This document shows, in pieces, positions 1 to 64,000 of a stretch of 64,000 nucleotides of DNA. Each line of letters opens with the position of its first letter. Within the stretch, counting starts at the first letter, position 1. The DNA lies in the NCBI RefSeq assembly GCF_001618865.1, contig NZ_CP015136.1, positions 3,755,001 to 3,819,000 of the forward strand. The letters are read 5' to 3'. The notes beneath the pieces were generated by a model. That model saw only the letters and a list, made by a program, of their open reading frames with translations, did not search any database and was not told where the DNA came from. The translations under genes were made by a program, and so were the position numbers. Origin of the DNA: Luteitalea pratensis (GTDB lineage: Bacteria; Acidobacteriota; Vicinamibacteria; Vicinamibacterales; Vicinamibacteraceae).

Positions 1-296
1 ACGTCGGTCCTCCTCCAGCGCCGCGAGACTGGCGGCGCCAGCCACTCCGACGATCAGGGCGTTCTCGCGCGTCGGCAGGTGACGGAGTCCTGACCGAGGT
101 CGGTGAACAGCGAGGCGAACGACGGCATCGGCACGGGCGACGTTCGCGGCGCGGCGAATGCGTCTGGCCCGAGCTGGCCGCCATCGGTCAGCGGCACTGG
201 CTGGATTGGTGGTGCGGAAGCCGGCGCGGCCTGTTGGGCCAGGGCGGGCGAAGTCAGGAGCAGGGAGGCGAGCAATCCAGCGGCGAATCTGGTCAT
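1..296 (-). pseudogene. PAP2-family phosphatase-like secreted protein, 5' part with a frameshift, cut by window edge
   Basis: The ATG at 296 opens a clear signal peptide (MTRFAAGLLASLLLTSPALA, then QQ) followed by a Pro/Ala-rich linker and the segment FASLFTDLGQD. In that frame translation stops at 54. Moving one base at about position 86 restores a continuing frame, LRHLPTRENALIVGVAGAAS, which resembles the lead-in of secreted PAP2-superfamily phosphatases (usually DFRxLPSRxN). The bases read GACTCCGTCACCTG where GACTTCCGTCACCTG would keep the frame, so one T is missing. The catalytic phosphatase motifs would lie beyond the window start. It could be a real lesion or a base-calling error. The family call rests on a short stretch and is tentative. 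Confidence 0.5.
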
Positions 297-455
297 GGGC
301 AATGTATTCGGGTACTCAAGGAGGCATCTGGCATGTTCGAGGCTGCCATCGCTCGGATGAACAGCCGATGACACCCGAGTTGGCACCCTGCTACGCCGGC
401 GGAACGCCGGCGGCCATTCACCGCCGATTCATGTGGCCGGACCTACCGTGTCTAC

Positions 456-1340
456 GTGCCGCCGCAGGTCGTCGCCGTCGCTCCTCTGTCTCCCTATGTC
501 GTGCGGTACTGCCAACGCGCCCGCATCGTCACGCGAGTCCTGGCGATGCAACTGGCGGCCTCGTGTGTCTTGCGGCAGGTGCTGGTGATGACCTTCGCCG
601 GCACCACCGTCCCCGGCGTGGTACGAGCGGCCGTGCTCATGGCCGGTACCGCGATCGACCTCCTGGCGGGCCTGACAGCGGCGCTGCCGTGGCTGTTGCT
701 GCTTTCCCTGTTCCGTGTGCGATGGATGCAGCGGCCGCAGGTGCAACACGCGATCGTGGCGGCGGCCGGTGCGGTGCTGGCCTTCGAGGCGTGCGTCCAG
801 TACTTCTTCTTCGAGGGATACAGCGGGCGGTACAACCACCTCGCCCTCGACTACCTCCTGTATCCCGACGAGGTGTTGGGCAACATCTTTGCGAGCTACG
901 ACGTGCCGCTGTTTGTCGGGCTCGCGATTGTGGCCGGAATGGCCCTGGCCCTGGTGACCGCATCGTGGCCGCGCGCCGTCGTCGACGAGTGGGACTTGCG
1001 AGATCGCCTGAAAGGGCTTGCCCTCACCGGCGGCCTCGCGGTCATCGCCTGCAGTGCCTGGCTGATCGTGCCCGACAGCGTCGTTGGCGGCCGGGTGGCC
1101 AATGAACTCGCCATCAACGGCTGGGCCCAACGGGTGCGGGCGTACCTGACCGCCCACCTGGATTACGAGGCGTACTACGCCATGCTTCGTGCCGATGACG
1201 CGGCGGCCCACCTGCGCCGGTTGGTCTCACAGCCGAGCGTCTCGGGCGGGCTCCTCCGCCATTTCGAGCCGCAGCGCCACGGGAGTGATGGCCCGCTGGA
1301 TGTCGTCGTCATCATCGAGGAGAGCTTCGGGTCTGGCAAC
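456..1340 (+). pseudogene. Truncated LTA-synthase/sulfatase-like membrane protein (N-terminal half only)
   Basis: From the GTG at 456 the frame encodes hydrophobic helices (CVLRQVLVMTFAG; LLAGLTAALPWLLLLSLF; HAIVAAAGAVLAF; VPLFVGLAIVAGMALALV; LALTGGLAVIACSAWLIV) and then the segment DVVVIIEESFGS at about 1293-1333. That segment is the first beta strand of the alkaline-phosphatase/sulfatase fold in LTA-synthase-like enzymes, where the metal-binding glutamate sits. Homology stops there: the frame runs on as unrelated residues to 1490, overlapping the next gene. The whole catalytic domain is missing, so this is a remnant with its membrane domain preserved. The break lies some 25-30 bases before the peptidase start at 1364, which suggests a deletion or rearrangement joined the two genes. 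Confidence 0.6.
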
Positions 1341-1363
1341 GGTATAGTGCTGGCCAATCCGCC

Positions 1364-2476
1364 ATGCCTACTCGTCGCACCTTCGCCCGCCAATGTGGTT
1401 CGCTCGTCCTTGGTTCCGCCGGGACCCTTGGGGCCGGGGCCTTGCGTGCGTCTCCGGTCGCGCAGCAGGAGGGCAGCGCCGGATCGCTGACCGATGTGCC
1501 CGGCGTCCGTGTCGGTCACGCCACCGATACGCGCCGCCCCACCGGGTGCACGGCCATCCTGTTCGATCAGGCCGTCACGGCTGGTGCCGACTACGACGGC
1601 TCGGCTCCCGGCGAGATGCTCGGCGTGATGCTGCAACCGGTGAGTCCCCTCGAGCGCATTCACGGCATCCTCCTGACTGGTGGAGGGCCCATGGGCCTCG
1701 AAGCCGTGTCCGGCGCCGTCCGGTACCTGGAGGCGACACAGGTCGGCTACGACTGGGGCGTGCCGAACGTGCGGATCCCCATTGTCGTAGGCGCGGTGAT
1801 CGACGACCTGTCGCTCGGTGATGGCCGCATCCGGCCGGACGCCGACCTTGCACGACGCGCGTGCGAGGCCGCCACGACGGCCCCGGTGGCTGAAGGCAGT
1901 TTCGGTGTAGGCGCCGGCGCCACCGTCGGCAAGATGTTCCGGTCGCGCGGCATGGGCGGCATGAAGGGTGGGCTCGGCACAGTGGCGATGCGATCGGGGG
2001 ACGTCATCGTCGCGGCGCTCAGCGTGGTGAACTGCGCGGGTGACGTCCTCGACTGGCGTACCGGCCGCATCGTCGCCGGCGCGCGTCAGCGCGACGGCCG
2101 GACGTTCGTGAACAGCGCGGCGCAACTACGGCGGGACCTCGACACGAGCACCCCACGCGCCGATCGACGCCTGGACGACCAGCCGTTCAGGGCGACCACG
2201 CTGACTATCATCGCCACCAACGTGACGCTGGACAAGACGAGCTTGACCAAGCTCGCGATGATGACCAACACCGGCGCGGCGCGAGCCATCAACCCCTACC
2301 ATACCAACGGCGACGGCGATCAGGTGCTCACGATCTCGACCAGCCGCATCACGCCGAACGTCTCGCTGACGGCCCTGGGCGCGGTCGCGGCGGACGCGGC
2401 GTCGCAGGCGATCCTGCGCGGCGTCGAACAGGCCATCGGTCTCGACACGTGGCCGGCCGTCCGCGATCTGCGCTGA
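1364..2476 (+). CDS. P1 family peptidase (S58, DmpA/BapA-like), exported
   Basis: A 370-residue N-terminal-nucleophile hydrolase of the S58 family (DmpA aminopeptidase, beta-aminopeptidase BapA, NylC). These are made as one chain that cleaves itself into two subunits. The N-terminus MPTRRTFARQ followed by small hydrophobic residues looks like a Tat signal. Visible family features are the start DVPGVRVGHATD (44-55), the glycine-rich LLTGGGPMGLEAVSG (103-117), GSFGVGAGATVGK (178-190), and ATTLTIIATNVTL (277-289), where the self-processing Ser/Thr nucleophile is expected (T278 or T279). LTGGGPMGL replaces the more common LTGGSAFGL. The gene is intact although its upstream neighbour is broken. 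Confidence 0.85.
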   Translation: MPTRRTFARQCGSLVLGSAGTLGAGALRASPVAQQEGSAGSLTDVPGVRVGHATDTRRPTGCTAILFDQAVTAGADYDGSAPGEMLGVMLQPVSPLERIHGILLTGGGPMGLEAVSGAVRYLEATQVGYDWGVPNVRIPIVVGAVIDDLSLGDGRIRPDADLARRACEAATTAPVAEGSFGVGAGATVGKMFRSRGMGGMKGGLGTVAMRSGDVIVAALSVVNCAGDVLDWRTGRIVAGARQRDGRTFVNSAAQLRRDLDTSTPRADRRLDDQPFRATTLTIIATNVTLDKTSLTKLAMMTNTGAARAINPYHTNGDGDQVLTISTSRITPNVSLTALGAVAADAASQAILRGVEQAIGLDTWPAVRDLR

Positions 2477-2519
2477 CGCGAACGTGACCGCGGGAGGCCC
2501 CGGCTATCATGTCGGTATC

Positions 2520-3704
2520 GTGCCGATACCGACAGACTCGCTGGGGCAACCGCTCCCGCTTCGGGAGAATCGCTTCCGCCGCGTCTTCCTGCTGCTGTTC
2601 GTGCTCGGGATCACCGTCGTGTTCCTGGGCATGATCAGCAGCTTCCTGATCACGATCCTGCTCGCGGCGATATTCGCGGGACTGGGATATCCGCTCTTCG
2701 AGCGACTGGTCGCCGCGTTCCGTGGACGCCGCCCGCTGGCGGCACTGGCGACCATAATCGTCGGGTTGCTGGTCGTGGCCGGGCCGCTGGGGCTCGTCGC
2801 GTACATGGTCACCCTCGAGGCCATACGCCTGACGCAGAGCGTGAGGCCGTGGCTCAAGCAGGTCGCGGCGCAACCGTCGGTACTCAAGCCCGTGCTGGAC
2901 AGGTTGCCGTTCTCCGAACAGCTGATGCCCTATCGGGAAGAACTGCTCGCGAAGCTCGGCGAATGGGGCAGCAGTCTCGGTGGTGCGATCGTCGGCGCGC
3001 TGTCCAACACCACGATTGGCACGCTGCAGGCAGTGTTCCAGACGTTCATCCTCGTCTACACGGTGTTCTTCCTGCTGCTCGACGGGCCGCAGATCCTGCA
3101 GGCGATGCGCCGGTTCCTGCCACTGCGTGAAGGGGAGCGCGACCTGCTCCTCGACAAGTTCGTCTCGGTGACGCGGGCGACGCTGAAGGGCACGCTGGTG
3201 ATCGGAGCCGTCCAGGGCACGCTCGCGGGCGTGGCGTTCTGGGTCGCGGGTGTCGAGCACGCCGTTTTCTGGGGCGCGATCATGGTCGTGCTGTCGGTCG
3301 TGCCGATGCTGGGAGGCGCGCTCGTCTGGGTGCCCACCTGCGTCGTGCTCGCCCTGACCGGCCACTGGGTGAAGGCCGTCGCGCTGGCGGCCTTCTGTGG
3401 GCTCGTCGTCGGTTCGATCGACAACGTGCTGCGCCCTCGCCTGGTCGGGCGCGACACCGAGATGCACGATCTGATGATCCTGTTCTCGACACTGGGCGGC
3501 ATCATCGCCTTTGGCCCGATCGGCTTCATCATCGGGCCGATCATCGCGGCGCTGTTCCAGACGTCCTGGGAACTGTTCGGCCTGGCCTTTGCCGAGAACC
3601 TGCCGTCCGCGGATCGGAACGACGCAGCGGGGCCGAGCGTCCTCGCCGATGCTTCAGACCCGATCGTGGCCCAAAAGCACGACGACGACATCGTGCGACC
3701 GTGA
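2520..3704 (+). CDS. AI-2E family transporter (PerM/TqsA-like)
   Basis: A 394-residue inner-membrane protein of the AI-2E transporter family, about the usual length. Family members export small molecules such as autoinducer-2 or act as ion/proton antiporters; the substrate here is unknown. Paired hydrophobic helices occur at the N-terminus (VFLLLFVLGITVVFLGMISS; ITILLAAIFAGLGYPLF; ALATIIVGLLVVAGPLGLVA), then a soluble stretch, then the conserved C-terminal membrane block with FQTFILVYTVFFLLLDG, GVEHAVFWGAIMVVLSVVPM and the family ending LFSTLGGIIAFGPIGFIIGP. I prefer the GTG at 2520; an in-frame GTG at 2484 would add 12 unconvincing residues. It follows the peptidase by about 40 bases and may be co-transcribed. 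Confidence 0.85.
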   Translation: MPIPTDSLGQPLPLRENRFRRVFLLLFVLGITVVFLGMISSFLITILLAAIFAGLGYPLFERLVAAFRGRRPLAALATIIVGLLVVAGPLGLVAYMVTLEAIRLTQSVRPWLKQVAAQPSVLKPVLDRLPFSEQLMPYREELLAKLGEWGSSLGGAIVGALSNTTIGTLQAVFQTFILVYTVFFLLLDGPQILQAMRRFLPLREGERDLLLDKFVSVTRATLKGTLVIGAVQGTLAGVAFWVAGVEHAVFWGAIMVVLSVVPMLGGALVWVPTCVVLALTGHWVKAVALAAFCGLVVGSIDNVLRPRLVGRDTEMHDLMILFSTLGGIIAFGPIGFIIGPIIAALFQTSWELFGLAFAENLPSADRNDAAGPSVLADASDPIVAQKHDDDIVRP

Positions 3705-3714
3705 GCCTGTGGCT

Positions 3715-3771
3715 GTAGCCGTCGACCTTCCACCTCCGCCAAGGCTACGGCGGACAAGTCTGGTCGACGGT
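3715..3771. repeat. Dispersed palindromic element, GTAGCCGTCGACC family (copy 1)
   Basis: About 57 bases beginning GTAGCCGTCGACCTTCC and closing CGGACAAGTCTGGTCGACGG, so the ends form an inverted repeat around GTCGACC. A second copy with the same ends and a different centre lies at 55816-55877, and the inner word CCTCCGCCAAGGCT recurs in reverse complement inside dnaE2 near 59092-59105. Confidence 0.7.
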
Positions 3772-3806
3772 TTGCCGCGATCCTCTTTCCGCCCAGAGGG
3801 CGGCGT

Positions 3807-4243
3807 TCAGTCGCGCGGCTGGCCGGGCGTCGACCATCCGCGCTGATCGAGTAGCGCCTGTACACGGCGACCGATGTCGTCGCGGATCGCGCGGACTTCG
3901 TCGATGGGGCGTCCCTTGGGGTCCGGCAGGGGCCAATCATCCCGGACGAGACCCGGAACGTGCGGACATGCCTCCCCGCACCCCATCGTCACGAGCATGG
4001 CGGCGCCGCCGGCAAGATCGTCGGTCAACAATGCGGGTTGCACGCGCGCCAGATCGATGCCGAGTTCGCGCATCGCCTCGATCACGACCGGATGCACGTG
4101 GGGCCCGGCGCGGTGCCTGCCGACGCCGCCCGTGCGCGTGTCGGATCCGCGACGGCATTGAAGAGAGCCGCCGCCGTCTGCGACCGGCCGGCATTGTGGA
4201 CGCACGCGAAGATGACGCGCGCGGGTGCCTGTGTGTCGCTCAT
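3807..4243 (-). pseudogene. arsC: Arsenate reductase, LMW-PTP/thioredoxin-linked type, frameshifted
   Basis: From the ATG at 4243 the protein reads MSDTQAPARVIFACVHNAGRSQ, with the phosphatase-like P-loop C-x5-R (CVHNAGR) of thioredoxin- or mycothiol-linked arsenate reductases. It continues through ALFNAVADP to SAGTAPGP, where the frame runs into a stop. One base would have to be added in the G/C run at about 4101-4106 to continue as HVHPVVIEAMRELGIDL, then LVTMGCGEACPHVPG, which carries the second catalytic cysteine pair, and DDWPLPDPKGRPIDEVRAIRDDI to the stop at 3807. Both halves are well conserved, so the lesion is recent or a sequencing artefact in a GGGGCCC run. It is divergent from arsM with a 33-base gap. 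Confidence 0.75.
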
Positions 4244-4276
4244 CCTCGTTGCCCCCGCTCATTCCCGCAACATCCG

Positions 4277-5107
4277 ATGACCATCGGCAGGACGCCCCGG
4301 ACCGGACGTCCGGTGGCGCGCGCGAGCTGGAGATCGTCGGTCGCCGGCTCCGGGGAGTGGCGGACGGCATGCAGCACACCGTCGAGGGCGTGGCGTACGT
4401 GTGCCGGCATCACGAGCGGGCTGTATTCGCCCGACGAGGTCGGTGCGCTTCCTCACGAGGCGGTCGTGGCCTCTCTCGGGTGCGGCAATCCTACCGCCCT
4501 GATCGCGCTCGAACCGGGGCAGGTCGTGCTCGACCTCGGGTCCGGAGGCGGCATCGACGTCCTGCTGTCGGCCCGTCGCGTCGGGCCGGCCGGCAAGGCC
4601 TATGGCCTCGACATGACCGACGACATGCTGGCCCTCGCGCGCGAGAACCAGCGTCGCGCCGGCGTCGGGAACGTCGAGTTCCTGAAGGGCACGATCGAGC
4701 AGATTCCATTGCCAGACGCATCTGTGGACGTCATCATCTCGAACTGCGTGATCAACCTGTCCGCCGACAAGCCGCAGGTGCTGCGCGAAGCGTTCCGCGT
4801 CTTGCGCCCGGGCGGTCGCTTCGCCGTCTCGGACGTGCTTGTCCGCGGTGATGTCCCGGCCGACGTCCGGCGCAACATGGAACTCTGGGTCGGCTGCATC
4901 GCTGGCGCCTTGCGCGAGGACGAGTACGTGGACGGCCTGCGCGCCGCCGGCTTCGCCGACGTCACGATCGAGCCGTGGCGCGAGTACGCGGCCGCGGACG
5001 CCGAAGCCTACTTCAGGGACGCTGGTCAGGGCTGCGGCGATCTCACGACAGCCGACGGGCACTTCTTCAGCGGCTTCGTGCGGGCGCGCAAGCCCATGGA
5101 GGCGTGA
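4277..5107 (+). CDS. arsM: Arsenite S-adenosylmethionine methyltransferase, N-terminus abnormal
   Basis: Methylates As(III) using S-adenosylmethionine. The core is clear: ITSGLYSPDEVGALPHEAVV and SLGCGNPTALIAL, the SAM motif VVLDLGSGGGIDVLLSARRV, then GLDMTDDMLALARENQ, the arsenic-binding cysteine in IISNCVINLSADK and another in ELWVGCIAGAL. The roughly 50 residues before ITSGLYS do not resemble ArsM in any frame, and the N-terminal cysteine pair usually found just before this point is absent. The ATG at 4277 is therefore only the best available start; the 5' end may be truncated or rearranged, like the neighbouring arsC. The stop overlaps the next start by one base (TGATG), so the two genes are translationally coupled. 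Confidence 0.8.
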   Translation: MTIGRTPRTGRPVARASWRSSVAGSGEWRTACSTPSRAWRTCAGITSGLYSPDEVGALPHEAVVASLGCGNPTALIALEPGQVVLDLGSGGGIDVLLSARRVGPAGKAYGLDMTDDMLALARENQRRAGVGNVEFLKGTIEQIPLPDASVDVIISNCVINLSADKPQVLREAFRVLRPGGRFAVSDVLVRGDVPADVRRNMELWVGCIAGALREDEYVDGLRAAGFADVTIEPWREYAAADAEAYFRDAGQGCGDLTTADGHFFSGFVRARKPMEA

Positions 5108-5553
5108 TGTCCGCGATCGTGCGTCCCGCATCGGCGCGGGACTGGGACGCGATCGTAATGCTCCTGGAACAACATCGATTGCCGCTCGCTGGCGCCAGGG
5201 ACCACGTATCCGATTTCCTCGTCACGGTGGACGACGGGAGCGTGATCGGCGTCGCCGGCCTGGAGATGTACGGCGACGCGGCGCTGCTGCGGTCGGTCGC
5301 CGTGTCGTCGCCGGGTGGCGGTGTCGGGACGCGGCTCGTGGAGGCGCTTCTCGAGCAGGCGCGACAGGCTGGCGTCGGTACCGTGGTGTTGCTGACCACC
5401 ACCGCCGCGGCCTTCTTCCCGCGCTTTGGTTTCACCGAGGTGACGCGTGACGACGTACCCGCTGCCGTGCGCGCGTCGGCGGAGTTCCAGGGCGCCTGCC
5501 CCGCGAGCGCGACCGTGATGCGCCTCGCGTTACGTCGCGAAAAGTTGACGTGA
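5107..5553 (+). CDS. arsN2: GNAT N-acetyltransferase, ArsN2-like
   Basis: A 148-residue GCN5-type acetyltransferase. Features are the N-terminal strand IVRPASARDWDAIVMLLEQ, the central strands IGVAGLEMYGDAALLRSVAV, the acetyl-CoA loop SPGGGVGTRLVEALLEQA, and LLTTTAAAFFPRFGF. The FFPRFGF ending and the position directly behind arsM match acetyltransferases found in ars operons (ArsN2 type). ArsN1 members detoxify glutamate-mimic organoarsenicals; the substrate of the N2 type is less clear, so its role here is inferred from context. It is the last gene before the terminator at 5641 and is intact. Confidence 0.75.
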   Translation: MSAIVRPASARDWDAIVMLLEQHRLPLAGARDHVSDFLVTVDDGSVIGVAGLEMYGDAALLRSVAVSSPGGGVGTRLVEALLEQARQAGVGTVVLLTTTAAAFFPRFGFTEVTRDDVPAAVRASAEFQGACPASATVMRLALRREKLT

Positions 5554-5640
5554 ATGTCGCCGCGCCGACGCGTGGCCGCGCGATTCTGTCCCTGCGCTGC
5601 ACCTGGGACATCGCCAGGGTGGCGCCACTGGATGACCGAG

Positions 5641-5666
5641 GGCCCCGGCAGAACGGGGCCTTTTTT
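5641..5666 (+). terminator. Rho-independent terminator after arsM-arsN2
   Basis: A seven-base stem GGCCCCG / CGGGGCC with a six-base loop, followed directly by six T residues. It lies 87 bases past the arsN2 stop in the correct orientation. Confidence 0.85.
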
Positions 5667-5681
5667 CATTGCTTCATTGGT

Positions 5682-5761
5682 AATGCCGGAATGCCGGAAT
5701 GCCGGAATGCTGGAATGTCGAAGTCTTTTCGAAGGCCGAAAGCCGAAAGCCGAAGGCCGAA
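5682..5761. repeat. Two adjacent short tandem arrays (8-bp AATGCCGG, 7-bp AGCCGAA)
   Basis: AATGCCGG occurs at 5682, 5690 and 5698 in exact 8-base register, then AATGCTGG at 5706 and AATGTCGA at 5714. It is followed from about 5733 by GGCCGAA/AGCCGAA units with a 7-base period. The AATGCCGG word recurs at 15058, 32975 and 52199. Confidence 0.9.
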
Positions 5762-5768
5762 ACGAAGA

Positions 5769-5789
5769 GGGCGCGCCGGAGGCGCGCCC
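5769..5789 (-). terminator. Terminator hairpin for the TonB receptor gene
   Basis: A perfect nine-base stem GGGCGCGCC / GGCGCGCCC with a GGA loop, ten bases past the stop at 5800. On the minus strand it is followed by TCTTCGTTT, a poor U tract, so termination strength is uncertain. Confidence 0.65.
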
Positions 5790-5799
5790 CTTCTCTCCC

Positions 5800-8700
5800 T
5801 CAGAACGTGTAGCGCACTGACAACTGCATCTGGCGCTGCGTGCCGAGGCCGATCGTGCGGTTGAGCGGGCCCAGCATGTAGCCGAACGTCGCTCCGGCCG
5901 TGCTGTCGTTGAACGCGACGCCAGGCGCGCCGTTGGGCAGCGAAGCCGTCGGCTGCTGGTAGTTCAGCTCGTTGGTGATGTTGAACATCTCGATGCGGAA
6001 CTGCAGCGCCTGGTTGCCGCCGAAGCGTAAGTCCTTGCTTCCCATCAGGTCCACCTGCCAGAAGCCGGGGCCGGTCAGGAAGTTGCGCGGCAGGTTGCCG
6101 AACGTACCGGGCTGTGGCGTGGCGAACGCCGCCGGGTTGAGCCAGCGGATGCCGCCGTCCTTCAGGTACGGATCGACGCCGGGGATGAGGTCCGGCCGCT
6201 GCGTCCCGCGCGAGTTGCCGCCCTGGATGTTGGCCACCGTCACGCCATTCACCGAGATGTTGTCCGGGCGCGCGATGACGACGTTGATCGGGACGCCGCT
6301 GCGCGCATTGAGGATACCGCCGAGGCGCCAGCCGCCACTCCAGAAGCCATCACCGGGGAAGAGGTACACCAGGCTGGCGTTGGTCGTGTGCCGGATGTCG
6401 GTCGGGTTGGCGCTCTGTTCGGTCGAGAAGTCGAACGTGTTCTGCGCCGTCTGCGCCTCGTTCGATCCCTGCGTCGTCCCCGTGTTGTGCGCGTACTGGT
6501 ACTGGAAGCCACCGGTCAGGCCGCCGCGGAATCGACGCGTCAGCCCGAGCTGCAGGGCGTCGAACTGGCTGCGGCCGCCGGACGTCTTGAAATCCACCTG
6601 CCCGATTACGGGGCGCGGCCGGCGCAACGTGATGGGATCGATCAGGTTGGAGACGCCGCGCTGGAAGAGATCGTACCCCTGGCTGCCGGTGTACGCGATG
6701 CTCAGGTTCATCGCCCCCGGCAACTCGCGCTGCACACTGGCCCCGTACTGCACGTTGTACTCGTCCGGACGCTCGTGCGTGTAGCCGCGCACGCTCAGCG
6801 ACGTCTGGAATACCGCATCGCTGACCGGGTACTGGAGGCCGTTGTTGGCGACGTCGGCGGTGCTGACCGAGTAGCGGGTGATGTAATTCTCGATCGGCTG
6901 GATGCGATCCTCGAACTGTCCCGGTCCATAGAACCAACCCAGGCCGCCGCGCAGCACCGTCTTGTCGTTGATCATGTACGTCGCGGCCAGGCGCGGCCCG
7001 ATGTTGTTGTAGTCGGGCTCGTAGAAGTTGTCCGGGTCGCTCGAGAAGTCGTTCTCCTCGATGAAGAACGGAATGGCGAACTGGTTCTTCTCCTGGACCA
7101 CGGAATAGAACTCGTAGCGCAGGCCGAGATCGACCGTCAGCTTGGCCGTCGGGCGCCAGGAGTCCTGCACGTACCCGATCGCGTATTGCTGCTGTGCGTC
7201 GAACTCGGGCGAGTCGACTGCGCGCTGTACGCGGTTCGGACGGTTGTCGATGAAGTCGGCCACGCTGTTGAACTCATACGTGTCACCGCCAAGGAACTGG
7301 AAGCCGACGTTGATGCGGCGGTATTCGCCACCGGCCTTGAAGGTGTGCGTGCCGCGGGTCATCGTGATGGCATCGGTGAACGAGAACGACCCGGGCTCGA
7401 ACAGCGCGCCGGCTCCTTGCGCCGAGCTCGTGACGCGGAATTGCAGACCCGAACGTGCGATTCCGGTCGTGCCGCGTCCGTCGATGGATGACGAGCCGAC
7501 CGCGCCCGACAACGACACCTGCTCGGAGGGGTAGCCCGACGGGCTGAACGCCAGCGCCGCCGTGTCCGGGCGGTTGTAGCCGACCTTGAGCTCGTTGACG
7601 ACCGTCGGCCGGACGATGGACTGCCAACTGGCGACGAAGTTCTGCGGCTTCTGCGTGGCGAGCACGCGACGCGGCGTGACGGTCTGGTCGGGCGTGTCGA
7701 TCTCGCCATCACTGTAGAGGTACCGGACGTACATGCTCTGGCTGCTCGAGAAGTGCCAGTCCAGCCGGCCGTTGAACGAGTCTTCGCGCTGATTGGCGAT
7801 CGAGGAGTACGACGTCCGGCCCACGAGCGGGTTCGTCGACGTCAGCGTCTCGGTCGGGAATCCTGCCAGCAGGGGCACCACGGCCCGTGTGCGCTCGGGC
7901 GACCGGCCGCCACCGGAGGTCGTCGGCACGCCGGCCACGATTTGGTCACGCGCCACGTTGCTCGGCACCGATTCGACGAAGCTCAGTCCGGTGTCCTGCC
8001 GCAGGCCTTCGTAACTGCCGAAGAAGAAGACCTTGTTGCTGACGATCGGGCCGCCAACGGATCCGCCGAACTGGTCGAGACGCAGCGGCTGCTTGATGTC
8101 GTCGTACTTGTTGGTGGAATCGAGCGCATCGTCGCGATAGTAGTCGAACACCGATCCGGTGAAACGGTTGGCCCCGCTCTTGGTGACGACCGTGATGTTG
8201 CCGCCGGTACCGAAGCCGCTCTCCGCGGGCGCGAGTCCGGCGTTGACGCGGAACTCGGCGACCGATTCCATCGACGTCTGCAGGCGAAACTGCGACCCGG
8301 TGGCGTTGAGGTACCCCGGGCCCGCGTCCCAGATGTACGTGCCGTCGACGCCGTCGTAGTTCAGGTAGTTCTGCTGGTTGGATTTGCCGTTGAAGCGGAT
8401 GCTGCTCCAGCCGCCGTTGCCATCGGTCGTGGCGCCTGGCGACAGGGTCATGAGGTTGGCGAAGTTGCGGCCGTTCACCGGCAGGTTGTCGACTTCCTCC
8501 GGCGTCACGTTGACGCCGATCTTGGCCGAGGACGCATCGAGCACTCCCGTCTCGGCGGTGACTGTCACGGTCTCGGCCATCGCCGCGACGCTGAGCGACA
8601 GGTCGACGGACTTGACCTCGCCCACCCCGAGCGTGACCGTCTGCTCGCCCGTCCGGAATCCTTCCAGCGCCGCGGACACGACATAGGTACCGCGCGGCAG

Positions 8701-8919
8701 GTTGGTCACCGTGAACCGGCCGTCCGCCTCGCTGACCGCGACGCGCTGGGCGCCGGTGTCCTTGGACGTCACCGTGACGGTGACGCCCGGCAGCAGCGAC
8801 TGGCTCGAGTCGGCGATGATGCCGACGAGCCGCGATTCGGTTTGTTGAGCGAACGCCGCACTCGGCGCGAAGGGCAGCCCGAGCACGGCAAGGGCGAGCA
8901 GGCAACGAAGCAGTCTCAT
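5800..8919 (-). CDS. TonB-dependent receptor with N-terminal carboxypeptidase-regulatory domain (Oar-like)
   Basis: A 1039-residue outer-membrane protein. The ATG at 8919 starts a signal peptide (MRLLRCLLALAVLGLPFAPS, then AAFAQ). A carboxypeptidase regulatory-like beta domain follows (GIIADSSQSLLPGVTVTVTS to GTYVVSAALEGF), then a plug with LPVNGRNFANLMTLSPGA and FGTGGNITVVTKSGANRFTG, then a long beta-barrel with aromatic-rich strands such as DQFGGSVGGPIVSNKVFFFG and the C-terminal strand ending SVRYTF. This is the Oar-type arrangement that is greatly expanded in Acidobacteriota, where it is thought to take up large substrates such as glycans. No SusD partner or glycoside hydrolase lies next to it, so the substrate cannot be guessed. 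Confidence 0.92.
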   Translation of the reverse strand: MRLLRCLLALAVLGLPFAPSAAFAQQTESRLVGIIADSSQSLLPGVTVTVTSKDTGAQRVAVSEADGRFTVTNLPRGTYVVSAALEGFRTGEQTVTLGVGEVKSVDLSLSVAAMAETVTVTAETGVLDASSAKIGVNVTPEEVDNLPVNGRNFANLMTLSPGATTDGNGGWSSIRFNGKSNQQNYLNYDGVDGTYIWDAGPGYLNATGSQFRLQTSMESVAEFRVNAGLAPAESGFGTGGNITVVTKSGANRFTGSVFDYYRDDALDSTNKYDDIKQPLRLDQFGGSVGGPIVSNKVFFFGSYEGLRQDTGLSFVESVPSNVARDQIVAGVPTTSGGGRSPERTRAVVPLLAGFPTETLTSTNPLVGRTSYSSIANQREDSFNGRLDWHFSSSQSMYVRYLYSDGEIDTPDQTVTPRRVLATQKPQNFVASWQSIVRPTVVNELKVGYNRPDTAALAFSPSGYPSEQVSLSGAVGSSSIDGRGTTGIARSGLQFRVTSSAQGAGALFEPGSFSFTDAITMTRGTHTFKAGGEYRRINVGFQFLGGDTYEFNSVADFIDNRPNRVQRAVDSPEFDAQQQYAIGYVQDSWRPTAKLTVDLGLRYEFYSVVQEKNQFAIPFFIEENDFSSDPDNFYEPDYNNIGPRLAATYMINDKTVLRGGLGWFYGPGQFEDRIQPIENYITRYSVSTADVANNGLQYPVSDAVFQTSLSVRGYTHERPDEYNVQYGASVQRELPGAMNLSIAYTGSQGYDLFQRGVSNLIDPITLRRPRPVIGQVDFKTSGGRSQFDALQLGLTRRFRGGLTGGFQYQYAHNTGTTQGSNEAQTAQNTFDFSTEQSANPTDIRHTTNASLVYLFPGDGFWSGGWRLGGILNARSGVPINVVIARPDNISVNGVTVANIQGGNSRGTQRPDLIPGVDPYLKDGGIRWLNPAAFATPQPGTFGNLPRNFLTGPGFWQVDLMGSKDLRFGGNQALQFRIEMFNITNELNYQQPTASLPNGAPGVAFNDSTAGATFGYMLGPLNRTIGLGTQRQMQLSVRYTF

Positions 8920-9114
8920 GAAGGTCCTCGGTGAGGGGGGCCAGCACCGAGGACTCCGCCCGCGGTGCGTCACAACGACGAAGGTAGAAGTTCGCCGTGA
9001 AGCAGGCACGACGAGGGTGTTTCCGGGCGGTTAAATGGGTGATCCCTGCGTGTTTCGCGCCCTGCCGGGGCTGGGCGATGCAGGCAGGTCGTCTGTTACC
9101 ATCGGCCCGACCAG

Positions 9115-11004
9115 GTGTGCGGCATTGCGGGGGTTTTCGCTCGGGACGGCGGCGTTGTCGATCAGGCATGGCTGTCGGCCATGGCGGGTACGCTGTGCCA
9201 TCGCGGCCCGGACGCGGATGGGTTCTGGCACGACGCGGGCCTCGGTTTCGCACATCGACGTCTCAGCGTCATCGATGTCTCGGAGGCCGGACGCCAGCCG
9301 ATTGGCTCCGAGGACGGTCGGATCCAGGTCTGCTACAACGGCGAGATCTACAACTTCGCGGCGATCCGTGAAGAACTGCTGGCGCGGGGCCACCGCTTCG
9401 CGTCGGCCACCGACACGGAAGTGATCGCGCATGCGTGGGAGGAGTGGGGACCCGAGGCAGTCCGCCGCTTCAACGGCATGTTCGCGTTCGCGGTCTGGGA
9501 CCGCTGCGCGCGCCGGCTCTGGCTCGTGCGGGACCGCCTCGGCGTCAAGCCCTTGTACTACGCCGTCGCCGACGGCCGCCTGCTCTTCGGCTCCGAGATC
9601 AAGGCCCTCCTGGCGGTCCCTGGGGTCAGTCGCACCCTGGATCCGGTGGCGCTCGATGCCTTCCTCGCACTGAACTACGTACCGGGTCCGCGCACCATCT
9701 GGCGGGAGGTGCGGCAGGTGCCGCCCGGGCACCTCCTGAGCGCGACAGCCGAGGGCCACTCGCTCGAGTCATGGTGGGACGTGAGGTTCGGGCGCGATCT
9801 GTTCACCGATCGAAACCAGGCCATCGAGGAGATTCGGGCGCTGTGCGACGACGCCGTGCGCATGCGGTTGGTGTCCGACGTGCCGCTGGGGGCGTTCCTG
9901 AGTGGCGGGCTCGATTCGTCCGCGGTCGTGCATTTCATGCGGCCGCGCCATGTCGGCCCATTGCACACCTTCAGCGTGCGCTTCGGTGAGGCCTCGTTCG
10001 ACGAAGGCCCATTCGCGGCGCTGGTCGGCAAGCGCTACGACCTGACCCATCACGAGGTCGTCTGCCAGGCCGGCGACGTGCCGGCCTGCCTCGATCGGCT
10101 CGTCTGGCATGCTGATGGCCCCGTGGCCGACATTTCGATGGTGCCGATGTACAAGCTGGCCGAGGCTACGCGCCAGCACGTGACCGTCGTGCTGTCGGGC
10201 GATGGCGGCGACGAGGTGTTCGGCGGTTACGCGATCTACCACGCCGACCGCGCCGCGCACGTCTGGCGAGCGCTGCCGCGATGGTTCCGCGAGCGTCTCG
10301 TGCGTCCGCTGGTGGATGCATTACCGGCCTCGACGGGAAAGATGACCGTCGACTACGCACTGCGCCAGTTCGTCGCCGGCGCGGGCAACGCTCCCGAGAA
10401 GGCACACTACAGCTGGCGTACGATCTGTACGGCCGACGAACGCGCCGGGTTGTTGCGGCCGGACGTCCGCGAGGCTGCGGCACGCGAGCAGGCGCCCGAG
10501 GCGCCGTTCCTGGCCGCGTACCTGGCGTCGGGGGCGCCGGAACTGATGGACCGCCTGTTCTACGTCGATCTCAAGACGTTCCTGGTCGACTCCATCCTGC
10601 CCAAGGTGGATCGCACGACGATGGCCTTTGGCCTCGAGGCGCGCACGCCGTGGCTCGACTACCGCCTCGTGGAACTGGGCGCGCGCCTGCCATGGCGCTG
10701 GAAACTGCGCGGGCGTGATACCAAGGTGATCTTCAAGGACGCCATGCGCGGACTGGTGCCCGATGCGATCGTGCGTCGTCAGAAGGCAGGTTTCCACGCG
10801 CCGCTCGCCGCATGGTTCCGCGGGCCGCTGCGGCCGCTGCTGCAGGATGTCCTCTCGCCCGCATCGCTGCGCGTGCTGCCGGAACTGCAACCTGCGCCCG
10901 TACAGACGATGCTCGATGCGCATGTATCGGGGCGAGCCAATCACGCCTTCAAGTTGTGGGGACTCGTCACGCTCGTGCGCTGGGCGCACGCGTGGCGCCA
11001 CTGA
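9115..11004 (+). CDS. asnB: Asparagine synthase (glutamine-hydrolysing), AsnB family
   Basis: A 629-residue class II amidotransferase. The GTG at 9115 is the right start because the next codon gives Cys2, the glutaminase nucleophile (MCGIAGVF), which must become the N-terminus. The glutaminase domain shows LCHRGPDADG and CYNGEIYNF. The synthetase domain has the PP-loop SGGLDSSAV at about 263-271 and, later, VVLSGDGGDEVFGGY. Members either make asparagine or amidate sugars and peptides in surface polysaccharide clusters. The glycosyltransferase gene begins four bases after the stop, so a role in envelope glycan modification is possible. Confidence 0.9.
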   Translation: MCGIAGVFARDGGVVDQAWLSAMAGTLCHRGPDADGFWHDAGLGFAHRRLSVIDVSEAGRQPIGSEDGRIQVCYNGEIYNFAAIREELLARGHRFASATDTEVIAHAWEEWGPEAVRRFNGMFAFAVWDRCARRLWLVRDRLGVKPLYYAVADGRLLFGSEIKALLAVPGVSRTLDPVALDAFLALNYVPGPRTIWREVRQVPPGHLLSATAEGHSLESWWDVRFGRDLFTDRNQAIEEIRALCDDAVRMRLVSDVPLGAFLSGGLDSSAVVHFMRPRHVGPLHTFSVRFGEASFDEGPFAALVGKRYDLTHHEVVCQAGDVPACLDRLVWHADGPVADISMVPMYKLAEATRQHVTVVLSGDGGDEVFGGYAIYHADRAAHVWRALPRWFRERLVRPLVDALPASTGKMTVDYALRQFVAGAGNAPEKAHYSWRTICTADERAGLLRPDVREAAAREQAPEAPFLAAYLASGAPELMDRLFYVDLKTFLVDSILPKVDRTTMAFGLEARTPWLDYRLVELGARLPWRWKLRGRDTKVIFKDAMRGLVPDAIVRRQKAGFHAPLAAWFRGPLRPLLQDVLSPASLRVLPELQPAPVQTMLDAHVSGRANHAFKLWGLVTLVRWAHAWRH

Positions 11005-11008
11005 TCGC

Positions 11009-11869
11009 ATGCCCGAACCCGTCTCGATCCTGATCCCGGTCTACAACGAGGAAGGGGCGATTGCGTCGACCCTGGCTGCCGTCGACACGACAATGCGGCC
11101 GACCGGGCGTGACTACGAGGTGCTCGTCGTCGATGACGGGTCCACCGATCGGACGGCCCAGGTGCTGGCTGAGGCGGGCGCCCGTGTGGTGCGGCATCGC
11201 GCCAACCGCGGCTACGGCGCCGCGCTCAAGACCGGCATCCGCGCCACCACGCATCCGCTCATTGCGATCCTCGACGCCGACGGGACGTATCCGATTGGCC
11301 GCCTGCCGGAGCTGCTGGCAGAGGCCGATCAGGCCGACATGGTGGTGGGGGCCCGCACTGGTGCCAGTGTCCATGTGCCGGCCCTGCGCCGGCCGGTCAA
11401 GTGGCTGCTCACTCGCGCCGCGAACGTCCTGAGCGGGCACCGGATTCCCGACCTCAACTCGGGCATGCGCGTCTTCCGCCGCGAAATCGCGACGCGGTTC
11501 TTCGGCCTGTTCCCGGATGGCTTCTCGTTCACGTCGACGATCACTCTCGCCTCGCACATCAACGGCTATCGCGTCGAGTACGTGCCCATCGACTACTACC
11601 GCCGCACTGGGGCGTCGTCCATCCGCCCCGTGCGCGATACGCTGAACTTCTTCCTGCTGATCGTGCGGATGGTGGTCACTTTCCGGCCGCTCAACGTCTT
11701 CCTGCCTACCGCGGCGGCCCTCATCGTCCTTGGCACCGTCAAGGCAGCGCTCGACTTCATTCGCACCGGGGCCTTCGGTGTCGGCGCCGCGATCCTCATC
11801 CTGACGGCCATCCAGGTCGCGATGATGGGCCTGCTCGCCGATCTCGTCACGCGGCGGACGAGCCTGTAG
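11009..11869 (+). CDS. Glycosyltransferase family 2 (DPM1/ArnC-like) with C-terminal membrane helices
   Basis: A 286-residue GT-A enzyme: SILIPVYNEEGAIASTL, VLVVDDGSTDRTAQVL and AILDADGTYP supply the nucleotide- and metal-binding aspartates. Two hydrophobic segments near the C-terminus (VFLPTAAALIVLGTV; ILILTAIQVAMMGLLADLV) anchor it. This layout fits polyprenyl-phosphate hexose synthases that load a sugar onto a lipid carrier. The ATG at 11009 is only four bases past asnB, so the two form an operon. The sugar specificity is not readable from sequence. Confidence 0.88.
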   Translation: MPEPVSILIPVYNEEGAIASTLAAVDTTMRPTGRDYEVLVVDDGSTDRTAQVLAEAGARVVRHRANRGYGAALKTGIRATTHPLIAILDADGTYPIGRLPELLAEADQADMVVGARTGASVHVPALRRPVKWLLTRAANVLSGHRIPDLNSGMRVFRREIATRFFGLFPDGFSFTSTITLASHINGYRVEYVPIDYYRRTGASSIRPVRDTLNFFLLIVRMVVTFRPLNVFLPTAAALIVLGTVKAALDFIRTGAFGVGAAILILTAIQVAMMGLLADLVTRRTSL

Positions 11870-11975
11870 GAAATTGCAGAATTGCAGAATTGCAGAATTT
11901 CATTGCCATCGCCATTGTTCGTGGCTGCTGACGGCGGTAATGCAATTCCTGAAATTGTGAACTTGTGAAATTGCA
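11870..11975. repeat. AATTGCAG tandem array with inverted arm
   Basis: Right after the stop lies AAATTGCAGAATTGCAGAAT continuing to 11900 (8-base period). Then comes GCAATTCCTGAAATTGTG and GTGAAATTGC at 11943-11974, the same word inverted. A related array separates imuA and imuB (54011-54098). Confidence 0.85.
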
Positions 11976-11981
11976 CGTTGG

Positions 11982-13535
11982 TCATCCTCGCGGCAGGGTG
12001 ACGATGAAGACCGCGCCGCCCTCGGGACGGTTGCTGGCGCTGACCACACCGCCGTGCAGTTCGACGAGGTGTCGCACGATGGACAAGCCGAGCCCGGTGC
12101 CGCCGGAGTCACGCGAGCGAGCCTTGTCGACGCGGTAGAAGCGCTCGAAGATGCGCGCGAGCTCGACGTCGGGGATGCCGTTGCCGGTATCGGCAACCGT
12201 CAGCCGGATGTGCGTGGCGTCGGCGGTGGCCGCCAGTTCGATGCGGCTGCCTTCGGGAGTGTAGGCGCAGGCGTTCTCGACGAGGTTGCGCAGCGCGTCG
12301 TGCAGTTTGGCCGGGTCGCATCGCATGGTGAGCGTGGGTGGCGTCACCGTGATGCTGACCGACTGGGCTCGCGCCTCGGTGAGCGGCTGCAGGTCACCAG
12401 CGACGGACGTGAACAGGCTGTCCACCGAGACGTCGGCGAGTTCGAGGGGCTCCTGGCCGGCATCGAGACGCGCCAGCCGCAGCAGGTCCTTGACGAGCCG
12501 CTCCATGCGCGCCGAGTGCCGCGCGATGATCTCCAGGAAGCGGGTCGTCTCGGGTTCGTGTTCCGGTCCGTCGAGCAGTGCCTCCACGTAGCCGCGGATC
12601 GCCGTCAGCGGCGTGCGCAGTTCGTGTGACACGTTGGCCACGAAGTCCCGCCGGATGCGGTCGGCCCTGCGCAGGTCGGTGATGTCGTGCAGCACGAGGA
12701 CGGCGCCGCGGCTGCCCGGTGTGATCGCCGATGAACACCGCGCGATGAACGTTTGTCCGGGGTCGCGTCCGATCGCCAGTTCGAGGCCGCCGGGCCGCTG
12801 GCCCTGGAGCGCCTGCGTGATCTGCATGGCGATGTCGGGATGCCGGATCAGCTCGACGTAGTGCCGGCCGATGGGCGACGCGTCGAGTCGCAGCAACTGC
12901 CTCGCCGCTTCGTTCGCCAGCTGCACCTGTCCCTGCTCGTTGACGACGATGACGCCCTCGACCATCCCGGAGAGCACGGCCTCGAGCCGCGCCCGGTCGC
13001 GCGTCAGGTCGCCGAGCCGCACGTCGAGCGATGCGCCTGCGGCATTCACGGCACGCGCCACGCGCCCCAGCGCGTCGCCGCGGGGTTCGGGCAATGCGGT
13101 CCGGCGCTCGCCCGAGCCGAGGGCGCGGATGGCCGACACGGCCTCGCCGATGCGGTCGTCGACCACCGTCGACGCCATCCAGCCGGTGATCATCGCCGAG
13201 AGTGCCGCGGTGACGATGCCCACCAATCCGACGCGCAGCAGGAATCCCGGCGACGTTTCGAGGGGCTGTTGCGTCACCCAGGCAACGCCGAGCATGAACA
13301 ACGGCGTGAACAGTGCGGTCTGGAGCGCGGTCAGGAGAACGAAGGTGGGAACTCGCACTGGTGCCCTTGGAACGGGGGCCGCCACGACGGGGCCCGGAGC
13401 GGCGTCAGGCGAGTGTAGCGGGCGGGCGACGGGATTGGGTAGCGGCAGCGCCAACCCGCACAGCATAGCGGGAGACGCCGTGACGTCGAACGCCGGTGGG
13501 TTGACTGGCAGGACCGGCTCTCCGAGTCCGGCCAA
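11982..13535 (-). CDS. Sensor histidine kinase, PhoR-like
   Basis: Up to 517 residues. Order: a Pro/Ala-rich N-terminus of doubtful reality, two membrane helices (FVLLTALQTALFTPLFMLGV; VGLVGIVTAALSAMITGWM), a HAMP-like linker, a PAS domain (VLSGMVEGVIVVNEQGQVQL), the HisKA phosphoacceptor VSHELRTPLTAIRGY with H304, and an HATPase with NLVENACAYTPEG, VADTGNGIPD and GGTGLGLSIVRHLVELHGG. The frame opens with TTG at 13535; the ATG at 13466 or the GTG at 13358 would remove the odd Pro-rich segment and are more natural starts. It follows the PhoB-like regulator with only a repeat array between them, so it is the cognate kinase, probably for phosphate or envelope sensing. Confidence 0.9.
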   Translation of the reverse strand: MAGLGEPVLPVNPPAFDVTASPAMLCGLALPLPNPVARPLHSPDAAPGPVVAAPVPRAPVRVPTFVLLTALQTALFTPLFMLGVAWVTQQPLETSPGFLLRVGLVGIVTAALSAMITGWMASTVVDDRIGEAVSAIRALGSGERRTALPEPRGDALGRVARAVNAAGASLDVRLGDLTRDRARLEAVLSGMVEGVIVVNEQGQVQLANEAARQLLRLDASPIGRHYVELIRHPDIAMQITQALQGQRPGGLELAIGRDPGQTFIARCSSAITPGSRGAVLVLHDITDLRRADRIRRDFVANVSHELRTPLTAIRGYVEALLDGPEHEPETTRFLEIIARHSARMERLVKDLLRLARLDAGQEPLELADVSVDSLFTSVAGDLQPLTEARAQSVSITVTPPTLTMRCDPAKLHDALRNLVENACAYTPEGSRIELAATADATHIRLTVADTGNGIPDVELARIFERFYRVDKARSRDSGGTGLGLSIVRHLVELHGGVVSASNRPEGGAVFIVTLPRG

Positions 13536-13571
13536 CGTGATGCCCGATGCCTAATGCCTACTGCCCGATTC

Positions 13572-13612
13572 CGTTTCCCGGTACCCGTTTCCCGGTACCC
13601 GGTACCCGGTAC
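13572..13612. repeat. CCCGGTA tandem array between regulator and kinase genes
   Basis: Repeats of TTTCCCGGTACC and CCCGGTACCCGGTA with a 7-base step. The array runs up to the stop codon of the response regulator. The same word occurs at 37433-37460, 39856-39895 (degenerate) and 58787-58816. Confidence 0.85.
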
Positions 13613-14305
13613 TTACTTCAGCTTGTACCCGAACTGCTTGACCGTCTCGATCGCCTCGGCGAGCGAAGGGACCTTCTCGCGGAGCCGGCGGACATGCACG
13701 TCGACGGTGCGCGAGCCGCCCGTGTACTGGTAGCCCCACACGTCGGTCAGCATCAGGTCGCGCGACAGGACGCGGCCCCGATGTTCCAGGAAGTACTGCA
13801 GGAGCAGGAACTCCTTGGCGGTGAAGCGGACGTCACGGCCGTCCACGGTTACCACGTGCTGCTCGAGATCCATGCGGATGTCGCCATACGAGAGGACGCG
13901 CCCTGCCTGTGTCGCCGGCGACGCCGTGCTCGCGCGTGACGACCGACGCAGCAGGGCATTGACGCGAGCGACGACCTCCTTGGCGCTGAACGGCTTGGTG
14001 ATGTAGTCGTCGGCGCCGAGTTCGAGTCCGACGATGCGGTCGCTCTCCTCCGCGCGAGCCGTGACCATCATCACCGGCAGATCCGCCATGGCCGGGGAGG
14101 CGCGCACGAGCCGGCAAATCTCGAGCCCCTCGACGCCCGGCAGCATGCGATCGAGGATCAGGAGATCGGGCAGGCGCTCGCGGAGACGCGGCATGGCGTC
14201 GTGCCCCTGTGTCAGAACCTCGACGTCGTGGCTGGCGCGCTCGAGATAGTGGCGCAGCAGGTCCGCGATGTCGGGATCGTCCTCGACGACGAGGATGCGA
14301 CTCAT
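13613..14305 (-). CDS. Response regulator, PhoB/OmpR family
   Basis: 230 residues. The receiver domain begins ILVVEDDPDIADLL (acidic pair E8/D9), has the phosphoacceptor D52 in LLILDRMLPG, the conserved Thr in MMVTARAEE and Lys in DDYITKPF. The C-terminal winged helix (about 135-230) includes RFTAKEFLLLQYFLEHRGRV and SRTVDVHVRRLREK, typical of PhoB-type DNA binding. Its start overlaps the upstream DUF3891 stop by four bases (ATGA) and the kinase follows, giving a three-gene unit DUF3891 - regulator - kinase. Confidence 0.92.
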   Translation of the reverse strand: MSRILVVEDDPDIADLLRHYLERASHDVEVLTQGHDAMPRLRERLPDLLILDRMLPGVEGLEICRLVRASPAMADLPVMMVTARAEESDRIVGLELGADDYITKPFSAKEVVARVNALLRRSSRASTASPATQAGRVLSYGDIRMDLEQHVVTVDGRDVRFTAKEFLLLQYFLEHRGRVLSRDLMLTDVWGYQYTGGSRTVDVHVRRLREKVPSLAEAIETVKQFGYKLK

Positions 14306-15039
14306 GAGGGGAGCGGCTCCGGGCGGCCCTGCACCTGTCCCGCGAGCGATTCGATCGCAGCCGCGGCGAAGGCCCCACGCAGGTCGTCATCCGACGCGTA
14401 CGGCCGCCTGGGAATCCGGCGTGCGGGCACCCGCCACGAGACCGTGGCGCCCGCGAACGGGTCCGGCGTCAGGGTCAGGTTCGCGCCGTCCGGCACGCCC
14501 TTGTAGTGATCGAGTTCGAAGCGATCCTGCCACCCATGACAGAGTGCCAGCGAAATCAGGTCAGCGGCACGCAGGGACGCGTAATCCTTCAGGAAACTGT
14601 CGAACGAGACACCGGTTGCGCGAGTGCCGAGTGCGGCGACACGGCTGTCGCGTTCCTCACCCATCGTGGTGAAGAACGCACGCCAGGCGGGATCGTCGTC
14701 ATAGCGCGCGTACGCCGTCACCGCGTGATGCGCGACGAGCGCGGCGACATGCGGGCGATCGGCCAGCAACCGCAATGCCCGCACCCACACGGCCTGGCGT
14801 CGTGCCACGGGGAGATGGATGAAGTCCCAGGGGGAACCGTCCTCCGGATCGACGCTCGGGGCGTCGTCTTCGGCGGCCCAGCCGCAGTCGTGTTCGCGTG
14901 TGGCTTCGAGGAGCACGGGCCGCGTGTTCCGGTCCGGCAGCCCATCGGATTGCCAGTGCGACAACAGGTCCGCGGCCATGGCCGCGTGGTCAGGCTGGCG
15001 GATCAGGAGCCAGCTGTCGCCGTCGGGACGCACAATCAC
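14302..15039 (-). CDS. DUF3891 family protein
   Basis: About 245 residues from the GTG at 15039. It opens VIVRPDGDSWLLIRQPDHAA, followed by LLEATREHDCGWA, FIHLPVARRQ and VALVAHHAVTAYAR. The spaced histidines (QPDHA, REHDCGW, AHHAV) resemble a helical metal-binding hydrolase such as the HD-like families, but no activity is established for DUF3891 to my knowledge. It is translationally coupled to the PhoB-like gene and is therefore likely part of that signalling or phosphate-response unit. Confidence 0.75.
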   Translation of the reverse strand: MIVRPDGDSWLLIRQPDHAAMAADLLSHWQSDGLPDRNTRPVLLEATREHDCGWAAEDDAPSVDPEDGSPWDFIHLPVARRQAVWVRALRLLADRPHVAALVAHHAVTAYARYDDDPAWRAFFTTMGEERDSRVAALGTRATGVSFDSFLKDYASLRAADLISLALCHGWQDRFELDHYKGVPDGANLTLTPDPFAGATVSWRVPARRIPRRPYASDDDLRGAFAAAAIESLAGQVQGRPEPLPS

Positions 15040-15057
15040 AGGGGAGAGTAGAACAGA

Positions 15058-15092
15058 AATAATGCTGGAATGCTGGCATTGCGGCATTAATG
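15058..15092. repeat. AATGCTGG array (AATGCCGG family)
   Basis: AATAATGCTGGAATGCTGG followed by CATTGCGGCATTAATG: two direct units and two inverted units of the 8-base word. It lies between the DUF3891 start and the end of the next gene. Confidence 0.75.
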
Positions 15093-15125
15093 CGAGCGCC
15101 GCCTCCCGGCGGAAGGCGACGCTCG
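15093..15125 (-). terminator. Hairpin after the first FAEG-repeat gene
   Basis: An 11-base stem CGAGCGCCGCC / GGCGACGCTCG with one mismatch and an 11-base loop, six bases past the stop at 15131. There is no T tract, so it may be a stabilising hairpin and not a true terminator. Confidence 0.45.
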
Positions 15126-15130
15126 TCACC

Positions 15131-17353
15131 CTACCTGCACTCGGGGAACATCCACTCGCCGTTGTTCAACTTCGCGTCCCGGTACCGGGCATCGCTGCAC
15201 ATCGGTGCCACGGTCCACCGGCCGATTGCTCCGGCGGCGCGCGTTGCCGCCGTCTGGTCCACCCAGAACGGCGACGCGTTGCCGCAGTGTCCTCCAATGA
15301 TGTCGTAGAGGCGCACCTGCGTGCTGTTCGGCATGGCGCTACCCTCCGGACCGCTGTAGTACGTAACGATGTCCTGCGACAGATCGCCGACGTTGCCGCG
15401 CTTCCAGTTCAGGCCCCACCGGTTGGTGTTGAACCGGCGGCGCAGTTCGGCGACGACCTCGAACATGAAGCGGTTGTTGCCGCCATGCTCCCGGCAGGAG
15501 TTGGCCAGGTCGAAGGGACGGGCGGCAGCCAGTGACACGATCACCCCGTACAGGTCACCGTAGCTCACGGCCGGGCCCGCAGCGAACGGATCGGCAAACT
15601 CGAACGCGCCGACCAGTTCGAGCGGCACGCCCTTCGTGGTGATGATGACGCTGGCAAGGCCGCGCCCGCTGGGCGGCGTCACGACCGAGATCGAGTTGGC
15701 GTTGTTGACGATCACGTTCTGGCGCGGCGTCCCCGTGATGCCGAAGCTCACGGTGGTGTCGGCCGTCAGGCCCAGGTTCGCGCCGGTGATGGTCACCAGC
15801 GTGCCGCCACTGGGGTTGCCGCGAGTCGGGCTGATGCCGGTCAGGCTCGGCGGCGGGGGTGCTGTCGGTGAGGCCAGTGTGGGCAGCGTGTCGGGCAGGA
15901 TCGTGCCGCCGGTGGCGTGCGCACCGCGCATGCCGTTGCCCCAGTACATGGCCCGCTCCATCACCACGGGCACGTCCGACTCGAAGAACGCTGCGAACTT
16001 GCGATTGTGCAGCGCCGGGATCGTCTGCGGGGCAAACTGGCCTCGCGACCGTGCCGGAACGGTGATTGTGACCTCCGTGCCGACGTTCGAGTTGTCGTCT
16101 TCGAGGTAGAACACGCCACGCACCGTCGCGTCGGTGTCGGTGTTGTTCAGGACCAGGTAGTACGTCGTGAAGAGGCGTCGATCGGCGTCGGCCGGGCTCT
16201 GATACTGGAGGAAGCCGCCCTCCTGGCCATCCGCGAACCCCCACTTGCGTGCAGCCTCGGATGCGCCGGTGGCCACCGTGCCGTCACCCAGCGTCGCGCC
16301 AGCCTTGTAGACCGCCCGTTCGGCGACGAAGGGCTTGCTGCCAACGCTGACCACGGAAATCGAGAAGCCGGTGTTCTGGAGCGCCGGGTAGGCCGGGTCG
16401 CCCGCGAACACCTGCGCACGCGTGCGCGGCTGCATGTGGACCAGCACCGGCTGAAGGAGCCCGCCCGGACCATAGAAGTTGACCTCGACGTCGATGGGCT
16501 CGGTATTGGGGTTGAACAACAGCACGTAGGTGTCGAGTGCGCCCGCATACTGCGCGCCTTCGGCAAAGAGCCACGCCGGTTGTGGCGTGACACCGGCGGT
16601 CACGTGTCCGCCCTGGAAGTTGTTCCAGTACATGGCCCGCTCTGCGACCACGCCCACATCCGACGTCACCTCGATGGCGAAATCGAACTGCGACCGCGGG
16701 CCCAGCTGCTGCGCCAGCGCGTCGTTGGCGAAGTACGTCCGGCGCTGGCCCGACGGCACGACGTCGTTGACCGTGACCAGCTCGCCCGCGCTCGTCAGGT
16801 AGTTGACCCGCACGTTGGCGGCCAGCGTCCCTGGATTGCTGATGAGCACGTAGGTCTGGAAGAACCCGGCCGATCCTTCCGCGAACGACCAGGTCGTCTG
16901 GGTCGCGTTGACGCCGTTGCTGCTGTGGCCGGCGCGCATGTCGCTGACCGTGCCGGGGTTGTAGAGCGGGCCGAAATTGAAGAGCCCACCGCCCCAGTAC
17001 ATGGAACGCTCGACCACGACGTCGGCCGAGGCCGTGAGTTCGACGGCGAACCCGAAGTTCGCACCGGTGAACTGGCGGGCATTGACGCCGCCGCGGCTAT
17101 ACGCCTTGACGGTCAGCTGTCCCGGGATGGGCGCACTGCCATCCTGGGGGAAGAAACGCAGGTTGACGACCGCATCGGTGCCGGTCGGATTGCCGATCAG
17201 GATCTCTTCTTCGAACGGCAGAATCGGGGCCGTTGATCCTTCGGCGAAGTACCACGTCTTGAGCGTGGGCTGGGCATTGATGGAACTTGCTGTAGCTATC
17301 ATCGCGAACGCGGCGCACACGCCTGCCGTTGCGAGTCTCGTGGCTCGAAACAT
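15131..17353 (-). CDS. Secreted FAEG-repeat/IPT-domain protein (paralogue 1)
   Basis: 740 residues, not assigned to a named family. A signal peptide (1-28, ending SSINAQ) is followed by four repeats of about 100 residues at 33-120, 154-243, 260-349 and 370-471. Each opens with a W-x-FAEG motif (the last is WGFADG), has a strand like TYVLISNPG or ILIGNPTG, and closes with VVAERAMYW or a variant. A Pro-rich hinge then leads to an IPT/TIG domain (SLTGISPTRGNPSGGTLVTI, about 503-588). The C-terminal 150 residues contain TNRWGLNWKRGNVGDLSQDI and four cysteines. It looks like a cell-surface or extracellular adhesive or structural protein. It is adjacent to a full-length paralogue that shares its promoter. 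Confidence 0.8.
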   Translation of the reverse strand: MFRATRLATAGVCAAFAMIATASSINAQPTLKTWYFAEGSTAPILPFEEEILIGNPTGTDAVVNLRFFPQDGSAPIPGQLTVKAYSRGGVNARQFTGANFGFAVELTASADVVVERSMYWGGGLFNFGPLYNPGTVSDMRAGHSSNGVNATQTTWSFAEGSAGFFQTYVLISNPGTLAANVRVNYLTSAGELVTVNDVVPSGQRRTYFANDALAQQLGPRSQFDFAIEVTSDVGVVAERAMYWNNFQGGHVTAGVTPQPAWLFAEGAQYAGALDTYVLLFNPNTEPIDVEVNFYGPGGLLQPVLVHMQPRTRAQVFAGDPAYPALQNTGFSISVVSVGSKPFVAERAVYKAGATLGDGTVATGASEAARKWGFADGQEGGFLQYQSPADADRRLFTTYYLVLNNTDTDATVRGVFYLEDDNSNVGTEVTITVPARSRGQFAPQTIPALHNRKFAAFFESDVPVVMERAMYWGNGMRGAHATGGTILPDTLPTLASPTAPPPPSLTGISPTRGNPSGGTLVTITGANLGLTADTTVSFGITGTPRQNVIVNNANSISVVTPPSGRGLASVIITTKGVPLELVGAFEFADPFAAGPAVSYGDLYGVIVSLAAARPFDLANSCREHGGNNRFMFEVVAELRRRFNTNRWGLNWKRGNVGDLSQDIVTYYSGPEGSAMPNSTQVRLYDIIGGHCGNASPFWVDQTAATRAAGAIGRWTVAPMCSDARYRDAKLNNGEWMFPECR

Positions 17354-17710
17354 TCATGGACCTCGTGGGAAGGCCTGATCGGGGCTGGGCTGGGAACCAC
17401 ATCCGCAGATCGGGCCTTAGTACTATACGGGCCCACGCGGCGGCCGCCAAACGATGTCGAGCGCCCTGTCGGGAGGTAGTGGGCAGGAAGGGCTTGCGAG
17501 TCCCCGCGGCCCGAGCGTGCCGCAGTGCACAGGCTCACCCGATTGCTGCGGGCTGAGACCGCCCCTGGGACGGCGGGGCACGGCCGGGCCCTTCGCAGCG
17601 TTCGGCTGTTCGACGTCTGGCGTTCGTCGCCGGTGGATGGTGGTACCGCCGGGTTGTCAAAGCCGGCTGTCGAGGTTTGCGGCGTCCCCCCTCGGGAACC
17701 AGGTAACAAG
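17354..17710. other. Intergenic region between the FAEG-repeat paralogues
   Basis: Apart from the promoter at 17422-17450, I see no convincing gene or repeat here. The reading frames that cross it in the plus direction are antisense shadows. Confidence 0.6.
17422..17450 (-). promoter_or_regulatory. Sigma-70-like promoter of FAEG-repeat paralogue 1
   Basis: Minus strand TTGGCG (17445-17450), a 17-base spacer, then TATAGT (17422-17427) followed by AC. It lies about 70 bases upstream of the ATG at 17353. The same words at the same distance precede the paralogue (20161-20189), which supports the call. Confidence 0.65.
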
Positions 17711-17746
17711 AACAGGGGCGCTCCCCTCATGGAAAGCGCCCCTGTT
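17711..17746 (-). terminator. Rho-independent terminator of FAEG-repeat paralogue 2
   Basis: A perfect 12-base stem AACAGGGGCGCT / AGCGCCCCTGTT with a 12-base loop, 41 bases past the stop at 17787. On the minus strand it is followed by CTTGTTACC. The stem is among the strongest in the window. Confidence 0.75.
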
Positions 17747-17786
17747 GATTGTGTGTCGAGGCCGGGCCCCGAACCTGCCTACGTGT

Positions 17787-20090
17787 CTACTGGCACTCGG
17801 GGAACACGAGGCTGCCTGTATTGGGATTGACCGCATTCCGATAGCGCGCGTTGCTGCACATCGGCCCGAGCGTCCAGCGCCCGATGGTGCCGGCATCGGC
17901 CGTCGCCTGCGTCTGATCGAGCCAGAACGGGCCTCCGCCGAAGCGGTCCGCCGGATTGCAGTGGTTCGCGATGATGTCGATGATGAACACCTGCGTGCTG
18001 TTGCGCATGTCGGACCCCTCGGGACCGTAGTAGTAGGTCACGATGTCCTCCGACAGCCCCTGGTTGCCGCGCTTGATGTTCATGCCCCAGCGGTTGGTGC
18101 CGGTGCGAATGCGCAGTTCGGCAATGACGTCCTCCACGAACTTCTCGTTGCCGCCGAAGGCCCGGCACGAGTTCGCGATATCCCCAGACTGCCGGCGTGC
18201 CATGTCGGCAACGTTGCCGAGAAACGACGCCATGATCTGGCAGGCCCTGCCGCCGCCGCTGCACGCATAGCCGGTATTGCGGCGGAAGGTGTTGATCGGC
18301 GCGCCCACGGCAGCCCACGGATCAAAGTACTCGAAAGCGGCTGGCGCGGTGATCGTTTGGCCGCGAGTCTCGACGGTCACGTCGACCTTGCCGGTGGCGC
18401 CAGGCGGCGTGACGGCACGAATCAGCGTGTCGTTCTCGACCTCGAAGTCGCGCGCGGGCACGCCACCGAACAGCACCTGCGTGCCGAGCTCGGTGTTGCC
18501 GAATCCGGCGCCCTCGATCATCACCTTCGTGCCACCGCCCGGCACGCCGCGACTGGGCGAGACGGTCAGGCCCGACGGGTTCGAGCGGAGCGCCGGCGCG
18601 GGCGTCAGCGGGAAGTCGTCAGCAAGCGGGATGCCCATCGACGCGTGGCCCGCCTTGTTGTTCCTGCCCCAGTACACGACACGCTCGACGACGATCGGCG
18701 CGGTCGAGGAGAAGAAGGTGGCGAACTTGGCATTGGCCAGCTCGTCGTAGAGCAGCGTCCACACCGTCTCGCGCGACTGCGCCGGCACCACGAGCGTCTT
18801 GGTGGTGCCGCTGTTGCCGCCTTCCGTGTAGAAGTACACCGTGACCGTTGCCGGCACCGGGCCGGGGTTGTAGATCGGGAAGAACGTGTTAAAGCGGCGC
18901 TTGTCGTTGTCGCTGTCGTCCTGGTACATCTGGAAGCCGCCCTGCAGACCTTCGGCAAAGCCCCACTTGAGCGCCGCTGCGGTGGCACCGGCCGTCGCCG
19001 TGCCCTCGGTCAATCCGCGCCAGTACACGGCCCGCTCGGCCACGAACGGCATCGTGGATGTCGCACGGATCGAGAAGGCCTGGTTGATGAGGCCCGGGAG
19101 CTCCTTGGCCCACACGCCGTCGCGCGTAAGGCCGCCGATGGTGCGCGTGGTCTCGGCCAGCTTCGCGCCTGCCTGCCCGAAGAACTCCACCTTCACGTCG
19201 ATGGGCGTCTCGTTCTGGTTGAAGAACAGCACGAACGTGTCGAAGGCCGGGTCGCCTGAGGTGGAGAGCGCGCCCTGGATACCTTCGGCGAACAGCCACG
19301 TGGCCGATGGCGTGGTCACGCCTGCCGCTGCATGACCGCCGTGGATGCCGGACGGCGCTCCCGGCCCCCAATACATCTGGCGCTCGGCGACCACGTCGAG
19401 ATCGGAGGTGACGATGGTGGCAAAGCCGGCGCGGCCCGGTTGGAGACGCCCGGAGAGCACCGCCGTCGGCCAAAACGTCCGTCGGCCGTTGGCCGGCACG
19501 ACGTCGGTCTGCGCCACTTCCACACCGGCATCGTCGCGATAGGAAGCGGTGACGGTCGCCGGCGTGTTGTTCGGGTTGGCAACGGAGATGAAGGTGTTGA
19601 AGAACTTGCCTTCACCCTCGGCGAAGTACCACGTCTTTGCCGCCGCCTGCTGGCCGTGCTCGTTGTGGCCGCCGCGCAGGTCGTTGACCTTCTGGTTCCA
19701 GGACTTGCCACCACGGAACAACCCGCCGCCCCAGTACATCGTGCGTTCGGCAATGATCGGCGCACTCGAGGTGAGCCGGATCGCGATGCCTACCCGATCG
19801 CCGACGAGGCCGCGGATGTTCTCACCGTAGCGCGATAGCGGCTCGAGCGTCCGGACCACGGGCGCGAGCGCTTCGCCGTCCTGCGTGAACAGCTCGAAGG
19901 TCACCGTGATCGGTGTCGTATTCGGGTTACCGATCAGGATTTCCTGTTCGAACCCGAACGCGCCGTTGGTGGAACCTTCGGCAAACAGCCATGTGGTGAG
20001 TTCGGGGCCGGCCGCCAGGGCCGACGCGGGGATACAGAGGGCGATCGCGGCACAAACGCCAACGGTCGCCGTTTTCACGGCTTGAAACAT
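17787..20090 (-). CDS. Secreted FAEG-repeat/IPT-domain protein (paralogue 2)
   Basis: 767 residues from the ATG at 20090, which has a GAGGTG ribosome site four bases upstream (TGAGGTGCCCATG). Organisation matches its neighbour: a signal peptide (…IPASALAAG), four repeats opening TWLFAEGS, TWYFAEGE, TWLFAEGI and KWGFAEGL and closing IIAERTMYW, VVAERQMYW, FVAERAVYW and IVVERVVYW, an IPT/TIG domain (LTVSPSRGVPGGGTKVMIEG), and the shared C-terminal domain with TNRWGMNIKRGNQGLSEDI and TQVFIIDIIANHCN. The C-terminal domain carries an extra cysteine-containing insert (GYACSGGGRACQIM). Function is unknown; the surface location is inferred from the signal peptide and Ig-like folds. Tandem duplication with divergence is the likely origin. 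Confidence 0.8.
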   Translation of the reverse strand: MFQAVKTATVGVCAAIALCIPASALAAGPELTTWLFAEGSTNGAFGFEQEILIGNPNTTPITVTFELFTQDGEALAPVVRTLEPLSRYGENIRGLVGDRVGIAIRLTSSAPIIAERTMYWGGGLFRGGKSWNQKVNDLRGGHNEHGQQAAAKTWYFAEGEGKFFNTFISVANPNNTPATVTASYRDDAGVEVAQTDVVPANGRRTFWPTAVLSGRLQPGRAGFATIVTSDLDVVAERQMYWGPGAPSGIHGGHAAAGVTTPSATWLFAEGIQGALSTSGDPAFDTFVLFFNQNETPIDVKVEFFGQAGAKLAETTRTIGGLTRDGVWAKELPGLINQAFSIRATSTMPFVAERAVYWRGLTEGTATAGATAAALKWGFAEGLQGGFQMYQDDSDNDKRRFNTFFPIYNPGPVPATVTVYFYTEGGNSGTTKTLVVPAQSRETVWTLLYDELANAKFATFFSSTAPIVVERVVYWGRNNKAGHASMGIPLADDFPLTPAPALRSNPSGLTVSPSRGVPGGGTKVMIEGAGFGNTELGTQVLFGGVPARDFEVENDTLIRAVTPPGATGKVDVTVETRGQTITAPAAFEYFDPWAAVGAPINTFRRNTGYACSGGGRACQIMASFLGNVADMARRQSGDIANSCRAFGGNEKFVEDVIAELRIRTGTNRWGMNIKRGNQGLSEDIVTYYYGPEGSDMRNSTQVFIIDIIANHCNPADRFGGGPFWLDQTQATADAGTIGRWTLGPMCSNARYRNAVNPNTGSLVFPECQ

Positions 20091-20160
20091 GGGCACCTCA
20101 TGACGGAACTCAATATCGACCGCGCCACGGCCGGGACACCGACAACGCGGAACGCGACGT

Positions 20161-20189
20161 ACTATAGAAATCTTCGCGTGCAGGACCAA
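20161..20189 (-). promoter_or_regulatory. Sigma-70-like promoter of FAEG-repeat paralogue 2
   Basis: Minus strand TTGGTC (20184-20189), a 17-base spacer, TATAGT (20161-20166) and AC. The CGTTTGG and TATAGTAC words match those of paralogue 1, at 69-71 bases from the start codon in both. Confidence 0.65.
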
Positions 20190-20412
20190 ACGGAAACTGC
20201 CGGCGCTGACTACCGATAGCGCTCGTGGCACGTGAAATCCGGCCAACCCAAGCGTCCGCGCCACGGCGATGCAAAGCATGCGCCGTATCTCGGCTTTTGG
20301 GTTGTGCCGAGAATCCGGCCGGCGCACTCATCCATTTCATCCCGGCGACGGTCCGCCGCCGCACGACGTCCGGAAACCGGACGGAACGGTTTACCCCGGT
20401 TCTCGATCGCCG
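20190..20412. other. Intergenic region upstream of FAEG-repeat paralogue 2
   Basis: Between the promoter at 20161-20189 and the stop of the next minus-strand gene I see no gene, array or clear hairpin. Confidence 0.6.
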
Positions 20413-22947
20413 TCAGCGAACCGCCGACGGGCCGAGGGTCCATCCCCGGACGAGCAGGCCGAGTTGGCGAGCGTCACCGCCGTCCTGTCCGCCCGCAGGA
20501 CCTGCCATACGTGTGATGCCGAGCGTAATCGTGTTCACGCCATCACGGACTGCATCGGCGGGCACATCCCACGTGTAGATCCCGCGCGTCGGCAACAGCG
20601 GCCGCGTGCCGACGTCACGGCCACCGACGGCAAGCCGCACTTCGTCTCCTGGCGATGGAGCTACCGGGGCCTGCGCGTCCAGCGCGAAGGTGAAGGCCTC
20701 GGCGTGCGGCAGCGCCAGCAGCAACTCGGCGCGCGGCCCGGACATCCAGCGGAAGTACCCCACGCCGGGTTGCACTTCCAGGTCGTGCCAGCCCATGCCG
20801 AAATGCGGCTCGACCCGCGGCGCGACCCGTACCTCGACGGGTTGCGGTCCTGGAGCACGCGCAAGGGACATGGGCCAGGCCGCGCACAGCCGCACCTCCT
20901 GGTCGGCCCGGGCCTGCGCGCGTGCCACTGGTCCTCGCAGGTAGACGCCGGCGGTCCCGCTGCGCCGGGCCTGGAGCGCAAACGCACCGGGCCGGGTGCC
21001 GTGCTCGATCAGCACCGGGCCGGATGCGTTGGACGGCGTCTCGGCGAGGCGGACGACCGATGGCGTCCACTCGCGTGGCCGGTCCAGGGTCAGATCGAGT
21101 CGGCCCGGTGCGGCCCACGTGACGCCGAGGGCGCCGCGTCCAGTCAGGGCGGTGACGTCGACGTCGCGGCCTGCGGGCACGGTCAGGCAAGGCAGTGCCG
21201 CCACCGCGACGGCCCGTGTGGCGGGCCCCGTTCCCAGCGCCGGCCCGTCGAGGTGCGCAGGGTCGGGGCCGGCGCGCCATGCCAGCATGTCGCCGCGCGT
21301 GGTGAAGAACACGAGCGCGAGGCCCTCCACCTGATCGAGGAGCACCTCTCCGCGTAACCATAGTCTTACACGTGTACCATCCGCCTCGAGCCTCGCGTCC
21401 ACGGGCGAGCGGGCCGCCGTGCGGCCCAGCACGTCGCCCGGCTGCACGTCGAGCCGCACGGAGCCGGCCTGCGCCACCTCGAGCGCCTGTATGCGTGCGC
21501 CGGTGATGCCGGCCAGGGCATGCGCGCGACCCGTCGCCGCATCTGGCAGTCGCAGCCCCAGGCGGCCGAGTGCCTGCCATTGCCGCGGCGACAGGCGGCC
21601 CGCCGCGTCTGCGGAGATGACCGCCAGCGTCACCGTTCCCGGCGGCAATGCAGCGAGGATGTCCTCCACCGACGCACCGGCCCCGGTGCCCCACGGGGCG
21701 AACCCGAGGCCACCCCAGCGCAGGATCTCGAGCTGTGAGGCCGTCAGCGACACCGGTTGACGGCCGGACTCGGTCGCGCGGTGGGCTTGGTCGGCCGCGA
21801 TCGTGGCCGACGCCGACCACCCGCGGCCACGCTGCGCCACGAGCGTGGAGAGCACGCGCCCGCGCGGCGAAGTGTCGGTGACCAGCGGTTGCGTTTCCGT
21901 CAGGCGCTCGGCCATGGCGTGTGCCCACGTCCCCACCAGCGCCGCCTGCTGTCGTTCGTGTCCCCACGGCCGGGCGGCCACGTGCAACGCCAGCCACGCC
22001 ATCAGGCCGACGCCTGCCCACCGTGCCCCACCGCCGCGCCACTCAATGACATTGGTCACGCCCACGCCAACGAGCCACCACACCCACGGCAGCACGGCCG
22101 CGGCACGAACCTCGGCGGGGAAGGGCAAGGTCAGGAGCCATGCCGCTCCTGCGCCCAGCCAGACGCGAGCCTCCGACGTCGCGCGCGCCAGCGTCACCGC
22201 GCCTGCTGCGAGCAACACCAGCCCGATCGGTCCGAGGTCGCCGAGGAGCAGGGCCGAGGTGGCCGCGAGCGTCGACACCTGCCGGGCGCGCGAGAGCGCT
22301 TCGCCCATGCCTGTCAGCAGCGCGAGCACGATGGCGACTCGTACCAGTGGCAGGAGTCCCGTCGCACCGGTTTCGCCGCGCCGTTCGTCCACGGCGGTGA
22401 CGGGGTGACGGACCAGCAGTGTCAGCAGCACCACGCTCGCCAGCATCACCGGAGCCGCACCGAGCGGCGACGACCCGCTCCAGCCCGCGAAGGGCGCCGC
22501 GGTGGCGACCAGGGCCAGCAGGGCCGGCGATCCGGCCCGCAGGCCAGCCCGGCGTAGCGTCGAGGTCATGAGCGCCGCCGCCGCCGCAGCGCACGCCGCC
22601 GCGACTGCGATCGCGCCGCTGACGACATCTGATCGCCATGCCCAGCCGCCCAATGTGACCTGGAACGCGATGATGGCGTCCAGGGCTGAACCCGGCTCGG
22701 CCTCCCACGCCGCGCTCGTCGCGGGCCGCATGTCTCGTGGCAGCCACGCGTCGTGCGGCACGGCGAGCGCAACCGTCGCCAGAATCGTCATCGCCACGAG
22801 CAGCGGTGCTGCGGTGCGGCCGATGCGTACAATGCGCGAGGCCGGCGCGCGACCTCGCGCGTTGCCGGCTTTCGCCACGGCCTCTCTCGTGCTCACGCCT
22901 GCTCGCGCCTCGTCATCGCTCGCCGTCTGGGTCGCCGTGCTGGTCAC
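20413..22947 (-). CDS. Large polytopic membrane protein with C-terminal extracytoplasmic region, unknown function
   Basis: Up to 844 residues, not recognised. The N-terminal half is a chain of hydrophobic helices (APLLVAMTILATVALAVP; VVSGAIAVAAACAAAAAALM; PVMLASVVLLTLLVRHP; IGLVLLAAGAVTLARA; AAVLPWVWWLVGVGV) and the C-terminal half is soluble and beta-rich, ending GMGWHDLEVQPGVGYFRWMS and LAVGGRDVGTRPLLPTRGIY. The layout recalls membrane proteins of polysaccharide assembly but there is no diagnostic motif. The first start (22947) would overlap the divergent gene by more than 100 bases; an internal ATG at 22791 would leave no overlap. The divergent neighbour is a glycosyltransferase-like membrane protein, so a shared envelope role is plausible. 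Confidence 0.65.
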   Translation of the reverse strand: MTSTATQTASDDEARAGVSTREAVAKAGNARGRAPASRIVRIGRTAAPLLVAMTILATVALAVPHDAWLPRDMRPATSAAWEAEPGSALDAIIAFQVTLGGWAWRSDVVSGAIAVAAACAAAAAALMTSTLRRAGLRAGSPALLALVATAAPFAGWSGSSPLGAAPVMLASVVLLTLLVRHPVTAVDERRGETGATGLLPLVRVAIVLALLTGMGEALSRARQVSTLAATSALLLGDLGPIGLVLLAAGAVTLARATSEARVWLGAGAAWLLTLPFPAEVRAAAVLPWVWWLVGVGVTNVIEWRGGGARWAGVGLMAWLALHVAARPWGHERQQAALVGTWAHAMAERLTETQPLVTDTSPRGRVLSTLVAQRGRGWSASATIAADQAHRATESGRQPVSLTASQLEILRWGGLGFAPWGTGAGASVEDILAALPPGTVTLAVISADAAGRLSPRQWQALGRLGLRLPDAATGRAHALAGITGARIQALEVAQAGSVRLDVQPGDVLGRTAARSPVDARLEADGTRVRLWLRGEVLLDQVEGLALVFFTTRGDMLAWRAGPDPAHLDGPALGTGPATRAVAVAALPCLTVPAGRDVDVTALTGRGALGVTWAAPGRLDLTLDRPREWTPSVVRLAETPSNASGPVLIEHGTRPGAFALQARRSGTAGVYLRGPVARAQARADQEVRLCAAWPMSLARAPGPQPVEVRVAPRVEPHFGMGWHDLEVQPGVGYFRWMSGPRAELLLALPHAEAFTFALDAQAPVAPSPGDEVRLAVGGRDVGTRPLLPTRGIYTWDVPADAVRDGVNTITLGITRMAGPAGGQDGGDARQLGLLVRGWTLGPSAVR

Positions 22948-24469
22948 GGCGACGCTGATTGTCCTTCGATCCCTCGTCTTCGTGCACTACGAGCAAGCGG
23001 ACTTCGACGCCGACCAGGCCATTGTCGGCCTGATGGCGACGCACCTTGCCGAGGGACGCGCGTGGCCGCTGTTCTTCTACGGGCAGCTGTACATGATGGG
23101 CGTGCAGGCCTGGATGGCCGCCCTGGTCTTCCCGTTGATTGGCCCCACGGTGTTCGCCCTGAAGCTGCCGCTGGTCATCGTCAACGTCGCGACCGGTGGC
23201 CTGCTGGTGTGGCTGCTGGTGCGCGAAACGGCTCTGCGGCCCTGGCAGGCGACGACGGCTGCCGCGTGGTTCGCGCTGCTCCCGCCGGTCACGGCCAGCC
23301 GCATGGTCCAGGCGCAGGGGGGCACCATCGAACCCCTGCTCTACACGCTGCTGCTGTGGCTCGCGCGGCGGCGCGCCGTGATCTTCGGTCTGTTGTTTGC
23401 GTTCGGCTTCCTTCATCGCGAGTTCACGCTGTTTGCCGTGATCGCGATCGTGCTGCTCGAGGTGTGGACGGGGGAGTTGTTCTCGCGTCGACGCGCGTCG
23501 CACTGGCTGGTCGTTGTGCTCGTGTTCCTCGGATCGCGACAGGCGGTGACACTGCTGCGTCACATCGCCTCCATGTTCGGTCCGGACGTGCCGCCGCCGC
23601 GACTCGAAGATGGCATCACCAACGTCGATCTCGTCGCACGGAGCGTGTGCCTGTCGGCAGGACCGATGCTGGGCAACCTGTGGTGGCTGATCGCCCACAA
23701 CGTACCGACGTTCTTCGGCGTGCAGTCGCAGCCGCCGGGAGCGCTGATCCTGTCGCATCAGGCCACGGGCGCGCCGTGGGCGGCGTGGCCCGCCATCGTG
23801 GCGATGGCGTGTGCGTTGCTGGTCGTGGCGTCTCGCGCCTGGCGCTCGTTGCCACCTCTGCGCGCGCCCGCAGACTCCCGGGTGCTCCTGCCGGCGATGC
23901 TGTGCGTCGCCGGATTCCTGAGCCTCGTAGGCGTCGCGACTGGCTGCAACATCCGGAACCTGTTCACGATTCGGTACCACCTGCTGCTCGCGTTCGCGCC
24001 GGTGGGACTGACGGCGTTGGCCTTCGCGTTGAACGACCAGCGTTCACATGATCCAGGGCCATCCGCGTCGGGCGCACGTGCCCAGGCCGGAACGCGTGTC
24101 GTGCTGCCGCTGATGACGGCGGCGGTGCTCGTGTGGGCGACGGCGATGCTGGGGGAGCATGTCCGGCTGTTGCGCGAGTACCGCACGAGCCCCCCGGCCA
24201 ACGCGTTTCGCGCGCTTGCCGACGACCTGGTCGCGCACGGCGACAAGTACGGCTGGGCCTCGTACTGGGTGTCGTATCACGTCGACTTCCTGTCACAGGA
24301 ACGCGTACAACTCTCGCCGACGTCCGCGATTCGCATTGCCGACTACACGCGGCAGGCGCTGCGCGCCGGCAGCACGGCCGTCGTCGTCGGATCGGCGCCA
24401 TGCAGCAGCGGCGAGTCGGGCCGGCAGGTCGCGGTGTGGTGGGTTTGTAGGGGCACGTCGAAACGTTGA
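22832..24469 (+). CDS. GT39-like membrane glycosyltransferase family protein
   Basis: About 545 residues with 10 or more membrane helices. After the first helix (LAVWVAVLVTATLIVLRSLV) comes the loop YEQADFDADQAIVGLMATHL, whose acidic residues occupy the catalytic position of the first periplasmic loop in GT-C enzymes. FFYGQLYMMGVQAWMAALVF follows, resembling PMT/ArnT-type family 39 proteins. Such enzymes move a sugar from a polyprenyl-phosphate donor onto lipid or protein. ATG codons at 22832 and 22823 are both usable and no strong ribosome site separates them. The 3' end is followed immediately by a palindromic repeat element. Confidence 0.75.
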   Translation: MREAGARPRALPAFATASLVLTPARASSSLAVWVAVLVTATLIVLRSLVFVHYEQADFDADQAIVGLMATHLAEGRAWPLFFYGQLYMMGVQAWMAALVFPLIGPTVFALKLPLVIVNVATGGLLVWLLVRETALRPWQATTAAAWFALLPPVTASRMVQAQGGTIEPLLYTLLLWLARRRAVIFGLLFAFGFLHREFTLFAVIAIVLLEVWTGELFSRRRASHWLVVVLVFLGSRQAVTLLRHIASMFGPDVPPPRLEDGITNVDLVARSVCLSAGPMLGNLWWLIAHNVPTFFGVQSQPPGALILSHQATGAPWAAWPAIVAMACALLVVASRAWRSLPPLRAPADSRVLLPAMLCVAGFLSLVGVATGCNIRNLFTIRYHLLLAFAPVGLTALAFALNDQRSHDPGPSASGARAQAGTRVVLPLMTAAVLVWATAMLGEHVRLLREYRTSPPANAFRALADDLVAHGDKYGWASYWVSYHVDFLSQERVQLSPTSAIRIADYTRQALRAGSTAVVVGSAPCSSGESGRQVAVWWVCRGTSKR

Positions 24470-24480
24470 ACGCTGAGTGT

Positions 24481-24604
24481 GGTAGGGACCGCTCTCCGAG
24501 CGGTCCATCTCCGCGGCTCTCCGCAGTCGATCTCCGCGCCCACGTTGCATGTAGGATGGCCGCATATCCCGAGGAGATGGACGCCTCGGAGAGGCGTCCC
24601 TACC
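24481..24604. repeat. Palindromic GGTAGGG...CCCTACC element (copy A)
   Basis: It starts GGTAGGGACCGCTCTCCGAG and continues CGGTCCATC, which forms a GGACCGCTC-type hairpin. It ends with a second hairpin GGACGCCTCGGAGAGGCGTC followed by CCTACC, so the outer ends are complementary. The first 29 bases are identical to 61898-61926 inside dnaE2. The element overlaps the stop of the DUF423 gene. Confidence 0.85.
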
Positions 24605-24974
24605 TCGCTTTTGTGCGGAGCGCGATGAGCCCCCACGCGACGATCCAGGCGAGACCTCCCAGCGGCGTGATCGCGCCGAAGCCGCGGAGGCCCGTCAGGG
24701 CCAGCAGGTAAAGGCTGCCCGAGAAGAGCAGGATGCCGACGATGAAGAGCACGCCGGCCAGGCGTGCCGATCGGGTCTGGTCTTCGCCGGCCAGCCACGC
24801 CGCGACGAACACGGCCAGGCCGTGCACCAGGTGGTAACGAACGCCCGTTTCGTAGATCGCCAGGAAATCGGGCGTCAGACGCGCCTTCAAGCCATGCGCG
24901 CCGAACGCGCCAAGGGCCACACCGAAGGCCATGGCGATGGCTCCGAGCCGGACCAGGCGGGCGCGATCAGACAC
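24600..24974 (-). CDS. DUF423 family membrane protein (YgdD-like)
   Basis: 124 residues with four helices. The family signature is clear: LGAIAMAFGVALGAFGAHGL, ETGVRYHLVHGLAVFVAAWL, FIVGILLFSGSLYLLALTG and FGAITPLGGLAWIVAWGLIA. Function is unknown in general. The GTG at 24974 has AAGGGG upstream at a good distance; a GTG at 24989 is possible. The start overlaps the stop of the MFS gene by eight bases, so the two are one operon. Confidence 0.88.
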   Translation of the reverse strand: MSDRARLVRLGAIAMAFGVALGAFGAHGLKARLTPDFLAIYETGVRYHLVHGLAVFVAAWLAGEDQTRSARLAGVLFIVGILLFSGSLYLLALTGLRGFGAITPLGGLAWIVAWGLIALRTKAR

Positions 24975-26241
24975 GAACGACCCCTTCACGGCGAGTCAGG
25001 AAGTAGAGGGCAGCCAGGCACAGGAGGCTGCCATTCAGCGTCAGCACGACCGGCAGGCCGATGCGCGAAATGAGCGCGCCGCTCACGAGGCTGCCGAGGG
25101 GCATGCCGCCGCGGAACGCCACCATGTAGATGCTCATCACCCGGCCGCGCATGGCGTCTGGCGCCACCAACTGCACGAGCGAGGTCACCAGCGACGACGT
25201 GATGATCGTCGACAAGCCGGCTGCAAACAGCAGCAGGTAGGTGAGGTGGACCGAGCGCGACCACGCGACGGCAATCACCAGCAGGCTGAACGTCGCCTGC
25301 AGCCCGAGCAGCACCTTGCCCATGCCGTGGAAGCGGCCCAGCCACGCAACGGCCAGCGCGCCGGTGACCGCTCCGGCGCCCGAGAACGACATCATCCGGC
25401 TGTAGGTGTCGACGCCCTGTCCGAACACCTGCTGTGCGAGCACCGGCAGGAAGGTCTGCATCGGCAAGCCGAGGAACGTCGACGCCGAGGCGACGATGAT
25501 CAGCGAGACCAGCGTGCGGTCGTCGCGCACGTAACGCAGGCCGCCCTTCATCTCGGCCAGCATCGGCATGCTGTTCACAGGACGCACGTGTGGGACGTGC
25601 AGGGCGATCAGCGCGGCGATGACGGCGAGGAACGAGAGCGCGTTCATGCCGAAGCAGGCCGCGAGGCCGACCGAGGCGACCGCGATGCCTGCCAGCGCCG
25701 GGCCAATCACGCGGGAGAGGTTGAACTGGATCGAGTTGAGCGCAATCGCGTTCGGCAGGTCCTTCTTCGGCACGAGCGATGGCACCAACGATTGATAGGC
25801 CGGTCCGCCGAAGGCCTGCGCGAACCCGGTCAGGCACGACAGCAGCAGCACGTGCCAGATGCGCACGACGTCGAACCAGACGAGCAGGGCCAGCAACGTC
25901 GCCGACGACAACTGCACCACCTGGGAGCTGATCAGCAGCAATCGGCGGTTGTGGCGGTCGGCGATGACCCCACCGACGAGAGTGAAGAGGAGAATCGGCA
26001 GTTCGCCGAGGAACGAGTCGAGGCCGAGGTACCAGGCCGACCCCGTCAGCGACAGGACCAGCCAGCTCTGGGCGATCTTCTGCATCCACGTACCGATGGT
26101 GGACGTGAACGCGCCGAGCCAGAGGATGCGGAAATCCCGCGACAGCAGCGCCGCGCCAAGGCGCCGCAGCGCACCAGGGATGCCCTGGGTGGGCAGCGGC
26201 GTGGCACAGTCAGCCGGGGACGCGGGCGGAGGCAGGGACAA
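24967..26241 (-). CDS. MFS transporter, EntS/DUF894-like exporter
   Basis: About 424 residues and 11-12 helices: FRILWLGAFTSTIGTWMQKI at the N-terminus, the inter-helix motif GGVIADRHNRRLLL, LPNAIALNSIQFNLSRVIGP, and the C-terminal MRGRVMSIYMVAFRGGMPLG. These match the EntS-type group that includes enterobactin exporters and many uncharacterised drug or metabolite exporters. No ATG or GTG is available ahead of the first helix; the TTG at 26241 is the best start and lies 42 bases from the divergent GTG at 26284, so both promoters share this gap. Confidence 0.83.
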   Translation of the reverse strand: MSLPPPASPADCATPLPTQGIPGALRRLGAALLSRDFRILWLGAFTSTIGTWMQKIAQSWLVLSLTGSAWYLGLDSFLGELPILLFTLVGGVIADRHNRRLLLISSQVVQLSSATLLALLVWFDVVRIWHVLLLSCLTGFAQAFGGPAYQSLVPSLVPKKDLPNAIALNSIQFNLSRVIGPALAGIAVASVGLAACFGMNALSFLAVIAALIALHVPHVRPVNSMPMLAEMKGGLRYVRDDRTLVSLIIVASASTFLGLPMQTFLPVLAQQVFGQGVDTYSRMMSFSGAGAVTGALAVAWLGRFHGMGKVLLGLQATFSLLVIAVAWSRSVHLTYLLLFAAGLSTIITSSLVTSLVQLVAPDAMRGRVMSIYMVAFRGGMPLGSLVSGALISRIGLPVVLTLNGSLLCLAALYFLTRREGVVRV

Positions 26242-26283
26242 TCCCGAAGAGGATACAATGCGGGCCGAAAGGATCCTCCCGCC

Positions 26284-27600
26284 GTGAGCCAATCCACCAG
26301 CAGACGCGACTTCATCCGCACCGTCGGCGCAGGCGCCGTTGCCGCCGCCGGCACGATCTCGACTTCGACGTCCGCCTCCGCGCGGCCCATGTCGACGCCC
26401 GCCAAGGCCCGTATCCTCGGTGCCAACGACCGCATCAACATCGGCTTTGTCGGCTGTGGCGGCCGCATGAACACCCACATCACGCACGTGATGGGCCGCA
26501 ACAAGGCCAAGGGCGACGTGCAGGCGATTGCCGTCAACGACATCTGGGAGACGCGCAAGAAGCTGGCGCAGCAGAAGACCGCTGTCGACGACAAGTCCGT
26601 GTACCACGACTACCGCGAACTGGTCGTGCGCCCGGACATCGATGCGGTCGTGATCGGGTCACCCGATCACTGGCACTACGCCCACACGATGGCGGCGCTC
26701 GAGGCCGGCAAGGATGTCTACCTCGAGAAGCCGATGACCTACACGGTGGACGAGGCGCGCAAAATCGCCGAGTACGTCAAGACGAGCGGCAGGATCCTGC
26801 AGGTCGGCAGCCAGTACACCTCCCTCGATCACTTCCACAAGGCGAAGAAGGCCATCGAGGACGGGCTGATCGGCGACATCGTCTGGACGTCGGGCGGATT
26901 CGGGCGCAACAGCACGAAGCGCGGCAACGAGTGGAACTACAAGATCGACCCCGACGCGAATCCGTCCAACCTCGACTGGAAGGCCTTCATCGGCAGTGCG
27001 CCGAAGCGTGACTGGGATCCGGCGCGGTACTTCCGGTGGCGCAAGTACTGGGACTACTCCGGTGGCATCGCGACCGACCTCTTCTACCACACGGTCTCGC
27101 CGATCCTGATGGCCGTCGGACCTGAGTTCCCGGTGCGCGTGACCGCGGGCGGGGGCATCTACGTGCAGAAGGATCGTGAGGTCCCCGACACCTTCTTCAT
27201 GAACGTCGACTACAGCGACTGGACGATGCAGCTGGCCTGCTCGGTGACGAGCGGCAAGGGCGCGCCGCTCGTGTTCCACGGCTCGCAGGGCACGATCATG
27301 GTCGCCGAGGACAGCGAAGCCTTCCAGAACACCGAGATGGTCGTCACTCCGGATCGCGACTACAAGGACGACTTCGTCAAGAAGACCGGCGCCGAGGAAC
27401 TGAAGATCGCGGTGCAGCCGTTCGTGCGTGGCGAACACCCGCACATGGACAACTTCCTCGAGTCGATGCGCACACGGCAGAAGCCGAATCTCGATGCCGA
27501 ACTCGGCTACCGCGCCATGGCGGCGATTGCTGGCGGCGTGACGGCCTACCGCAAGGGCAAGGTCGTCGGCTTCGACACCAAGGCCGAGAAGCTCACCTAA
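26284..27600 (+). CDS. Gfo/Idh/MocA family oxidoreductase, Tat-exported
   Basis: 438 residues. The GTG at 26284 gives VSQSTSRRDFIRTVGAGAVA, a twin-arginine signal. The NAD(P)-binding domain reads INIGFVGCGGRMNTHITHVM, with IGSPDHWHYAHTMAALEAGK and YLEKPMTYTVDEAR holding the EKP motif. The C-terminal part includes WKAFIGSAPKRDWDPARYF and GGIATDLFYHTVSPI. Members reduce or oxidise sugars, inositols and glycosides; Tat-exported ones in soil bacteria often act on periplasmic sugars with a tightly bound cofactor. The substrate is unknown. Confidence 0.88.
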   Translation: MSQSTSRRDFIRTVGAGAVAAAGTISTSTSASARPMSTPAKARILGANDRINIGFVGCGGRMNTHITHVMGRNKAKGDVQAIAVNDIWETRKKLAQQKTAVDDKSVYHDYRELVVRPDIDAVVIGSPDHWHYAHTMAALEAGKDVYLEKPMTYTVDEARKIAEYVKTSGRILQVGSQYTSLDHFHKAKKAIEDGLIGDIVWTSGGFGRNSTKRGNEWNYKIDPDANPSNLDWKAFIGSAPKRDWDPARYFRWRKYWDYSGGIATDLFYHTVSPILMAVGPEFPVRVTAGGGIYVQKDREVPDTFFMNVDYSDWTMQLACSVTSGKGAPLVFHGSQGTIMVAEDSEAFQNTEMVVTPDRDYKDDFVKKTGAEELKIAVQPFVRGEHPHMDNFLESMRTRQKPNLDAELGYRAMAAIAGGVTAYRKGKVVGFDTKAEKLT

Positions 27601-27601
27601 A

Positions 27602-27677
27602 GGTAGGGCCGGCTGTCCCAGCCGGCCGTGACCTCCGCAATCGCTGAACACGGGCGCCTCGGAGAGGCGCCCCTACC
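27602..27677. repeat. Palindromic GGTAGGG...CCCTACC element (copy B)
   Basis: It begins GGTAGGGCCGGCTGTCCCAG followed by CCGGCC, a perfect hairpin, and ends GGGCGCCTCGGAGAGGCGCC then CCTACC. Its left half matches in reverse complement the right end of the dnaE2 copy (61981-62007), and its right half matches the right half of copy A. Confidence 0.85.
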
Positions 27678-27688
27678 TTCGCGCTTCT

Positions 27689-28663
27689 ATGTCTGGCCCC
27701 ATTTCCCAATTCATCGATCGTCACTACCGCCATTTCAACGCCGCGGCCCTCAAGGACGCGGCCGATGCCTACACCGCGCACCTCGCCTCCGGCGGCTCGA
27801 TGCTCGTGACGCTGGCAGGCGCCATGAGCACGGCCGAACTCGGCTGCTCGCTGGCCGAGATGATCCGGCAGGGCAAGGTGACCGGCATCTGCTGCACCGG
27901 GGCCAACCTCGAGGAAGACGTCTTCAACCTCGTGGCGCACGATCACTACGTGCGGCTGCCGGACTACCGCGACCTCACGCCGGCCGACGAGCAGGGCCTG
28001 CTCGATCGGCACCTCAATCGCGTCACCGACACGTGCATCCCCGAGCACGAGGCGATGCGGCGTATCGAGTCAGCGGTACTGGACCGGTGGGTGCAGCATG
28101 ACCGCGACGGAACCCCCCTGTTCCCGCACGAGTTCATGTACGAGATCCTCCTCAGCGGTGTCCTCGCGGAGTCCTACCAGATCGACCCGAAGGATTCCTG
28201 GATGATGGCCGCGGCGGAGCGCAAGCTGCCGATGATCGTGCCGGGCTGGGAAGACTCGACGCTCGGCAACATGTACGCGGGCCATTGCATCTCGGGTGAC
28301 GTGAAGAACGTGCACACCGTGCGTACCGGCATCGAGTACATGATGCGGCTCGCGGACTGGTACCAGGAACTGGCGCCGACGTCCTCGATCGGCTTCTTCC
28401 AGATCGGCGGCGGCATCGCCGGCGACTTCCCGATCTGCGTCGTGCCGATGCTGCACCAGGATCTGCAGCGGCCCGAGGTGCCCCTGTGGGGCTACTTCTG
28501 CCAGATCAGCGATTCGACTACCAGCTACGGTTCTTATTCGGGCGCCGTGCCCAACGAGAAGATCACCTGGGGCAAGCTCGGCATCGACACCCCAAAGTTC
28601 ATCATCGAGTCCGACGCCACGATCGTCGCGCCGCTGATGTTTGCGCGCATCCTCGGATGGTAG
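27689..28663 (+). CDS. Deoxyhypusine synthase-like protein
   Basis: 324 residues of the deoxyhypusine synthase fold: GSMLVTLAGAMSTAELGCSL, GICCTGANLEEDVFNLVAHD, GFFQIGGGIAGDFPICVVPM, SDSTTSYGSYSGAVPNEK, and TWGKLG with K296 in the place of the catalytic lysine that carries the aminobutyl group. Bacteria lack eIF5A, so these homologues are believed to make polyamines, for example homospermidine from putrescine. The stop overlaps the start of a membrane spermidine-synthase-like gene by seven bases, which supports a polyamine role. Putrescine could be supplied by the AguA/AguB pair at 37.6-39.5 kb. Confidence 0.85.
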   Translation: MSGPISQFIDRHYRHFNAAALKDAADAYTAHLASGGSMLVTLAGAMSTAELGCSLAEMIRQGKVTGICCTGANLEEDVFNLVAHDHYVRLPDYRDLTPADEQGLLDRHLNRVTDTCIPEHEAMRRIESAVLDRWVQHDRDGTPLFPHEFMYEILLSGVLAESYQIDPKDSWMMAAAERKLPMIVPGWEDSTLGNMYAGHCISGDVKNVHTVRTGIEYMMRLADWYQELAPTSSIGFFQIGGGIAGDFPICVVPMLHQDLQRPEVPLWGYFCQISDSTTSYGSYSGAVPNEKITWGKLGIDTPKFIIESDATIVAPLMFARILGW

Positions 28664-30714
28664 AGACCAAGCGGGGGGCCGCGTGGCCCCTGTTCCTGAT
28701 TTCCTTCCTCGTCCTGTTCCTCGAGGTCACGCTGATCCGGTGGATGCCGGCGTACATCCGCCTGCTGGCATACTTCTCGAACTTCATCCTGCTGGCGAGC
28801 TTCCTCGGCATCGGCGTCGGCTGCCTCCTCGCGCCGGTTCGCGGCAATCTCCTGCGCTGGTTCCCGCTGGTGCAGGTGCTGCTCGTGCTCGCGGTCGCCG
28901 TCGGGCGGATCGACATCGCGGTGCCGCAGACCTCCGAGAGCATCTACTTCTCGAGCGGCACGACCAACGTCGTGGTGCCCGTCGAAAGCACGTGGTTCCT
29001 GCCGCTGCTCTGCATGGCCGTCGCGCTGTTGTTCGTGACGCTGTCGCAGCGGCTCGGGCGCGAGATGAATGCCCACGCGCCGCTACGTGCGTACCTCGTG
29101 AACCTCGCCGGCAGTCTGGCCGGCGTGATCTGCTTCGGCGCGCTCTCGGCGTGGCAGTTGCCTCCGGTGGCCTGGTTCGGGCTCGGCTTCCTCGCCGCAG
29201 TGCCGTTCCTGCTCGAGCAGCCCCGCGTGTGGGCGGCAAGCGGCCTGGTGCTGCTTGCGGTTTCGCTCGGCGTCACGCACCGGCTCTCGGGTGACACGCT
29301 GTGGTCACCGTATTACAAGATCACGGCGCACACGCAGGGCAAGGAGACCGTGGTGGAGGTGAACAACATCTTCCACCAGTCGATGGCGCCGGTCCGGGAG
29401 AAGGAATACTTCTACCAGTGGCCGTACCAGGTCTTCGGCGAGCGCTTCGATGACGTCCTCATCCTGGGCGCCGGATCGGGCACCGACGTCGCCTCGGCGT
29501 TGCAACACGGGGCCAAGCGCGTCGATGCCGTCGAAATCGATCCGGTCATCGTCCGGCTGGGTCGCGAGTACCATCCGGATGGGCCCTACAAGGATCCGCG
29601 CGTCCAGGTCGTCACCGACGACGCGCGGCATTACCTGCGGACGTCGGACCAAAAGTACGACCTGGTCGTGTTCGCGCTGATCGACTCGCTCACGTTGCAG
29701 TCGTCGTTCTCCGCGGTTCGCCTCGAGAGCTTCATGTTCACCGAGGAGGCGTTTCGCGCCGCCAGCCAGCGGCTGAAGCCGAATGGCGTGCTCGTGGTCT
29801 ACAACTACTTCCGCGAGAAATGGCTGGTCGACCGGCTCGCCAATTCGGCGCGCAACGTCTTCGGCGAGGAACCGCGCGTCCACATCCACAAGGAGCACGG
29901 GTACCTCGGCGTGATGATTGCCGGCCCGGGCACCAGGGCCGTGACCAACTGGCCGTCGCCGCCCGAAAAGGTCGCGGCCTACAACCATCCCGACGTCGTC
30001 AGCCCCGGTGTGCCGCTCGACCGTGACGGGTCCATCCAGCCCGCGACCGACGACTGGCCGTTCCTGTACATGCGCGAGCCGCACCTGCCGACACACTATG
30101 CCTGGGCACTGCTCGGCGTGCTCGTCGTCTCCGTGCTGGCGGTCCTGGCGGCGCTGCGACTGGTCGGCACGGACAGTGGCGGAAGCCTTCGCGTGATGCC
30201 CCTCGTGCCGTTCTTCGTGCTGGGCGCCGGGTTCATGATCCTCGAGACCAAGGCAATCACGCAGTTCGCGCTGATCTGGGGATCGACATGGGTCGTGGCC
30301 TCGGCCACCATCGCCTCGGTGCTGGTGATGGCGGCGTTGGGCGCGTGGCTGGCGAGCCGCCTGGTACGCATCCGTCCGTGGGCGGTCGGCGCGCCGTTGC
30401 TGGGACTGCTATTGCTCGCGTATCTGTTGCCGATCGGCACGATCAGCTTCGGGTCGCTCGCTGCCGAGACGGCGTTCTACTCGATGCTGACGTTCAGCCC
30501 GGTGCTGCTGGCCGGCCTGCTGTTCAGCGGCAGCCTCAAGCAGGCCGACAACGTCGCGTTCGCGTACGGCGCGAACCTGCTCGGCGCCATGCTGGGCGGG
30601 GTGGGGGAGTATCTCGCGCTGGTCACGGGCTACCGCGTGCTGCTCGTCGTGATCGCGTTGTGCTACGTTGCGGCAATCCTGCTGTATCCACGAGAGAGGA
30701 CGTCCACGGTGTAG
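28657..30714 (+). CDS. Membrane spermidine-synthase-like protein
   Basis: 685 residues in three parts: N-terminal helices (PLFLISFLVLFLEVTLIRWM; FILLASFLGIGVGCLLAP; FLPLLCMAVALLFVTLS; LVNLAGSLAGVICFGALSAW), a Rossmann core resembling spermidine synthase (DDVLILGAGSGTDVASALQH, VDAVEIDPVIVRLGREYHP, VVTDDARHYLRTSDQKYDLV), and further C-terminal helices. Whether such fusions still transfer aminopropyl groups is not settled. The ATG at 28657 lies inside the end of the deoxyhypusine-synthase-like gene, so the two are translated together. Confidence 0.8.
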   Translation: MVETKRGAAWPLFLISFLVLFLEVTLIRWMPAYIRLLAYFSNFILLASFLGIGVGCLLAPVRGNLLRWFPLVQVLLVLAVAVGRIDIAVPQTSESIYFSSGTTNVVVPVESTWFLPLLCMAVALLFVTLSQRLGREMNAHAPLRAYLVNLAGSLAGVICFGALSAWQLPPVAWFGLGFLAAVPFLLEQPRVWAASGLVLLAVSLGVTHRLSGDTLWSPYYKITAHTQGKETVVEVNNIFHQSMAPVREKEYFYQWPYQVFGERFDDVLILGAGSGTDVASALQHGAKRVDAVEIDPVIVRLGREYHPDGPYKDPRVQVVTDDARHYLRTSDQKYDLVVFALIDSLTLQSSFSAVRLESFMFTEEAFRAASQRLKPNGVLVVYNYFREKWLVDRLANSARNVFGEEPRVHIHKEHGYLGVMIAGPGTRAVTNWPSPPEKVAAYNHPDVVSPGVPLDRDGSIQPATDDWPFLYMREPHLPTHYAWALLGVLVVSVLAVLAALRLVGTDSGGSLRVMPLVPFFVLGAGFMILETKAITQFALIWGSTWVVASATIASVLVMAALGAWLASRLVRIRPWAVGAPLLGLLLLAYLLPIGTISFGSLAAETAFYSMLTFSPVLLAGLLFSGSLKQADNVAFAYGANLLGAMLGGVGEYLALVTGYRVLLVVIALCYVAAILLYPRERTSTV

Positions 30715-30736
30715 CCGCAGGACTCCAACGGCATTC

Positions 30737-30950
30737 GCCTACAGCCTACGGCCTGCAGGCTACCTGAGCCGATTATCGTCACCGCTCGTGGCGCTGGCCA
30801 TGGACCACTTGTCCGGCGGGCGCCGCGTGGGCAGACGGCCGGACAGAGTCCGGCCGCTCCGCGGCCCAAGAGCCTCGCCGGGCGTAGCCCGTAGTCCGTA
30901 GGCTGCAGCCCGTAGGCCGAACAGGCTGCAGGCCGCAGGCTTGTAGGCCT
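30737..30950. repeat. GTAGGCTGCAGCC/CAGCCTGCAGGCT array region
   Basis: CCTACAGCCTACGGCCTGCAGGCTACCT occupies 30737-30764. After about 115 unrelated bases, 30882-30950 carries CGTAGCCCGTAGTCCGTAGG, GCTGCAGCCCGTAGGCCG and ACAGGCTGCAGGCCGCAGGC. The words are near-palindromic around CTGCAG. The family recurs at 36432, 39535, 45803 and inside dnaE2 at about 61424-61450. Confidence 0.8.
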
Positions 30951-30952
30951 TT

Positions 30953-31609
30953 CTACGACAGCAACACGGCACGCGCCGGCGAGCCGTCCGCCCCTTCGAC
31001 CTTCAGCGGCAGCACCACGAACAGGTAGTCGCCGGGCGCCGCCTTCGTCAAGTCGAGGCCCTCGACAATGAAGACGTCGTTGCCAAGCAGGGCACGGTGC
31101 GTGACCGGTTCGGGTGCGTGAAAGCCCTCCACCGACAGGTAGTCGACACCCACCGTCCGCACGCCGCATTCGACCAGGTACTGCGCGGCGTCCTCCGCGA
31201 TGTAGACGAACTCAGTGTTGAATGGCGCGCCGCTCTCGAGCGTGCCGGAGTTGGTGGTCTTGCAGAGTACGGCGCGCGCACCCTCGATCTTGCCGACGAG
31301 ATCGGCCTTCGTGATCGCCGCCTGGACATGCGTCAGGTCGAGCAGGCGCGCCGGCGTGATCATCTGCTCGAGTGGAATCGCCTCGAGCGTCTTCGGGCTC
31401 ATGCCGAAGTGCCACGGCGAATCCACGTGCGTGCCGGCATGGCATGACACCCGGTACATCGACACGTTGCAGACGTCGCCCTTGTCCATCCGCAGCAACG
31501 GGCTGAACTGCCAGACCTCCTGGCCCGGCCACGGCGCGAGCCGCTCGCTGAGCGTCACCGTCACGTCCAGGGCCGTGCCGGACTTCACGTATTCGTCAAT
31601 CCAGGACAT
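30953..31609 (-). CDS. Cyclase family protein (kynurenine formamidase-like)
   Basis: 218 residues of the cyclase/KynB metal-hydrolase family. The signature is CHAGTHVDSPWHFGMSP, an HxGTHxDxPxH metal site. Other parts are TVTLSERLAPWPG, ITPARLLDLTHV and VRTVGVDYLSVEGFHAPEP. Members hydrolyse N-formylkynurenine, isatin or related amides; specificity cannot be fixed here. The ATG at 31609 is preferred over an upstream in-frame start at 31630. It is transcribed toward, and isolated by repeats from, the polyamine pair. Confidence 0.87.
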   Translation of the reverse strand: MSWIDEYVKSGTALDVTVTLSERLAPWPGQEVWQFSPLLRMDKGDVCNVSMYRVSCHAGTHVDSPWHFGMSPKTLEAIPLEQMITPARLLDLTHVQAAITKADLVGKIEGARAVLCKTTNSGTLESGAPFNTEFVYIAEDAAQYLVECGVRTVGVDYLSVEGFHAPEPVTHRALLGNDVFIVEGLDLTKAAPGDYLFVVLPLKVEGADGSPARAVLLS

Positions 31610-31640
31610 GGGGCGAGTGTAGAACACCACGGCCCTTTGG

Positions 31641-31763
31641 CGAGGAGGGAGGACCGAGGATAGAGGACCGAGGGAAGGACGGAGGACTCAGGACCGAGGA
31701 TCGGCGCCCGTCCTCATTCCTCGAACCTTCCCTCAGTCTTCCGTCCTCCTTCCTCCGTCCTTG
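31641..31763. repeat. GGACGGA purine arm and inverted pyrimidine arm (copy 1)
   Basis: 31641-31702 is almost pure purine on the plus strand with GAGGACCGAGG, GAAGGACGGAGGACTCAGGA and variants; 31710-31763 is its complement in character with CCTCAGTCTTCCGTCCTCC and CTTCCTCCGTCCTT. The two arms could form a long imperfect cruciform. A second copy of the same pair lies at 52936-53145. Confidence 0.85.
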
Positions 31764-31792
31764 TGGGGGAGCCGTTGTATGCTTTGCCCGCC

Positions 31793-32974
31793 ATGAACCA
31801 ACGTCGTCTCTTCATCGCCAGCTGTGTCGCCCTCATCGCCACGGCGATGTCGTTCGCCATTCGCGGCGACATCATGGGCCAGGTCCAGCAGGAACTGAGC
31901 CTCACGGACGTGCAGGTCGGGTGGATCCTCGGCGCGGCATTCTGGGGCTTCGGTCTGTCGATCTTGTTCGGCGGGCCGCTTTGCGACCTGCTGGGCATGG
32001 GCACGATCATGCGCCTGGCGGCCGCTGGTCACATCGTTGGCGCACTCCTCACCATCGTCTCGACCAACTTCACCGTGTTCTTCCTCTCGACCGTCGTGGT
32101 GGGCATCGCCAACGGCCTCGTTGAGGCGGCGATCAATCCGCTGATCGCAACCATCTACGCCGGGAACAAGACGGCCAAGCTGACGACACTCCACGCCTGG
32201 TTCCCCGGCGGGATCGTCATTGGCGGCGTCCTGGCGTTCCTGATGACGCAGGTGGGATTCGGCTGGAAGGCCAAGGTGCTGACGCTGCTGGTGCCGTCGG
32301 TGATCTACTTCGTGATGTTCATGGGGCAGAGGTTCCCTGCCACCGAGCGCGAAGCTGCCGGCGTGCCGTTTGGCGACATGTTCAAGGAACTGGCTCGCCC
32401 CCTGTTCGTGCTGGTGTGGTTCTGCATGATCCTGACCGCGGGCACCGAGCTCGGCGCCGGCAGCTGGATTCCGACCATCTTCAATCGCGTCACCCAGAGC
32501 GCGACGCAGGCCGGTATCCTCCAGGTGGTCTGGATCAACATGGTGATGTACCTGATGCGGCAATTCGGCCACAACGTCTCGCACAAGATCGCGCCCACCG
32601 GCCTCATCGCCGTCAGTGCCCTCGTGGCCGCCGTCGGCCTCTACCTGTTCAGCCACGCGACGACTGTCACCGCGGCATTCCTGTGGGCCGGCGTGTTCGC
32701 GGTTGGCATCGCGTTCTGGTGGCCGACGATGCTCGGCATCACGTCCGAGCGCTTCCCGCGCTCCGGCGCGCTGGGGCTGGCGGTGATCGGTGCCACAGGC
32801 AGCTTCGCCACGGCGCTGTCGGGCCCCGTGATGGGCTGGATCAGCGAGACGCATGGCACCGCTCAGGTGCTGCCGATCTGGTCGGGCCTGCCGCTGCTCC
32901 TGATCGTGATCTTCGGCGCCATCTACATGGTGGACAAGGGCAAGGGCGGGTACAAGGCAGAGAAGATCGCGTAA
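31793..32974 (+). CDS. MFS sugar transporter-like protein
   Basis: 393 residues, about 12 helices. It opens MNQRRLFIASCVALIATAMS, with GWILGAAFWGFGLSILFGGP, a short GGPLCDLLGMGTIMR motif, FLSTVVVGIANGLVEAAINP, TLHAWFPGGIVIGGVLAF and WWPTMLGITSERFPRSGALG. The pattern is that of the FucP/NanT-like sugar MFS proteins found beside Gfo/Idh and sugar-isomerase genes. The ATG at 31793 fits; upstream lies only the purine/pyrimidine array. It heads a string of carbohydrate genes, so a sugar or sugar acid is the likely cargo. Confidence 0.85.
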   Translation: MNQRRLFIASCVALIATAMSFAIRGDIMGQVQQELSLTDVQVGWILGAAFWGFGLSILFGGPLCDLLGMGTIMRLAAAGHIVGALLTIVSTNFTVFFLSTVVVGIANGLVEAAINPLIATIYAGNKTAKLTTLHAWFPGGIVIGGVLAFLMTQVGFGWKAKVLTLLVPSVIYFVMFMGQRFPATEREAAGVPFGDMFKELARPLFVLVWFCMILTAGTELGAGSWIPTIFNRVTQSATQAGILQVVWINMVMYLMRQFGHNVSHKIAPTGLIAVSALVAAVGLYLFSHATTVTAAFLWAGVFAVGIAFWWPTMLGITSERFPRSGALGLAVIGATGSFATALSGPVMGWISETHGTAQVLPIWSGLPLLLIVIFGAIYMVDKGKGGYKAEKIA

Positions 32975-33090
32975 ATGCCGGAATGCTGGAATGCCGGAAT
33001 GTCGAAGGCTCAGTGACCCCGTGGAATGCTGGAATGTCGAAGCCCCGGAGCTCTCGACATTCCAGCATTTCAGCATTTCAGCATTTTCAT
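32975..33090. repeat. AATGCCGG tandem array with inverted arm
   Basis: AATGCCGGAATGCTGGAATG with CCGGAATGTCGA at 32975-33004, GTGGAATGCTGGAATGTCGA at 33021-33040, then the inverted arm TCGACATTCCAGCATTTCAG and CATTTCAGCATT at 33053-33086. It ends about 13 bases before the next start codon. Confidence 0.9.
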
Positions 33091-33102
33091 TAAAATGTCC
33101 CT

Positions 33103-33843
33103 GTGTCTCGTCTTTCCTCCCTGACCTTCCCGATCGTCCAGATCTCGCTCGACCTCACCAACATCGATGAAGCGCTCGATACCGCGGCGATTGCCGTGGA
33201 CGCGGGCGTCGACTGGCTCGAGGCCGGCACGCCGCTGCTGCTCGCCGAGGGGCTGCACGCGGTCGAGCAGCTCCGGGCGAGGTTCCCGAATCACCCGATC
33301 GTCGCCGACCTGAAGACGATGGACGGTGGGTACCTCGAAGCCGAGATGATGGCCAAGGCCGGCGCCGACCTCGTGGTGGTCATGGGGCGTGCGCACGAGG
33401 CCACGGTGCGTCGCGTCGTCGACGCCGCGCGTCACTACGGCATCAAGGTGATGGGCGACAACATGGTCGCCGAGGATCGCGTGAAGAACGCGCAGTGGCT
33501 GGAATCGCTGGGCTGCGACTACATCATCCACCACATCGGCTTCGACGAGCGCGGCCTGGTCAAGGGCCTCAGTCCGATGGACGAACTGGACGCGGTGGTC
33601 GAGGCGGTCAACGTCCCGGTGCAGGCCGTTGGCGGATTGACCATCCCGCAGGCGATCGACTGCCCGGCGCACGGCGCACCCCTGGTCGTGCTCGGGGCGC
33701 CGCTGGTCATCGACGCCAACGAATTCAAGACCTCGAGCAACGACCTGCACACGGTGCTGCGCGAGATCAGCACAGAGATCCGCAAGACGCCGCTGAAGCG
33801 CTGGACCGCCGACGGGACGCGGATCGCGCAGGAGGGCAAGTAG
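33103..33843 (+). CDS. Orotidine-5'-phosphate decarboxylase superfamily (HUMPS) protein, hexulose-6-phosphate-synthase-like
   Basis: 246 residues of the TIM-barrel superfamily that includes OMP decarboxylase, 3-keto-L-gulonate-6-phosphate decarboxylase and 3-hexulose-6-phosphate synthase. The superfamily motif DxKxxD is present in IVADLKTMDGGY, preceded by DWLEAGTPLLLAEGL and followed by KAGADLVVVMGRAHE and VPVQAVGGLTIPQAI. The presence of an alcohol dehydrogenase one base downstream suggests catabolism of a sugar or sugar acid. The start is GTG at 33103. Confidence 0.83.
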   Translation: MSRLSSLTFPIVQISLDLTNIDEALDTAAIAVDAGVDWLEAGTPLLLAEGLHAVEQLRARFPNHPIVADLKTMDGGYLEAEMMAKAGADLVVVMGRAHEATVRRVVDAARHYGIKVMGDNMVAEDRVKNAQWLESLGCDYIIHHIGFDERGLVKGLSPMDELDAVVEAVNVPVQAVGGLTIPQAIDCPAHGAPLVVLGAPLVIDANEFKTSSNDLHTVLREISTEIRKTPLKRWTADGTRIAQEGK

Positions 33844-34914
33844 ATGGGTGCCATGCAACCCGCCGTCGTGCAGTTCGGCCTCGACCAGCCGTTGCAGGTG
33901 GCCCTGCGCGACGTCCCGGTGCCCGAGATCGGGCCGGCCGACGTGCTGCTGGCCGTGGGCGCCGCCTCCGTCTGCGGCTCGGACGTGCACCAGGCCTACC
34001 TGACGCATTCATGGCCGGTCAACGCGCCGGTGACGCTCGGGCACGAATTCGGTGGCGTCGTCGCCCAGGTCGGTGCCGACGTGAAGGCCTTCAAGGAAGG
34101 CGACCGCGTCGTCAGTGAGACCGCCGCGTACATCTGCGGCGAGTGCCTGCTGTGCCGCACCGGTCGCTACAACCTGTGTCCGACCCGCAAGGGATTCGGC
34201 TACGGCATCGATGGCGCGATGGCGCAGTACGTGCGCGTGCCGGCGCGCTGCCTGCATCACATTCCCGACACGCTGCCGTTCGACATCGCGTGCCTGACCG
34301 AGCCGCACTGTGTCGCCTACCAGTCGATGTGCGTCAATGCGGACATCAAGCCGGGTGATCTCGTGGTCGTGCTCGGTCCTGGACCGATCGGATTGCTCTG
34401 CGCGAAGATGGCCGCGCTCAGTGGCGCGTACCCGCTCGTGGTCGCTGGCCGCGCGGCCGACCGGGGACGCCTCGAGGTCGCGCGCGAACTCGGCGCGACG
34501 CATGTCGTCGACGTCGACAACCAGTCACTCGAGGAGGTCGTGCGCGCGCTCGACCCGCTGGGCGCCGATGTCGTGTGCGATGCCTCGGGGGCGAGCCGTC
34601 CGCTCGATGCGGCGCTGCAGATGTGCAAGCCGGACGGCACGGTCGTCAAGGTCGGCTGGTCGCCCGATCTGGTGCCGATCAATCTCAATCCGCTCGTCCA
34701 GAAGGCCGTGCGGTTGCATGGCTCCTTCAGCCACAACTACCCGGTGTGGGAGCGCGTGATCAGCCTGCTGGCCGCCGGCCGGACCGGCGCCGAGAAGGTG
34801 GTGGGCCTGCGGACGGATCTCGAACACTGGCACGAGGCCTTCGAAGGCATGCACAGCGGCCAGGTGATCAAGTCCGTCCTCCTGCCGCACGGCCCGGAAG
34901 GGCCGAAGCGCTAG
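33844..34914 (+). CDS. Zinc-dependent medium-chain alcohol dehydrogenase (sorbitol dehydrogenase-like)
   Basis: 356 residues. Catalytic zinc ligands are C44 in ASVCGSDVHQ and H67/E68 in LGHEFGGVV; the structural zinc site is C98, C101, C104 and C112 in ICGECLLCRTGRYNLC. The Rossmann loop is VVLGPGPIGLLCAKMAAL. It belongs with L-iditol, threonine and L-idonate-type dehydrogenases, which oxidise a polyol or a sugar-acid hydroxyl with NAD(P). It begins at the base after the previous stop, so it is cotranscribed with the HUMPS enzyme. Confidence 0.9.
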   Translation: MGAMQPAVVQFGLDQPLQVALRDVPVPEIGPADVLLAVGAASVCGSDVHQAYLTHSWPVNAPVTLGHEFGGVVAQVGADVKAFKEGDRVVSETAAYICGECLLCRTGRYNLCPTRKGFGYGIDGAMAQYVRVPARCLHHIPDTLPFDIACLTEPHCVAYQSMCVNADIKPGDLVVVLGPGPIGLLCAKMAALSGAYPLVVAGRAADRGRLEVARELGATHVVDVDNQSLEEVVRALDPLGADVVCDASGASRPLDAALQMCKPDGTVVKVGWSPDLVPINLNPLVQKAVRLHGSFSHNYPVWERVISLLAAGRTGAEKVVGLRTDLEHWHEAFEGMHSGQVIKSVLLPHGPEGPKR

Positions 34915-34960
34915 CACGCGCCGTGGCGGCCCGTCCGCCGCGTGTGACGTCTGAGTTGGC

Positions 34961-35572
34961 ATGCGCCATCGATTCCTGCTGGTCCCGTTCCTGGTTGTGG
35001 TGGCTGTTGCCTCGGCCCGCGCGCAAGCGCCTGCCGATCTGTCCGGCACGTGGCGATTGAACGCCGAGGCGAGTGACGTCGGGGGGACCGGTGGCGACGA
35101 GAACGAGATGCCGACCGCCGGCCGGGTGCCAGTCGGTGGGCTCGGCATGCCGGGACGCCAGCCGCTCGGAGGCTATGGCTCGCCGGGCGGCCCGGCTTCG
35201 CCCGAGGCGGCCGTCGATCCCCAGACGCGCAAGCAGCGGATGGAACTGCTGCGGGAACTGCTCGAGCCGGTGCGCAAGCTGAGCATCGCTCAGGACAGCT
35301 CGGTCGTGTCGTTCACCTACGACGATGGCCGCACCGTCCGCTACCGCACCAACGGCAAGGCCGAGCGGCACCAGTCCGTCAACGGCGTCGTCGAGACCGA
35401 GACCCGCTGGAAGAAGGGCCGGTTGGTGCGCGAGACCAGCCTCGACGATGGCGTGACGATCGAGGAGACCTTCACGCTGACCTCGCCGCGCGGATTGTCG
35501 CTCGAGATCGAGATTGGGGGCGGCGTCGGCCGGCGCAAGCCCATCAAGCGCATTTACGACCCTGTCCAATGA
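34961..35572 (+). CDS. Secreted protein of unknown function
   Basis: 203 residues. A signal peptide (MRHRFLLVPFLVVVAVASAR, then AQ) precedes DLSGTWRLNAEASD, an opening seen in many acidobacterial secreted proteins with a lipocalin-like or sandwich fold. A Gly/Pro-rich linker follows, then a charged beta-rich domain with SFTYDDGRTVRYRTNGKAER, TRWKKGRLVRETSLDDG and RGLSLEIEI. It resembles proteins whose antiparallel strands bind a ligand, but no family can be named. It lies 46 bases after the dehydrogenase. Confidence 0.7.
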   Translation: MRHRFLLVPFLVVVAVASARAQAPADLSGTWRLNAEASDVGGTGGDENEMPTAGRVPVGGLGMPGRQPLGGYGSPGGPASPEAAVDPQTRKQRMELLRELLEPVRKLSIAQDSSVVSFTYDDGRTVRYRTNGKAERHQSVNGVVETETRWKKGRLVRETSLDDGVTIEETFTLTSPRGLSLEIEIGGGVGRRKPIKRIYDPVQ

Positions 35573-35608
35573 ACCCGGATGCGCGCCGCGCGTCCCTTCC
35601 GAGTCTTC

Positions 35609-36421
35609 ATGGCTGACCTCAAGATCCCGAATCTCCCTCGCGCGTTCGATCTCACGGGCCGCGTCGCTCTCGTTACCGGGTCGACGTCAGGCATCGGCAA
35701 AGGCATCGCGCTGCAGCTGGCGGCCCTGGGTGCGGCCGTGATCGTCAACGGGCGATCCGAGGCGAGGGGCGCGGAGGTGATCGCGGGAATCACCGCGGCC
35801 GGCGCGCGTGCCGCCTTCGAGGCCAGCGATCTCACCGACGCGACGCAGTGCCGACAACTCGTGGATCGGGCTGCCGCCCACTTCGGTCGCCTGGACATCC
35901 TCGTGAACAATGCCGCCGACACGTCACGCGGCGACGTGCGGACGACGACGATCGAGGACTGGGATCGCATCCATGCGATCAACCTGCGGGCGCCGTTCTT
36001 CCTGATGCAGGCCGCCGTGCCGCATCTCGAGCGGCAGGGCGGCGGGGTGATTCTCAACATCGGGTCGGTCAATGCCTACATCGGCGAGCCGAAGCTGACG
36101 GCATATTCGTCGGCCAAGGGCGGGCTGATGACACTCACGAAGAACGCCGCGGCGCAGCTCAATGCGGCAAGGATCCGCGTCAACCAGATCAACGTCGGCT
36201 GGACCCTCACCGAGGGCGAGGAGAAGGTCAAGCGTGAGCAGGAAGGCAAAGGCGACGAATGGGTCGCCGAAGCCGTCAAGACGCGCCCGTTCGGTCGCCT
36301 GCTGGAGCCGGCCGACACGGCATACGCGGTCGCGTACTATGTGTCGGATGCAGGTGCGTGCGTGACCGGCTCGGTGATGGATCTCGAGCAGTATCCGGTC
36401 GGCGCGCCGCCGGCCTGGTGA
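35609..36421 (+). CDS. SDR family oxidoreductase (gluconate 5-dehydrogenase-like)
   Basis: 270 residues from ATG 35609 (an in-frame ATG at 35579 would add ten). Short-chain dehydrogenase motifs: the cofactor loop LVTGSTSGIGKGIA, DILVNNAAD, the catalytic YSSAKGG with Y and K four residues apart, and the preceding Ser in NIGSVNAYIG. Members of this subgroup oxidise gluconate, sorbose or ketosugars. The gene sits within the sugar-utilisation run and is the last before a repeat block. Confidence 0.88.
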   Translation: MADLKIPNLPRAFDLTGRVALVTGSTSGIGKGIALQLAALGAAVIVNGRSEARGAEVIAGITAAGARAAFEASDLTDATQCRQLVDRAAAHFGRLDILVNNAADTSRGDVRTTTIEDWDRIHAINLRAPFFLMQAAVPHLERQGGGVILNIGSVNAYIGEPKLTAYSSAKGGLMTLTKNAAAQLNAARIRVNQINVGWTLTEGEEKVKREQEGKGDEWVAEAVKTRPFGRLLEPADTAYAVAYYVSDAGACVTGSVMDLEQYPVGAPPAW

Positions 36422-36431
36422 GAAGCCGCGT

Positions 36432-36532
36432 GGGCTGCAGCCTGAAGCCTGCAGCCTGCCGTAGACCCGTGTAGCTGCCCGACTCTGTCCGGCAGTCGTC
36501 TGTAGCCCGCAGGCCGTAGGCCGTAGCCCTCC
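36432..36532. repeat. GCTGCAGCC/GTAGGCC array
   Basis: GGGCTGCAGCCTGAAGCCTG followed by CAGCCTGCCGTAG, about 40 bases of other sequence, then TAGCCCGCAGGCCGTAGGCC and GTAGCCCTCC. Same family as 30737-30950. Confidence 0.75.
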
Positions 36533-36539
36533 TAATCTG

Positions 36540-37427
36540 ATGCCACCTCGTATTTCCGTCTTTCCCAAGTGCTACTTCGACGAGCTGTGTGCCGGCCGCA
36601 TGGATTACCTCCAGTGGCTGCGCGATGCGAAGGGCCTCGGTGGCGAGGGCATCGAGCACTACGACGGGTTCCTGGCGCCGCTCGGGCCGGACGGCGCAGC
36701 GCGCGTGTGCGAGGTGATGGAGGAGACGGGGCAGGCGTCCTCGCTGCTGTGCTTCTCTCCTGACTTCACGCATCCGGACGCCGACGAACGCCGGCGGCAG
36801 GTGGCGCGACAGAAGGCTGCCATCGACATGTCCGTGGCGCTCGGGCTAAGGCATTGCCGCACGCTCAGCGGGCAGCGACTGCCGGGCATGACGCGCGCCG
36901 AGGGTGTGCAGCGGACGGTCGAGGGCATTCGCGCGTCGCTCGAGTACGCGGCCGAACGCGACGTCGTGCTCTGCATGGAGAACCACTACAAGGACGGCAA
37001 CTGGACGTATCCGGAATTCGCACAGGCCGAGGACGTGTTCCTCGAGATCGTCGAGCAGATCGATCACCCGAACTTCGGCGTCCAGTACGACCCGTCCAAC
37101 GCCATCGTCGGCGGTTACGATCCGCTCGCGTTCCTCGAGAAGGTCCGGCATCGCGTGGTGAGCATGCACGCGTCGGATCGGTATCTCGAAGAGGGCGCCA
37201 CCCTCGAAGACCTGAAACAGGCCGACGGGAGCACCGGCTACAGTGCCGCTCTCAAGCACGGTGAGACGGGCAAGGGCCTCAACGACTACGACACGATCTT
37301 CGGCATCCTTGCCGAGGCCGGCTACGACGGCTGGATCTCGATCGAGGACGGCATGAACGGACTCGACGAACTCGCCCGGTCGGCCGAATTCCTGAAGGCC
37401 AAGCGGGCGCAGTATTACGGCTCGTAG
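36540..37427 (+). CDS. Sugar phosphate isomerase/epimerase, AP endonuclease 2-like TIM barrel
   Basis: 295 residues. The barrel shows ISVFPKCYFDELC at the start, LLCFSPDFTHPD, VVLCMENHYKDGNWTYPEFA, a metal-site strand NFGVQYDPSNAIVGGYDPLA, HRVVSMHASDRY and the C-terminal DGWISIEDGMNGLDEL with the last metal-ligand Glu. Such enzymes epimerise or isomerise ketoses and inositol derivatives. The ATG at 36540 directly follows the repeat block, so its promoter or leader must lie within or beyond that array. Confidence 0.88.
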   Translation: MPPRISVFPKCYFDELCAGRMDYLQWLRDAKGLGGEGIEHYDGFLAPLGPDGAARVCEVMEETGQASSLLCFSPDFTHPDADERRRQVARQKAAIDMSVALGLRHCRTLSGQRLPGMTRAEGVQRTVEGIRASLEYAAERDVVLCMENHYKDGNWTYPEFAQAEDVFLEIVEQIDHPNFGVQYDPSNAIVGGYDPLAFLEKVRHRVVSMHASDRYLEEGATLEDLKQADGSTGYSAALKHGETGKGLNDYDTIFGILAEAGYDGWISIEDGMNGLDELARSAEFLKAKRAQYYGS

Positions 37428-37432
37428 CCGCA

Positions 37433-37566
37433 CCGGGCGCCGGGTTCCGGGTACCGGGTTGTAGGCGTCGAGTTTCGCTCGACGCGCACAGGGCGGGCGT
37501 TCTCTTCAAGGCAGCGTTCGTGATTCGGCGTTCGTTCGGCGTTCGGCGTTCAACGTTCAGCGTTCG
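37433..37566. repeat. Composite of GGGTACC, GGCGTCGAG palindrome and GGCGTTC arrays
   Basis: CCGGGCGCCGGGTTCCGGGT and ACCGGGTT (37437-37460), the palindrome GGCGTCGAGTTTCGCTCGAC then GCGC (37464-37486), and after a short gap repeats of GGCGTTC with variants CAACGTTCAG and CGTTCGT (37526-37566). Three families stand side by side. Confidence 0.85.
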
Positions 37567-37584
37567 TCAGAACAAGTGGGAGTA

Positions 37585-38469
37585 ATGGCCAAACAGAAGG
37601 CGTCCTCCAAACCCGTCGTCGGGCTCGTGCAGATGAGCTGCGCGCCCGATCCGGCGAAGAACCTCAAGAAGGCGATCAGCCGCATCGGCGAGGCCGCACG
37701 CCGTGGCGCGACGATCGTGTGCCTGCAGGAACTCTTCAAGTCGCAGTATTTCTGCCAGACCGAGGACACGGGTCTCTTCGCGCTGGCCGAACCGATTCCC
37801 GGCGAGACGACGAAGGCACTCGCGAAGGTGGCGCGGCAGCACAAGGTGGTGCTGGTGTCGTCGCTGTTCGAACGGCGTGCGGCGGGCGTCTACCACAACA
37901 CCGCGGTCATCTTCGATCAGGACGGCAGCGTGGTGGGGAAGTACCGCAAGATGCACATCCCCGACGACCCGCTCTATTACGAGAAGTTCTACTTCACACC
38001 CGGAGATCTTGGCTTCAAGGTCCATCAGACCTCACGCGGCAACTGCGGCGTGCTGGTGTGCTGGGATCAGTGGTTCCCCGAAGCGGCCCGCCTGACGGCG
38101 CTGCAAGGCGCGCAGTTGCTCTTCTACCCGACCGCGATCGGCTGGCTGCCCGGGGAGAAGACGGAGATGAATCTCGCCCAGCACTCGGCCTGGGAGACCG
38201 CGCAGCGAGCGCATGCGATCGCCAACGGCGTCTTCGTGGTTGCCGTGAATCGCGTCGGGATCGAGGGACAACTGCAGTTCTGGGGGCAGTCGTTCGTGGC
38301 CGATCCCTTCGGACGCATCCTCGCCAAGGCGTCGGCCGAAGCCGAGGAGACCCTGCTGGTCGAGTGCGATCTCTCGCTGATCGAGCAGACACGCCAGAAC
38401 TGGCCGTTCCTTCGCGATCGACGCATCGACGCCTATGCGCCGCTCACGCAGCGGCTGATCGAACCGTGA
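37585..38469 (+). CDS. aguB: N-carbamoylputrescine amidase
   Basis: 294 residues of the nitrilase superfamily. The catalytic triad is visible: E49 in VCLQELF, K122 in YRKMHIPDD and C159 in VLVCWDQWFPEAARL. FYFTPGDLGFKV and YPTAIGWLPGEK are typical of plant-type and bacterial AguB. It hydrolyses N-carbamoylputrescine to putrescine, CO2 and ammonia. Its stop overlaps the start of aguA (GTGA), so the agmatine-to-putrescine route is a two-gene unit. The start could also be the GTG at 37576. Confidence 0.92.
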   Translation: MAKQKASSKPVVGLVQMSCAPDPAKNLKKAISRIGEAARRGATIVCLQELFKSQYFCQTEDTGLFALAEPIPGETTKALAKVARQHKVVLVSSLFERRAAGVYHNTAVIFDQDGSVVGKYRKMHIPDDPLYYEKFYFTPGDLGFKVHQTSRGNCGVLVCWDQWFPEAARLTALQGAQLLFYPTAIGWLPGEKTEMNLAQHSAWETAQRAHAIANGVFVVAVNRVGIEGQLQFWGQSFVADPFGRILAKASAEAEETLLVECDLSLIEQTRQNWPFLRDRRIDAYAPLTQRLIEP

Positions 38470-39512
38470 GCCTGGCGCGCACCCCTGCCGCACTCGGCTA
38501 TCGCATGCCGGCCGAGTGGCAGCCGCATGCGGCGACGTGGCTCACGTGGCCAAAGGACCCGGCCACGTGGCCCGATCGTGTTCCCGCGGTGCAGGAGATC
38601 TTCCTGCAGTTCATCGACGCCTTGACGCCGCACGAGCGCGTCTGCCTGCTCGTCGACAATGCCGACGTTGCCGAGGACGTCCGGCAGCGGTGCCACGGGC
38701 GCGCTGCACGCCTCGAGCACCTGCAGTTGATCCCCATCGAGACCGTGGACTCGTGGATTCGCGACTACGGTCCCAACTTCCTGCTCGGACCTGCGCAGCA
38801 GCTGGCGTTCAATCACTGGCGCTTCAATGCGTGGGGCGGCAAGTACGAGTCGCTGATGCGCGACGCCTCCGTGCCTGCGCGCCTGGACGAGCTGGCCGGC
38901 GTCATGAAGTTCGAGCCAGGGCTGGTCCTCGAAGGCGGCTCGATCGACGTGAATGGCGCCGGTACCGTGCTCACGACGGAGCAGTGCCTGCTCCACCCCA
39001 ACCGCAACCCAGGCGTGACGAAGGCGGATCTGGAGGCGTCGCTGCGCGCGTACCTCGGCGTGCAGCAGGTGGTGTGGCTGGGCGAGGGCATCGAGGGCGA
39101 CGACACCGACGGGCACGTCGACGACATTACTCGCTTCGTGGGCCCGGACACGATCGTGACCGCCGTGGAAGACGACCCTTCCGACGCCAACCACGTACCG
39201 CTCCGCGACAACCTGGCGCGCCTGCGCGCGGCACGGCAGCCCGACGGCCAACCGTGGCGGATTGTCACGCTGCCGATGTGTGGGCACGTGATGGCCGACG
39301 ACGAACGCCTGCCCGCCAGCTACGCGAACTTCTACATCGCCAACGACGTGCTGCTCGCGCCCGTATACGGTCACGCCAACGACGCCGCGGCGACGGCGAT
39401 TCTCCGGGATCTCTTCCCGACGCGCCGGGTCGTCCCGATCCTGTGCGAGCCGCTGGTGTGGGGCATGGGCTCAATCCATTGCGTGACGCAGCAGCAACCG
39501 CACTCTCTGTAG
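38466..39512 (+). CDS. aguA: Agmatine deiminase
   Basis: 348 residues of the guanidino-group-modifying fold. Recognisable parts are MPAEWQPHAATWLTWPKDPA, VDSWIRDYGPNFLL, FNAWGGKYES, LVLEGGSIDVNGAGTVL, GDDTDGHVDDITRF with an active-site His, and the C-terminal GMGSIHCVTQQQP carrying the nucleophile C339. It converts agmatine to N-carbamoylputrescine, which AguB then cleaves. The GTG start overlaps the aguB stop by four bases. It is followed by the densest repeat block in the window. Confidence 0.93.
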   Translation: MSLARTPAALGYRMPAEWQPHAATWLTWPKDPATWPDRVPAVQEIFLQFIDALTPHERVCLLVDNADVAEDVRQRCHGRAARLEHLQLIPIETVDSWIRDYGPNFLLGPAQQLAFNHWRFNAWGGKYESLMRDASVPARLDELAGVMKFEPGLVLEGGSIDVNGAGTVLTTEQCLLHPNRNPGVTKADLEASLRAYLGVQQVVWLGEGIEGDDTDGHVDDITRFVGPDTIVTAVEDDPSDANHVPLRDNLARLRAARQPDGQPWRIVTLPMCGHVMADDERLPASYANFYIANDVLLAPVYGHANDAAATAILRDLFPTRRVVPILCEPLVWGMGSIHCVTQQQPHSL

Positions 39513-39534
39513 GCCGCGCGAACCTCGGCGGCCG

Positions 39535-39905
39535 CAGGTAGGCTGCAGCCTGCAGCCTGCAGGCTACGAGCAAGCGAGGTGTGGGCGTCGAGCTTGCTCG
39601 ACGCGTCAACGCGGCATCGGCGGAGCATCCGGTTCCGGCTCGGTGATTCCCGACTCCCGACTCCCGACTCCCGATCCGGGTCGTCGCCGACTGTCGACCA
39701 AGGTCGACAGCTACACCACGTTGGATCTCGACAGCACCACGTTGGATGTAGGGGCCGGGCGCGTCTGACGCGTCGTCACGGGATCGGCCGACACGGCCCG
39801 ATGCCCCCGCTCGGTGACTCCCGACTCCCGACTCCCGACTCCCGAAAACGTTGGTGCCCGGAACCCGATACCCGGAACCCGATACCTGGTATCCGGTGTC
39901 GATAT
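39535..39905. repeat. Multi-family repeat block (six or more word families)
   Basis: In order: GTAGGCTGCAGCCTGCAGCC (39538-39565), palindrome GGCGTCGAGCTTGCTCGACG (39584-39604), CCCGACT tandem array (39649-39675), palindrome CTGTCGACCAAGGTCGACAG (39690-39709), ACCACGTTGGAT twice (39715 and 39737), a second CCCGACT array (39818-39847), and GGAACCCGATACC units (39859-39895). The stretch GCTCGGTGA plus the CCCGACT array occurs twice, at 39638 and 39810. No gene is seen in 39513-39965. Confidence 0.88.
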
Positions 39906-39965
39906 TCGGTTGTACACTTCGACGACTCTTCAGTCTTCGTGACACACACCGAGGTTCTATCTCAG

Positions 39966-41681
39966 ATGCAAGTCATCCGTTCTCCCAAGGTGTACGACGT
40001 GGTCGTCGTCGGCTCGGGCGCCGGCGGCGGAATCACCGCCAAGGTGCTCACCGAAGCCGGCGCAGAGGTCTGCATGCTCGAAGCCGGCCCGGAGTGGGAC
40101 CAGGGCCGCGATGGCAAGATGCTGGGCTGGCCCTACGACTCGCCGCGACGGGGTGCGTCGACTGAACGTCCGTTCGGCGAATTCGATGCCGCCTGGGGTG
40201 GCTGGCAGCTCGATGGCGAGCCCTATACGTCGGCGCCTGGATCGCAGTTCGACTGGTTCCGCGCCCGCATGCTCGGTGGGCGCACCAATCACTGGGGTCG
40301 CATCTCGCTGCGCTGGGGGCCCGACGACTTCCGCCGCAAGAGCATCGACGGCGTCGGTGACGACTGGCCGTTCACCTACGACGACATCAAGCCGTACTAC
40401 GACAAGCTGGACGAGTTTGTCGGCATCTTCGGCACCAACCACGCCGCCGAGACGGGGCTGCACAACGAGCCGGACGGAAAATTCCAGCCGCCGCCGCTGC
40501 CGCGTGCGTACGAGCTGTACTTCAAGCAGGCAGCAGACCGGTTGAAGGTCGCGTGTGTGCCGGCGCGGTTGTCGATTCTCACGAAACCGCTCAACGGCCG
40601 CGCCGCCTGTCACTACTGTGCGCAGTGCGGACGGGGCTGCACGACGCACTCGAACTTCCAGTCGACCACCGTGCTGCTGCCGCCGGCGATGAAGACCGGC
40701 AAGCTCACCATCGTGACCGGCGCGATGGCGCGCGAGGTGCTGAGCAACGACGAGGGCAAGGCGACCGGCGTCTCCTACATCGACACCGCGACGGGCGAGG
40801 AGAAGGCGGTGCAGGGCCGCATCGTCGTGCTCGCTGCGAGTGCGTGTGAGAGCGCGCGGTTGCTGCTCAACTCGAAATCGGCGCGCTTCCCGAACGGCCT
40901 CGCCAACGGCAGTGGTGCCGTCGGCCAGAACCTCACCGACTCCACCGGCGCCAGCCTGTCCGGGTTCATCCCGAAGATGGTCGGCATGCCGAACTACAAC
41001 GAGGACGGCACCGGCGGCATGCACTTGTACATGCCCTGGTGGCTGAACAACGTCAAGGACAAGCTGCCGTTCCCGCGCGGGTATCACATCGAGCCGGGCG
41101 GCGGGCGCCACATGCCGGGCTTCGGATTCATGGGCGGCATCGACCGCCACCCGGGCGGGTCGGGCGGAGGTTATGGCAAGGGCCTGAAGGAAGAGTACCG
41201 GCGTCTCTGGGGCGCCACGATCGGCTTTGCCGGACGCGGCGAGATGGTGGCCAACAAAGACACCTACATGGACATCGACCCGAACGTCGTCGACAAGTGG
41301 GGCATCCCGGTGCCGCGCTTCCACTGGAAGTTCGGCGACTCCGAGCGGTTGCAGGCGCGCCACATGATGGAGACCTTCAAGGCCCTGATCGAAGAGATGG
41401 GCGGCACGGTGCTCGGCAAGATCCCGGGCGCCGAGCAGGACTACGGCCTTGCGGCTGGCGGCCGCATCATCCACGAGGCCGGCGTCGTGCGCCTGGGCGA
41501 CGACCGGAAGGCCTCGGCGCTCAACAAGTACTGCCAGGCCCACGAGGTGAAGAACCTGTTTGTTGCCGACGCCGGGCCGTTCGTGTCGCAGGCCGACAAG
41601 AACCTCACGTGGACGATCATGGCCCTTGCCTGGCGCACCAGCGAGTACATCGCCGAGCAGCGCAAGGCCCTCGCAATCTAG
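39966..41681 (+). CDS. GMC family oxidoreductase (large subunit of a gluconate-2-dehydrogenase-type complex)
   Basis: 571 residues. The FAD-binding start is VYDVVVVGSGAGGGITAKVL with CMLEAGP; MLGGRTNHWGRISLRWGPDD is characteristic of this GMC branch, along with ACHYCAQCGRGCTTHSNFQS (a cysteine-rich segment) and the C-terminal NLFVADAGPFVSQADKNLTW. It oxidises a hydroxyl on a sugar, polyol or sugar acid. It has no signal peptide, whereas the small subunit 44 bases downstream has a Tat signal, so the folded complex is probably exported by hitch-hiking. Confidence 0.9.
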   Translation: MQVIRSPKVYDVVVVGSGAGGGITAKVLTEAGAEVCMLEAGPEWDQGRDGKMLGWPYDSPRRGASTERPFGEFDAAWGGWQLDGEPYTSAPGSQFDWFRARMLGGRTNHWGRISLRWGPDDFRRKSIDGVGDDWPFTYDDIKPYYDKLDEFVGIFGTNHAAETGLHNEPDGKFQPPPLPRAYELYFKQAADRLKVACVPARLSILTKPLNGRAACHYCAQCGRGCTTHSNFQSTTVLLPPAMKTGKLTIVTGAMAREVLSNDEGKATGVSYIDTATGEEKAVQGRIVVLAASACESARLLLNSKSARFPNGLANGSGAVGQNLTDSTGASLSGFIPKMVGMPNYNEDGTGGMHLYMPWWLNNVKDKLPFPRGYHIEPGGGRHMPGFGFMGGIDRHPGGSGGGYGKGLKEEYRRLWGATIGFAGRGEMVANKDTYMDIDPNVVDKWGIPVPRFHWKFGDSERLQARHMMETFKALIEEMGGTVLGKIPGAEQDYGLAAGGRIIHEAGVVRLGDDRKASALNKYCQAHEVKNLFVADAGPFVSQADKNLTWTIMALAWRTSEYIAEQRKALAI

Positions 41682-41725
41682 GTCGAGGCCGCTCGTCGAG
41701 TGGCCCTTCAAGGGATACGGACACG

Positions 41726-42364
41726 ATGGACAGCATGAATCGACGCAAGGTGCTGAAGGTGCTCGGAGCCGCGCCCGCCATGGTCGGCATCGCCTGGACC
41801 GAGGCCGAGGCGCAGCAGGCCCACCAGCACGCGCAGCAGGCGAAGAAGTCGGCTGCCGCGGCCAAGGCTCCCTACAAGCCGAAGTACTTCACGCCGCACG
41901 AAATGGCCACGGTCACGGCGCTGACCAACCTGATCATCCCGAAGGACGAGCGGTCCGGGAATGCCAGCGAGGCCGGCGTGCCCGAGTTCATCGACTACAT
42001 GATGATCGACCAGCCCGATCGCCAGACGATGATGCGTGGCGGTCTCCGGTGGCTCGATAGCGAGTGCCGCAAGCGCTATGGGCAGCCGTTCGTGAAGAGC
42101 ACCGAGGCACAGCAGACCGAGATCTGCGACGCGCTAGCGTATCCGGCCAAGGCGAAGCCGGAACATTCGCACGGCGTCCGCTTTTTCAGTGCGGTCCGGG
42201 ATCTGACAGCCACCGGCTTCTTCACGAGCAAGATCGGCATCGCCGACCTCGACTACAAGGGCAATACCTTCGTGCCCAAGTGGACCGGCGCGCCGAAGGA
42301 GGCCCTCGACCACCTCGGTGTCAGCTACGAGCCGCTAGGCAAGTGGTACACGGAGTCGATGTAA
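41726..42364 (+). CDS. Gluconate 2-dehydrogenase subunit 3 family protein, Tat-exported
   Basis: 212 residues. MNRRKVLKVLGAAPAMVGIA is a twin-arginine signal; after a linker rich in Ala, Lys and His, the domain reads YFTPHEMATVTALTNLIIPK, GVPEFIDYMMIDQPDRQT and GVRFFSAVRDLTATGFFTSK, matching subunit III of membrane-bound gluconate dehydrogenases. These small subunits escort and stabilise the GMC catalytic subunit. The position directly behind the GMC gene confirms the pairing. Confidence 0.88.
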   Translation: MDSMNRRKVLKVLGAAPAMVGIAWTEAEAQQAHQHAQQAKKSAAAAKAPYKPKYFTPHEMATVTALTNLIIPKDERSGNASEAGVPEFIDYMMIDQPDRQTMMRGGLRWLDSECRKRYGQPFVKSTEAQQTEICDALAYPAKAKPEHSHGVRFFSAVRDLTATGFFTSKIGIADLDYKGNTFVPKWTGAPKEALDHLGVSYEPLGKWYTESM

Positions 42365-42373
42365 TCTAGCGGC

Positions 42374-43834
42374 ATGTTGCTCCGCATTTCCGCTTCAATT
42401 GTCGGCCTGGGGGCGCTTGCCGCCGGGCCGCTGCTGCTGGCGCAGGCGCCAGCGCCCAAGAAGGACGTCGCCAAGGTCTGGACCGACGTCTGTGCCAGCT
42501 GCCACGGCGCCTCCATGCAGGGGGCGCAGGCACCGAGCATGCTCGACGACACCTGGGTCTCAGGCAACGGCGACGATGCCGCCCTCGCCTCGACGATCAA
42601 GAACGGCCGCGTGCCCACGGGCATGCCCGCGTTCGGCACCCTGTTGAACGACGAAGACATTCGCGCGATGGTCGTCTACATCCGCGAGACGGCCGGCAAG
42701 GCGAAGGCGGCGGGCGCTGGCTATGCCGCACCCGCGGCCAACGTCGTCGTGCAGAGCGAGAAGCATGCGTTCAAGCTCGAGACCGTCCTCGAAGGCGTCA
42801 CGGCGCCGTGGGGCCTGGACTTCCTGCCTGATGGCCGGATGCTGATCACGGAGAAAGGCGGTGCCCTCCGGATCGCCGACGCCAAGGGCGTGCTCGCCGC
42901 CGAGCCGGTGCAGGGTGTGCCCGCCGTGTGGTCGAAGGGCCAGGGCGGCCTGCTCGACGTGGCGGTGCATCCCGACTACGCGAAGAACGGCTGGATCTAC
43001 CTCTCCTACAGCGACCCGGGCGAGAACGACTCGGCGATGACGGCCGTCATTCGCGCCAAGCTGAATGGCAACGCGCTCGTCGAGGTGCAGCAGCTGTTCA
43101 AGGCGCCCGCGGCCACCTATCGCACGGCCAACGTGCACTTCGGGTCGCGGCTCGTATTCGACGGCAAGGGGCACGTGTTCTTCTCGATCGGGGAGCGCGG
43201 ACAGCAGGACGATGCGCAGACCGTCACGCGTCCCAACGGCAAGGTTCACCGCATCAACGAGGATGGATCGATCCCCACGGACAACCCGTTTGCCGACAAG
43301 GCCGATGCGATCAAGAGCATCTGGAGCTACGGTCATCGCAATCCGCAGGGCCTGACAATGCACCCGACGACAGGCGCGCTCTACGACGTCGAGCACGGCC
43401 CGCGCGGTGGTGACGAACTCAACCTCGTCGAAAAGGGCAAGAACTACGGCTGGCCGGTCATCACCTACGGGATGAACTACAACGGCACGCCGATGACCGA
43501 CAAGACGGCGGCGCCGGGCATGGAGCAGCCGCTCACGTACTGGGTGCCGTCGATCGCCGTGTCCTCGATCGGTTTCTACACCGGCGGCAAGTTCCCCGCG
43601 TGGAAGGGCAACCTGTTTCTCGGATCGCTCGCGGCCCAGGAACTCCGCCGCCTGGAGTTGACGCCGACGGGAGTGAAGCAGGAAGTGCTGTTCAAGAACG
43701 TCGGCCGCTTGCGCGACGTCGTGATGGGACCTGACGGCGCGATCTACATCGCCTTCAATCAGCCCGATCGCATCGCCCGCATCGTCCCGGCGTCCGCCAC
43801 GGGCACGAGCGCCGCGGCGAATCAGGCCAGGTAG
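42374..43834 (+). CDS. Cytochrome c fused to PQQ-dependent sugar dehydrogenase (YliI/soluble GDH-like)
   Basis: 486 residues. A signal peptide (…[11 protein letters not shown]) leads into a class I cytochrome c domain with [13 protein letters not shown] (CxxCH haem site) and the axial-Met region GMPAFG. From about residue 130 a six-bladed propeller of the soluble glucose dehydrogenase/aldose sugar dehydrogenase type begins ([34 protein letters not shown]-like loop at 43180, [32 protein letters not shown]). The fused haem domain can pass electrons to the respiratory chain and may also accept them from the GMC complex encoded just before. Confidence 0.88.
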
Positions 43835-43854
43835 GACGGGCGGAAGGCGCGGCG

Positions 43855-45807
43855 ATGGCTCCTTCCGTCCCTCTCGCACTCGATCGCGGCGACGCCGCGA
43901 TCTTCGACGTCACGACGGCTGCCCCTGGGCCCGCGGGGCAGCTGCCGCTCACCCCCGACGATCTCCTCCAGAAGCCGAGCGGCGACCTCTTCGGCTGGTC
44001 GCTGGACGTCGGCATGGGTTGGGCCCCCGGCGCGCTCCGCCAGTCGCAGATGCTGCTGCTCAGCACGCTGGGCGGCATGCGCGAGCCGGACGGTACGCCC
44101 CTCGCGCTCGGGTACCACACAGGACACTGGGAGGTCGGCCTCCTGATGCGTGAGGCGGCGCTGACATGTCGGGCTACCGGCTGGACCCCCTTCGCGGGCT
44201 TCTGCACCGATCCGTGTGACGGACGATCGCAGGGCACGCCGGGCATGTTCGACAGCCTGCCGTACCGCAACGACGCGGCCACGGTGCTCGGTCGTCTCAT
44301 TCGCTCGCTTCCGACCCGCGCTGCCGTGCTCGGCGTGGCCACCTGCGACAAGGGCTTGCCGGCGATGCTGATGGCCATGGCCGGTGCTGGCGACTTGCCG
44401 GTCGCGATCGTGCCTGGTGGCGTGACGTTGCCTGCGACCGACGGCGAGGATGCCGGCACGGTGCAGACGATCGGCGCCCGCTTCTCGCACGGACTCATCT
44501 CGCTCGAGGAGGCCGCGGCGCTCGGCTGCCGGGCGTGCGCGTCGCCTGGCGGCGGATGCCAGTTCCTCGGTACCGCGGCTTCGGCGCAGGTGGTGTCGGA
44601 GGCACTGGGGCTCGCCGTTCCGCACAGCGCGCTCGCGCCTTCCGGGCAAGCCATCTGGCTCGACGGCGCGGCCCGCGCGGTGTATGCACTGCAGGCACAG
44701 CACGCCCTCGGCTGGACCGCCCGTTCGATCGTCACCGACGCCGCGATCCGCAACGCGATGGTGGCGCACGCGGCATTCGGCGGTTCGACGAACCTGCTCC
44801 TGCACGTGCCGGCAATCGCGCATGCCGCGGGCCTGACGCGTCCTGGCATCGCCGACTGGATGGCTGTCAACCGAGCCGTCCCGCGCCTCGTCGACGCGCT
44901 GCCTGCCGGGCCGCATCCAACCGTCCGCGTCCACCTGGCGGGCGGCGTTCCCGAGGTGCTGCTGCACCTGCGCGCGCTCGGCCTGCTCGAGACCGGCGTG
45001 CCGACCTGCACCGGCCTCACGCTCGGCGACGTCCTCGACTGGTGGGAGCAGAGTGAACGCCGCCAGCGCTGCCGCCAGATCCTGCGCGACCGGGATCGGG
45101 TCGATCCCGATGCCGTGATCCTGCCGCCATCGACGGCAGCGGCCGCGGGGCTGACCAGCACGGTGTGCTTCATGCGCGGCACACTGGCGCCGGAGGGCGC
45201 GATCGTGAAGAGCACCGCCATCGCTCGCGACCTCCTCGATGCCGACGGCATCTACCGGCACCTGGGACCGGCGCGCGTGTTCACCAGCGAGGCCGACGCC
45301 ATTCGCGCCATCAAGGGGCAGGACGAGACCGCGCTCGCGCCAGGTGAAGTCGTCGTGGTCGCCGGGATCGGGCCGATGGGTACGGGGATGGAAGAGGTCT
45401 ACCAGGTGACGTCGGCCTTGAAGCACCTGCCGCGCCTGCGTGGCACGCCGTTGCTCACCGACGCGCGATTCTCGGGCGTGTCCACCGGGCCCTGCGTCGG
45501 GCACATCGGTCCCGAGGCCCTGGCCGGCGGCCCGCTCGGACGCCTTCGCGACGGCGATCGCGTGCGGGTGGAGATCGATACGCGCGCACTCGCGGGCACC
45601 ATCGACCTCGTGCGCGAGGACCCTGTGACGGGTGAACTGGTGCCCGATGTCGAGACGCTCGCGAACCGCACGCCACATCCGGCGCTGGCGCCGCACCCGA
45701 AGCTGCCGCCTGCGACGCGGCTCTGGGCGGCATTGCAGGCCGCGAGCGGTGGAACGTGGGGCGGCTGCGTCTACGATGTGGACAGTATCGTGGAGAAGCT
45801 CAGGTAG
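43855..45807 (+). CDS. YjhG/YagF family D-xylonate-type dehydratase (IlvD/Edd superfamily)
   Basis: 650 residues, the usual length of the YjhG/YagF group. Landmarks: [68 protein letters not shown] with an iron-sulfur cysteine, [27 protein letters not shown] with another, and [20 protein letters not shown]. Members dehydrate D-xylonate or related sugar acids to 2-keto-3-deoxy acids. No aldolase for the product is seen in this window. It sits 21 bases after the PQQ dehydrogenase, which would supply aldonic acids, so an oxidative sugar route is plausible. Confidence 0.88.
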
Positions 45808-45832
45808 GCTGCAGCCTGCCGCCTACGGCCTG
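45803..45832. repeat. GTAGGCTGCAGCC array (short copy)
   Basis: GTAGGCTGCAGCCTGCCGCC then TACGGCCTGTG. It overlaps the last codons of the dehydratase gene, so the repeat supplies its stop codon. Confidence 0.7.
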
Positions 45833-45861
45833 TGAAACCCAAAGCGCTCGGAGACACCGAC

Positions 45862-46989
45862 ATGCGTAAGCCCGAGGCCACCCGTCGACAGTTCCTCCAG
45901 GCCACGGGCCTGACCGCGGCCGCCGCGTTCGCGGGGGCTCGGATCGCCGCGCAGCCGCAACTGCCAGGCCCGCCAGCGAAGAAACTCGGGTTCGCGGTCG
46001 TCGGCCTGGGCAGCCTGGCGATCAACCAGATCCTGCCAGCGTTCGCGCACTGCCGGCATGCGAAGGCGACCGCGCTGGTCAGCGGTGACGCGGCGAAGGC
46101 GAAATCGCTCGCCACGACCTACGGCGTACCGGAATCGGGTCTCTACAGCTACGAGACCTACGACCGGTTGAAGGACAACGCCGATGTCGACATCGTCTAC
46201 GTCGTGTTGCCCAACAGCATGCACCCGGAGTACACGGTGCGGGCGCACAAGGCCGGCAAGCACGTGCTGTGCGAGAAGCCGATGGCCAATACGCCGCAGG
46301 ACTGCGAGGCGATGATCGCCGCGGCGAAGGCCGCCGGAAAGAAGCTGATGATCGGCTATCGCCTGCGGTATGAGCCGAACAACATGGCGATGATCAAGAT
46401 GGCTCGCGAGCAGGAGTTCGGCAAGCCGAAGGTGATCCTGTGTGAAGCCGGTTTCAGCATCGGCGATCCGAAGCAGTGGCGGCTCAAGAAGGCATTGGCC
46501 GGTGGCGGATCGCTGATGGACATCGGCATCTACGCGCTGAACGCGGCGCGGTACCTCTCCGGTGAGGAACCGGTGGCGATCAACGCGATCTCCTACACCA
46601 CCCCTGGTGATGTGCGCTTTGCCGATGGCGTCGAGGAGACGATCAACTTCCAGCTGCGCTTCCCGAGTGGTGTGCTCGCCAATTGTGTCTCCAGCTATGG
46701 CGTCGGCCTCAACCGGTTCCGCGTCCACGCCGAGAAGGCCTCGTTCGAACTCGAACCGGCGCTGAGCTACAGCGACCTGCGGATGCGCGTGCTGCGCGGC
46801 GGTACGGTCGAACTGCGATCGCTGCCCGAGCGCAATCAGTTCGCCCTCGAGATGGACCATATGGCCGAGTGCGTGCAGGGCAACGCGGAGCCGCGCACGC
46901 CGGGTGAGGAAGGCCTGAAGGACCTGCGCGCGATGATGGCGATCTACGAGGCGGCCAGGAGCAGCAAGACCGTGACGCTCAACGCCTGA
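45862..46989 (+). CDS. Gfo/Idh/MocA oxidoreductase, glucose-fructose oxidoreductase-like, Tat-exported
   Basis: 375 residues from the ATG at 45862, which has GGAG ten bases upstream; a GTG at 45832 would add ten residues. The Tat signal is EATRRQFLQATGLTAAAAFA. The Rossmann part reads LGFAVVGLGSLAINQILPAF and VLCEKPMANTPQDCEAM with the EKP motif; LMIGYRLRYEPNNMAMIKM and GGGSLMDIGIYALNAARYLS match Zymomonas-type glucose-fructose oxidoreductase, a periplasmic enzyme with bound NADP that makes gluconolactone and sorbitol. The fit with a neighbouring aldonic-acid dehydratase is good. The 3' end overlaps the convergent EamA gene by 11 bases. Confidence 0.88.
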   Translation: MRKPEATRRQFLQATGLTAAAAFAGARIAAQPQLPGPPAKKLGFAVVGLGSLAINQILPAFAHCRHAKATALVSGDAAKAKSLATTYGVPESGLYSYETYDRLKDNADVDIVYVVLPNSMHPEYTVRAHKAGKHVLCEKPMANTPQDCEAMIAAAKAAGKKLMIGYRLRYEPNNMAMIKMAREQEFGKPKVILCEAGFSIGDPKQWRLKKALAGGGSLMDIGIYALNAARYLSGEEPVAINAISYTTPGDVRFADGVEETINFQLRFPSGVLANCVSSYGVGLNRFRVHAEKASFELEPALSYSDLRMRVLRGGTVELRSLPERNQFALEMDHMAECVQGNAEPRTPGEEGLKDLRAMMAIYEAARSSKTVTLNA

Positions 46990-48013
46990 CGCCGACGTTC
47001 CCCGGAGGTGCATCGGTGTCGCGAGTGGGCGGCATCGATCGTTGCGCACTCGCGACGATCACCTCGCCTGACACGATCATCAGCACCGCCACGAGCGTGG
47101 CGGCCGAAGGCGCGCCTTCGGTCAGGCGTGAGGCCACCAGCGCCACGACCGCCTGGACGGGTGCCTGTGCGGACAGCACCCACAGGGGGACGCCCGTCAG
47201 GGCCGCGAACCGGCACAGGAACAGTCCAAGGAGGACGGATGCGCTCAGCATGCCGAGCGCGATCGTGCCGGCGCCGACACGCACCGGGTCCGCCGAGCCC
47301 ATCGCGAGTGCCAGCACAACGAAGCCGATCGTGTTCACGATGTGGCGCCACACGGTCAAGGCAACGGCCCCAGGCAGTCCTCCTGCCCTGGCGATGCGGC
47401 TCGCGCCGAGATACGCCACCGAGGAAGCCGCGACGTACACGACGGCCGCCGTCAGGCCGCTGGTCCCGACCGCTCCAGTCCAGACGATGAGGAGGCCGCC
47501 GGCGAGCGCGACCGCAGCGCCGGCGAGTCCACGCCCGGTCCACGGCTCGTGCAATACCAGGATCGCCACCGGAGCCTGGACGATCCAGTCGAGGCGGGTC
47601 AGGAACACGTACTCGGCCACCCGGCTGCTTCGGGCCAATCCGGCGTAGAACGCCACGCCGGCGACGAGGAAGCCTGCCAGGCTCGACACGAAGGCCACGC
47701 GCCAGGCCGGCGATGTCAGGGCCGACGTCCATTCGCGCACGTGCTGCCGCGCACCAGGCAGGATCAGCAGCGTCGCGAGACTTGCCGTGCCGAGTCCATA
47801 GACCAGGGCGATGCCCGGCAGGAGTGCGGTGCGCGCGATGACCGCCGCGACGATGAACGGGGACAGACCGGCAAGGACGTGCGAGGCGAAGCCGAGCGCC
47901 AGGCCGAGCGCCGCACGAATGGGCGCCGAGGCAGCGTCGGGCTGTCCCAGCCCGACGTCCGGACCGCCGTCGGCCGTGCGGGGGGCGAGGGGGCGCGTCA
48001 CGGTCGCCCGCAT
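46979..48013 (-). CDS. DMT superfamily (EamA-like) transporter
   Basis: 344 residues with about ten helices in two repeats: PIRAALGLALGFASHVLAGL, FIVAAVIARTALLPGIALVY, FVSSLAGFLVAGVAFYAGLA, VQAPVAILVLHEPWTGRGLA, then LALAMGSADPVR, ALGMLSASVLLGLFLCRF and LSAQAPVQAVVALVASRL. These are signs of drug/metabolite transporter permeases; substrates cannot be predicted. The gene runs convergently into the GFOR-like gene and divides the metabolic block from the repair block. Confidence 0.78.
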   Translation of the reverse strand: MRATVTRPLAPRTADGGPDVGLGQPDAASAPIRAALGLALGFASHVLAGLSPFIVAAVIARTALLPGIALVYGLGTASLATLLILPGARQHVREWTSALTSPAWRVAFVSSLAGFLVAGVAFYAGLARSSRVAEYVFLTRLDWIVQAPVAILVLHEPWTGRGLAGAAVALAGGLLIVWTGAVGTSGLTAAVVYVAASSVAYLGASRIARAGGLPGAVALTVWRHIVNTIGFVVLALAMGSADPVRVGAGTIALGMLSASVLLGLFLCRFAALTGVPLWVLSAQAPVQAVVALVASRLTEGAPSAATLVAVLMIVSGEVIVASAQRSMPPTRDTDAPPGNVGVRR

Positions 48014-48023
48014 CGTAGCGCAG

Positions 48024-50591
48024 TCAATGTGCGCGGATCGCCCCCGCCTCCGGCACGTCGTCGAGGACGTCGCGGATCTTGCGCGCCAGCGCCAGCGGCG
48101 TATAGGGCTTCTGGATGAACGAGACGTCGGCCATCAACAACCCGTGACGCACCATCGCATCGTCGGTGTAGCCGCTCATGAAGAGCGCTTTCACGGCGGG
48201 AAGCCTGGTGCGCAGCGACGTCACCAGTTCGGGTCCACCCATGTGGGGCATGACGACGTCGGTCAGGACGAGGTCGATGCCGCCCTTGTGCCGCGTCGCG
48301 ACACGAAGCGCGTCGTGGCCGTCATTCGCGGTGAGCAGTGTGTAGCCATGTCTTGCCAGGCTGCGCAGGAGCAGCTCACGCACGTTCTCCTCGTCCTCGA
48401 CGATCAGGATCGTCTCGTGGCCGCTGACGTCGGGCACCGCCTCTGTCGCGACGACCTCGGCCGGGATCGGATCGGCCACGGCGGGGAAGTAGAGCGTGAA
48501 GCGCGATCCACTACCTGGCGCGCTCTGCACGTCGATGCTGCCGCCGCTCTGGCGGACGACGCCGAACACCATCGCCAGTCCCAATCCAGTGCCGACACCG
48601 ACCGGCTTGGTCGTGTAGAAGGGCTCGAAGATACGTGCCATCACGTCCGGCGTCATGCCGCCTCCGGTATCGGTGATCGACAACATCGCGTGCGCGAAGG
48701 ACGGCGTCTCGGCCGCACCCTCCTCGTTCTCGGCTCCGCGCATGACGTTGCCCGTCTCGAGCGTCAGGCGTCCACCTGAAGGCATCGCGTCGCGTGCGTT
48801 CACGACCAGGTTCATCAATACCTGATTCAGCTGGCTGGGATCGATCTTGACGTGGTGCAGTCGCGGCGCGAGCACCGTCGAGAGGATGATGTTCTCGCCG
48901 ATCAATCGTCGCAGCATCGCGCTGGTGTCGGCGACGACAGTGTTGAGGTCGAGGACGCGCGGCTGCAGCAGCGACTTGCGGCTGAAGCCGAGCAGTTGTC
49001 GCGTGAGAGTCGTGGCCCGTTCGCCCGCCTCGCGAATGGCCTGCGCCGAGGCCCGGGCCACGGCACCCAACTGCTGGTCGGCCAACAACAGTTCACTGTA
49101 TCCGTTGATCAACGTCAGCAGGTTGTTGAAGTCGTGCGCCACGCCACCGGCGAGTTGTCCGACCGCCTCCATCTTCTGCGCCTGCCGCAACTGGTGTTCG
49201 AGGTTGTGCCGTTCGGTGACGTCCTGCGCGAGCGAGAGCAGGCCGGCGAAGGTCCCGTCCGCCTCGATGATCGGTGTGTTGTGCCACTCGCAGGTGATGG
49301 TCCGGCCGTCCCTGGTGCGGTTCTCCGCCTCGACGTGGGCGTCCATATTGCCCGCGACGACCTCGGCGAAGATTCGCGTCATGTCGGCCCGCGACTGCTC
49401 GGTCACGATGACGTCGAACGGGTGCCGTCCCAACACCTCCGCTTCGCTGTACCCGAACAGCCGTTCGGCGGCCGGGTTCCAGCGTGTGAACCGGAAGTCG
49501 GCATCGGTCGTCAGGTACGCAAGCGGCATGCGCTCGATCTGGACCTGGAGCCGGGACAGCAGATGGCTGCGCTCGGCCTCCGCCCGTTTCCTGTCCGTGA
49601 TGTCGCGGCCGATGCCGATGAGGCCTGTGGGGGCACCGGAGGCGTCCAGGAGCGGCACCTTGGTCGTGAGGTGCCATGTTGTCCGGCCATCGGCGCGAAC
49701 CGTGCGCACTTCGACGTTGCGCAACTCCTCGCCGCCGAAGACACGACGGTCGCCTTCCAGGTAATCGTGGGCTCGCTCCGGGGGGAACACATCACTATCC
49801 AACTTGCCGATCAGATCCGCCTCGCGCGCGACGTCGGCCTGGGCCAGGGTCGCCGCGTTGACGATGACGTAGCGGCCCTGCCTGTCCTTGGTGAAGATGA
49901 TGTCCGGCAGCGTGTCGATGAGCGTCCGCAGCACCGTCCGCTCACGGTCGAGGGAGACTCGCGCCCCGATCTCACGCTCCAGCGCATCGTCCAGCATGGC
50001 GAGCACGACGCCGATCGCCAGCGTGACCACCATGTTGACCAGCGCGAAACTGAGCGTGATCACGCCCCATGACGTCAGGTCCACCGACCGGCCAGGCCAG
50101 AGGACGCCAGGCGCGGCCCAGCCGATCAGCCCCATGGCCAGGAGCGTGAGCGTGCACAGAATCGACGACACGAACCCGACACGGAGCCCGAGCAGGATGG
50201 TCGTGAAGGTTGTGACCGCGAAGAGGAAGATCTGGCTCATCGGCCGGAACCAGACGATCAGGGCCACGCCCAGCACGTAGAAATTCAGGCAGTAGAAGGT
50301 GGCGCTCCAGCGGAACGCCACGCCGGGCGAGAGCACCAGGGTGAGCACCACCACCAGGGCCAGCGTGGCGGCGAGGGCAATGGACGGCAGGCCCTTGGCC
50401 AGCGCCACATAGGCGCTCGGGAGATAGACCAGGACGCCCGCGATCAGGGTGACTCGCAGGATGAGTACGAGCAGCCTGGCTCGCCACGGTCCGGGACCGT
50501 CGACCAGTCCCGCGAGGTCACGCTGTCCGATCACGCGTCCAATGCTCTCCTGTTCGCCCGTCGTTCGTCCACCGTCGCGCGGGCTGTGCAT
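48024..50591 (-). CDS. PAS-domain hybrid histidine kinase with receiver domain
   Basis: About 855 residues from the ATG at 50591. Order: six or so hydrophobic helices (LLVLILRVTLIAGVLVYLPS; ALAATLALVVVLTLVLSPGV; VTTFTTILLGLRVGFVSSI; LVNMVVTLAIGVVLAML), PAS 1 (LIDTLPDIIFTKDRQGRYVI), PAS 2 (YLTTDADFRFTRWNPAAERL), an unusual HisKA (GGVAHDFNNLLTLINGYSEL), an HATPase (NLVVNARDAMPSGG, TGLGLAMVFGVV) and a C-terminal receiver (ETILIVEDEENVRELL with the aspartate in GIDLVLTDVVMPHMGG). HDFNN-type kinases usually phosphorylate their own receiver and pass on to NtrC- or PilZ-like partners. No output gene is next to it. It is divergent from alkA, so regulation of repair by this kinase is possible but unproven. 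Confidence 0.9.
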   Translation of the reverse strand: MHSPRDGGRTTGEQESIGRVIGQRDLAGLVDGPGPWRARLLVLILRVTLIAGVLVYLPSAYVALAKGLPSIALAATLALVVVLTLVLSPGVAFRWSATFYCLNFYVLGVALIVWFRPMSQIFLFAVTTFTTILLGLRVGFVSSILCTLTLLAMGLIGWAAPGVLWPGRSVDLTSWGVITLSFALVNMVVTLAIGVVLAMLDDALEREIGARVSLDRERTVLRTLIDTLPDIIFTKDRQGRYVIVNAATLAQADVAREADLIGKLDSDVFPPERAHDYLEGDRRVFGGEELRNVEVRTVRADGRTTWHLTTKVPLLDASGAPTGLIGIGRDITDRKRAEAERSHLLSRLQVQIERMPLAYLTTDADFRFTRWNPAAERLFGYSEAEVLGRHPFDVIVTEQSRADMTRIFAEVVAGNMDAHVEAENRTRDGRTITCEWHNTPIIEADGTFAGLLSLAQDVTERHNLEHQLRQAQKMEAVGQLAGGVAHDFNNLLTLINGYSELLLADQQLGAVARASAQAIREAGERATTLTRQLLGFSRKSLLQPRVLDLNTVVADTSAMLRRLIGENIILSTVLAPRLHHVKIDPSQLNQVLMNLVVNARDAMPSGGRLTLETGNVMRGAENEEGAAETPSFAHAMLSITDTGGGMTPDVMARIFEPFYTTKPVGVGTGLGLAMVFGVVRQSGGSIDVQSAPGSGSRFTLYFPAVADPIPAEVVATEAVPDVSGHETILIVEDEENVRELLLRSLARHGYTLLTANDGHDALRVATRHKGGIDLVLTDVVMPHMGGPELVTSLRTRLPAVKALFMSGYTDDAMVRHGLLMADVSFIQKPYTPLALARKIRDVLDDVPEAGAIRAH

Positions 50592-50739
50592 GTGGAAGCA
50601 CCGCCCGCCCCGTTGCGCCTCACGCCGGGCACCGGGCTCCGGGCACCGTCGGCCTCGGGTCTTCGCTCGTGGTGTGGCGCCGTGAATCGGCTCCACCAGT
50701 CCGACCTGTACAAACCGGAGTGCAGTCCGGGTCGGTGTC

Positions 50740-51654
50740 ATGCGACGCTGGCATGTGGCATCCCCAGGGGCACTCGTGTCGCAAACAGTCGTTCCCGTGA
50801 AGGGGCAGTTCGACTGGCCCACCCAACGCTCCTGGATGTCGTCGCGCGCCATTGACGATGTGGAGTTGGTCGGTAGTGACAGCTATCGGCGTACGACTGC
50901 CATCGGTGCCGTTCCCGCCGTGGTCGAGGTGACCTGTCTCCCGTCGGCGCCTACCGTGGAGGTGAAGGTGCGGACCCTCGCACCGTGTGATGTGGGCGCC
51001 GTTGCCGCGCGGGTGACGCGGGTGCTGGATCTGGATCGCGACCTGCTGGCCATGAGGGGCCACTTCGCCGACGACCCGTTCCTCGCCGGCGCGCTGGCCT
51101 CGCATCCCACCTTGCGTGTGCCCGGCGGTTGGGACGCGTTCGAACTCGCCGTACGCGCGGTACTCGGTCAGCAGGTCACCGTCAGGGCCGCCCGTCAGTT
51201 GGCCTCCGATCTCGTGGCGATCTGTGGTTCAGCCATGCCCGTGGGCCTGCATGCCCTGGGACTCGCACGCCTGTTTCCGACCGCCGGGCAGGTGGCGGCA
51301 GCGGATCTGGGGGCGCTACGCATGCCGGGTGCTCGAAGAGCAACGCTGACGGCGTTGGCGCGTGCGGCGGCCGATGACGACCGATTGTTCGAGGCAGGTG
51401 GACCGCTGGACGACGTCATCGCGCGCCTGCGGGCCATCAAGGGGATCGGCGAGTGGACGGCACACTACATCGCCTTGCGCGCCTTGCGACACCCGGATGC
51501 GTTTCCCGCAAGCGACGTCGGCCTGCTGCGCGGCGCTGCCCGCGAGACCGGCACGCGACCCACACCCGACGCGTTGCTGCGGCGCGCCGAGCGTTGGCGT
51601 CCCTGCCGGGCCTATGCCGCCCAACTGCTCTGGGCCGAGGATGGTGATCGATGA
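50740..51654 (+). CDS. alkA: DNA-3-methyladenine glycosylase II
   Basis: Up to 304 residues. The AlkA N-terminal sheet is represented by GQFDWPTQRSWMSSRAIDDV and SYRRTTAIG; the helix-hairpin-helix GPD core by AVLGQQVTVRAARQLASDL, AIKGIGEWTAHYIALRAL and the catalytic Asp in FPASDVGLLRG. It removes alkylated bases. The best start is uncertain: the ATG at 50740 or the GTG at 50776 are both possible since the conserved part begins near residue 20. No Ada fusion is present. The stop overlaps ogt by four bases (ATGA), so the two alkylation-repair genes are an operon. Confidence 0.9.
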   Translation: MRRWHVASPGALVSQTVVPVKGQFDWPTQRSWMSSRAIDDVELVGSDSYRRTTAIGAVPAVVEVTCLPSAPTVEVKVRTLAPCDVGAVAARVTRVLDLDRDLLAMRGHFADDPFLAGALASHPTLRVPGGWDAFELAVRAVLGQQVTVRAARQLASDLVAICGSAMPVGLHALGLARLFPTAGQVAAADLGALRMPGARRATLTALARAAADDDRLFEAGGPLDDVIARLRAIKGIGEWTAHYIALRALRHPDAFPASDVGLLRGAARETGTRPTPDALLRRAERWRPCRAYAAQLLWAEDGDR

Positions 51655-52181
51655 CCGAACCGATCGTGTTGCACGTGGGCCGAATCGAGACGCCGATCGG
51701 CGAACTGCTCGTTGCGGTGACCGACGAGGGGCGCCTGGTGGCGACTTACTTCGCCCCGCCTGACGACCCGCAGGCATTGCTGGCACGGGCCGCGGGATCG
51801 GCTGTGCGGATGAGGGCGCACGCGGATCCTGCAGGCTGCTGCACGGCACTGCGGGCGTATTTCGCGGGCCACCTCGACGCCATCGAGACGCTGCCGGCGG
51901 CGCCCGTCGGGACGCCGTTCCAGCGGGAGGTGTGGAGTGCGCTGCGGATGATCCCGTGTGGCTCGACGACGTCGTATGGAGCGTTGGCGCGACAGTTGGG
52001 ACGTCCGGCCGCGTCGCGGGCGGTGGGATTGGCCAACGGCGCCAACCCGGTCTCGATCGTCATCCCGTGTCATCGCGTCATCGGCGCGAATGGATCGCTC
52101 ACGGGCTATGGCGGCGGGCTGGACCGCAAGCGCTGGCTGCTGGCGCACGAAACGAGGGGCGCTGCGCCGCGGCTGTTCTGA
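51651..52181 (+). CDS. ogt: Methylated-DNA-[protein]-cysteine S-methyltransferase
   Basis: 176 residues. The C-terminal domain has REVWSALRMIPCGSTTSYGA and the acceptor-cysteine motif VIPCHRVIG (C140), followed by GLDRKRWLLAHE. It transfers methyl groups from O6-methylguanine onto itself. The N-terminal 85 residues form the poorly conserved ribonuclease-H-like domain usual for Ogt. It lies next to alkA with a four-base overlap, giving direct and base-excision repair of alkylation damage together. Confidence 0.93.
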   Translation: MTEPIVLHVGRIETPIGELLVAVTDEGRLVATYFAPPDDPQALLARAAGSAVRMRAHADPAGCCTALRAYFAGHLDAIETLPAAPVGTPFQREVWSALRMIPCGSTTSYGALARQLGRPAASRAVGLANGANPVSIVIPCHRVIGANGSLTGYGGGLDRKRWLLAHETRGAAPRLF

Positions 52182-52198
52182 CCCGGGGGCTTGGCGGC

Positions 52199-52275
52199 AG
52201 GAATGCCGCAATGCCGAAATGCGAACGTCGAGACCAGTGAGACCGGCTCTCGACATTCAGCATTTCAGCATTGCC
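52199..52275. repeat. AATGCCG array with inverted arm
   Basis: GAATGCCGCAATGCCGAAAT then GCGAACGTCGAGACC, followed after a short spacer by the inverted CTCGACATTCAGCATTTCAG and CATTGCC. It lies between the convergent ogt and sodC stops and could act as a bidirectional hairpin. Confidence 0.8.
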
Positions 52276-52281
52276 GTGTTC

Positions 52282-52815
52282 CTACTTCGTGCCGCTGGTG
52301 ATCACACCGCAGGCGATGCGATCGCCGGCGTTGCCGGCCGGGTCGGTCTTGAGGTCGTCGGCCTTCGCGTGCACGACCAGCGCCGTGCCGCCGTTGGCGA
52401 AGAGCGAATTCGGGCCGGTGCCGAGCGTGACGGCGGTGTTGGTGATCGTCTTCTCGAGGGTCCCGTTCGCGCCCACGGTGATGTTGGGCATGTCGCCCGC
52501 GTGGTGACCGGCGGGGTTCTCCAGCCCGTGCTGCTTGGTGGCCGGGTTGAAGTGCGGTCCAGCCGACGTGAACGCCGGCCCCTCGCACTTGGCCACGCCG
52601 TGCACGTGGATCGCGTGTTCGCCAGCCGGGAGGTTCTGGAGCGAGAGGGCGATGGAGACTCCCTCCTTGGCCGGCGAGATCATCGCGTGCCCGACCGATT
52701 GGCCCTTGCCGTCCTGCAGAGGCACGTGCACGGTCTTGGGCGCCTGTGCCGCGCCGACCAGGCCGAGGGCAAAGAGGGCAGCAGTTCCGATGGTGAGGCC
52801 GATCTGGCGTCGCAT
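52282..52815 (-). CDS. sodC: Superoxide dismutase, Cu-Zn family, secreted
   Basis: 177 residues with a signal peptide ([20 protein letters not shown], then GAAQA). Metal ligands are in the expected order: [32 protein letters not shown] (bridging His, zinc His and Asp), and [10 protein letters not shown]; the disulfide cysteines are in AKCEG and RIACGVI. It dismutates superoxide in the periplasm or outside the cell. It neighbours the repair genes and may be part of a wider stress cluster, although it is on the opposite strand. Confidence 0.92.
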
Positions 52816-52935
52816 TCCTGAATCCCTTTCCGAAAGCGCCCGGACTGCCCGGACGCGATGACATCTCTCACCATCCTAGTGGACCTCGGCGCCGTTGACG
52901 CACGCGATCGTACGCACTGCCTCGACCATGGCCGT

Positions 52936-53145
52936 TGAGGACGGAGGAAAGAGGACGGAGGACGGAGGACTGAGGTAGGACGGAGGACTGAGGAAAGGAA
53001 ATAGAAAAACCGCGCCAGCCGATGCTTACCGCCAGCTCGTGCGGCTTCAGCCAGGCTCGGCTGCTGTGGCCTGTGGTCGTGTTGCTCTTATTGCCCCTCG
53101 CTCCTCCATCCTTCCTCTTTCCTCCGTCCTCCGTCCTCCGTCCTT
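52936..53145. repeat. GGACGGA purine arm and inverted pyrimidine arm (copy 2)
   Basis: GAGGACGGAGGAAAGAGGAC, GGAGGACGGAGGACTGAGG and related units cover 52936-52999. After 100 bases of mixed sequence, 53100-53145 carries CCTCCATCCTTCCTCTTTCC and TCCGTCCTCCGTCCTCCGTC. The rest of 52816-53251 shows no gene. Confidence 0.85.
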
Positions 53146-53251
53146 GTCAGACGCGTTCCCTCCCTTTCGTCCGTCGTCCATGGTGCCTACCGCAGACGTT
53201 GCCCACGGCCAGTCGAGGTGGTACGCTGATGGCGAGGCGAAACAAAAACGA

Positions 53252-54007
53252 ATGTCTCTTCCGCGCTCGCGTGCTCACCTAGAAGCGTTGCTGCAGGCCC
53301 GTCGGCTCGACGGCACCCTCGCGGGCCGGGTGCCTGCCACGGGTGTGCTCTCCACCGGCTTGCCTGAACTCGACACCACGCTCGGCGGCGGCTGGCCGCG
53401 TGGGCACGTGTCCGAGATCGTCGGCCCCGCGTCCTCGGGGCGGACGCGCGTGCTCGTGTCGACCCTGGCCTCGGCGACCAGCCGTGGCGACGTGGCCGCC
53501 TGGATTGACACGGTCGATCGTGGCGATCCCGCCGGGGCGGCAGCGGCGGGCGTGCGGTTGTCGCACGTGCTCTGGGTGCGCGGCATGCCGCTGTCGCCGG
53601 GCGTGCTGGCATTGCGCCCGCGGCGTGGCGACCCCGACCTGACGCACACCGTCGTGCAGCGAGCCATCAAGGCGGCGCACCTGGTGGCGCAGGCCGGCGG
53701 GTTCGGCGTGGTGGCGCTCGACCTGTGCGACATCCCCGCATTCGTGCTCCGGCAGATTCCCTCGTCCACGTGGCTGCGCCTGCACCGCGCCATCGAGGGC
53801 CGCGAGACCATGCTGGTGATGCTGGCGGCCGAACCGATCACGCGCAGCGCCGGCGGCGTGTCGCTACGCGTCCAGGGGCGTCCGCGCTGGGAGGGCGAGA
53901 CCGCCCGCTCCTGTCGCCTGGCGGGCATGGACTGCGCGATGCGCGTGGTCAGCAGCCGATCCGCCGAGGGGACGACGCGCGAAGTCCAGGTCGCCCTGGC
54001 GGGATAG
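53252..54007 (+). CDS. imuA: ImuA-like RecA-fold protein of the mutasome cassette
   Basis: 251 residues with the start ATG at 53252 (MSLPRSRAHLEALLQARRLD). GVLSTGLPELDTTLGGGWPR and HVSEIVGPASSGRTRVLVST match ImuA/SulA-like proteins; the latter is a degenerate Walker A (GPASSGRT). VRLSHVLWVRGMPLSP, AAHLVAQAGGFGVVALDLCD and WLRLHRAIEGRETMLVML follow. ImuA helps recruit ImuB and DnaE2 for damage-induced mutagenesis. Only short repeats separate it from imuB. I see no classical LexA box of a known type in the 250 bases upstream. Confidence 0.85.
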   Translation: MSLPRSRAHLEALLQARRLDGTLAGRVPATGVLSTGLPELDTTLGGGWPRGHVSEIVGPASSGRTRVLVSTLASATSRGDVAAWIDTVDRGDPAGAAAAGVRLSHVLWVRGMPLSPGVLALRPRRGDPDLTHTVVQRAIKAAHLVAQAGGFGVVALDLCDIPAFVLRQIPSSTWLRLHRAIEGRETMLVMLAAEPITRSAGGVSLRVQGRPRWEGETARSCRLAGMDCAMRVVSSRSAEGTTREVQVALAG

Positions 54008-54010
54008 CCA

Positions 54011-54098
54011 GGAAATTTCACAATGGCAGAATTTCAAAAGTTCACCACGCATCAGCAGCTCGAGCATGGCGGTGGTCTTGAAATTCTGAAATTTCGAA
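54011..54098. repeat. GAAATTTCA/AATTCTGAAATTTC inverted repeat block
   Basis: GGAAATTTCACAATGGCAGA followed by ATTTCAAAAGTTC on the left, and CTTGAAATTCTGAAATTTCG on the right. It sits between imuA and imuB and ends five bases before the imuB start. Confidence 0.8.
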
Positions 54099-54102
54099 TG
54101 CC

Positions 54103-55704
54103 ATGTTCGCTGCGCTTCACCTGCACTCCTGTCCCGCGGACCTGACGCGTGAGGAGATCCTGACGCGTCTGTCGGCCGTCGCTGCCGACATGACCCCACG
54201 GTGGGAACGCCTCACCGCCCGTACCCTCGTGCTCGACGTCTCGGGACTGCAGCGCATCCTCGGCGGGCCCGAGGAGATCGCCGCCGCGGCCCGCACGCTC
54301 GCGCGCGACCGCGACCTCGAGGTGCATGTCGCGATCGCATTCACCTGGACCGCCGCACTCGTGCTCGCCTCGGCCGGGATCGAGGCTGTCGTGGCCCAGC
54401 GGGATGCGGCCCTGGCGCAGTCGCCGCTGCCCGTGGAGGCGCTGGCTGCCGTCCCCGGCGTCGACCTCGCGCTGGCGGGGGCCGTGCGCGTGCGCAGGTT
54501 GGGTGGTGCGCGCAACTACCGGTTGTCCGCCGGTCTCGGGCTGATCGGTGGGGCCGCCGACACCGCGACACCGGGGGAACCGGACTCGGGCGACCAGGTC
54601 GACGAGGCACCCATCCGGATGCCGCCCGGGCGGCCGTGGCCCGACGTGCTCGCCACGCTGCAGCGATGGGGGGTGTTCACCTGCGGCGCCCTGGCGCGCC
54701 TGCCGGCAGCCGACCTGCAGGCCCGGCTCGGCGAGCGCGGCCTCTGGCTGCAGCGGCTGGCGGTGGGGATCGATCCGCGACCGCTGCGTGTGCAGCCGCC
54801 AGACGACGACTTCTCGGAATCACTGACGCTCGAGTGGCCCATCGACGGCCTGGAGCCGTTGTCGTTCGTGCTCGGGCGCGTGCTCGATCCGCTTTGCGCG
54901 CATCTCGAAGCTCGTGATCGCGCGGCGGCCGTCGTGCGGGTGTCGTTGCACCTCACCGATCGCCATGTCCACACGCGCGACATCGAACTGCCGGTGCCGG
55001 TGCGCGAATCGCGCGTGCTGCGCACGCTGCTCCTCCTCGACCTGGAGGCGCACCCGCCGCATGCCGCGATCGATCGCCTCACCGTGGCCGTCGATGCCGT
55101 GCCCGGGCGGATCGTCCAGTTCTCCCTGTTGCGCAAGGCGTTGCCGTCCGATGACCAGCTGGCGGCGTTGCAGGCGCGGCTCACGGCGCTGATGGGTGCG
55201 GGCCGCTGCGGGGCGCCGGCCCTGGTCGATTCATATCGACCGGGCGACGTCGCGCTCGCGCCGTTCGTGCCGTCGGGCACGGAAGGGCAGGATACCGGCG
55301 TCGTGGCGTTGCTGGCGGCACTCGGGCTCACCGCGACGCGCGACGCCGGGCGTGCCCGCGACGACGCCCGCGAACCCGCGCGCGAAGGCTGGCTGGACAC
55401 CGCGGGGTACCACGTGCGCCGATTGCGGCAGCCATGGCCGATCGTGGTGGTCCTCGGCAGCAAGCGCATGCCGACGGCGATCCGTTTCGGGGTGCGATCG
55501 CGCGACACCGCGTTCCGCGATGGCCCCATCACGCAGGCCGCTGGCCCATGGCGATCGTCGGGAGCATGGTGGCAGCCCACCACCGACGTCGACGGCGCAT
55601 GGGATCGTGACGAATGGGACATCGCGCTCGAGACCGGCGCCGCGTATCGCATCTTCCAGGACCGGAAGACGGGGCAGTGGTGGGTGGAGGGTGAGATCGA
55701 TTAA
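54103..55704 (+). CDS. imuB: ImuB, Y-family polymerase-like protein
   Basis: 533 residues. It opens MFAALHLHSCPADLTREEIL and has TLVLDVSGLQRILGGPEEIA, the little-finger-like FSESLTLEWPIDGLEPLSFV and the C-terminal WRSSGAWWQPTTDVDGAWDR with YRIFQDRKTGQWWVEGEID. The usual metal-binding acidic residues of active Y-family polymerases are not evident, as expected for ImuB, which acts as a clamp-binding adaptor between ImuA and DnaE2. Conserved length and ends suggest it is functional. dnaE2 is not adjacent; three genes lie in between. Confidence 0.88.
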   Translation: MFAALHLHSCPADLTREEILTRLSAVAADMTPRWERLTARTLVLDVSGLQRILGGPEEIAAAARTLARDRDLEVHVAIAFTWTAALVLASAGIEAVVAQRDAALAQSPLPVEALAAVPGVDLALAGAVRVRRLGGARNYRLSAGLGLIGGAADTATPGEPDSGDQVDEAPIRMPPGRPWPDVLATLQRWGVFTCGALARLPAADLQARLGERGLWLQRLAVGIDPRPLRVQPPDDDFSESLTLEWPIDGLEPLSFVLGRVLDPLCAHLEARDRAAAVVRVSLHLTDRHVHTRDIELPVPVRESRVLRTLLLLDLEAHPPHAAIDRLTVAVDAVPGRIVQFSLLRKALPSDDQLAALQARLTALMGAGRCGAPALVDSYRPGDVALAPFVPSGTEGQDTGVVALLAALGLTATRDAGRARDDAREPAREGWLDTAGYHVRRLRQPWPIVVVLGSKRMPTAIRFGVRSRDTAFRDGPITQAAGPWRSSGAWWQPTTDVDGAWDRDEWDIALETGAAYRIFQDRKTGQWWVEGEID

Positions 55705-55940
55705 CGCTTAACGCTTAACGCTTGACGCCTACCGTCAACTTGAGACCTGAGACCTGAGACCTGAGACTTGAGACCTGAGGGTTGAAGCTCGGGATTCAGG
55801 ATTCGCCGCGCCACACGTAGCCGTCGACCTTCCGCCTTCGCCCTTTGGGCTTCGGCGGACAAGCCAGGTCGACGGGACGGCCGCGGCGTTCGGCGTTCAG
55901 CGTTGGGCCTCGACGTTCGGCGTTCGACGTTCAGCGTTCG
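55701..55940. repeat. Composite repeat block (TTAACGC, TGAGACC, GTAGCCGTCGACC, GGCGTTC)
   Basis: Four different short arrays lie in series: TTAACGC units (55701-55729), TGAGACC units (55739-55780), a palindromic element with the same ends as 3715-3771 (55816-55877), and GGCGTTC units with CAGCGTT and GACGTTC variants (55884-55940). The first array contains the imuB stop codon. Confidence 0.88.
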
Positions 55941-55959
55941 TCTCAATGGATCGCCCGAT

Positions 55960-56463
55960 ATGGTCCTTCGCCATTTGCTCTCTGTCCTGCTGTTGCCCGG
56001 CATGGTGGCGGGGGTGGTGCCTGCCTGGATACGGCACGCACTGGCGGCGCACGACACACGCTGGCCGGAGGTCGCCGCGCTGACCTGGACGATGCGAGGG
56101 GGCAGCCTCGTGATGATGCTCGGCGGGTTGGCACTCGCGTCGTGGTGTGTGGCGTTGTTTGCACGGGTCGGGCAAGGCACGCTGGCGCCCTGGGATCCCA
56201 CGCGGCGGCTCGTGGTGGTGGGGCCGTACCGCCATGTGCGCAACCCGATGATCACCGGGGTCGCGTTGCTGCTTGCGGCGCAGGCGTTGTGGGCCGGCTC
56301 GTGGATTCTGGCTGCCTGGCTGGCCATCTTCCTCGGCGTCAACCATGCCTTCTTCCTTCTCGTCGAAGAACCAGGCCTGGTGGCGCGTTTCGGCGAGGGC
56401 TATCGCGTCTACACCATGCACGTGCCGCGCTGGATGCCCCGCCGGACACCCTGGCACGGCTGA
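55960..56463 (+). CDS. Isoprenylcysteine carboxyl methyltransferase/PEMT-like membrane protein
   Basis: 167 residues, four or five helices: MVLRHLLSVLLLPGMVAGVV, GGSLVMMLGGLALASWCVAL, ITGVALLLAAQALWAGSWIL and AIFLGVNHAFFLLVEEPGL. The signature RRLVVVGPYRHVRNPMITG is shared by the ICMT, PEMT and NnrU families, which bind SAM at a membrane surface, and the ending EEPGLVARFGEGYRVYTMHV fits. The substrate in bacteria is unknown. Its placement between imuB and recQ has no obvious mechanistic link. Confidence 0.8.
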   Translation: MVLRHLLSVLLLPGMVAGVVPAWIRHALAAHDTRWPEVAALTWTMRGGSLVMMLGGLALASWCVALFARVGQGTLAPWDPTRRLVVVGPYRHVRNPMITGVALLLAAQALWAGSWILAAWLAIFLGVNHAFFLLVEEPGLVARFGEGYRVYTMHVPRWMPRRTPWHG

Positions 56464-56519
56464 GGCGGACGTCCCACGGTTGAAACGATCCACTGTCTGC
56501 CGGGTATGAGGAGCGACCC

Positions 56520-56795
56520 ATGCGAGGGCTCGACATGCGACTGATGGTCTTCGTCACGCTGATCCTGCTGACCGCCGCGATGCCCGCCAACTGTGCCGAG
56601 GAGCCGAGGGTGTGGTTCGGCGTCGCTGCCGAGCAGGGCGGGATGCAGGCGGTGCGCGAAGCGATCCAGCGGCGCGCCGCCGGCCGTACCTTCGCGCACG
56701 TCCTTCGAGACTTCAACAATGAAGCCGTCGCCTCGAAGCCCGAGTCCCGAGTCCCGTGCGGAGCCCGTGCCCCCCTGCTACGATCGCAGCAGTGA
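56520..56795 (+). CDS. Small secreted protein, unknown
   Basis: 91 residues, not recognised. The ATG at 56520 has GAGGAGCG upstream at a good distance, and the start region encodes a likely signal peptide (MRLMVFVTLILLTAAMPANC, then AEE). Later residues (EEPRVWFGVAAEQGG) are unremarkable and the last 25 residues look poor in structure. The stop TGA overlaps the GTG of recQ by four bases (GTGA), which argues for a real coupled gene. It could otherwise be a leader frame for recQ. Confidence 0.45.
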   Translation: MRGLDMRLMVFVTLILLTAAMPANCAEEPRVWFGVAAEQGGMQAVREAIQRRAAGRTFAHVLRDFNNEAVASKPESRVPCGARAPLLRSQQ

Positions 56796-58633
56796 GCTCG
56801 ACCGCGGCCCTTCCCGCCACCCTCGAAGACGTCCTTGCCAGGTACTGGGGATACACACAGTTCCGGCCGCACCAGCGCGAGGTGATGGATGCGATCCTCG
56901 CTGGCCGCGACTCGCTGCTCGTGATGCCGACCGGCGGCGGCAAGTCGCTCTGCTTCCAGGCACCGGCCCTGCTCAAGCCTGGCCTTGCCGTGGTGGTGTC
57001 GCCGCTCATCTCGCTGATGAAGGACCAGGTGGACGGGCTCAACGCCAACGGCGTGGCTGCCGCCTGCTACAACAGCGCGCTGGACGAGGACCAGAAGCGC
57101 GACGTCGTGCGCGCCGTACGCGAAGGCCACACGCGGCTCTTGTACGTGGCGCCGGAGCGCCTCGTGGGCGACGGAGGCGAACGCTTCGTGCGCTGGCTGG
57201 CGCAGGTGGGCGTGAGCTTCATCGCCGTGGACGAGGCCCACTGCATCAGCCAGTGGGGACACGACTTCCGACCCGAGTACCGCAGGCTCGGCCAGATCCG
57301 GACGCTGTTGCCGCAGGCGAGCATCCATGCCTTCACCGCAACGGCGACCGGCCGCGTGCGTCGCGACATCGTCGCGCAGCTCGGGCTGCGCGATGCACTC
57401 GAAGAAGTGGGCTCGTTCGATCGTCCCAATCTCGTCTACCGCGTGCTCTTGCGCGACCAGTTGAAGAGGCAGGTGCTCGACGTGCTCGGGCGTCACCGCG
57501 GCGAGGCGGGAATTCTCTACTGTCCGTCACGCAAGGAGGTCGATGCGCTGTCTGCGTGGCTGGTCGAGGAGGGATGGCGCGCGGTGCCATATCACGCCGG
57601 CCTCACCTCGGACGAGCGGGCCCGCAACCAGGATGCCTTTCTCACCGAGCAGGCCGACATCGTCGTCGCGACGGTGGCGTTCGGGATGGGGATTCACCGG
57701 TCGAACGTGCGGTTCGTGGTGCACACCGGCGCGCCGCAGTCTCTCGAGCACTACCAGCAGGAGTCGGGCCGTGCGGGACGTGACGGGCTCGAGGCCGAGT
57801 GCGTGCTGATCACGTCGGGCGCGGACTTCCTCAAGTGGCGGGTGATGCTCGAGAAAAATGGCGAGTTCACCGAGTCGGCCCAGGGGCTGTTGCGCGACAT
57901 CGAGCGCTACACGGCGAGCACGCGCTGCCGGCACCGGCACCTGGTGCAGTATTTTGGCGAGACCTACGATCGCGACGACTGCGGTGCCTGCGACGTGTGC
58001 CTGGGCGAGCTGGAGATCGTCGACGATGCGGTGACGATCGCGCGCAAGGTGCTGTCGTGCGTCGCGCGAGTGGAGCAGCGGTTCGGCGCGGCGCATGTCG
58101 CCAATGTGCTGGTCGGCAAGTCGTCCGAGGCCGTGACCGCGCGTGGGCATGCGCAGTTGAGCACGTTCGGTCTCTTCGCGAGCGTGCCGGTGACCGAAGT
58201 GCGCGGCTACATCGAGCAACTCACCGCCCTCGGATACCTGCGGCAGACGGCGGGCGAGTACCCGGTGCTGGTGCTCTCGCCGGAGGGGCGCACGCTCATG
58301 CGCGATGGCGCGAGCGAGCCGCCAGTGGTGTTGTTTCGGCAGAAGCGTCGTGCGAAGGACGCCGGACCACGTCGGTCGCGTGTCGAGACCGAATCGTGGG
58401 AGGGCGTGGATCGGACGCTGTTCGAGCGACTGCGTGAGTTGCGGCTGACCCTGGCGCGTGGTCGCGGGGTGCCGCCCTACGTGATTTTCCATGACACCAC
58501 CCTGCGTGACATGGCCCGGCTGCGCCCGACGTCAGCCGAGGCTCTCCGCGATATCTATGGGGTTGGCCAGCGCAAGGCCGAAGATGTAGGGCCTGCGTTC
58601 CTCGAAGTCATAAGGGCGGCGAATCCCGTGTAA
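56792..58633 (+). CDS. recQ: ATP-dependent DNA helicase RecQ
   Basis: 613 residues from the GTG at 56792. Helicase motifs: TQFRPHQREVMDAILAG, the Walker A PTGGGKSLCF (K51), VSPLISLMKDQVDGL, VDEAHCISQWGHDFRPEY, TATGRVRRDIVAQL, and VATVAFGMGIHRSNVRFVVH with ESGRAGRDGL. The RQC domain has four cysteines in TRCRHRHLVQYFGE and DDCGACDVC. A C-terminal HRDC domain (TLFERLRELRLTLARGRGVP; LRDIYGVGQRKAEDVGPAF) completes it. It is followed by a terminator, so dnaE2 has its own promoter. Confidence 0.93.
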   Translation: MSSTAALPATLEDVLARYWGYTQFRPHQREVMDAILAGRDSLLVMPTGGGKSLCFQAPALLKPGLAVVVSPLISLMKDQVDGLNANGVAAACYNSALDEDQKRDVVRAVREGHTRLLYVAPERLVGDGGERFVRWLAQVGVSFIAVDEAHCISQWGHDFRPEYRRLGQIRTLLPQASIHAFTATATGRVRRDIVAQLGLRDALEEVGSFDRPNLVYRVLLRDQLKRQVLDVLGRHRGEAGILYCPSRKEVDALSAWLVEEGWRAVPYHAGLTSDERARNQDAFLTEQADIVVATVAFGMGIHRSNVRFVVHTGAPQSLEHYQQESGRAGRDGLEAECVLITSGADFLKWRVMLEKNGEFTESAQGLLRDIERYTASTRCRHRHLVQYFGETYDRDDCGACDVCLGELEIVDDAVTIARKVLSCVARVEQRFGAAHVANVLVGKSSEAVTARGHAQLSTFGLFASVPVTEVRGYIEQLTALGYLRQTAGEYPVLVLSPEGRTLMRDGASEPPVVLFRQKRRAKDAGPRRSRVETESWEGVDRTLFERLRELRLTLARGRGVPPYVIFHDTTLRDMARLRPTSAEALRDIYGVGQRKAEDVGPAFLEVIRAANPV

Positions 58634-58680
58634 AATCGTCTCTTTACGCCTTTTCTTCGCTGCGCTATCGTCAGTCCATC

Positions 58681-58703
58681 GGCCCCGCGCTTGGGGCCTT
58701 TTT
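58681..58703 (+). terminator. Rho-independent terminator after recQ
   Basis: A six-base stem GGCCCC / GGGGCC with a six-base loop, followed by five T residues. It is 48 bases past the recQ stop. Confidence 0.8.
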
Positions 58704-58786
58704 CTGCGGCGTATCTTTCGCTTTTTATTCGTCTTCTGCCGTGTCCGCGAGTTCAGTGAGCTGCCCCTTTGACGGTGTGAAGTCCT

Positions 58787-58816
58787 GGTACCCGGTACCC
58801 GGTACCCGGTACCCGG
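58787..58816. repeat. GGTACCC tandem array upstream of dnaE2
   Basis: Four GGTACCC units with a 7-base period, ending ten bases before the dnaE2 start. The array fills the expected promoter-leader space; a TTGACG hexamer at 58769-58774 is the only promoter-like word seen, and the -10 position falls in the repeat. Confidence 0.85.
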
Positions 58817-58825
58817 AAAAATGAC

Positions 58826-61800
58826 ATGTACGTCGAACTGCACACCTCCTCGGCCTTCTCCTTCCTCGACGGCGCGTCGTTGCCGGAAGCGCTCGTCGAC
58901 CAGGCCAGGACGCTCGGGTACGACACGGTGGCACTGCTCGACCGCGATGGTGTGTACGGCGCGCCACGCTTCTATCAGGCGGCACGCAAGGCGGGCCTGC
59001 GCGCGCTCGTCGGCGCCGAACTGACGATGCAGACGGGCGGCGGGCGAGGCCTGGGGGTTGGCAGGGCCGGCTCTCCCTTGGGCGCCGGAGCCTTGGCGGA
59101 GGCGGCCAGCCCGGCCCACCCCTCGGCAGTCCCGCTGCATGCGCCGCTGCTCTGGCGCCTGCCCGTGCTGGTTGCGTCAGCGCAGGGCTACCGATCGCTG
59201 TGCCGGCTGATCACGCGGATGAAGTTGGCGGCGGCGAAGGGGCAGGGCGCGCTGACGGTGCGCGATCTTGACGGACAGGTAGAGGGGCTGGTCGCCGTGG
59301 TGGGCCGTCCGATGCTCGCGGCCGACCGTCATGGCGTGGCTGGCCTGCTCGATCAGATCGTCGGCGTGTTCGGCCGTGCGCAGGTGCATGTGGAGATCCA
59401 GCGGCACCTCACGCGCGACGAGGAAGTGGACAACCGCATCCTCGTGTCGGCTGCCGAGGCGTACCGGGTGCCGATCCTCGCCACTAACGGCGTGCGTTTC
59501 GCCACACCAGAGGCACGGCCGCTCTACGACGTCCTCACCTGCATCCGGCACGGCACCACACTGGAACACGCGGGACGCCGCCTGGCGGCCAACGCCGAAC
59601 GCTACCTGAAGTCCCCGAAGCAGATGCAGGCGCTCTTCAGCGATCTGCCGCAGGCACTCGCCAACACACGTGCGCTGTCCGAGCGCCTCGACTTCACGCT
59701 CGCGAACCTGGGCTACCGGTTTCCGGATTATCCGGTTCCCGACGGCGAGACGCAGATCTCCTTCCTGCGGCGGATCACCGAGGCTGGTGCACACTGGCGT
59801 TACAGGCCGCTGACCGACAGGGCGCGCCGGCAGATCGCACGCGAACTCGATCTGATCGAGAAGCTCGATCTCGCCGGGTACTTCCTGATCGTCTGGGACC
59901 TCGTGAACTTCTGCCGGCAGCAGGACATCCTCGCGCAGGGGCGCGGGTCGGCGGCCAACAGCGCCGTCTGCTACAGCCTGGGCATCACCGCGGTGGATCC
60001 GGTGGGCATGGAATTGCTGTTCGAGCGCTTCCTCTCGGAGGAACGCGGCGAGTGGCCCGACATCGACCTGGACCTGCCGAGCGGCGACCGTCGCGAGCAG
60101 GCGATCCAGTATCTCTACACGCGCTATGGCGATCGTGGCGCGGCGATGACGGCCAACGTCATCACCTATCGTGGCCGCAGCGCGGCGCGCGAGGTGGGGA
60201 AGGTGCTTGGCTGCCCGCCGGAGATGATCGACACGCTCGCCAAGGTGATGAGCCCCTTCGAATGGCAGGATCCGAAGGACACGTTGGCTCGGCACCTGCG
60301 CGAACTCGGCGTCGATCCCGACCTGCCGCAGATTCAGCAGTTCGGTGCGTTGTGGATGCAGATGCAGGACATCCCGCGTCACCTCGGTCAGCATTCGGGG
60401 GGTATGGTGCTGTGCCAGGGACGCCTCGACGAGGTCGTGCCGCTCGAGCCGGCGAGCATGCCCGGCCGCGTCGTGGTGCAGTGGGACAAGGACGACTGCG
60501 CCGACATGGGCATCGTGAAGGTCGATCTGCTCGGGCTCGGCATGCTGGCCGTGCTGCAGGAAGCGATCACCATCGTCAACACGGCATCAACCGAGCAGAT
60601 CGATCTCGCGCACCTGCCGCCCGACGATCCGGTCGTGTACCAGATGCTGCAGGAGGCCGACACGGTCGGGCTCTTCCAGGTGGAGTCGCGCGCGCAGATG
60701 GCGACGCTGCCGCGCCTCAAGCCGACGTGCTTCTACGACCTGGTAGTGGAGGTCGCGATCATCCGGCCAGGGCCAATCGTCGGCCAGATGGTGCATCCGT
60801 ATCTCGCGCGTCGTCGCGGCGATGAGCCCGTCGAATATGCGCATCCCTCGCTCGAGCCGATCCTGAAACGGACGCTCGGCGTGCCGCTGTTCCAGGAGCA
60901 GTTGCTGCGGATGGCGATGGTGGTGGCCGGGTTCTCGGGCGGCGAAGCCGAGGAACTCCGGCGCGCCATGGGCTTCAAGCGCTCCGAGGCACGCATGCGG
61001 CAGATCGAGGTGCGCCTGCGATCGGGCATGGCCGAGCGCGGCATCACCGGGGACGCGGCCGAGACGATCCTCAGGTCGATCGCCTCGTTCGCCCTCTACG
61101 GTTTTCCGGAGTCGCACGCCGCGAGCTTTGCGCTGATCGTCTACGCGAGCGCGTACCTGAAGGCGTACTACCCGGCGGCGTTCTCCACGGCGCTGCTCAA
61201 CAACCAGCCGCTCGGCTTCTATCACCCGGCGACGCTGATCAAGGATGCGCAGCGGCATGGGGTCCGCTTCCTCTCCGTGGACGTGCAGCAGTCGATGTGG
61301 GCCTGTCACATCACGCCTGATGGCGCCGTGCGCCTCGGCTTCTGCATGGTGCAGGGCCTGCGCGAAGAGGTAGGCCGGAAACTGGAAGCCGGCGCCCCGA
61401 ACGTAGCGGCGCCGGCGCACGTAGCCTGCAGGCTGCAGGCTGCAGGCTGCGTGTTGGTGTGCCCCAAATGTGGTGCTGACGATGCGTCGATGTTCGAGAT
61501 CGACGTGCGTGCCCGCGGTCGACACATCTACTGCGGGGTCTGTGCGCACGATTGGGACGACCGGGTACCGGGTGCGGGGGACCGGGTCCCAGCAATCCAG
61601 GACAAGAGTCAGGAGGTGCCGGCGTTAGGCGTTAGGCATTCGGCGTTACGTTTTCCCTCGCTCGATGCGCTGGTGATGGCCACGGGGATCCGTCGCGACG
61701 AGTTGAACACGCTCGCGAGCCTCGGGGCCCTCAACGCCTTCGGCACCGATCGACGCGGAGCCTTGTGGAACGCCGAGCGCGTGGTGCGTCCGACCGGCGA

Positions 61801-62503
61801 CCTGTTCGCGATGCTCGATGAAGAGGCGGGTCCGGTGCGTGTGGGTAGGGACCACTCCGTTGGTAGGGACCACTCCGTTGGTAGAGACCACTCCGTTGGT
61901 AGGGACCGCTCTCCGAGCGGTCCATCACCGGCATGCACATCACACCCCTCCGAGAGGTCGAGGGCCGATGTCGCAGAGTCGGCCGGCTGGGACAGCCGGC
62001 CCTACCTACCTGAGACGAGCTCGAATGTCGATGAGCAGCCGATCGTGACGAAGGCCGACCTGGCGGGCGGCAGCCCTCTCCCCGCGATGACACCGATGGA
62101 GCGCATCGTCGCCGACTACCGCGGCAGCGGCGTGACGATCGGCGCGCACCCGATGGCGTTGCGGCGTGCGGATCTGCGCCTGCGCGGAGTGATGCGATCC
62201 GATGAACTCGGGCGGACGCGGGGCGGACGGCGCGTCCGCGTGGCCGGCGCGGTGATTACGCGGCAGCGCCCGGGCACGGCCAAGGGCATGGTGTTCCTCA
62301 CCCTCGAGGACGAAGCCGGCCTGGCCAACGTGATCATCCGGCCCGACGTGTTCGATCGACAACGGCCGCTGATCCTGCGCGCGCCGTTCCTGGTGGTGGA
62401 GGGGGTCCTGCAGCAGCAGGAAGGCGTGACGTCGGTCCGTGCCGAACGTGTCATGGCCTTTGCGGGCGATCAGCCGCGCGTGCCGTCACATGACTTCAGG
62501 TGA
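58826..62503 (+). CDS. dnaE2: Error-prone DNA polymerase III alpha subunit DnaE2, with three in-frame repeat-derived insertions
   Basis: 1225 residues; the family is usually about 1030-1090. The PHP domain starts MYVELHTSSAFSFLDGASLP. The polymerase core has AQGRGSAANSAVCYSLGITA, EERGEWPDIDLDLPSGDRRE (catalytic D412, D414), GQHSGGMVLCQGRLDEVVP and GIVKVDLLGLGMLAVLQEAI, then AMGFKRSEARMRQIEVR, and a C-terminal OB domain (RVRVAGAVITRQRPGTAKGM; VFLTLEDEAGLANVIIRPDV). Three segments do not fit the family: about 68-109, 852-942 and 1005-1072. Each is built of the same short repeats found in the intergenic regions, yet the frame stays open throughout. The second holds the cysteine pairs C879/C882 and C903/C906. 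The enzyme synthesises across lesions with ImuA and ImuB. Confidence 0.93.
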   Translation: MYVELHTSSAFSFLDGASLPEALVDQARTLGYDTVALLDRDGVYGAPRFYQAARKAGLRALVGAELTMQTGGGRGLGVGRAGSPLGAGALAEAASPAHPSAVPLHAPLLWRLPVLVASAQGYRSLCRLITRMKLAAAKGQGALTVRDLDGQVEGLVAVVGRPMLAADRHGVAGLLDQIVGVFGRAQVHVEIQRHLTRDEEVDNRILVSAAEAYRVPILATNGVRFATPEARPLYDVLTCIRHGTTLEHAGRRLAANAERYLKSPKQMQALFSDLPQALANTRALSERLDFTLANLGYRFPDYPVPDGETQISFLRRITEAGAHWRYRPLTDRARRQIARELDLIEKLDLAGYFLIVWDLVNFCRQQDILAQGRGSAANSAVCYSLGITAVDPVGMELLFERFLSEERGEWPDIDLDLPSGDRREQAIQYLYTRYGDRGAAMTANVITYRGRSAAREVGKVLGCPPEMIDTLAKVMSPFEWQDPKDTLARHLRELGVDPDLPQIQQFGALWMQMQDIPRHLGQHSGGMVLCQGRLDEVVPLEPASMPGRVVVQWDKDDCADMGIVKVDLLGLGMLAVLQEAITIVNTASTEQIDLAHLPPDDPVVYQMLQEADTVGLFQVESRAQMATLPRLKPTCFYDLVVEVAIIRPGPIVGQMVHPYLARRRGDEPVEYAHPSLEPILKRTLGVPLFQEQLLRMAMVVAGFSGGEAEELRRAMGFKRSEARMRQIEVRLRSGMAERGITGDAAETILRSIASFALYGFPESHAASFALIVYASAYLKAYYPAAFSTALLNNQPLGFYHPATLIKDAQRHGVRFLSVDVQQSMWACHITPDGAVRLGFCMVQGLREEVGRKLEAGAPNVAAPAHVACRLQAAGCVLVCPKCGADDASMFEIDVRARGRHIYCGVCAHDWDDRVPGAGDRVPAIQDKSQEVPALGVRHSALRFPSLDALVMATGIRRDELNTLASLGALNAFGTDRRGALWNAERVVRPTGDLFAMLDEEAGPVRVGRDHSVGRDHSVGRDHSVGRDRSPSGPSPACTSHPSERSRADVAESAGWDSRPYLPETSSNVDEQPIVTKADLAGGSPLPAMTPMERIVADYRGSGVTIGAHPMALRRADLRLRGVMRSDELGRTRGGRRVRVAGAVITRQRPGTAKGMVFLTLEDEAGLANVIIRPDVFDRQRPLILRAPFLVVEGVLQQQEGVTSVRAERVMAFAGDQPRVPSHDFR
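61424..61650. repeat. Repeat-derived insertion 2 in dnaE2 (TGCAGGC, GGTACCG, GGCGTTAGGC words around a zinc-ribbon-like core)
   Basis: Left arm 61424-61450 contains GCCTGCAGGCTGCAGGCTGC. The core encodes the C-x2-C / C-x2-C pattern at 61460-61543. Right arm holds CCGGGTACCGGGTGC at 61560 onward and GGCGTTAGGCGTTAGGCATT then CGGCGTTACG near 61623-61650. All three words belong to intergenic families elsewhere in the window. Confidence 0.8.
61844..62007. repeat. GGTAGGG...CCCTACC element inside dnaE2 (copy C) with 18-bp tandem repeats
   Basis: Three 18-base units beginning GGTAGGGACCACTCCGTT at 61844, 61862 and 61880 (third with one change) give the peptide VGRDHS three times. The unit at 61898 switches to the palindrome GGTAGGGACCGCTCTCCGAG, identical over 29 bases to copy A. 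The element closes with GGCTGGGACAGCCGGCC and CCTACC at 61985-62007, matching copy B in reverse complement. Confidence 0.9.
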
Positions 62504-63202
62504 TCCGGGCCATGGCAAAACCTTGACCCTGACCACTGCGGCCAGCCAGAAGATGCCGAGCGCGGTAGCCATGATGGCGGACCGATATTGCCGCCACGGC
62601 AGACGCTCTGTGCGGTAGCTGAGATGGCCATTCCCGACCCGAAGAACCTCAGCCCCGATGGACCAGCTATCGCCGACAAACACGGCGCCACACACAGCCA
62701 TCACTGACATGATGATCACCGCGACCAGCAGAGCGAATCGTTCATCACGGGAGAATCGACGCGTGATTACCCCGACCAATTGGTATGCGATCGCCACGTA
62801 CGCGAAGCCGAACACGAGGAGAACGGCGGTGTCGAAAATGATGTCTCGGTGCTGAGCGTACTCACGCACAGTACCCACGGCGATGGCATGACGCTGAGAG
62901 ATCCTCTCGAACAGCAACGACATGCACTGGTCGCGAACCTCCGCATGAGGACCGGCGCCCTGCTGCCGAAGCGGTGACACATCGGCGTAGGCGATCGCCC
63001 AACTCTCCGCCGTCGCCGCCTCGGCTCGAAGGTGAGCACGGTCGGCGAATCGGTCCAGATGCCACGGTCGCGGTGGCTCGGCTGGGATTTCACATCGCCG
63101 CGCCTGGCCGTTTGCTGCTGGAGCCGGCAAGCGCTTGGATAGGATCATCGCTATCAGAAGCATCAACGCTACCGCACCGATTGCGCGACCTGTGCGACCC
63201 AT
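62486..63202 (-). CDS. Membrane protein of unknown function
   Basis: 238 residues from the ATG at 63202, which has a strong GGAGGTG ribosome site. One N-terminal helix (AIGAVALMLLIAMILSKRL), a charged region of about 100 residues that is probably extracytoplasmic, then three helices (FDTAVLLVFGFAYVAIAYQL; FALLVAVIIMSVMAVCGAVF; SAIMATALGIFWLAAVVRV). No motif is recognised. The 3' end overlaps the convergent dnaE2 end by 18 bases. Confidence 0.7.
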   Translation of the reverse strand: MGRTGRAIGAVALMLLIAMILSKRLPAPAANGQARRCEIPAEPPRPWHLDRFADRAHLRAEAATAESWAIAYADVSPLRQQGAGPHAEVRDQCMSLLFERISQRHAIAVGTVREYAQHRDIIFDTAVLLVFGFAYVAIAYQLVGVITRRFSRDERFALLVAVIIMSVMAVCGAVFVGDSWSIGAEVLRVGNGHLSYRTERLPWRQYRSAIMATALGIFWLAAVVRVKVLPWPGSPEVM

Positions 63203-63358
63203 CCGCACCTCCAGCAAGTTTGACACCGCGCCTGGGCATCGGGTTCGGTGGAGGAATTCTTTCGTGCCGGCGCCGTGATGCGGAACACGGCCGCGGCAAG
63301 CGCAGGCTCCTGCTCCGCCGCTCGAAGAAGGTGTCGTGCACTTCTGAACTGCTCACGC
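63203..63358. other. Short gap between the membrane protein and the kinase gene
   Basis: No gene or repeat is supported here. Base composition looks like ordinary intergenic sequence of this genome. Confidence 0.5.
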
Positions 63359-64000
63359 TCATGCCGTCACCCCGGTCCTTGCGAGTCGCACGTCGAGGTG
63401 CGTGGCCCACGGACATCGACTCCCGAGCGCGGCCACGAGCCGCGCCCGCGATTCGGCGCTCGCCGCGAGGACGGTGATCGAACCACCGGCTCCTCCCGCG
63501 CCATTGACCTTCCAGCCGATCGCGTCCGGGCCGCACACGGCTTCGATGACGACGTGGGCTTCGGCGCTCACAAGTGACGCATGCAGCTGCGCCTGGATCC
63601 CGGTGTTGCGCGTCAGCACGGCACCGTAGGTGTCGAGGTCGTCGGCGACGAGGGCGGCGGCACCCTCGTGCGCGCACCGGCGCAGCGCCTCGAGGCGGGC
63701 ATCGCCGGCGCCGGCATGCTGCAGCGCCTCGACGACCTGTCGATGGACGGCCGACGAGTCGTGCCCACGGGCGAGGAGCACCACGAGCAACCGCGCGTCG
63801 AGGGCGGCAGTCGTCTCCGGCGACAGCGTCAGCGACGTCCGCCGGGCAGAGGGATACGCCGCCATCTCGATCAGCGCCGGACCACCGGCGGCTGCGGCCC
63901 ACTGATCCTGGATGCCGCTCTGCTGCGAGAGACGGCGTGTCTCGACGAGGTGGGCCCGACGCGCCAGCGAGGCCGGATCGAGCGCCGTGCCGCGCAGGCG
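63359..64000 (-). CDS. GHMP family kinase, C-terminal part (cut by window end)
   Basis: At least 213 residues in one open frame that runs off the right edge. LVETRRLSQQSGIQDQWAAA followed by GGPALIEMAAYPSARRTSLT is the end of the GHMP kinase N-domain, as in fucokinase and heptose-7-phosphate kinases (usually QSGWQDQ..A.GG...IE). The C-domain follows with LLVVLLARGHDSSAVHRQVV and the glycine motif VNGAGGAGGSITVLAAS. The start codon and the first ATP-binding motif (PxxxGLGSSAA) lie outside the window. It probably phosphorylates a sugar or heptose. Confidence 0.83.
   Translation of the reverse strand, partial: RLRGTALDPASLARRAHLVETRRLSQQSGIQDQWAAAAGGPALIEMAAYPSARRTSLTLSPETTAALDARLLVVLLARGHDSSAVHRQVVEALQHAGAGDARLEALRRCAHEGAAALVADDLDTYGAVLTRNTGIQAQLHASLVSAEAHVVIEAVCGPDAIGWKVNGAGGAGGSITVLAASAESRARLVAALGSRCPWATHLDVRLARTGVTA

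Follow-up and report, generated by a model that had tools for sequence, protein, structure and literature searches.

The three palindromic elements in the window (the whole 64,000-nucleotide stretch analysed, positions 3755001-3819000 of the 7,480,314-base single contig that is the Luteitalea pratensis genome) are very probably BIME-like head-to-head dimers of GTAG REPs, and non-autonomous elements of RAYT transposases encoded on the same chromosome. Each copy is an inverted pair of REPs composed of GGTAGGG, a perfect 9-bp stem, a TCC-type loop and a tail near ATCTCC; the window hairpins of these copies all have a 3-nt loop and lie immediately 3' of GTAG (Table 1). Coordinates and stems bear out the original prediction of three copies with complementary ends and two hairpins each, and its REP/BIME reading is upheld by the GTAG tag, the dispersed high-copy hairpins, the inverted dimers and the RAYT genes among the hairpins. 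What it had taken for a small set of hairpins turned out to be variants of one module, in which head and loop are fixed and the stem covaries. Within the window, two of the three copies lie between ORFs (copies 1 and 2, just 3' of long ORFs) and the third is intragenic; the description of the element as non-coding was wrong for this third copy, which is in frame within dnaE2.

Table 1 Hairpins and host gene in the window (window positions) and RAYT-related genes of L. pratensis (last four rows, contig positions)
Feature	Position	Strand	Sequence or match
Copy 1, whole	24481-24604		
Copy 1, left class A REP	24481-24506	+	GGTAGGG + GGACCGCTC-TCC-GAGCGGTCC
Copy 1, right class A REP, inverted	24579-24604	-	GGTAGGG + GGACGCCTC-TCC-GAGGCGTCC
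Copy 2, whole	27602-27677		
Copy 2, left class A REP	27602-27627	+	GGCCGGCTG-TCC-CAGCCGGCC
Copy 2, right class A REP, inverted	27652-27677	-	GGGCGCCTC-TCC-GAGGCGCCC
Single class D REP	39691-39714	-	GTAG + CTGTCGACC-TT-GGTCGACAG
dnaE2-type error-prone DNA polymerase ORF, 1225 aa, hosting copy 3 in frame	58826-62503	+	NF004225
Three 18-nt tandem partial units 5' of copy 3, in-frame VGRDHS hexapeptides	61844-61897	+	GGTAGRGACCACTCCGTT
Copy 3, dimer proper	61898-62006		
Copy 3, left class A REP	61898-61923	+	GGACCGCTC-TCC-GAGCGGTCC
Copy 3, right class A REP, inverted	61981-62006	-	GGCCGGCTG-TCC-CAGCCGGCC
Class B RAYT	1497541-1497912	+	NF047646, above cut-off
IS200-like remnant	2122613-2122866		PF01797
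Class A RAYT	4000323-4000697	-	NF047646, above cut-off; open frame without stops
Class D RAYT, broken, two fragments	5981727-5982132		NF047646, below cut-off

Hairpin classes and RAYT genes in the genus

The association of the tag with a hairpin was apparent from the window onwards. In the window together with 20 evenly spaced 20-kb stretches, stems no shorter than 8 bp were present at 20 of 102 GTAGGG sites as against 3 of 224 GGGATG sites. In the window itself GTAG precedes a stem of this minimum length seven times, six of them in copies 1-3; four scrambled tags gave 3, 0, 6 and 1 in the same test, the tag scoring 6 being TAGG, which overlaps GTAGG. The original prediction had hinged on the element recurring beyond three sites, and it does: the class A pattern (the class of the window dimers) matched 292 times across the L. 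pratensis genome, compared with 3 matches for the reversed control, and inverted GTAGGG...CCCTAC pairs at a spacing of 40-200 bp occurred 159 times, compared with 70. Among the congeners, TBR-22 (G001) had 150 class A matches (control 3) and G004 had 200 (control 0), and the two congeners without a RAYT match, G002 and G003, had only 3 and 1 (controls 2 and 2). In the 35 other genomes of the order we found 21 class A matches together, at most 3 per genome, against 52 for the reversed control; as this is below control level, class A is restricted, within the 40 genomes searched, to the genus.

We studied REP anatomy in 1.27 Mb of L. pratensis, partly picked in REP-rich stretches, which contained 119 class A and 21 class B REPs. 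The class A loop in this sample is TCC in 95 of 119 REPs and TCT in 17, and the tail 3' of the hairpin is near ATCTCC. Class B has the head and loop of class A plus an extra, bulged C in the 3' arm; it numbers 60 copies in L. pratensis, 20 in G002, 3 in TBR-22 and none in G003 or G004, with no match for the reversed control in any of the five. Class D, in which GTAG precedes a stem close to GTCGACC/GTCGAGC with a loop of two nucleotides, was found 15 times in 400 kb; five scrambled tags yielded 0-4. REP neighbours no more than 260 bp apart in the 1.27-Mb sample were mostly head-to-head: the orientation was +- in 40 cases, ++ in 27, -+ in 4 and -- in 2. Many of the ++ neighbours belong to tandem arrays, so that REPs are found singly and in tandem besides in inverted dimers, and degenerate copies exist as well. 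The elements combine an unpaired GTAG 5' of the hairpin, a stem of 5-13 bp, a short loop, high copy number, dispersal and inverted dimers, all of them features by which GTAG REPs are recognised. A stem bulge of the E. coli type is absent from class A, in which 77 of 100 listed REPs are fully paired, and is present in class B.

The hairpins are unevenly spread. We found 2 class A/B matches, one of them doubtful, in 390 kb sampled from about 2.655 to 3.450 Mb, where G+C is 0.65-0.68, compared with 0.69 and 0.685 in two stretches outside. An 8-kb sample of this REP desert had short matches only in three congeners and none in G002, and the desert looks like a large lineage-specific region awaiting colonisation.

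A search with the RAYT profile NF047646, in which matches were graded against its cut-off, supplied the transposase gene whose presence the original prediction had proposed as a check: L. pratensis has two above cut-off and one broken, all among REPs. The class A RAYT is surrounded by class A REPs. On one side of it, at 3999442-4000311, 15 class A REPs stand in tandem at 56-bp spacing (one at 54), with the loop TCT in 14 and an inverted REP at the end. The class B RAYT is directly flanked by two class B REPs, and the broken RAYT, the only class D RAYT found in L. pratensis, is flanked by class D hairpins. No GTAG hairpin was found within the 6 kb surrounding the IS200-like remnant. Similarly, the RAYT of TBR-22 at 6430924 and that of G004 on contig C241 each lie among the class A stems of their own genome, and both species have one further RAYT, below cut-off, among class D hairpins. 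All four above-cut-off RAYTs of the genus (two in L. pratensis, one each in TBR-22 and G004) are thus found among a hairpin class of their genome.

The class A and class B RAYTs of L. pratensis are 52% identical, and class A-type RAYTs are 52-55% identical between species, unlike the DnaE2 proteins, which are 92% (TBR-22) and 89% (G004) identical to that of L. pratensis in the aligned parts. The only solved relative is 4er8, identified as E. coli TnpA-REP in PMC6006769; the HuH histidines, the WQ pair and the tyrosine of Y-x-x-x-N-P all match up in the alignment. By eye, both L. pratensis RAYTs read YLRQNP and WQ, and neither contains the class 3 TnpA-Y1 motifs Y----Q and W[TA]. Class A numbers track RAYT presence in all five genomes of the genus: 292, 150 and 200 with a RAYT, and 3 and 1, at control level, without one. 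G002, an 80-contig assembly, holds 20 class B REPs yet has no RAYT match, so REPs can survive the loss of a detectable RAYT or occur without one. RAYT matches with E up to 0.001 were present in 25 of the 35 other genomes of the order.

Stem covariation, partner choice and site occupancy

Head and loop stay fixed and the stems covary. We tabulated 100 of the 292 class A REPs of L. pratensis, 100 of 179 matches in TBR-22 and, from 100 of 201 matches in G004, 98 (leaving out C14:31555 and C138:7884). Among these listed REPs, Watson-Crick pairs occupied 92.7%, 96.9% and 97.5% of the cells at the seven variable stem positions, respectively, compared with 73.7%, 72.5% and 80.4% after the 3' letters were reshuffled, and all seven variable pairs are intact in 77 of the 100 L. 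pratensis REPs. The commonest stems differ by species: ACCGCTC/ACGCCTC in L. pratensis, CGCGGTC/CGGGGTG in TBR-22 and CCGGCTC/CCCGTTC in G004. In the assays of PMC8266576, group 3 TnpA-REPs are reported to require GTAG, a perfect stem and particular loop bases, with the stem letters mattering less; covarying stems with a fixed head and loop fit such a mode of recognition.

In no class A dimer that we counted did the two partners have the same stem. Identical-stem head-to-head dimers numbered 0 of 38 in the 1.27-Mb sample of L. pratensis (11.07 expected; none of 20,000 shuffles came as low), 0 of 18 among the listed REPs of TBR-22 (3.45 expected, P 0.015) and 0 of 22 among those of G004 (3.77 expected, P 0.012), all counted with pattern-matching partners only and with expectations obtained by re-pairing the same stems; the shuffles assume independent dimers, and the dimers are not independent, with four tandem copies at 832 kb and one stem combination making up 26 of the 38 in L. 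pratensis. A row in G004 that seemed to hold an identical-stem dimer (1 of 24) turned out to be one hairpin that has GTAG at either end. We considered two fixed partner classes, as in y and z REPs, and rejected them for L. pratensis, where each of the stems ACCGCTC, ACGCCTC and ACGGCTC partners both of the others (26, 2 and 1 dimers). In G004, stem position 3 is C in one partner and another base in the other in 21 of 22 dimers, and nearly all fit two classes. The idea that the dimers were copied from one master unit was also rejected, spacer interiors being mostly unrelated; the exceptions are REP-derived pieces, the tandem set at 832 kb and a spacer at 3564309 that matches elsewhere. The original prediction had described the hairpins as swapped between copies as if modules recombine: stem types do occur in varied partnerships, but the pairs obey a rule against identical stems that it did not foresee, and the recombination was its own surmise.

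Heterodimers are already known, and in PMC3733652 they are called unexplained and protection from SbcCD-type clearance is suggested. On folding, long-range pairing gained identical-stem twins 18.4 kcal/mol as against 4.7 kcal/mol for real dimers. It was preferred in 25 of 38 real dimers and in 121 of 190 randomly re-paired ones, that is, alike; we therefore rejected folding as the cause of the rule, since real and re-paired dimers do not differ in structure, and hold the clearance of perfect palindromes only as the likelier reason why partner stems differ. The rule is not universal, because in another genome, G040, several pairs lie tail-to-tail with the tags inside and have matching 5' arms, as judged from tag and 5' arm.

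REP sites are polymorphic between species. We compared 39 L. pratensis elements at 3.50-4.065 Mb with a 400-kb stretch of TBR-22; 13 have orthologous TBR-22 flanks, between which no intact REP was found in any case, in a test that scores intact GTAGGG hairpins only and lets degenerate remnants escape. One suspected remnant is the degenerate-looking GGGCAGAGAC at the copy 3 site of TBR-22. The flanks are too diverged to resolve exact insertion junctions. At the site of copy 2, G002 has no insertion, its two genes almost touching, and G004 has one REP. Of 52 G004 elements, 11 could be placed in the L. pratensis sample (4 with REPs there and 7 without), and none of the 8 placed in the TBR-22 stretch has a REP. 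Both stems differ at three of the four sites common to L. pratensis and G004; at the fourth (L. pratensis 5616482) the two species share the right stem CCGGCTC, and a single pair sets their left stems apart. In G004, each of the three window sites bears a REP or a REP-like remnant whose stems differ from those of L. pratensis. Some sites are therefore old, with stems that are largely species-specific, and in-place conversion and re-insertion alike fit this pattern. Mobilisation of the REPs by RAYT is what we infer from sequence.

REPs read in frame in DnaE2

The ORF hosting copy 3 scored 1203 bits against its profile (cut-off 939), and the REP pair is read in frame together with the partial repeats within the variable linker of DnaE2. 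This linker spans 90 aa in L. pratensis, 145 aa with other repeats in TBR-22 and 50 aa in G004, and is short in G003, the median of 77 measured linkers being 28 aa; the G004 linker contains one REP at the same junction as copy 3. In TBR-22 the same linkers are filled by other repeats, the SRLPTPD and ADLSAEA peptides, so that more than one repeat family accumulates in them. At 4055461-4055568, six 18-nt partial REPs in tandem form VGRDRS repeats in a 1053-aa frame that is ABC transporter permease-like by look; with the pattern used, this array and the one in dnaE2 are the only two of their kind in the L. pratensis sample.

DnaE2 is already listed among REP-tagged repair proteins (PMC3733652), where an adaptive idea for such genes is offered as speculation by Di Nocera et al. 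2013. In 80 related dnaE2 genes, among them that of G004 itself, we found 11 GTAG hairpins, spread over 9 genes; seven scrambled tags gave 0-6 hits. The 11 hairpins in 265 kb inside dnaE2 compare with 10 in 382 kb of flanks, a density that is high for coding DNA and no proof of targeting, the comparison being between dnaE2 and its flanks. Six of the dnaE2-carrying genomes were searched with one pattern, written for four of the six hairpins. The four fitted genomes contained 142 (G040; control 1), 196 (G043; 2), 38 (G042; 2) and 5 (G041; 1) copies, and the two whose hairpin lies outside the pattern contained 10 (G045; 2) and 0 (G044; 0). The common hairpins in the MAGs G040 and G043 are GTAG-TGTCCGGCTTYAGC, and G043 also has GTAG-GGCRCCGCTTYAGC. 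The survey, mostly of Acidobacteriota MAGs, supports the earlier observation that error-prone polymerase genes collect in-frame REPs. The excess over scrambled tags, and the 38-196 pattern hairpins in three of the six genomes, could be read as a sign that in-frame REPs are kept in DnaE2 to tune mutagenic repair. We consider this unlikely: 9 of the 11 hairpins fall 2.6-3.2 kb into the matched region, near linkers that vary freely, so tolerance suffices, and the permease-like ORF carries a REP array too.

Competing explanations and known systems

In the explanation we prefer, RAYT (TnpA-REP, HuH/Y1) transposases would spread GTAG REP dimers as non-autonomous elements, each RAYT serving its own class: A from 4.000 Mb, B from 1.4975 Mb and D, now broken, from 5.98 Mb. 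A RAYT would read the GTAG tag, a well-paired stem and the loop on single-stranded DNA; the stem letters would be of little weight to it, so that stems could drift through compensatory change. Identical inverted REPs would create a long perfect palindrome and be cleared, most likely leaving partners with different stems, and insertions would come to rest between genes or in tolerant protein linkers. The function of the REPs is most simply selfish or neutral.

The strongest competitor, which we regard as possible though distinctly less probable, is that class A REPs are relics of an old RAYT burst, immobile now and altered by mutation, gene conversion and slippage only. Tandem arrays (the 15 REPs beside the RAYT and the 18-nt partial arrays) reveal slippage, degenerate copies are present, and the 4 of 11 placeable G004 sites common with L. 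pratensis mostly have other stems. However, 77 of the 100 listed class A REPs retain all seven variable pairs, no stop codon interrupts the class A RAYT, and at none of 13 L. pratensis sites does TBR-22 have an intact REP as well. A related and more doubtful proposal is that stems are rewritten in place: old sites would stay occupied while their stems are largely replaced from the stem set of the current RAYT, with partners never identical and no need for two fixed classes. If so, the dimers would form a population that edits itself, with selection acting on nothing but the difference between partners and leaving the stem otherwise free. The right stem that L. pratensis and G004 have in common at one of their four shared sites makes this proposal slightly less likely.

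A host regulatory role for the dimers as RNA elements (terminators or mRNA stabilisers) selected at gene ends, without active transposition, is very improbable. The hairpins are strong, long ORFs end shortly before copies 1 and 2, and compensatory stem changes would preserve RNA structure as well; but what follows the hairpins is a tail near ATCTCC instead of a T-run, an Rfam search of the window at gathering scores gave no match, copy 3 is inside a coding gene and none of 13 sites has a detectable REP in TBR-22. A terminator, moreover, needs neither a fixed GTAG tag nor RAYTs among its repeats. The MITE alternative raised in the original prediction became superfluous once the REP/BIME and RAYT reading held. 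It is hardly credible that an unrelated DDE insertion sequence gave rise to the copies as its MITEs and that GGTAGGG/CCCTACC are their terminal inverted repeats: complementary ends do bound the copies and spacer length varies, yet REPs occur singly and in tandem as well, the conserved unit is a tagged hairpin and no IS end, and the same hairpins surround RAYT genes.

As RAYT-associated REP dimers, the Luteitalea elements belong to an already known kind, and the families themselves seem undescribed. We found no published description of them among the papers listed for Luteitalea or Acidobacteria in combination with REP, RAYT or TnpA-REP; the 2025 RepRanger paper tabulates other Acidobacteriota and does not name Luteitalea, and the word Luteitalea has 0 occurrences in PMC3733652, which mentions Acidobacteria once, for transposases with long terminal repeats. 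What makes them useful is that three species with separate stem sets and 0 of 78 identical-stem dimers render the heterodimer question directly testable, as two related RAYTs in one genome, beside a perfect and a bulged version of the same head-and-loop hairpin, do for what a RAYT reads. Bertels and Rainey are reported to have described in 2011 the REPINs of Pseudomonas fluorescens, pairs of like REPs in RAYT-linked dispersed populations; Luteitalea differs in that none of the 78 dimers counted has identical stems.

Like the GTAG REP families of PMC3733652, the Luteitalea REPs have a GTAG tag, short loops and alternative complementary stem letters; those families have stems mostly of 6-9 bp and head-to-head dimers mostly 20-100 bp apart, many prefer heterodimers, and insertions occur inside DNA repair genes including dnaE2. 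Unlike them, Luteitalea stems vary within one genome with head and loop fixed, and L. pratensis partners do not form two fixed classes. The palindromic repeats carried in frame inside proteins recall the Rickettsia palindromic elements, but according to PMC3733652 the R. conorii repeats are of the CGTC type and have no dedicated transposase, whereas Luteitalea has RAYTs. In the same phylum, class 3 TnpA-Y1 likewise joins a HuH transposase to high-copy hairpins, about 600 in Solibacter usitatus (PMC6006769); its motifs are Y----Q and W[TA] and its structures atypical, in contrast to the YLRQNP, WQ and GTAG-tagged hairpins of Luteitalea. The E. coli BIME likewise has inverted pairs of unlike REPs (y, z1 and z2) and a HuH transposase (PMC8266576, PMC6006769). 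The class A stem nevertheless is perfect, without the bulge that E. coli needs; class B does have a bulge, and instead of y pairing with z, three L. pratensis stem types pair in all combinations.
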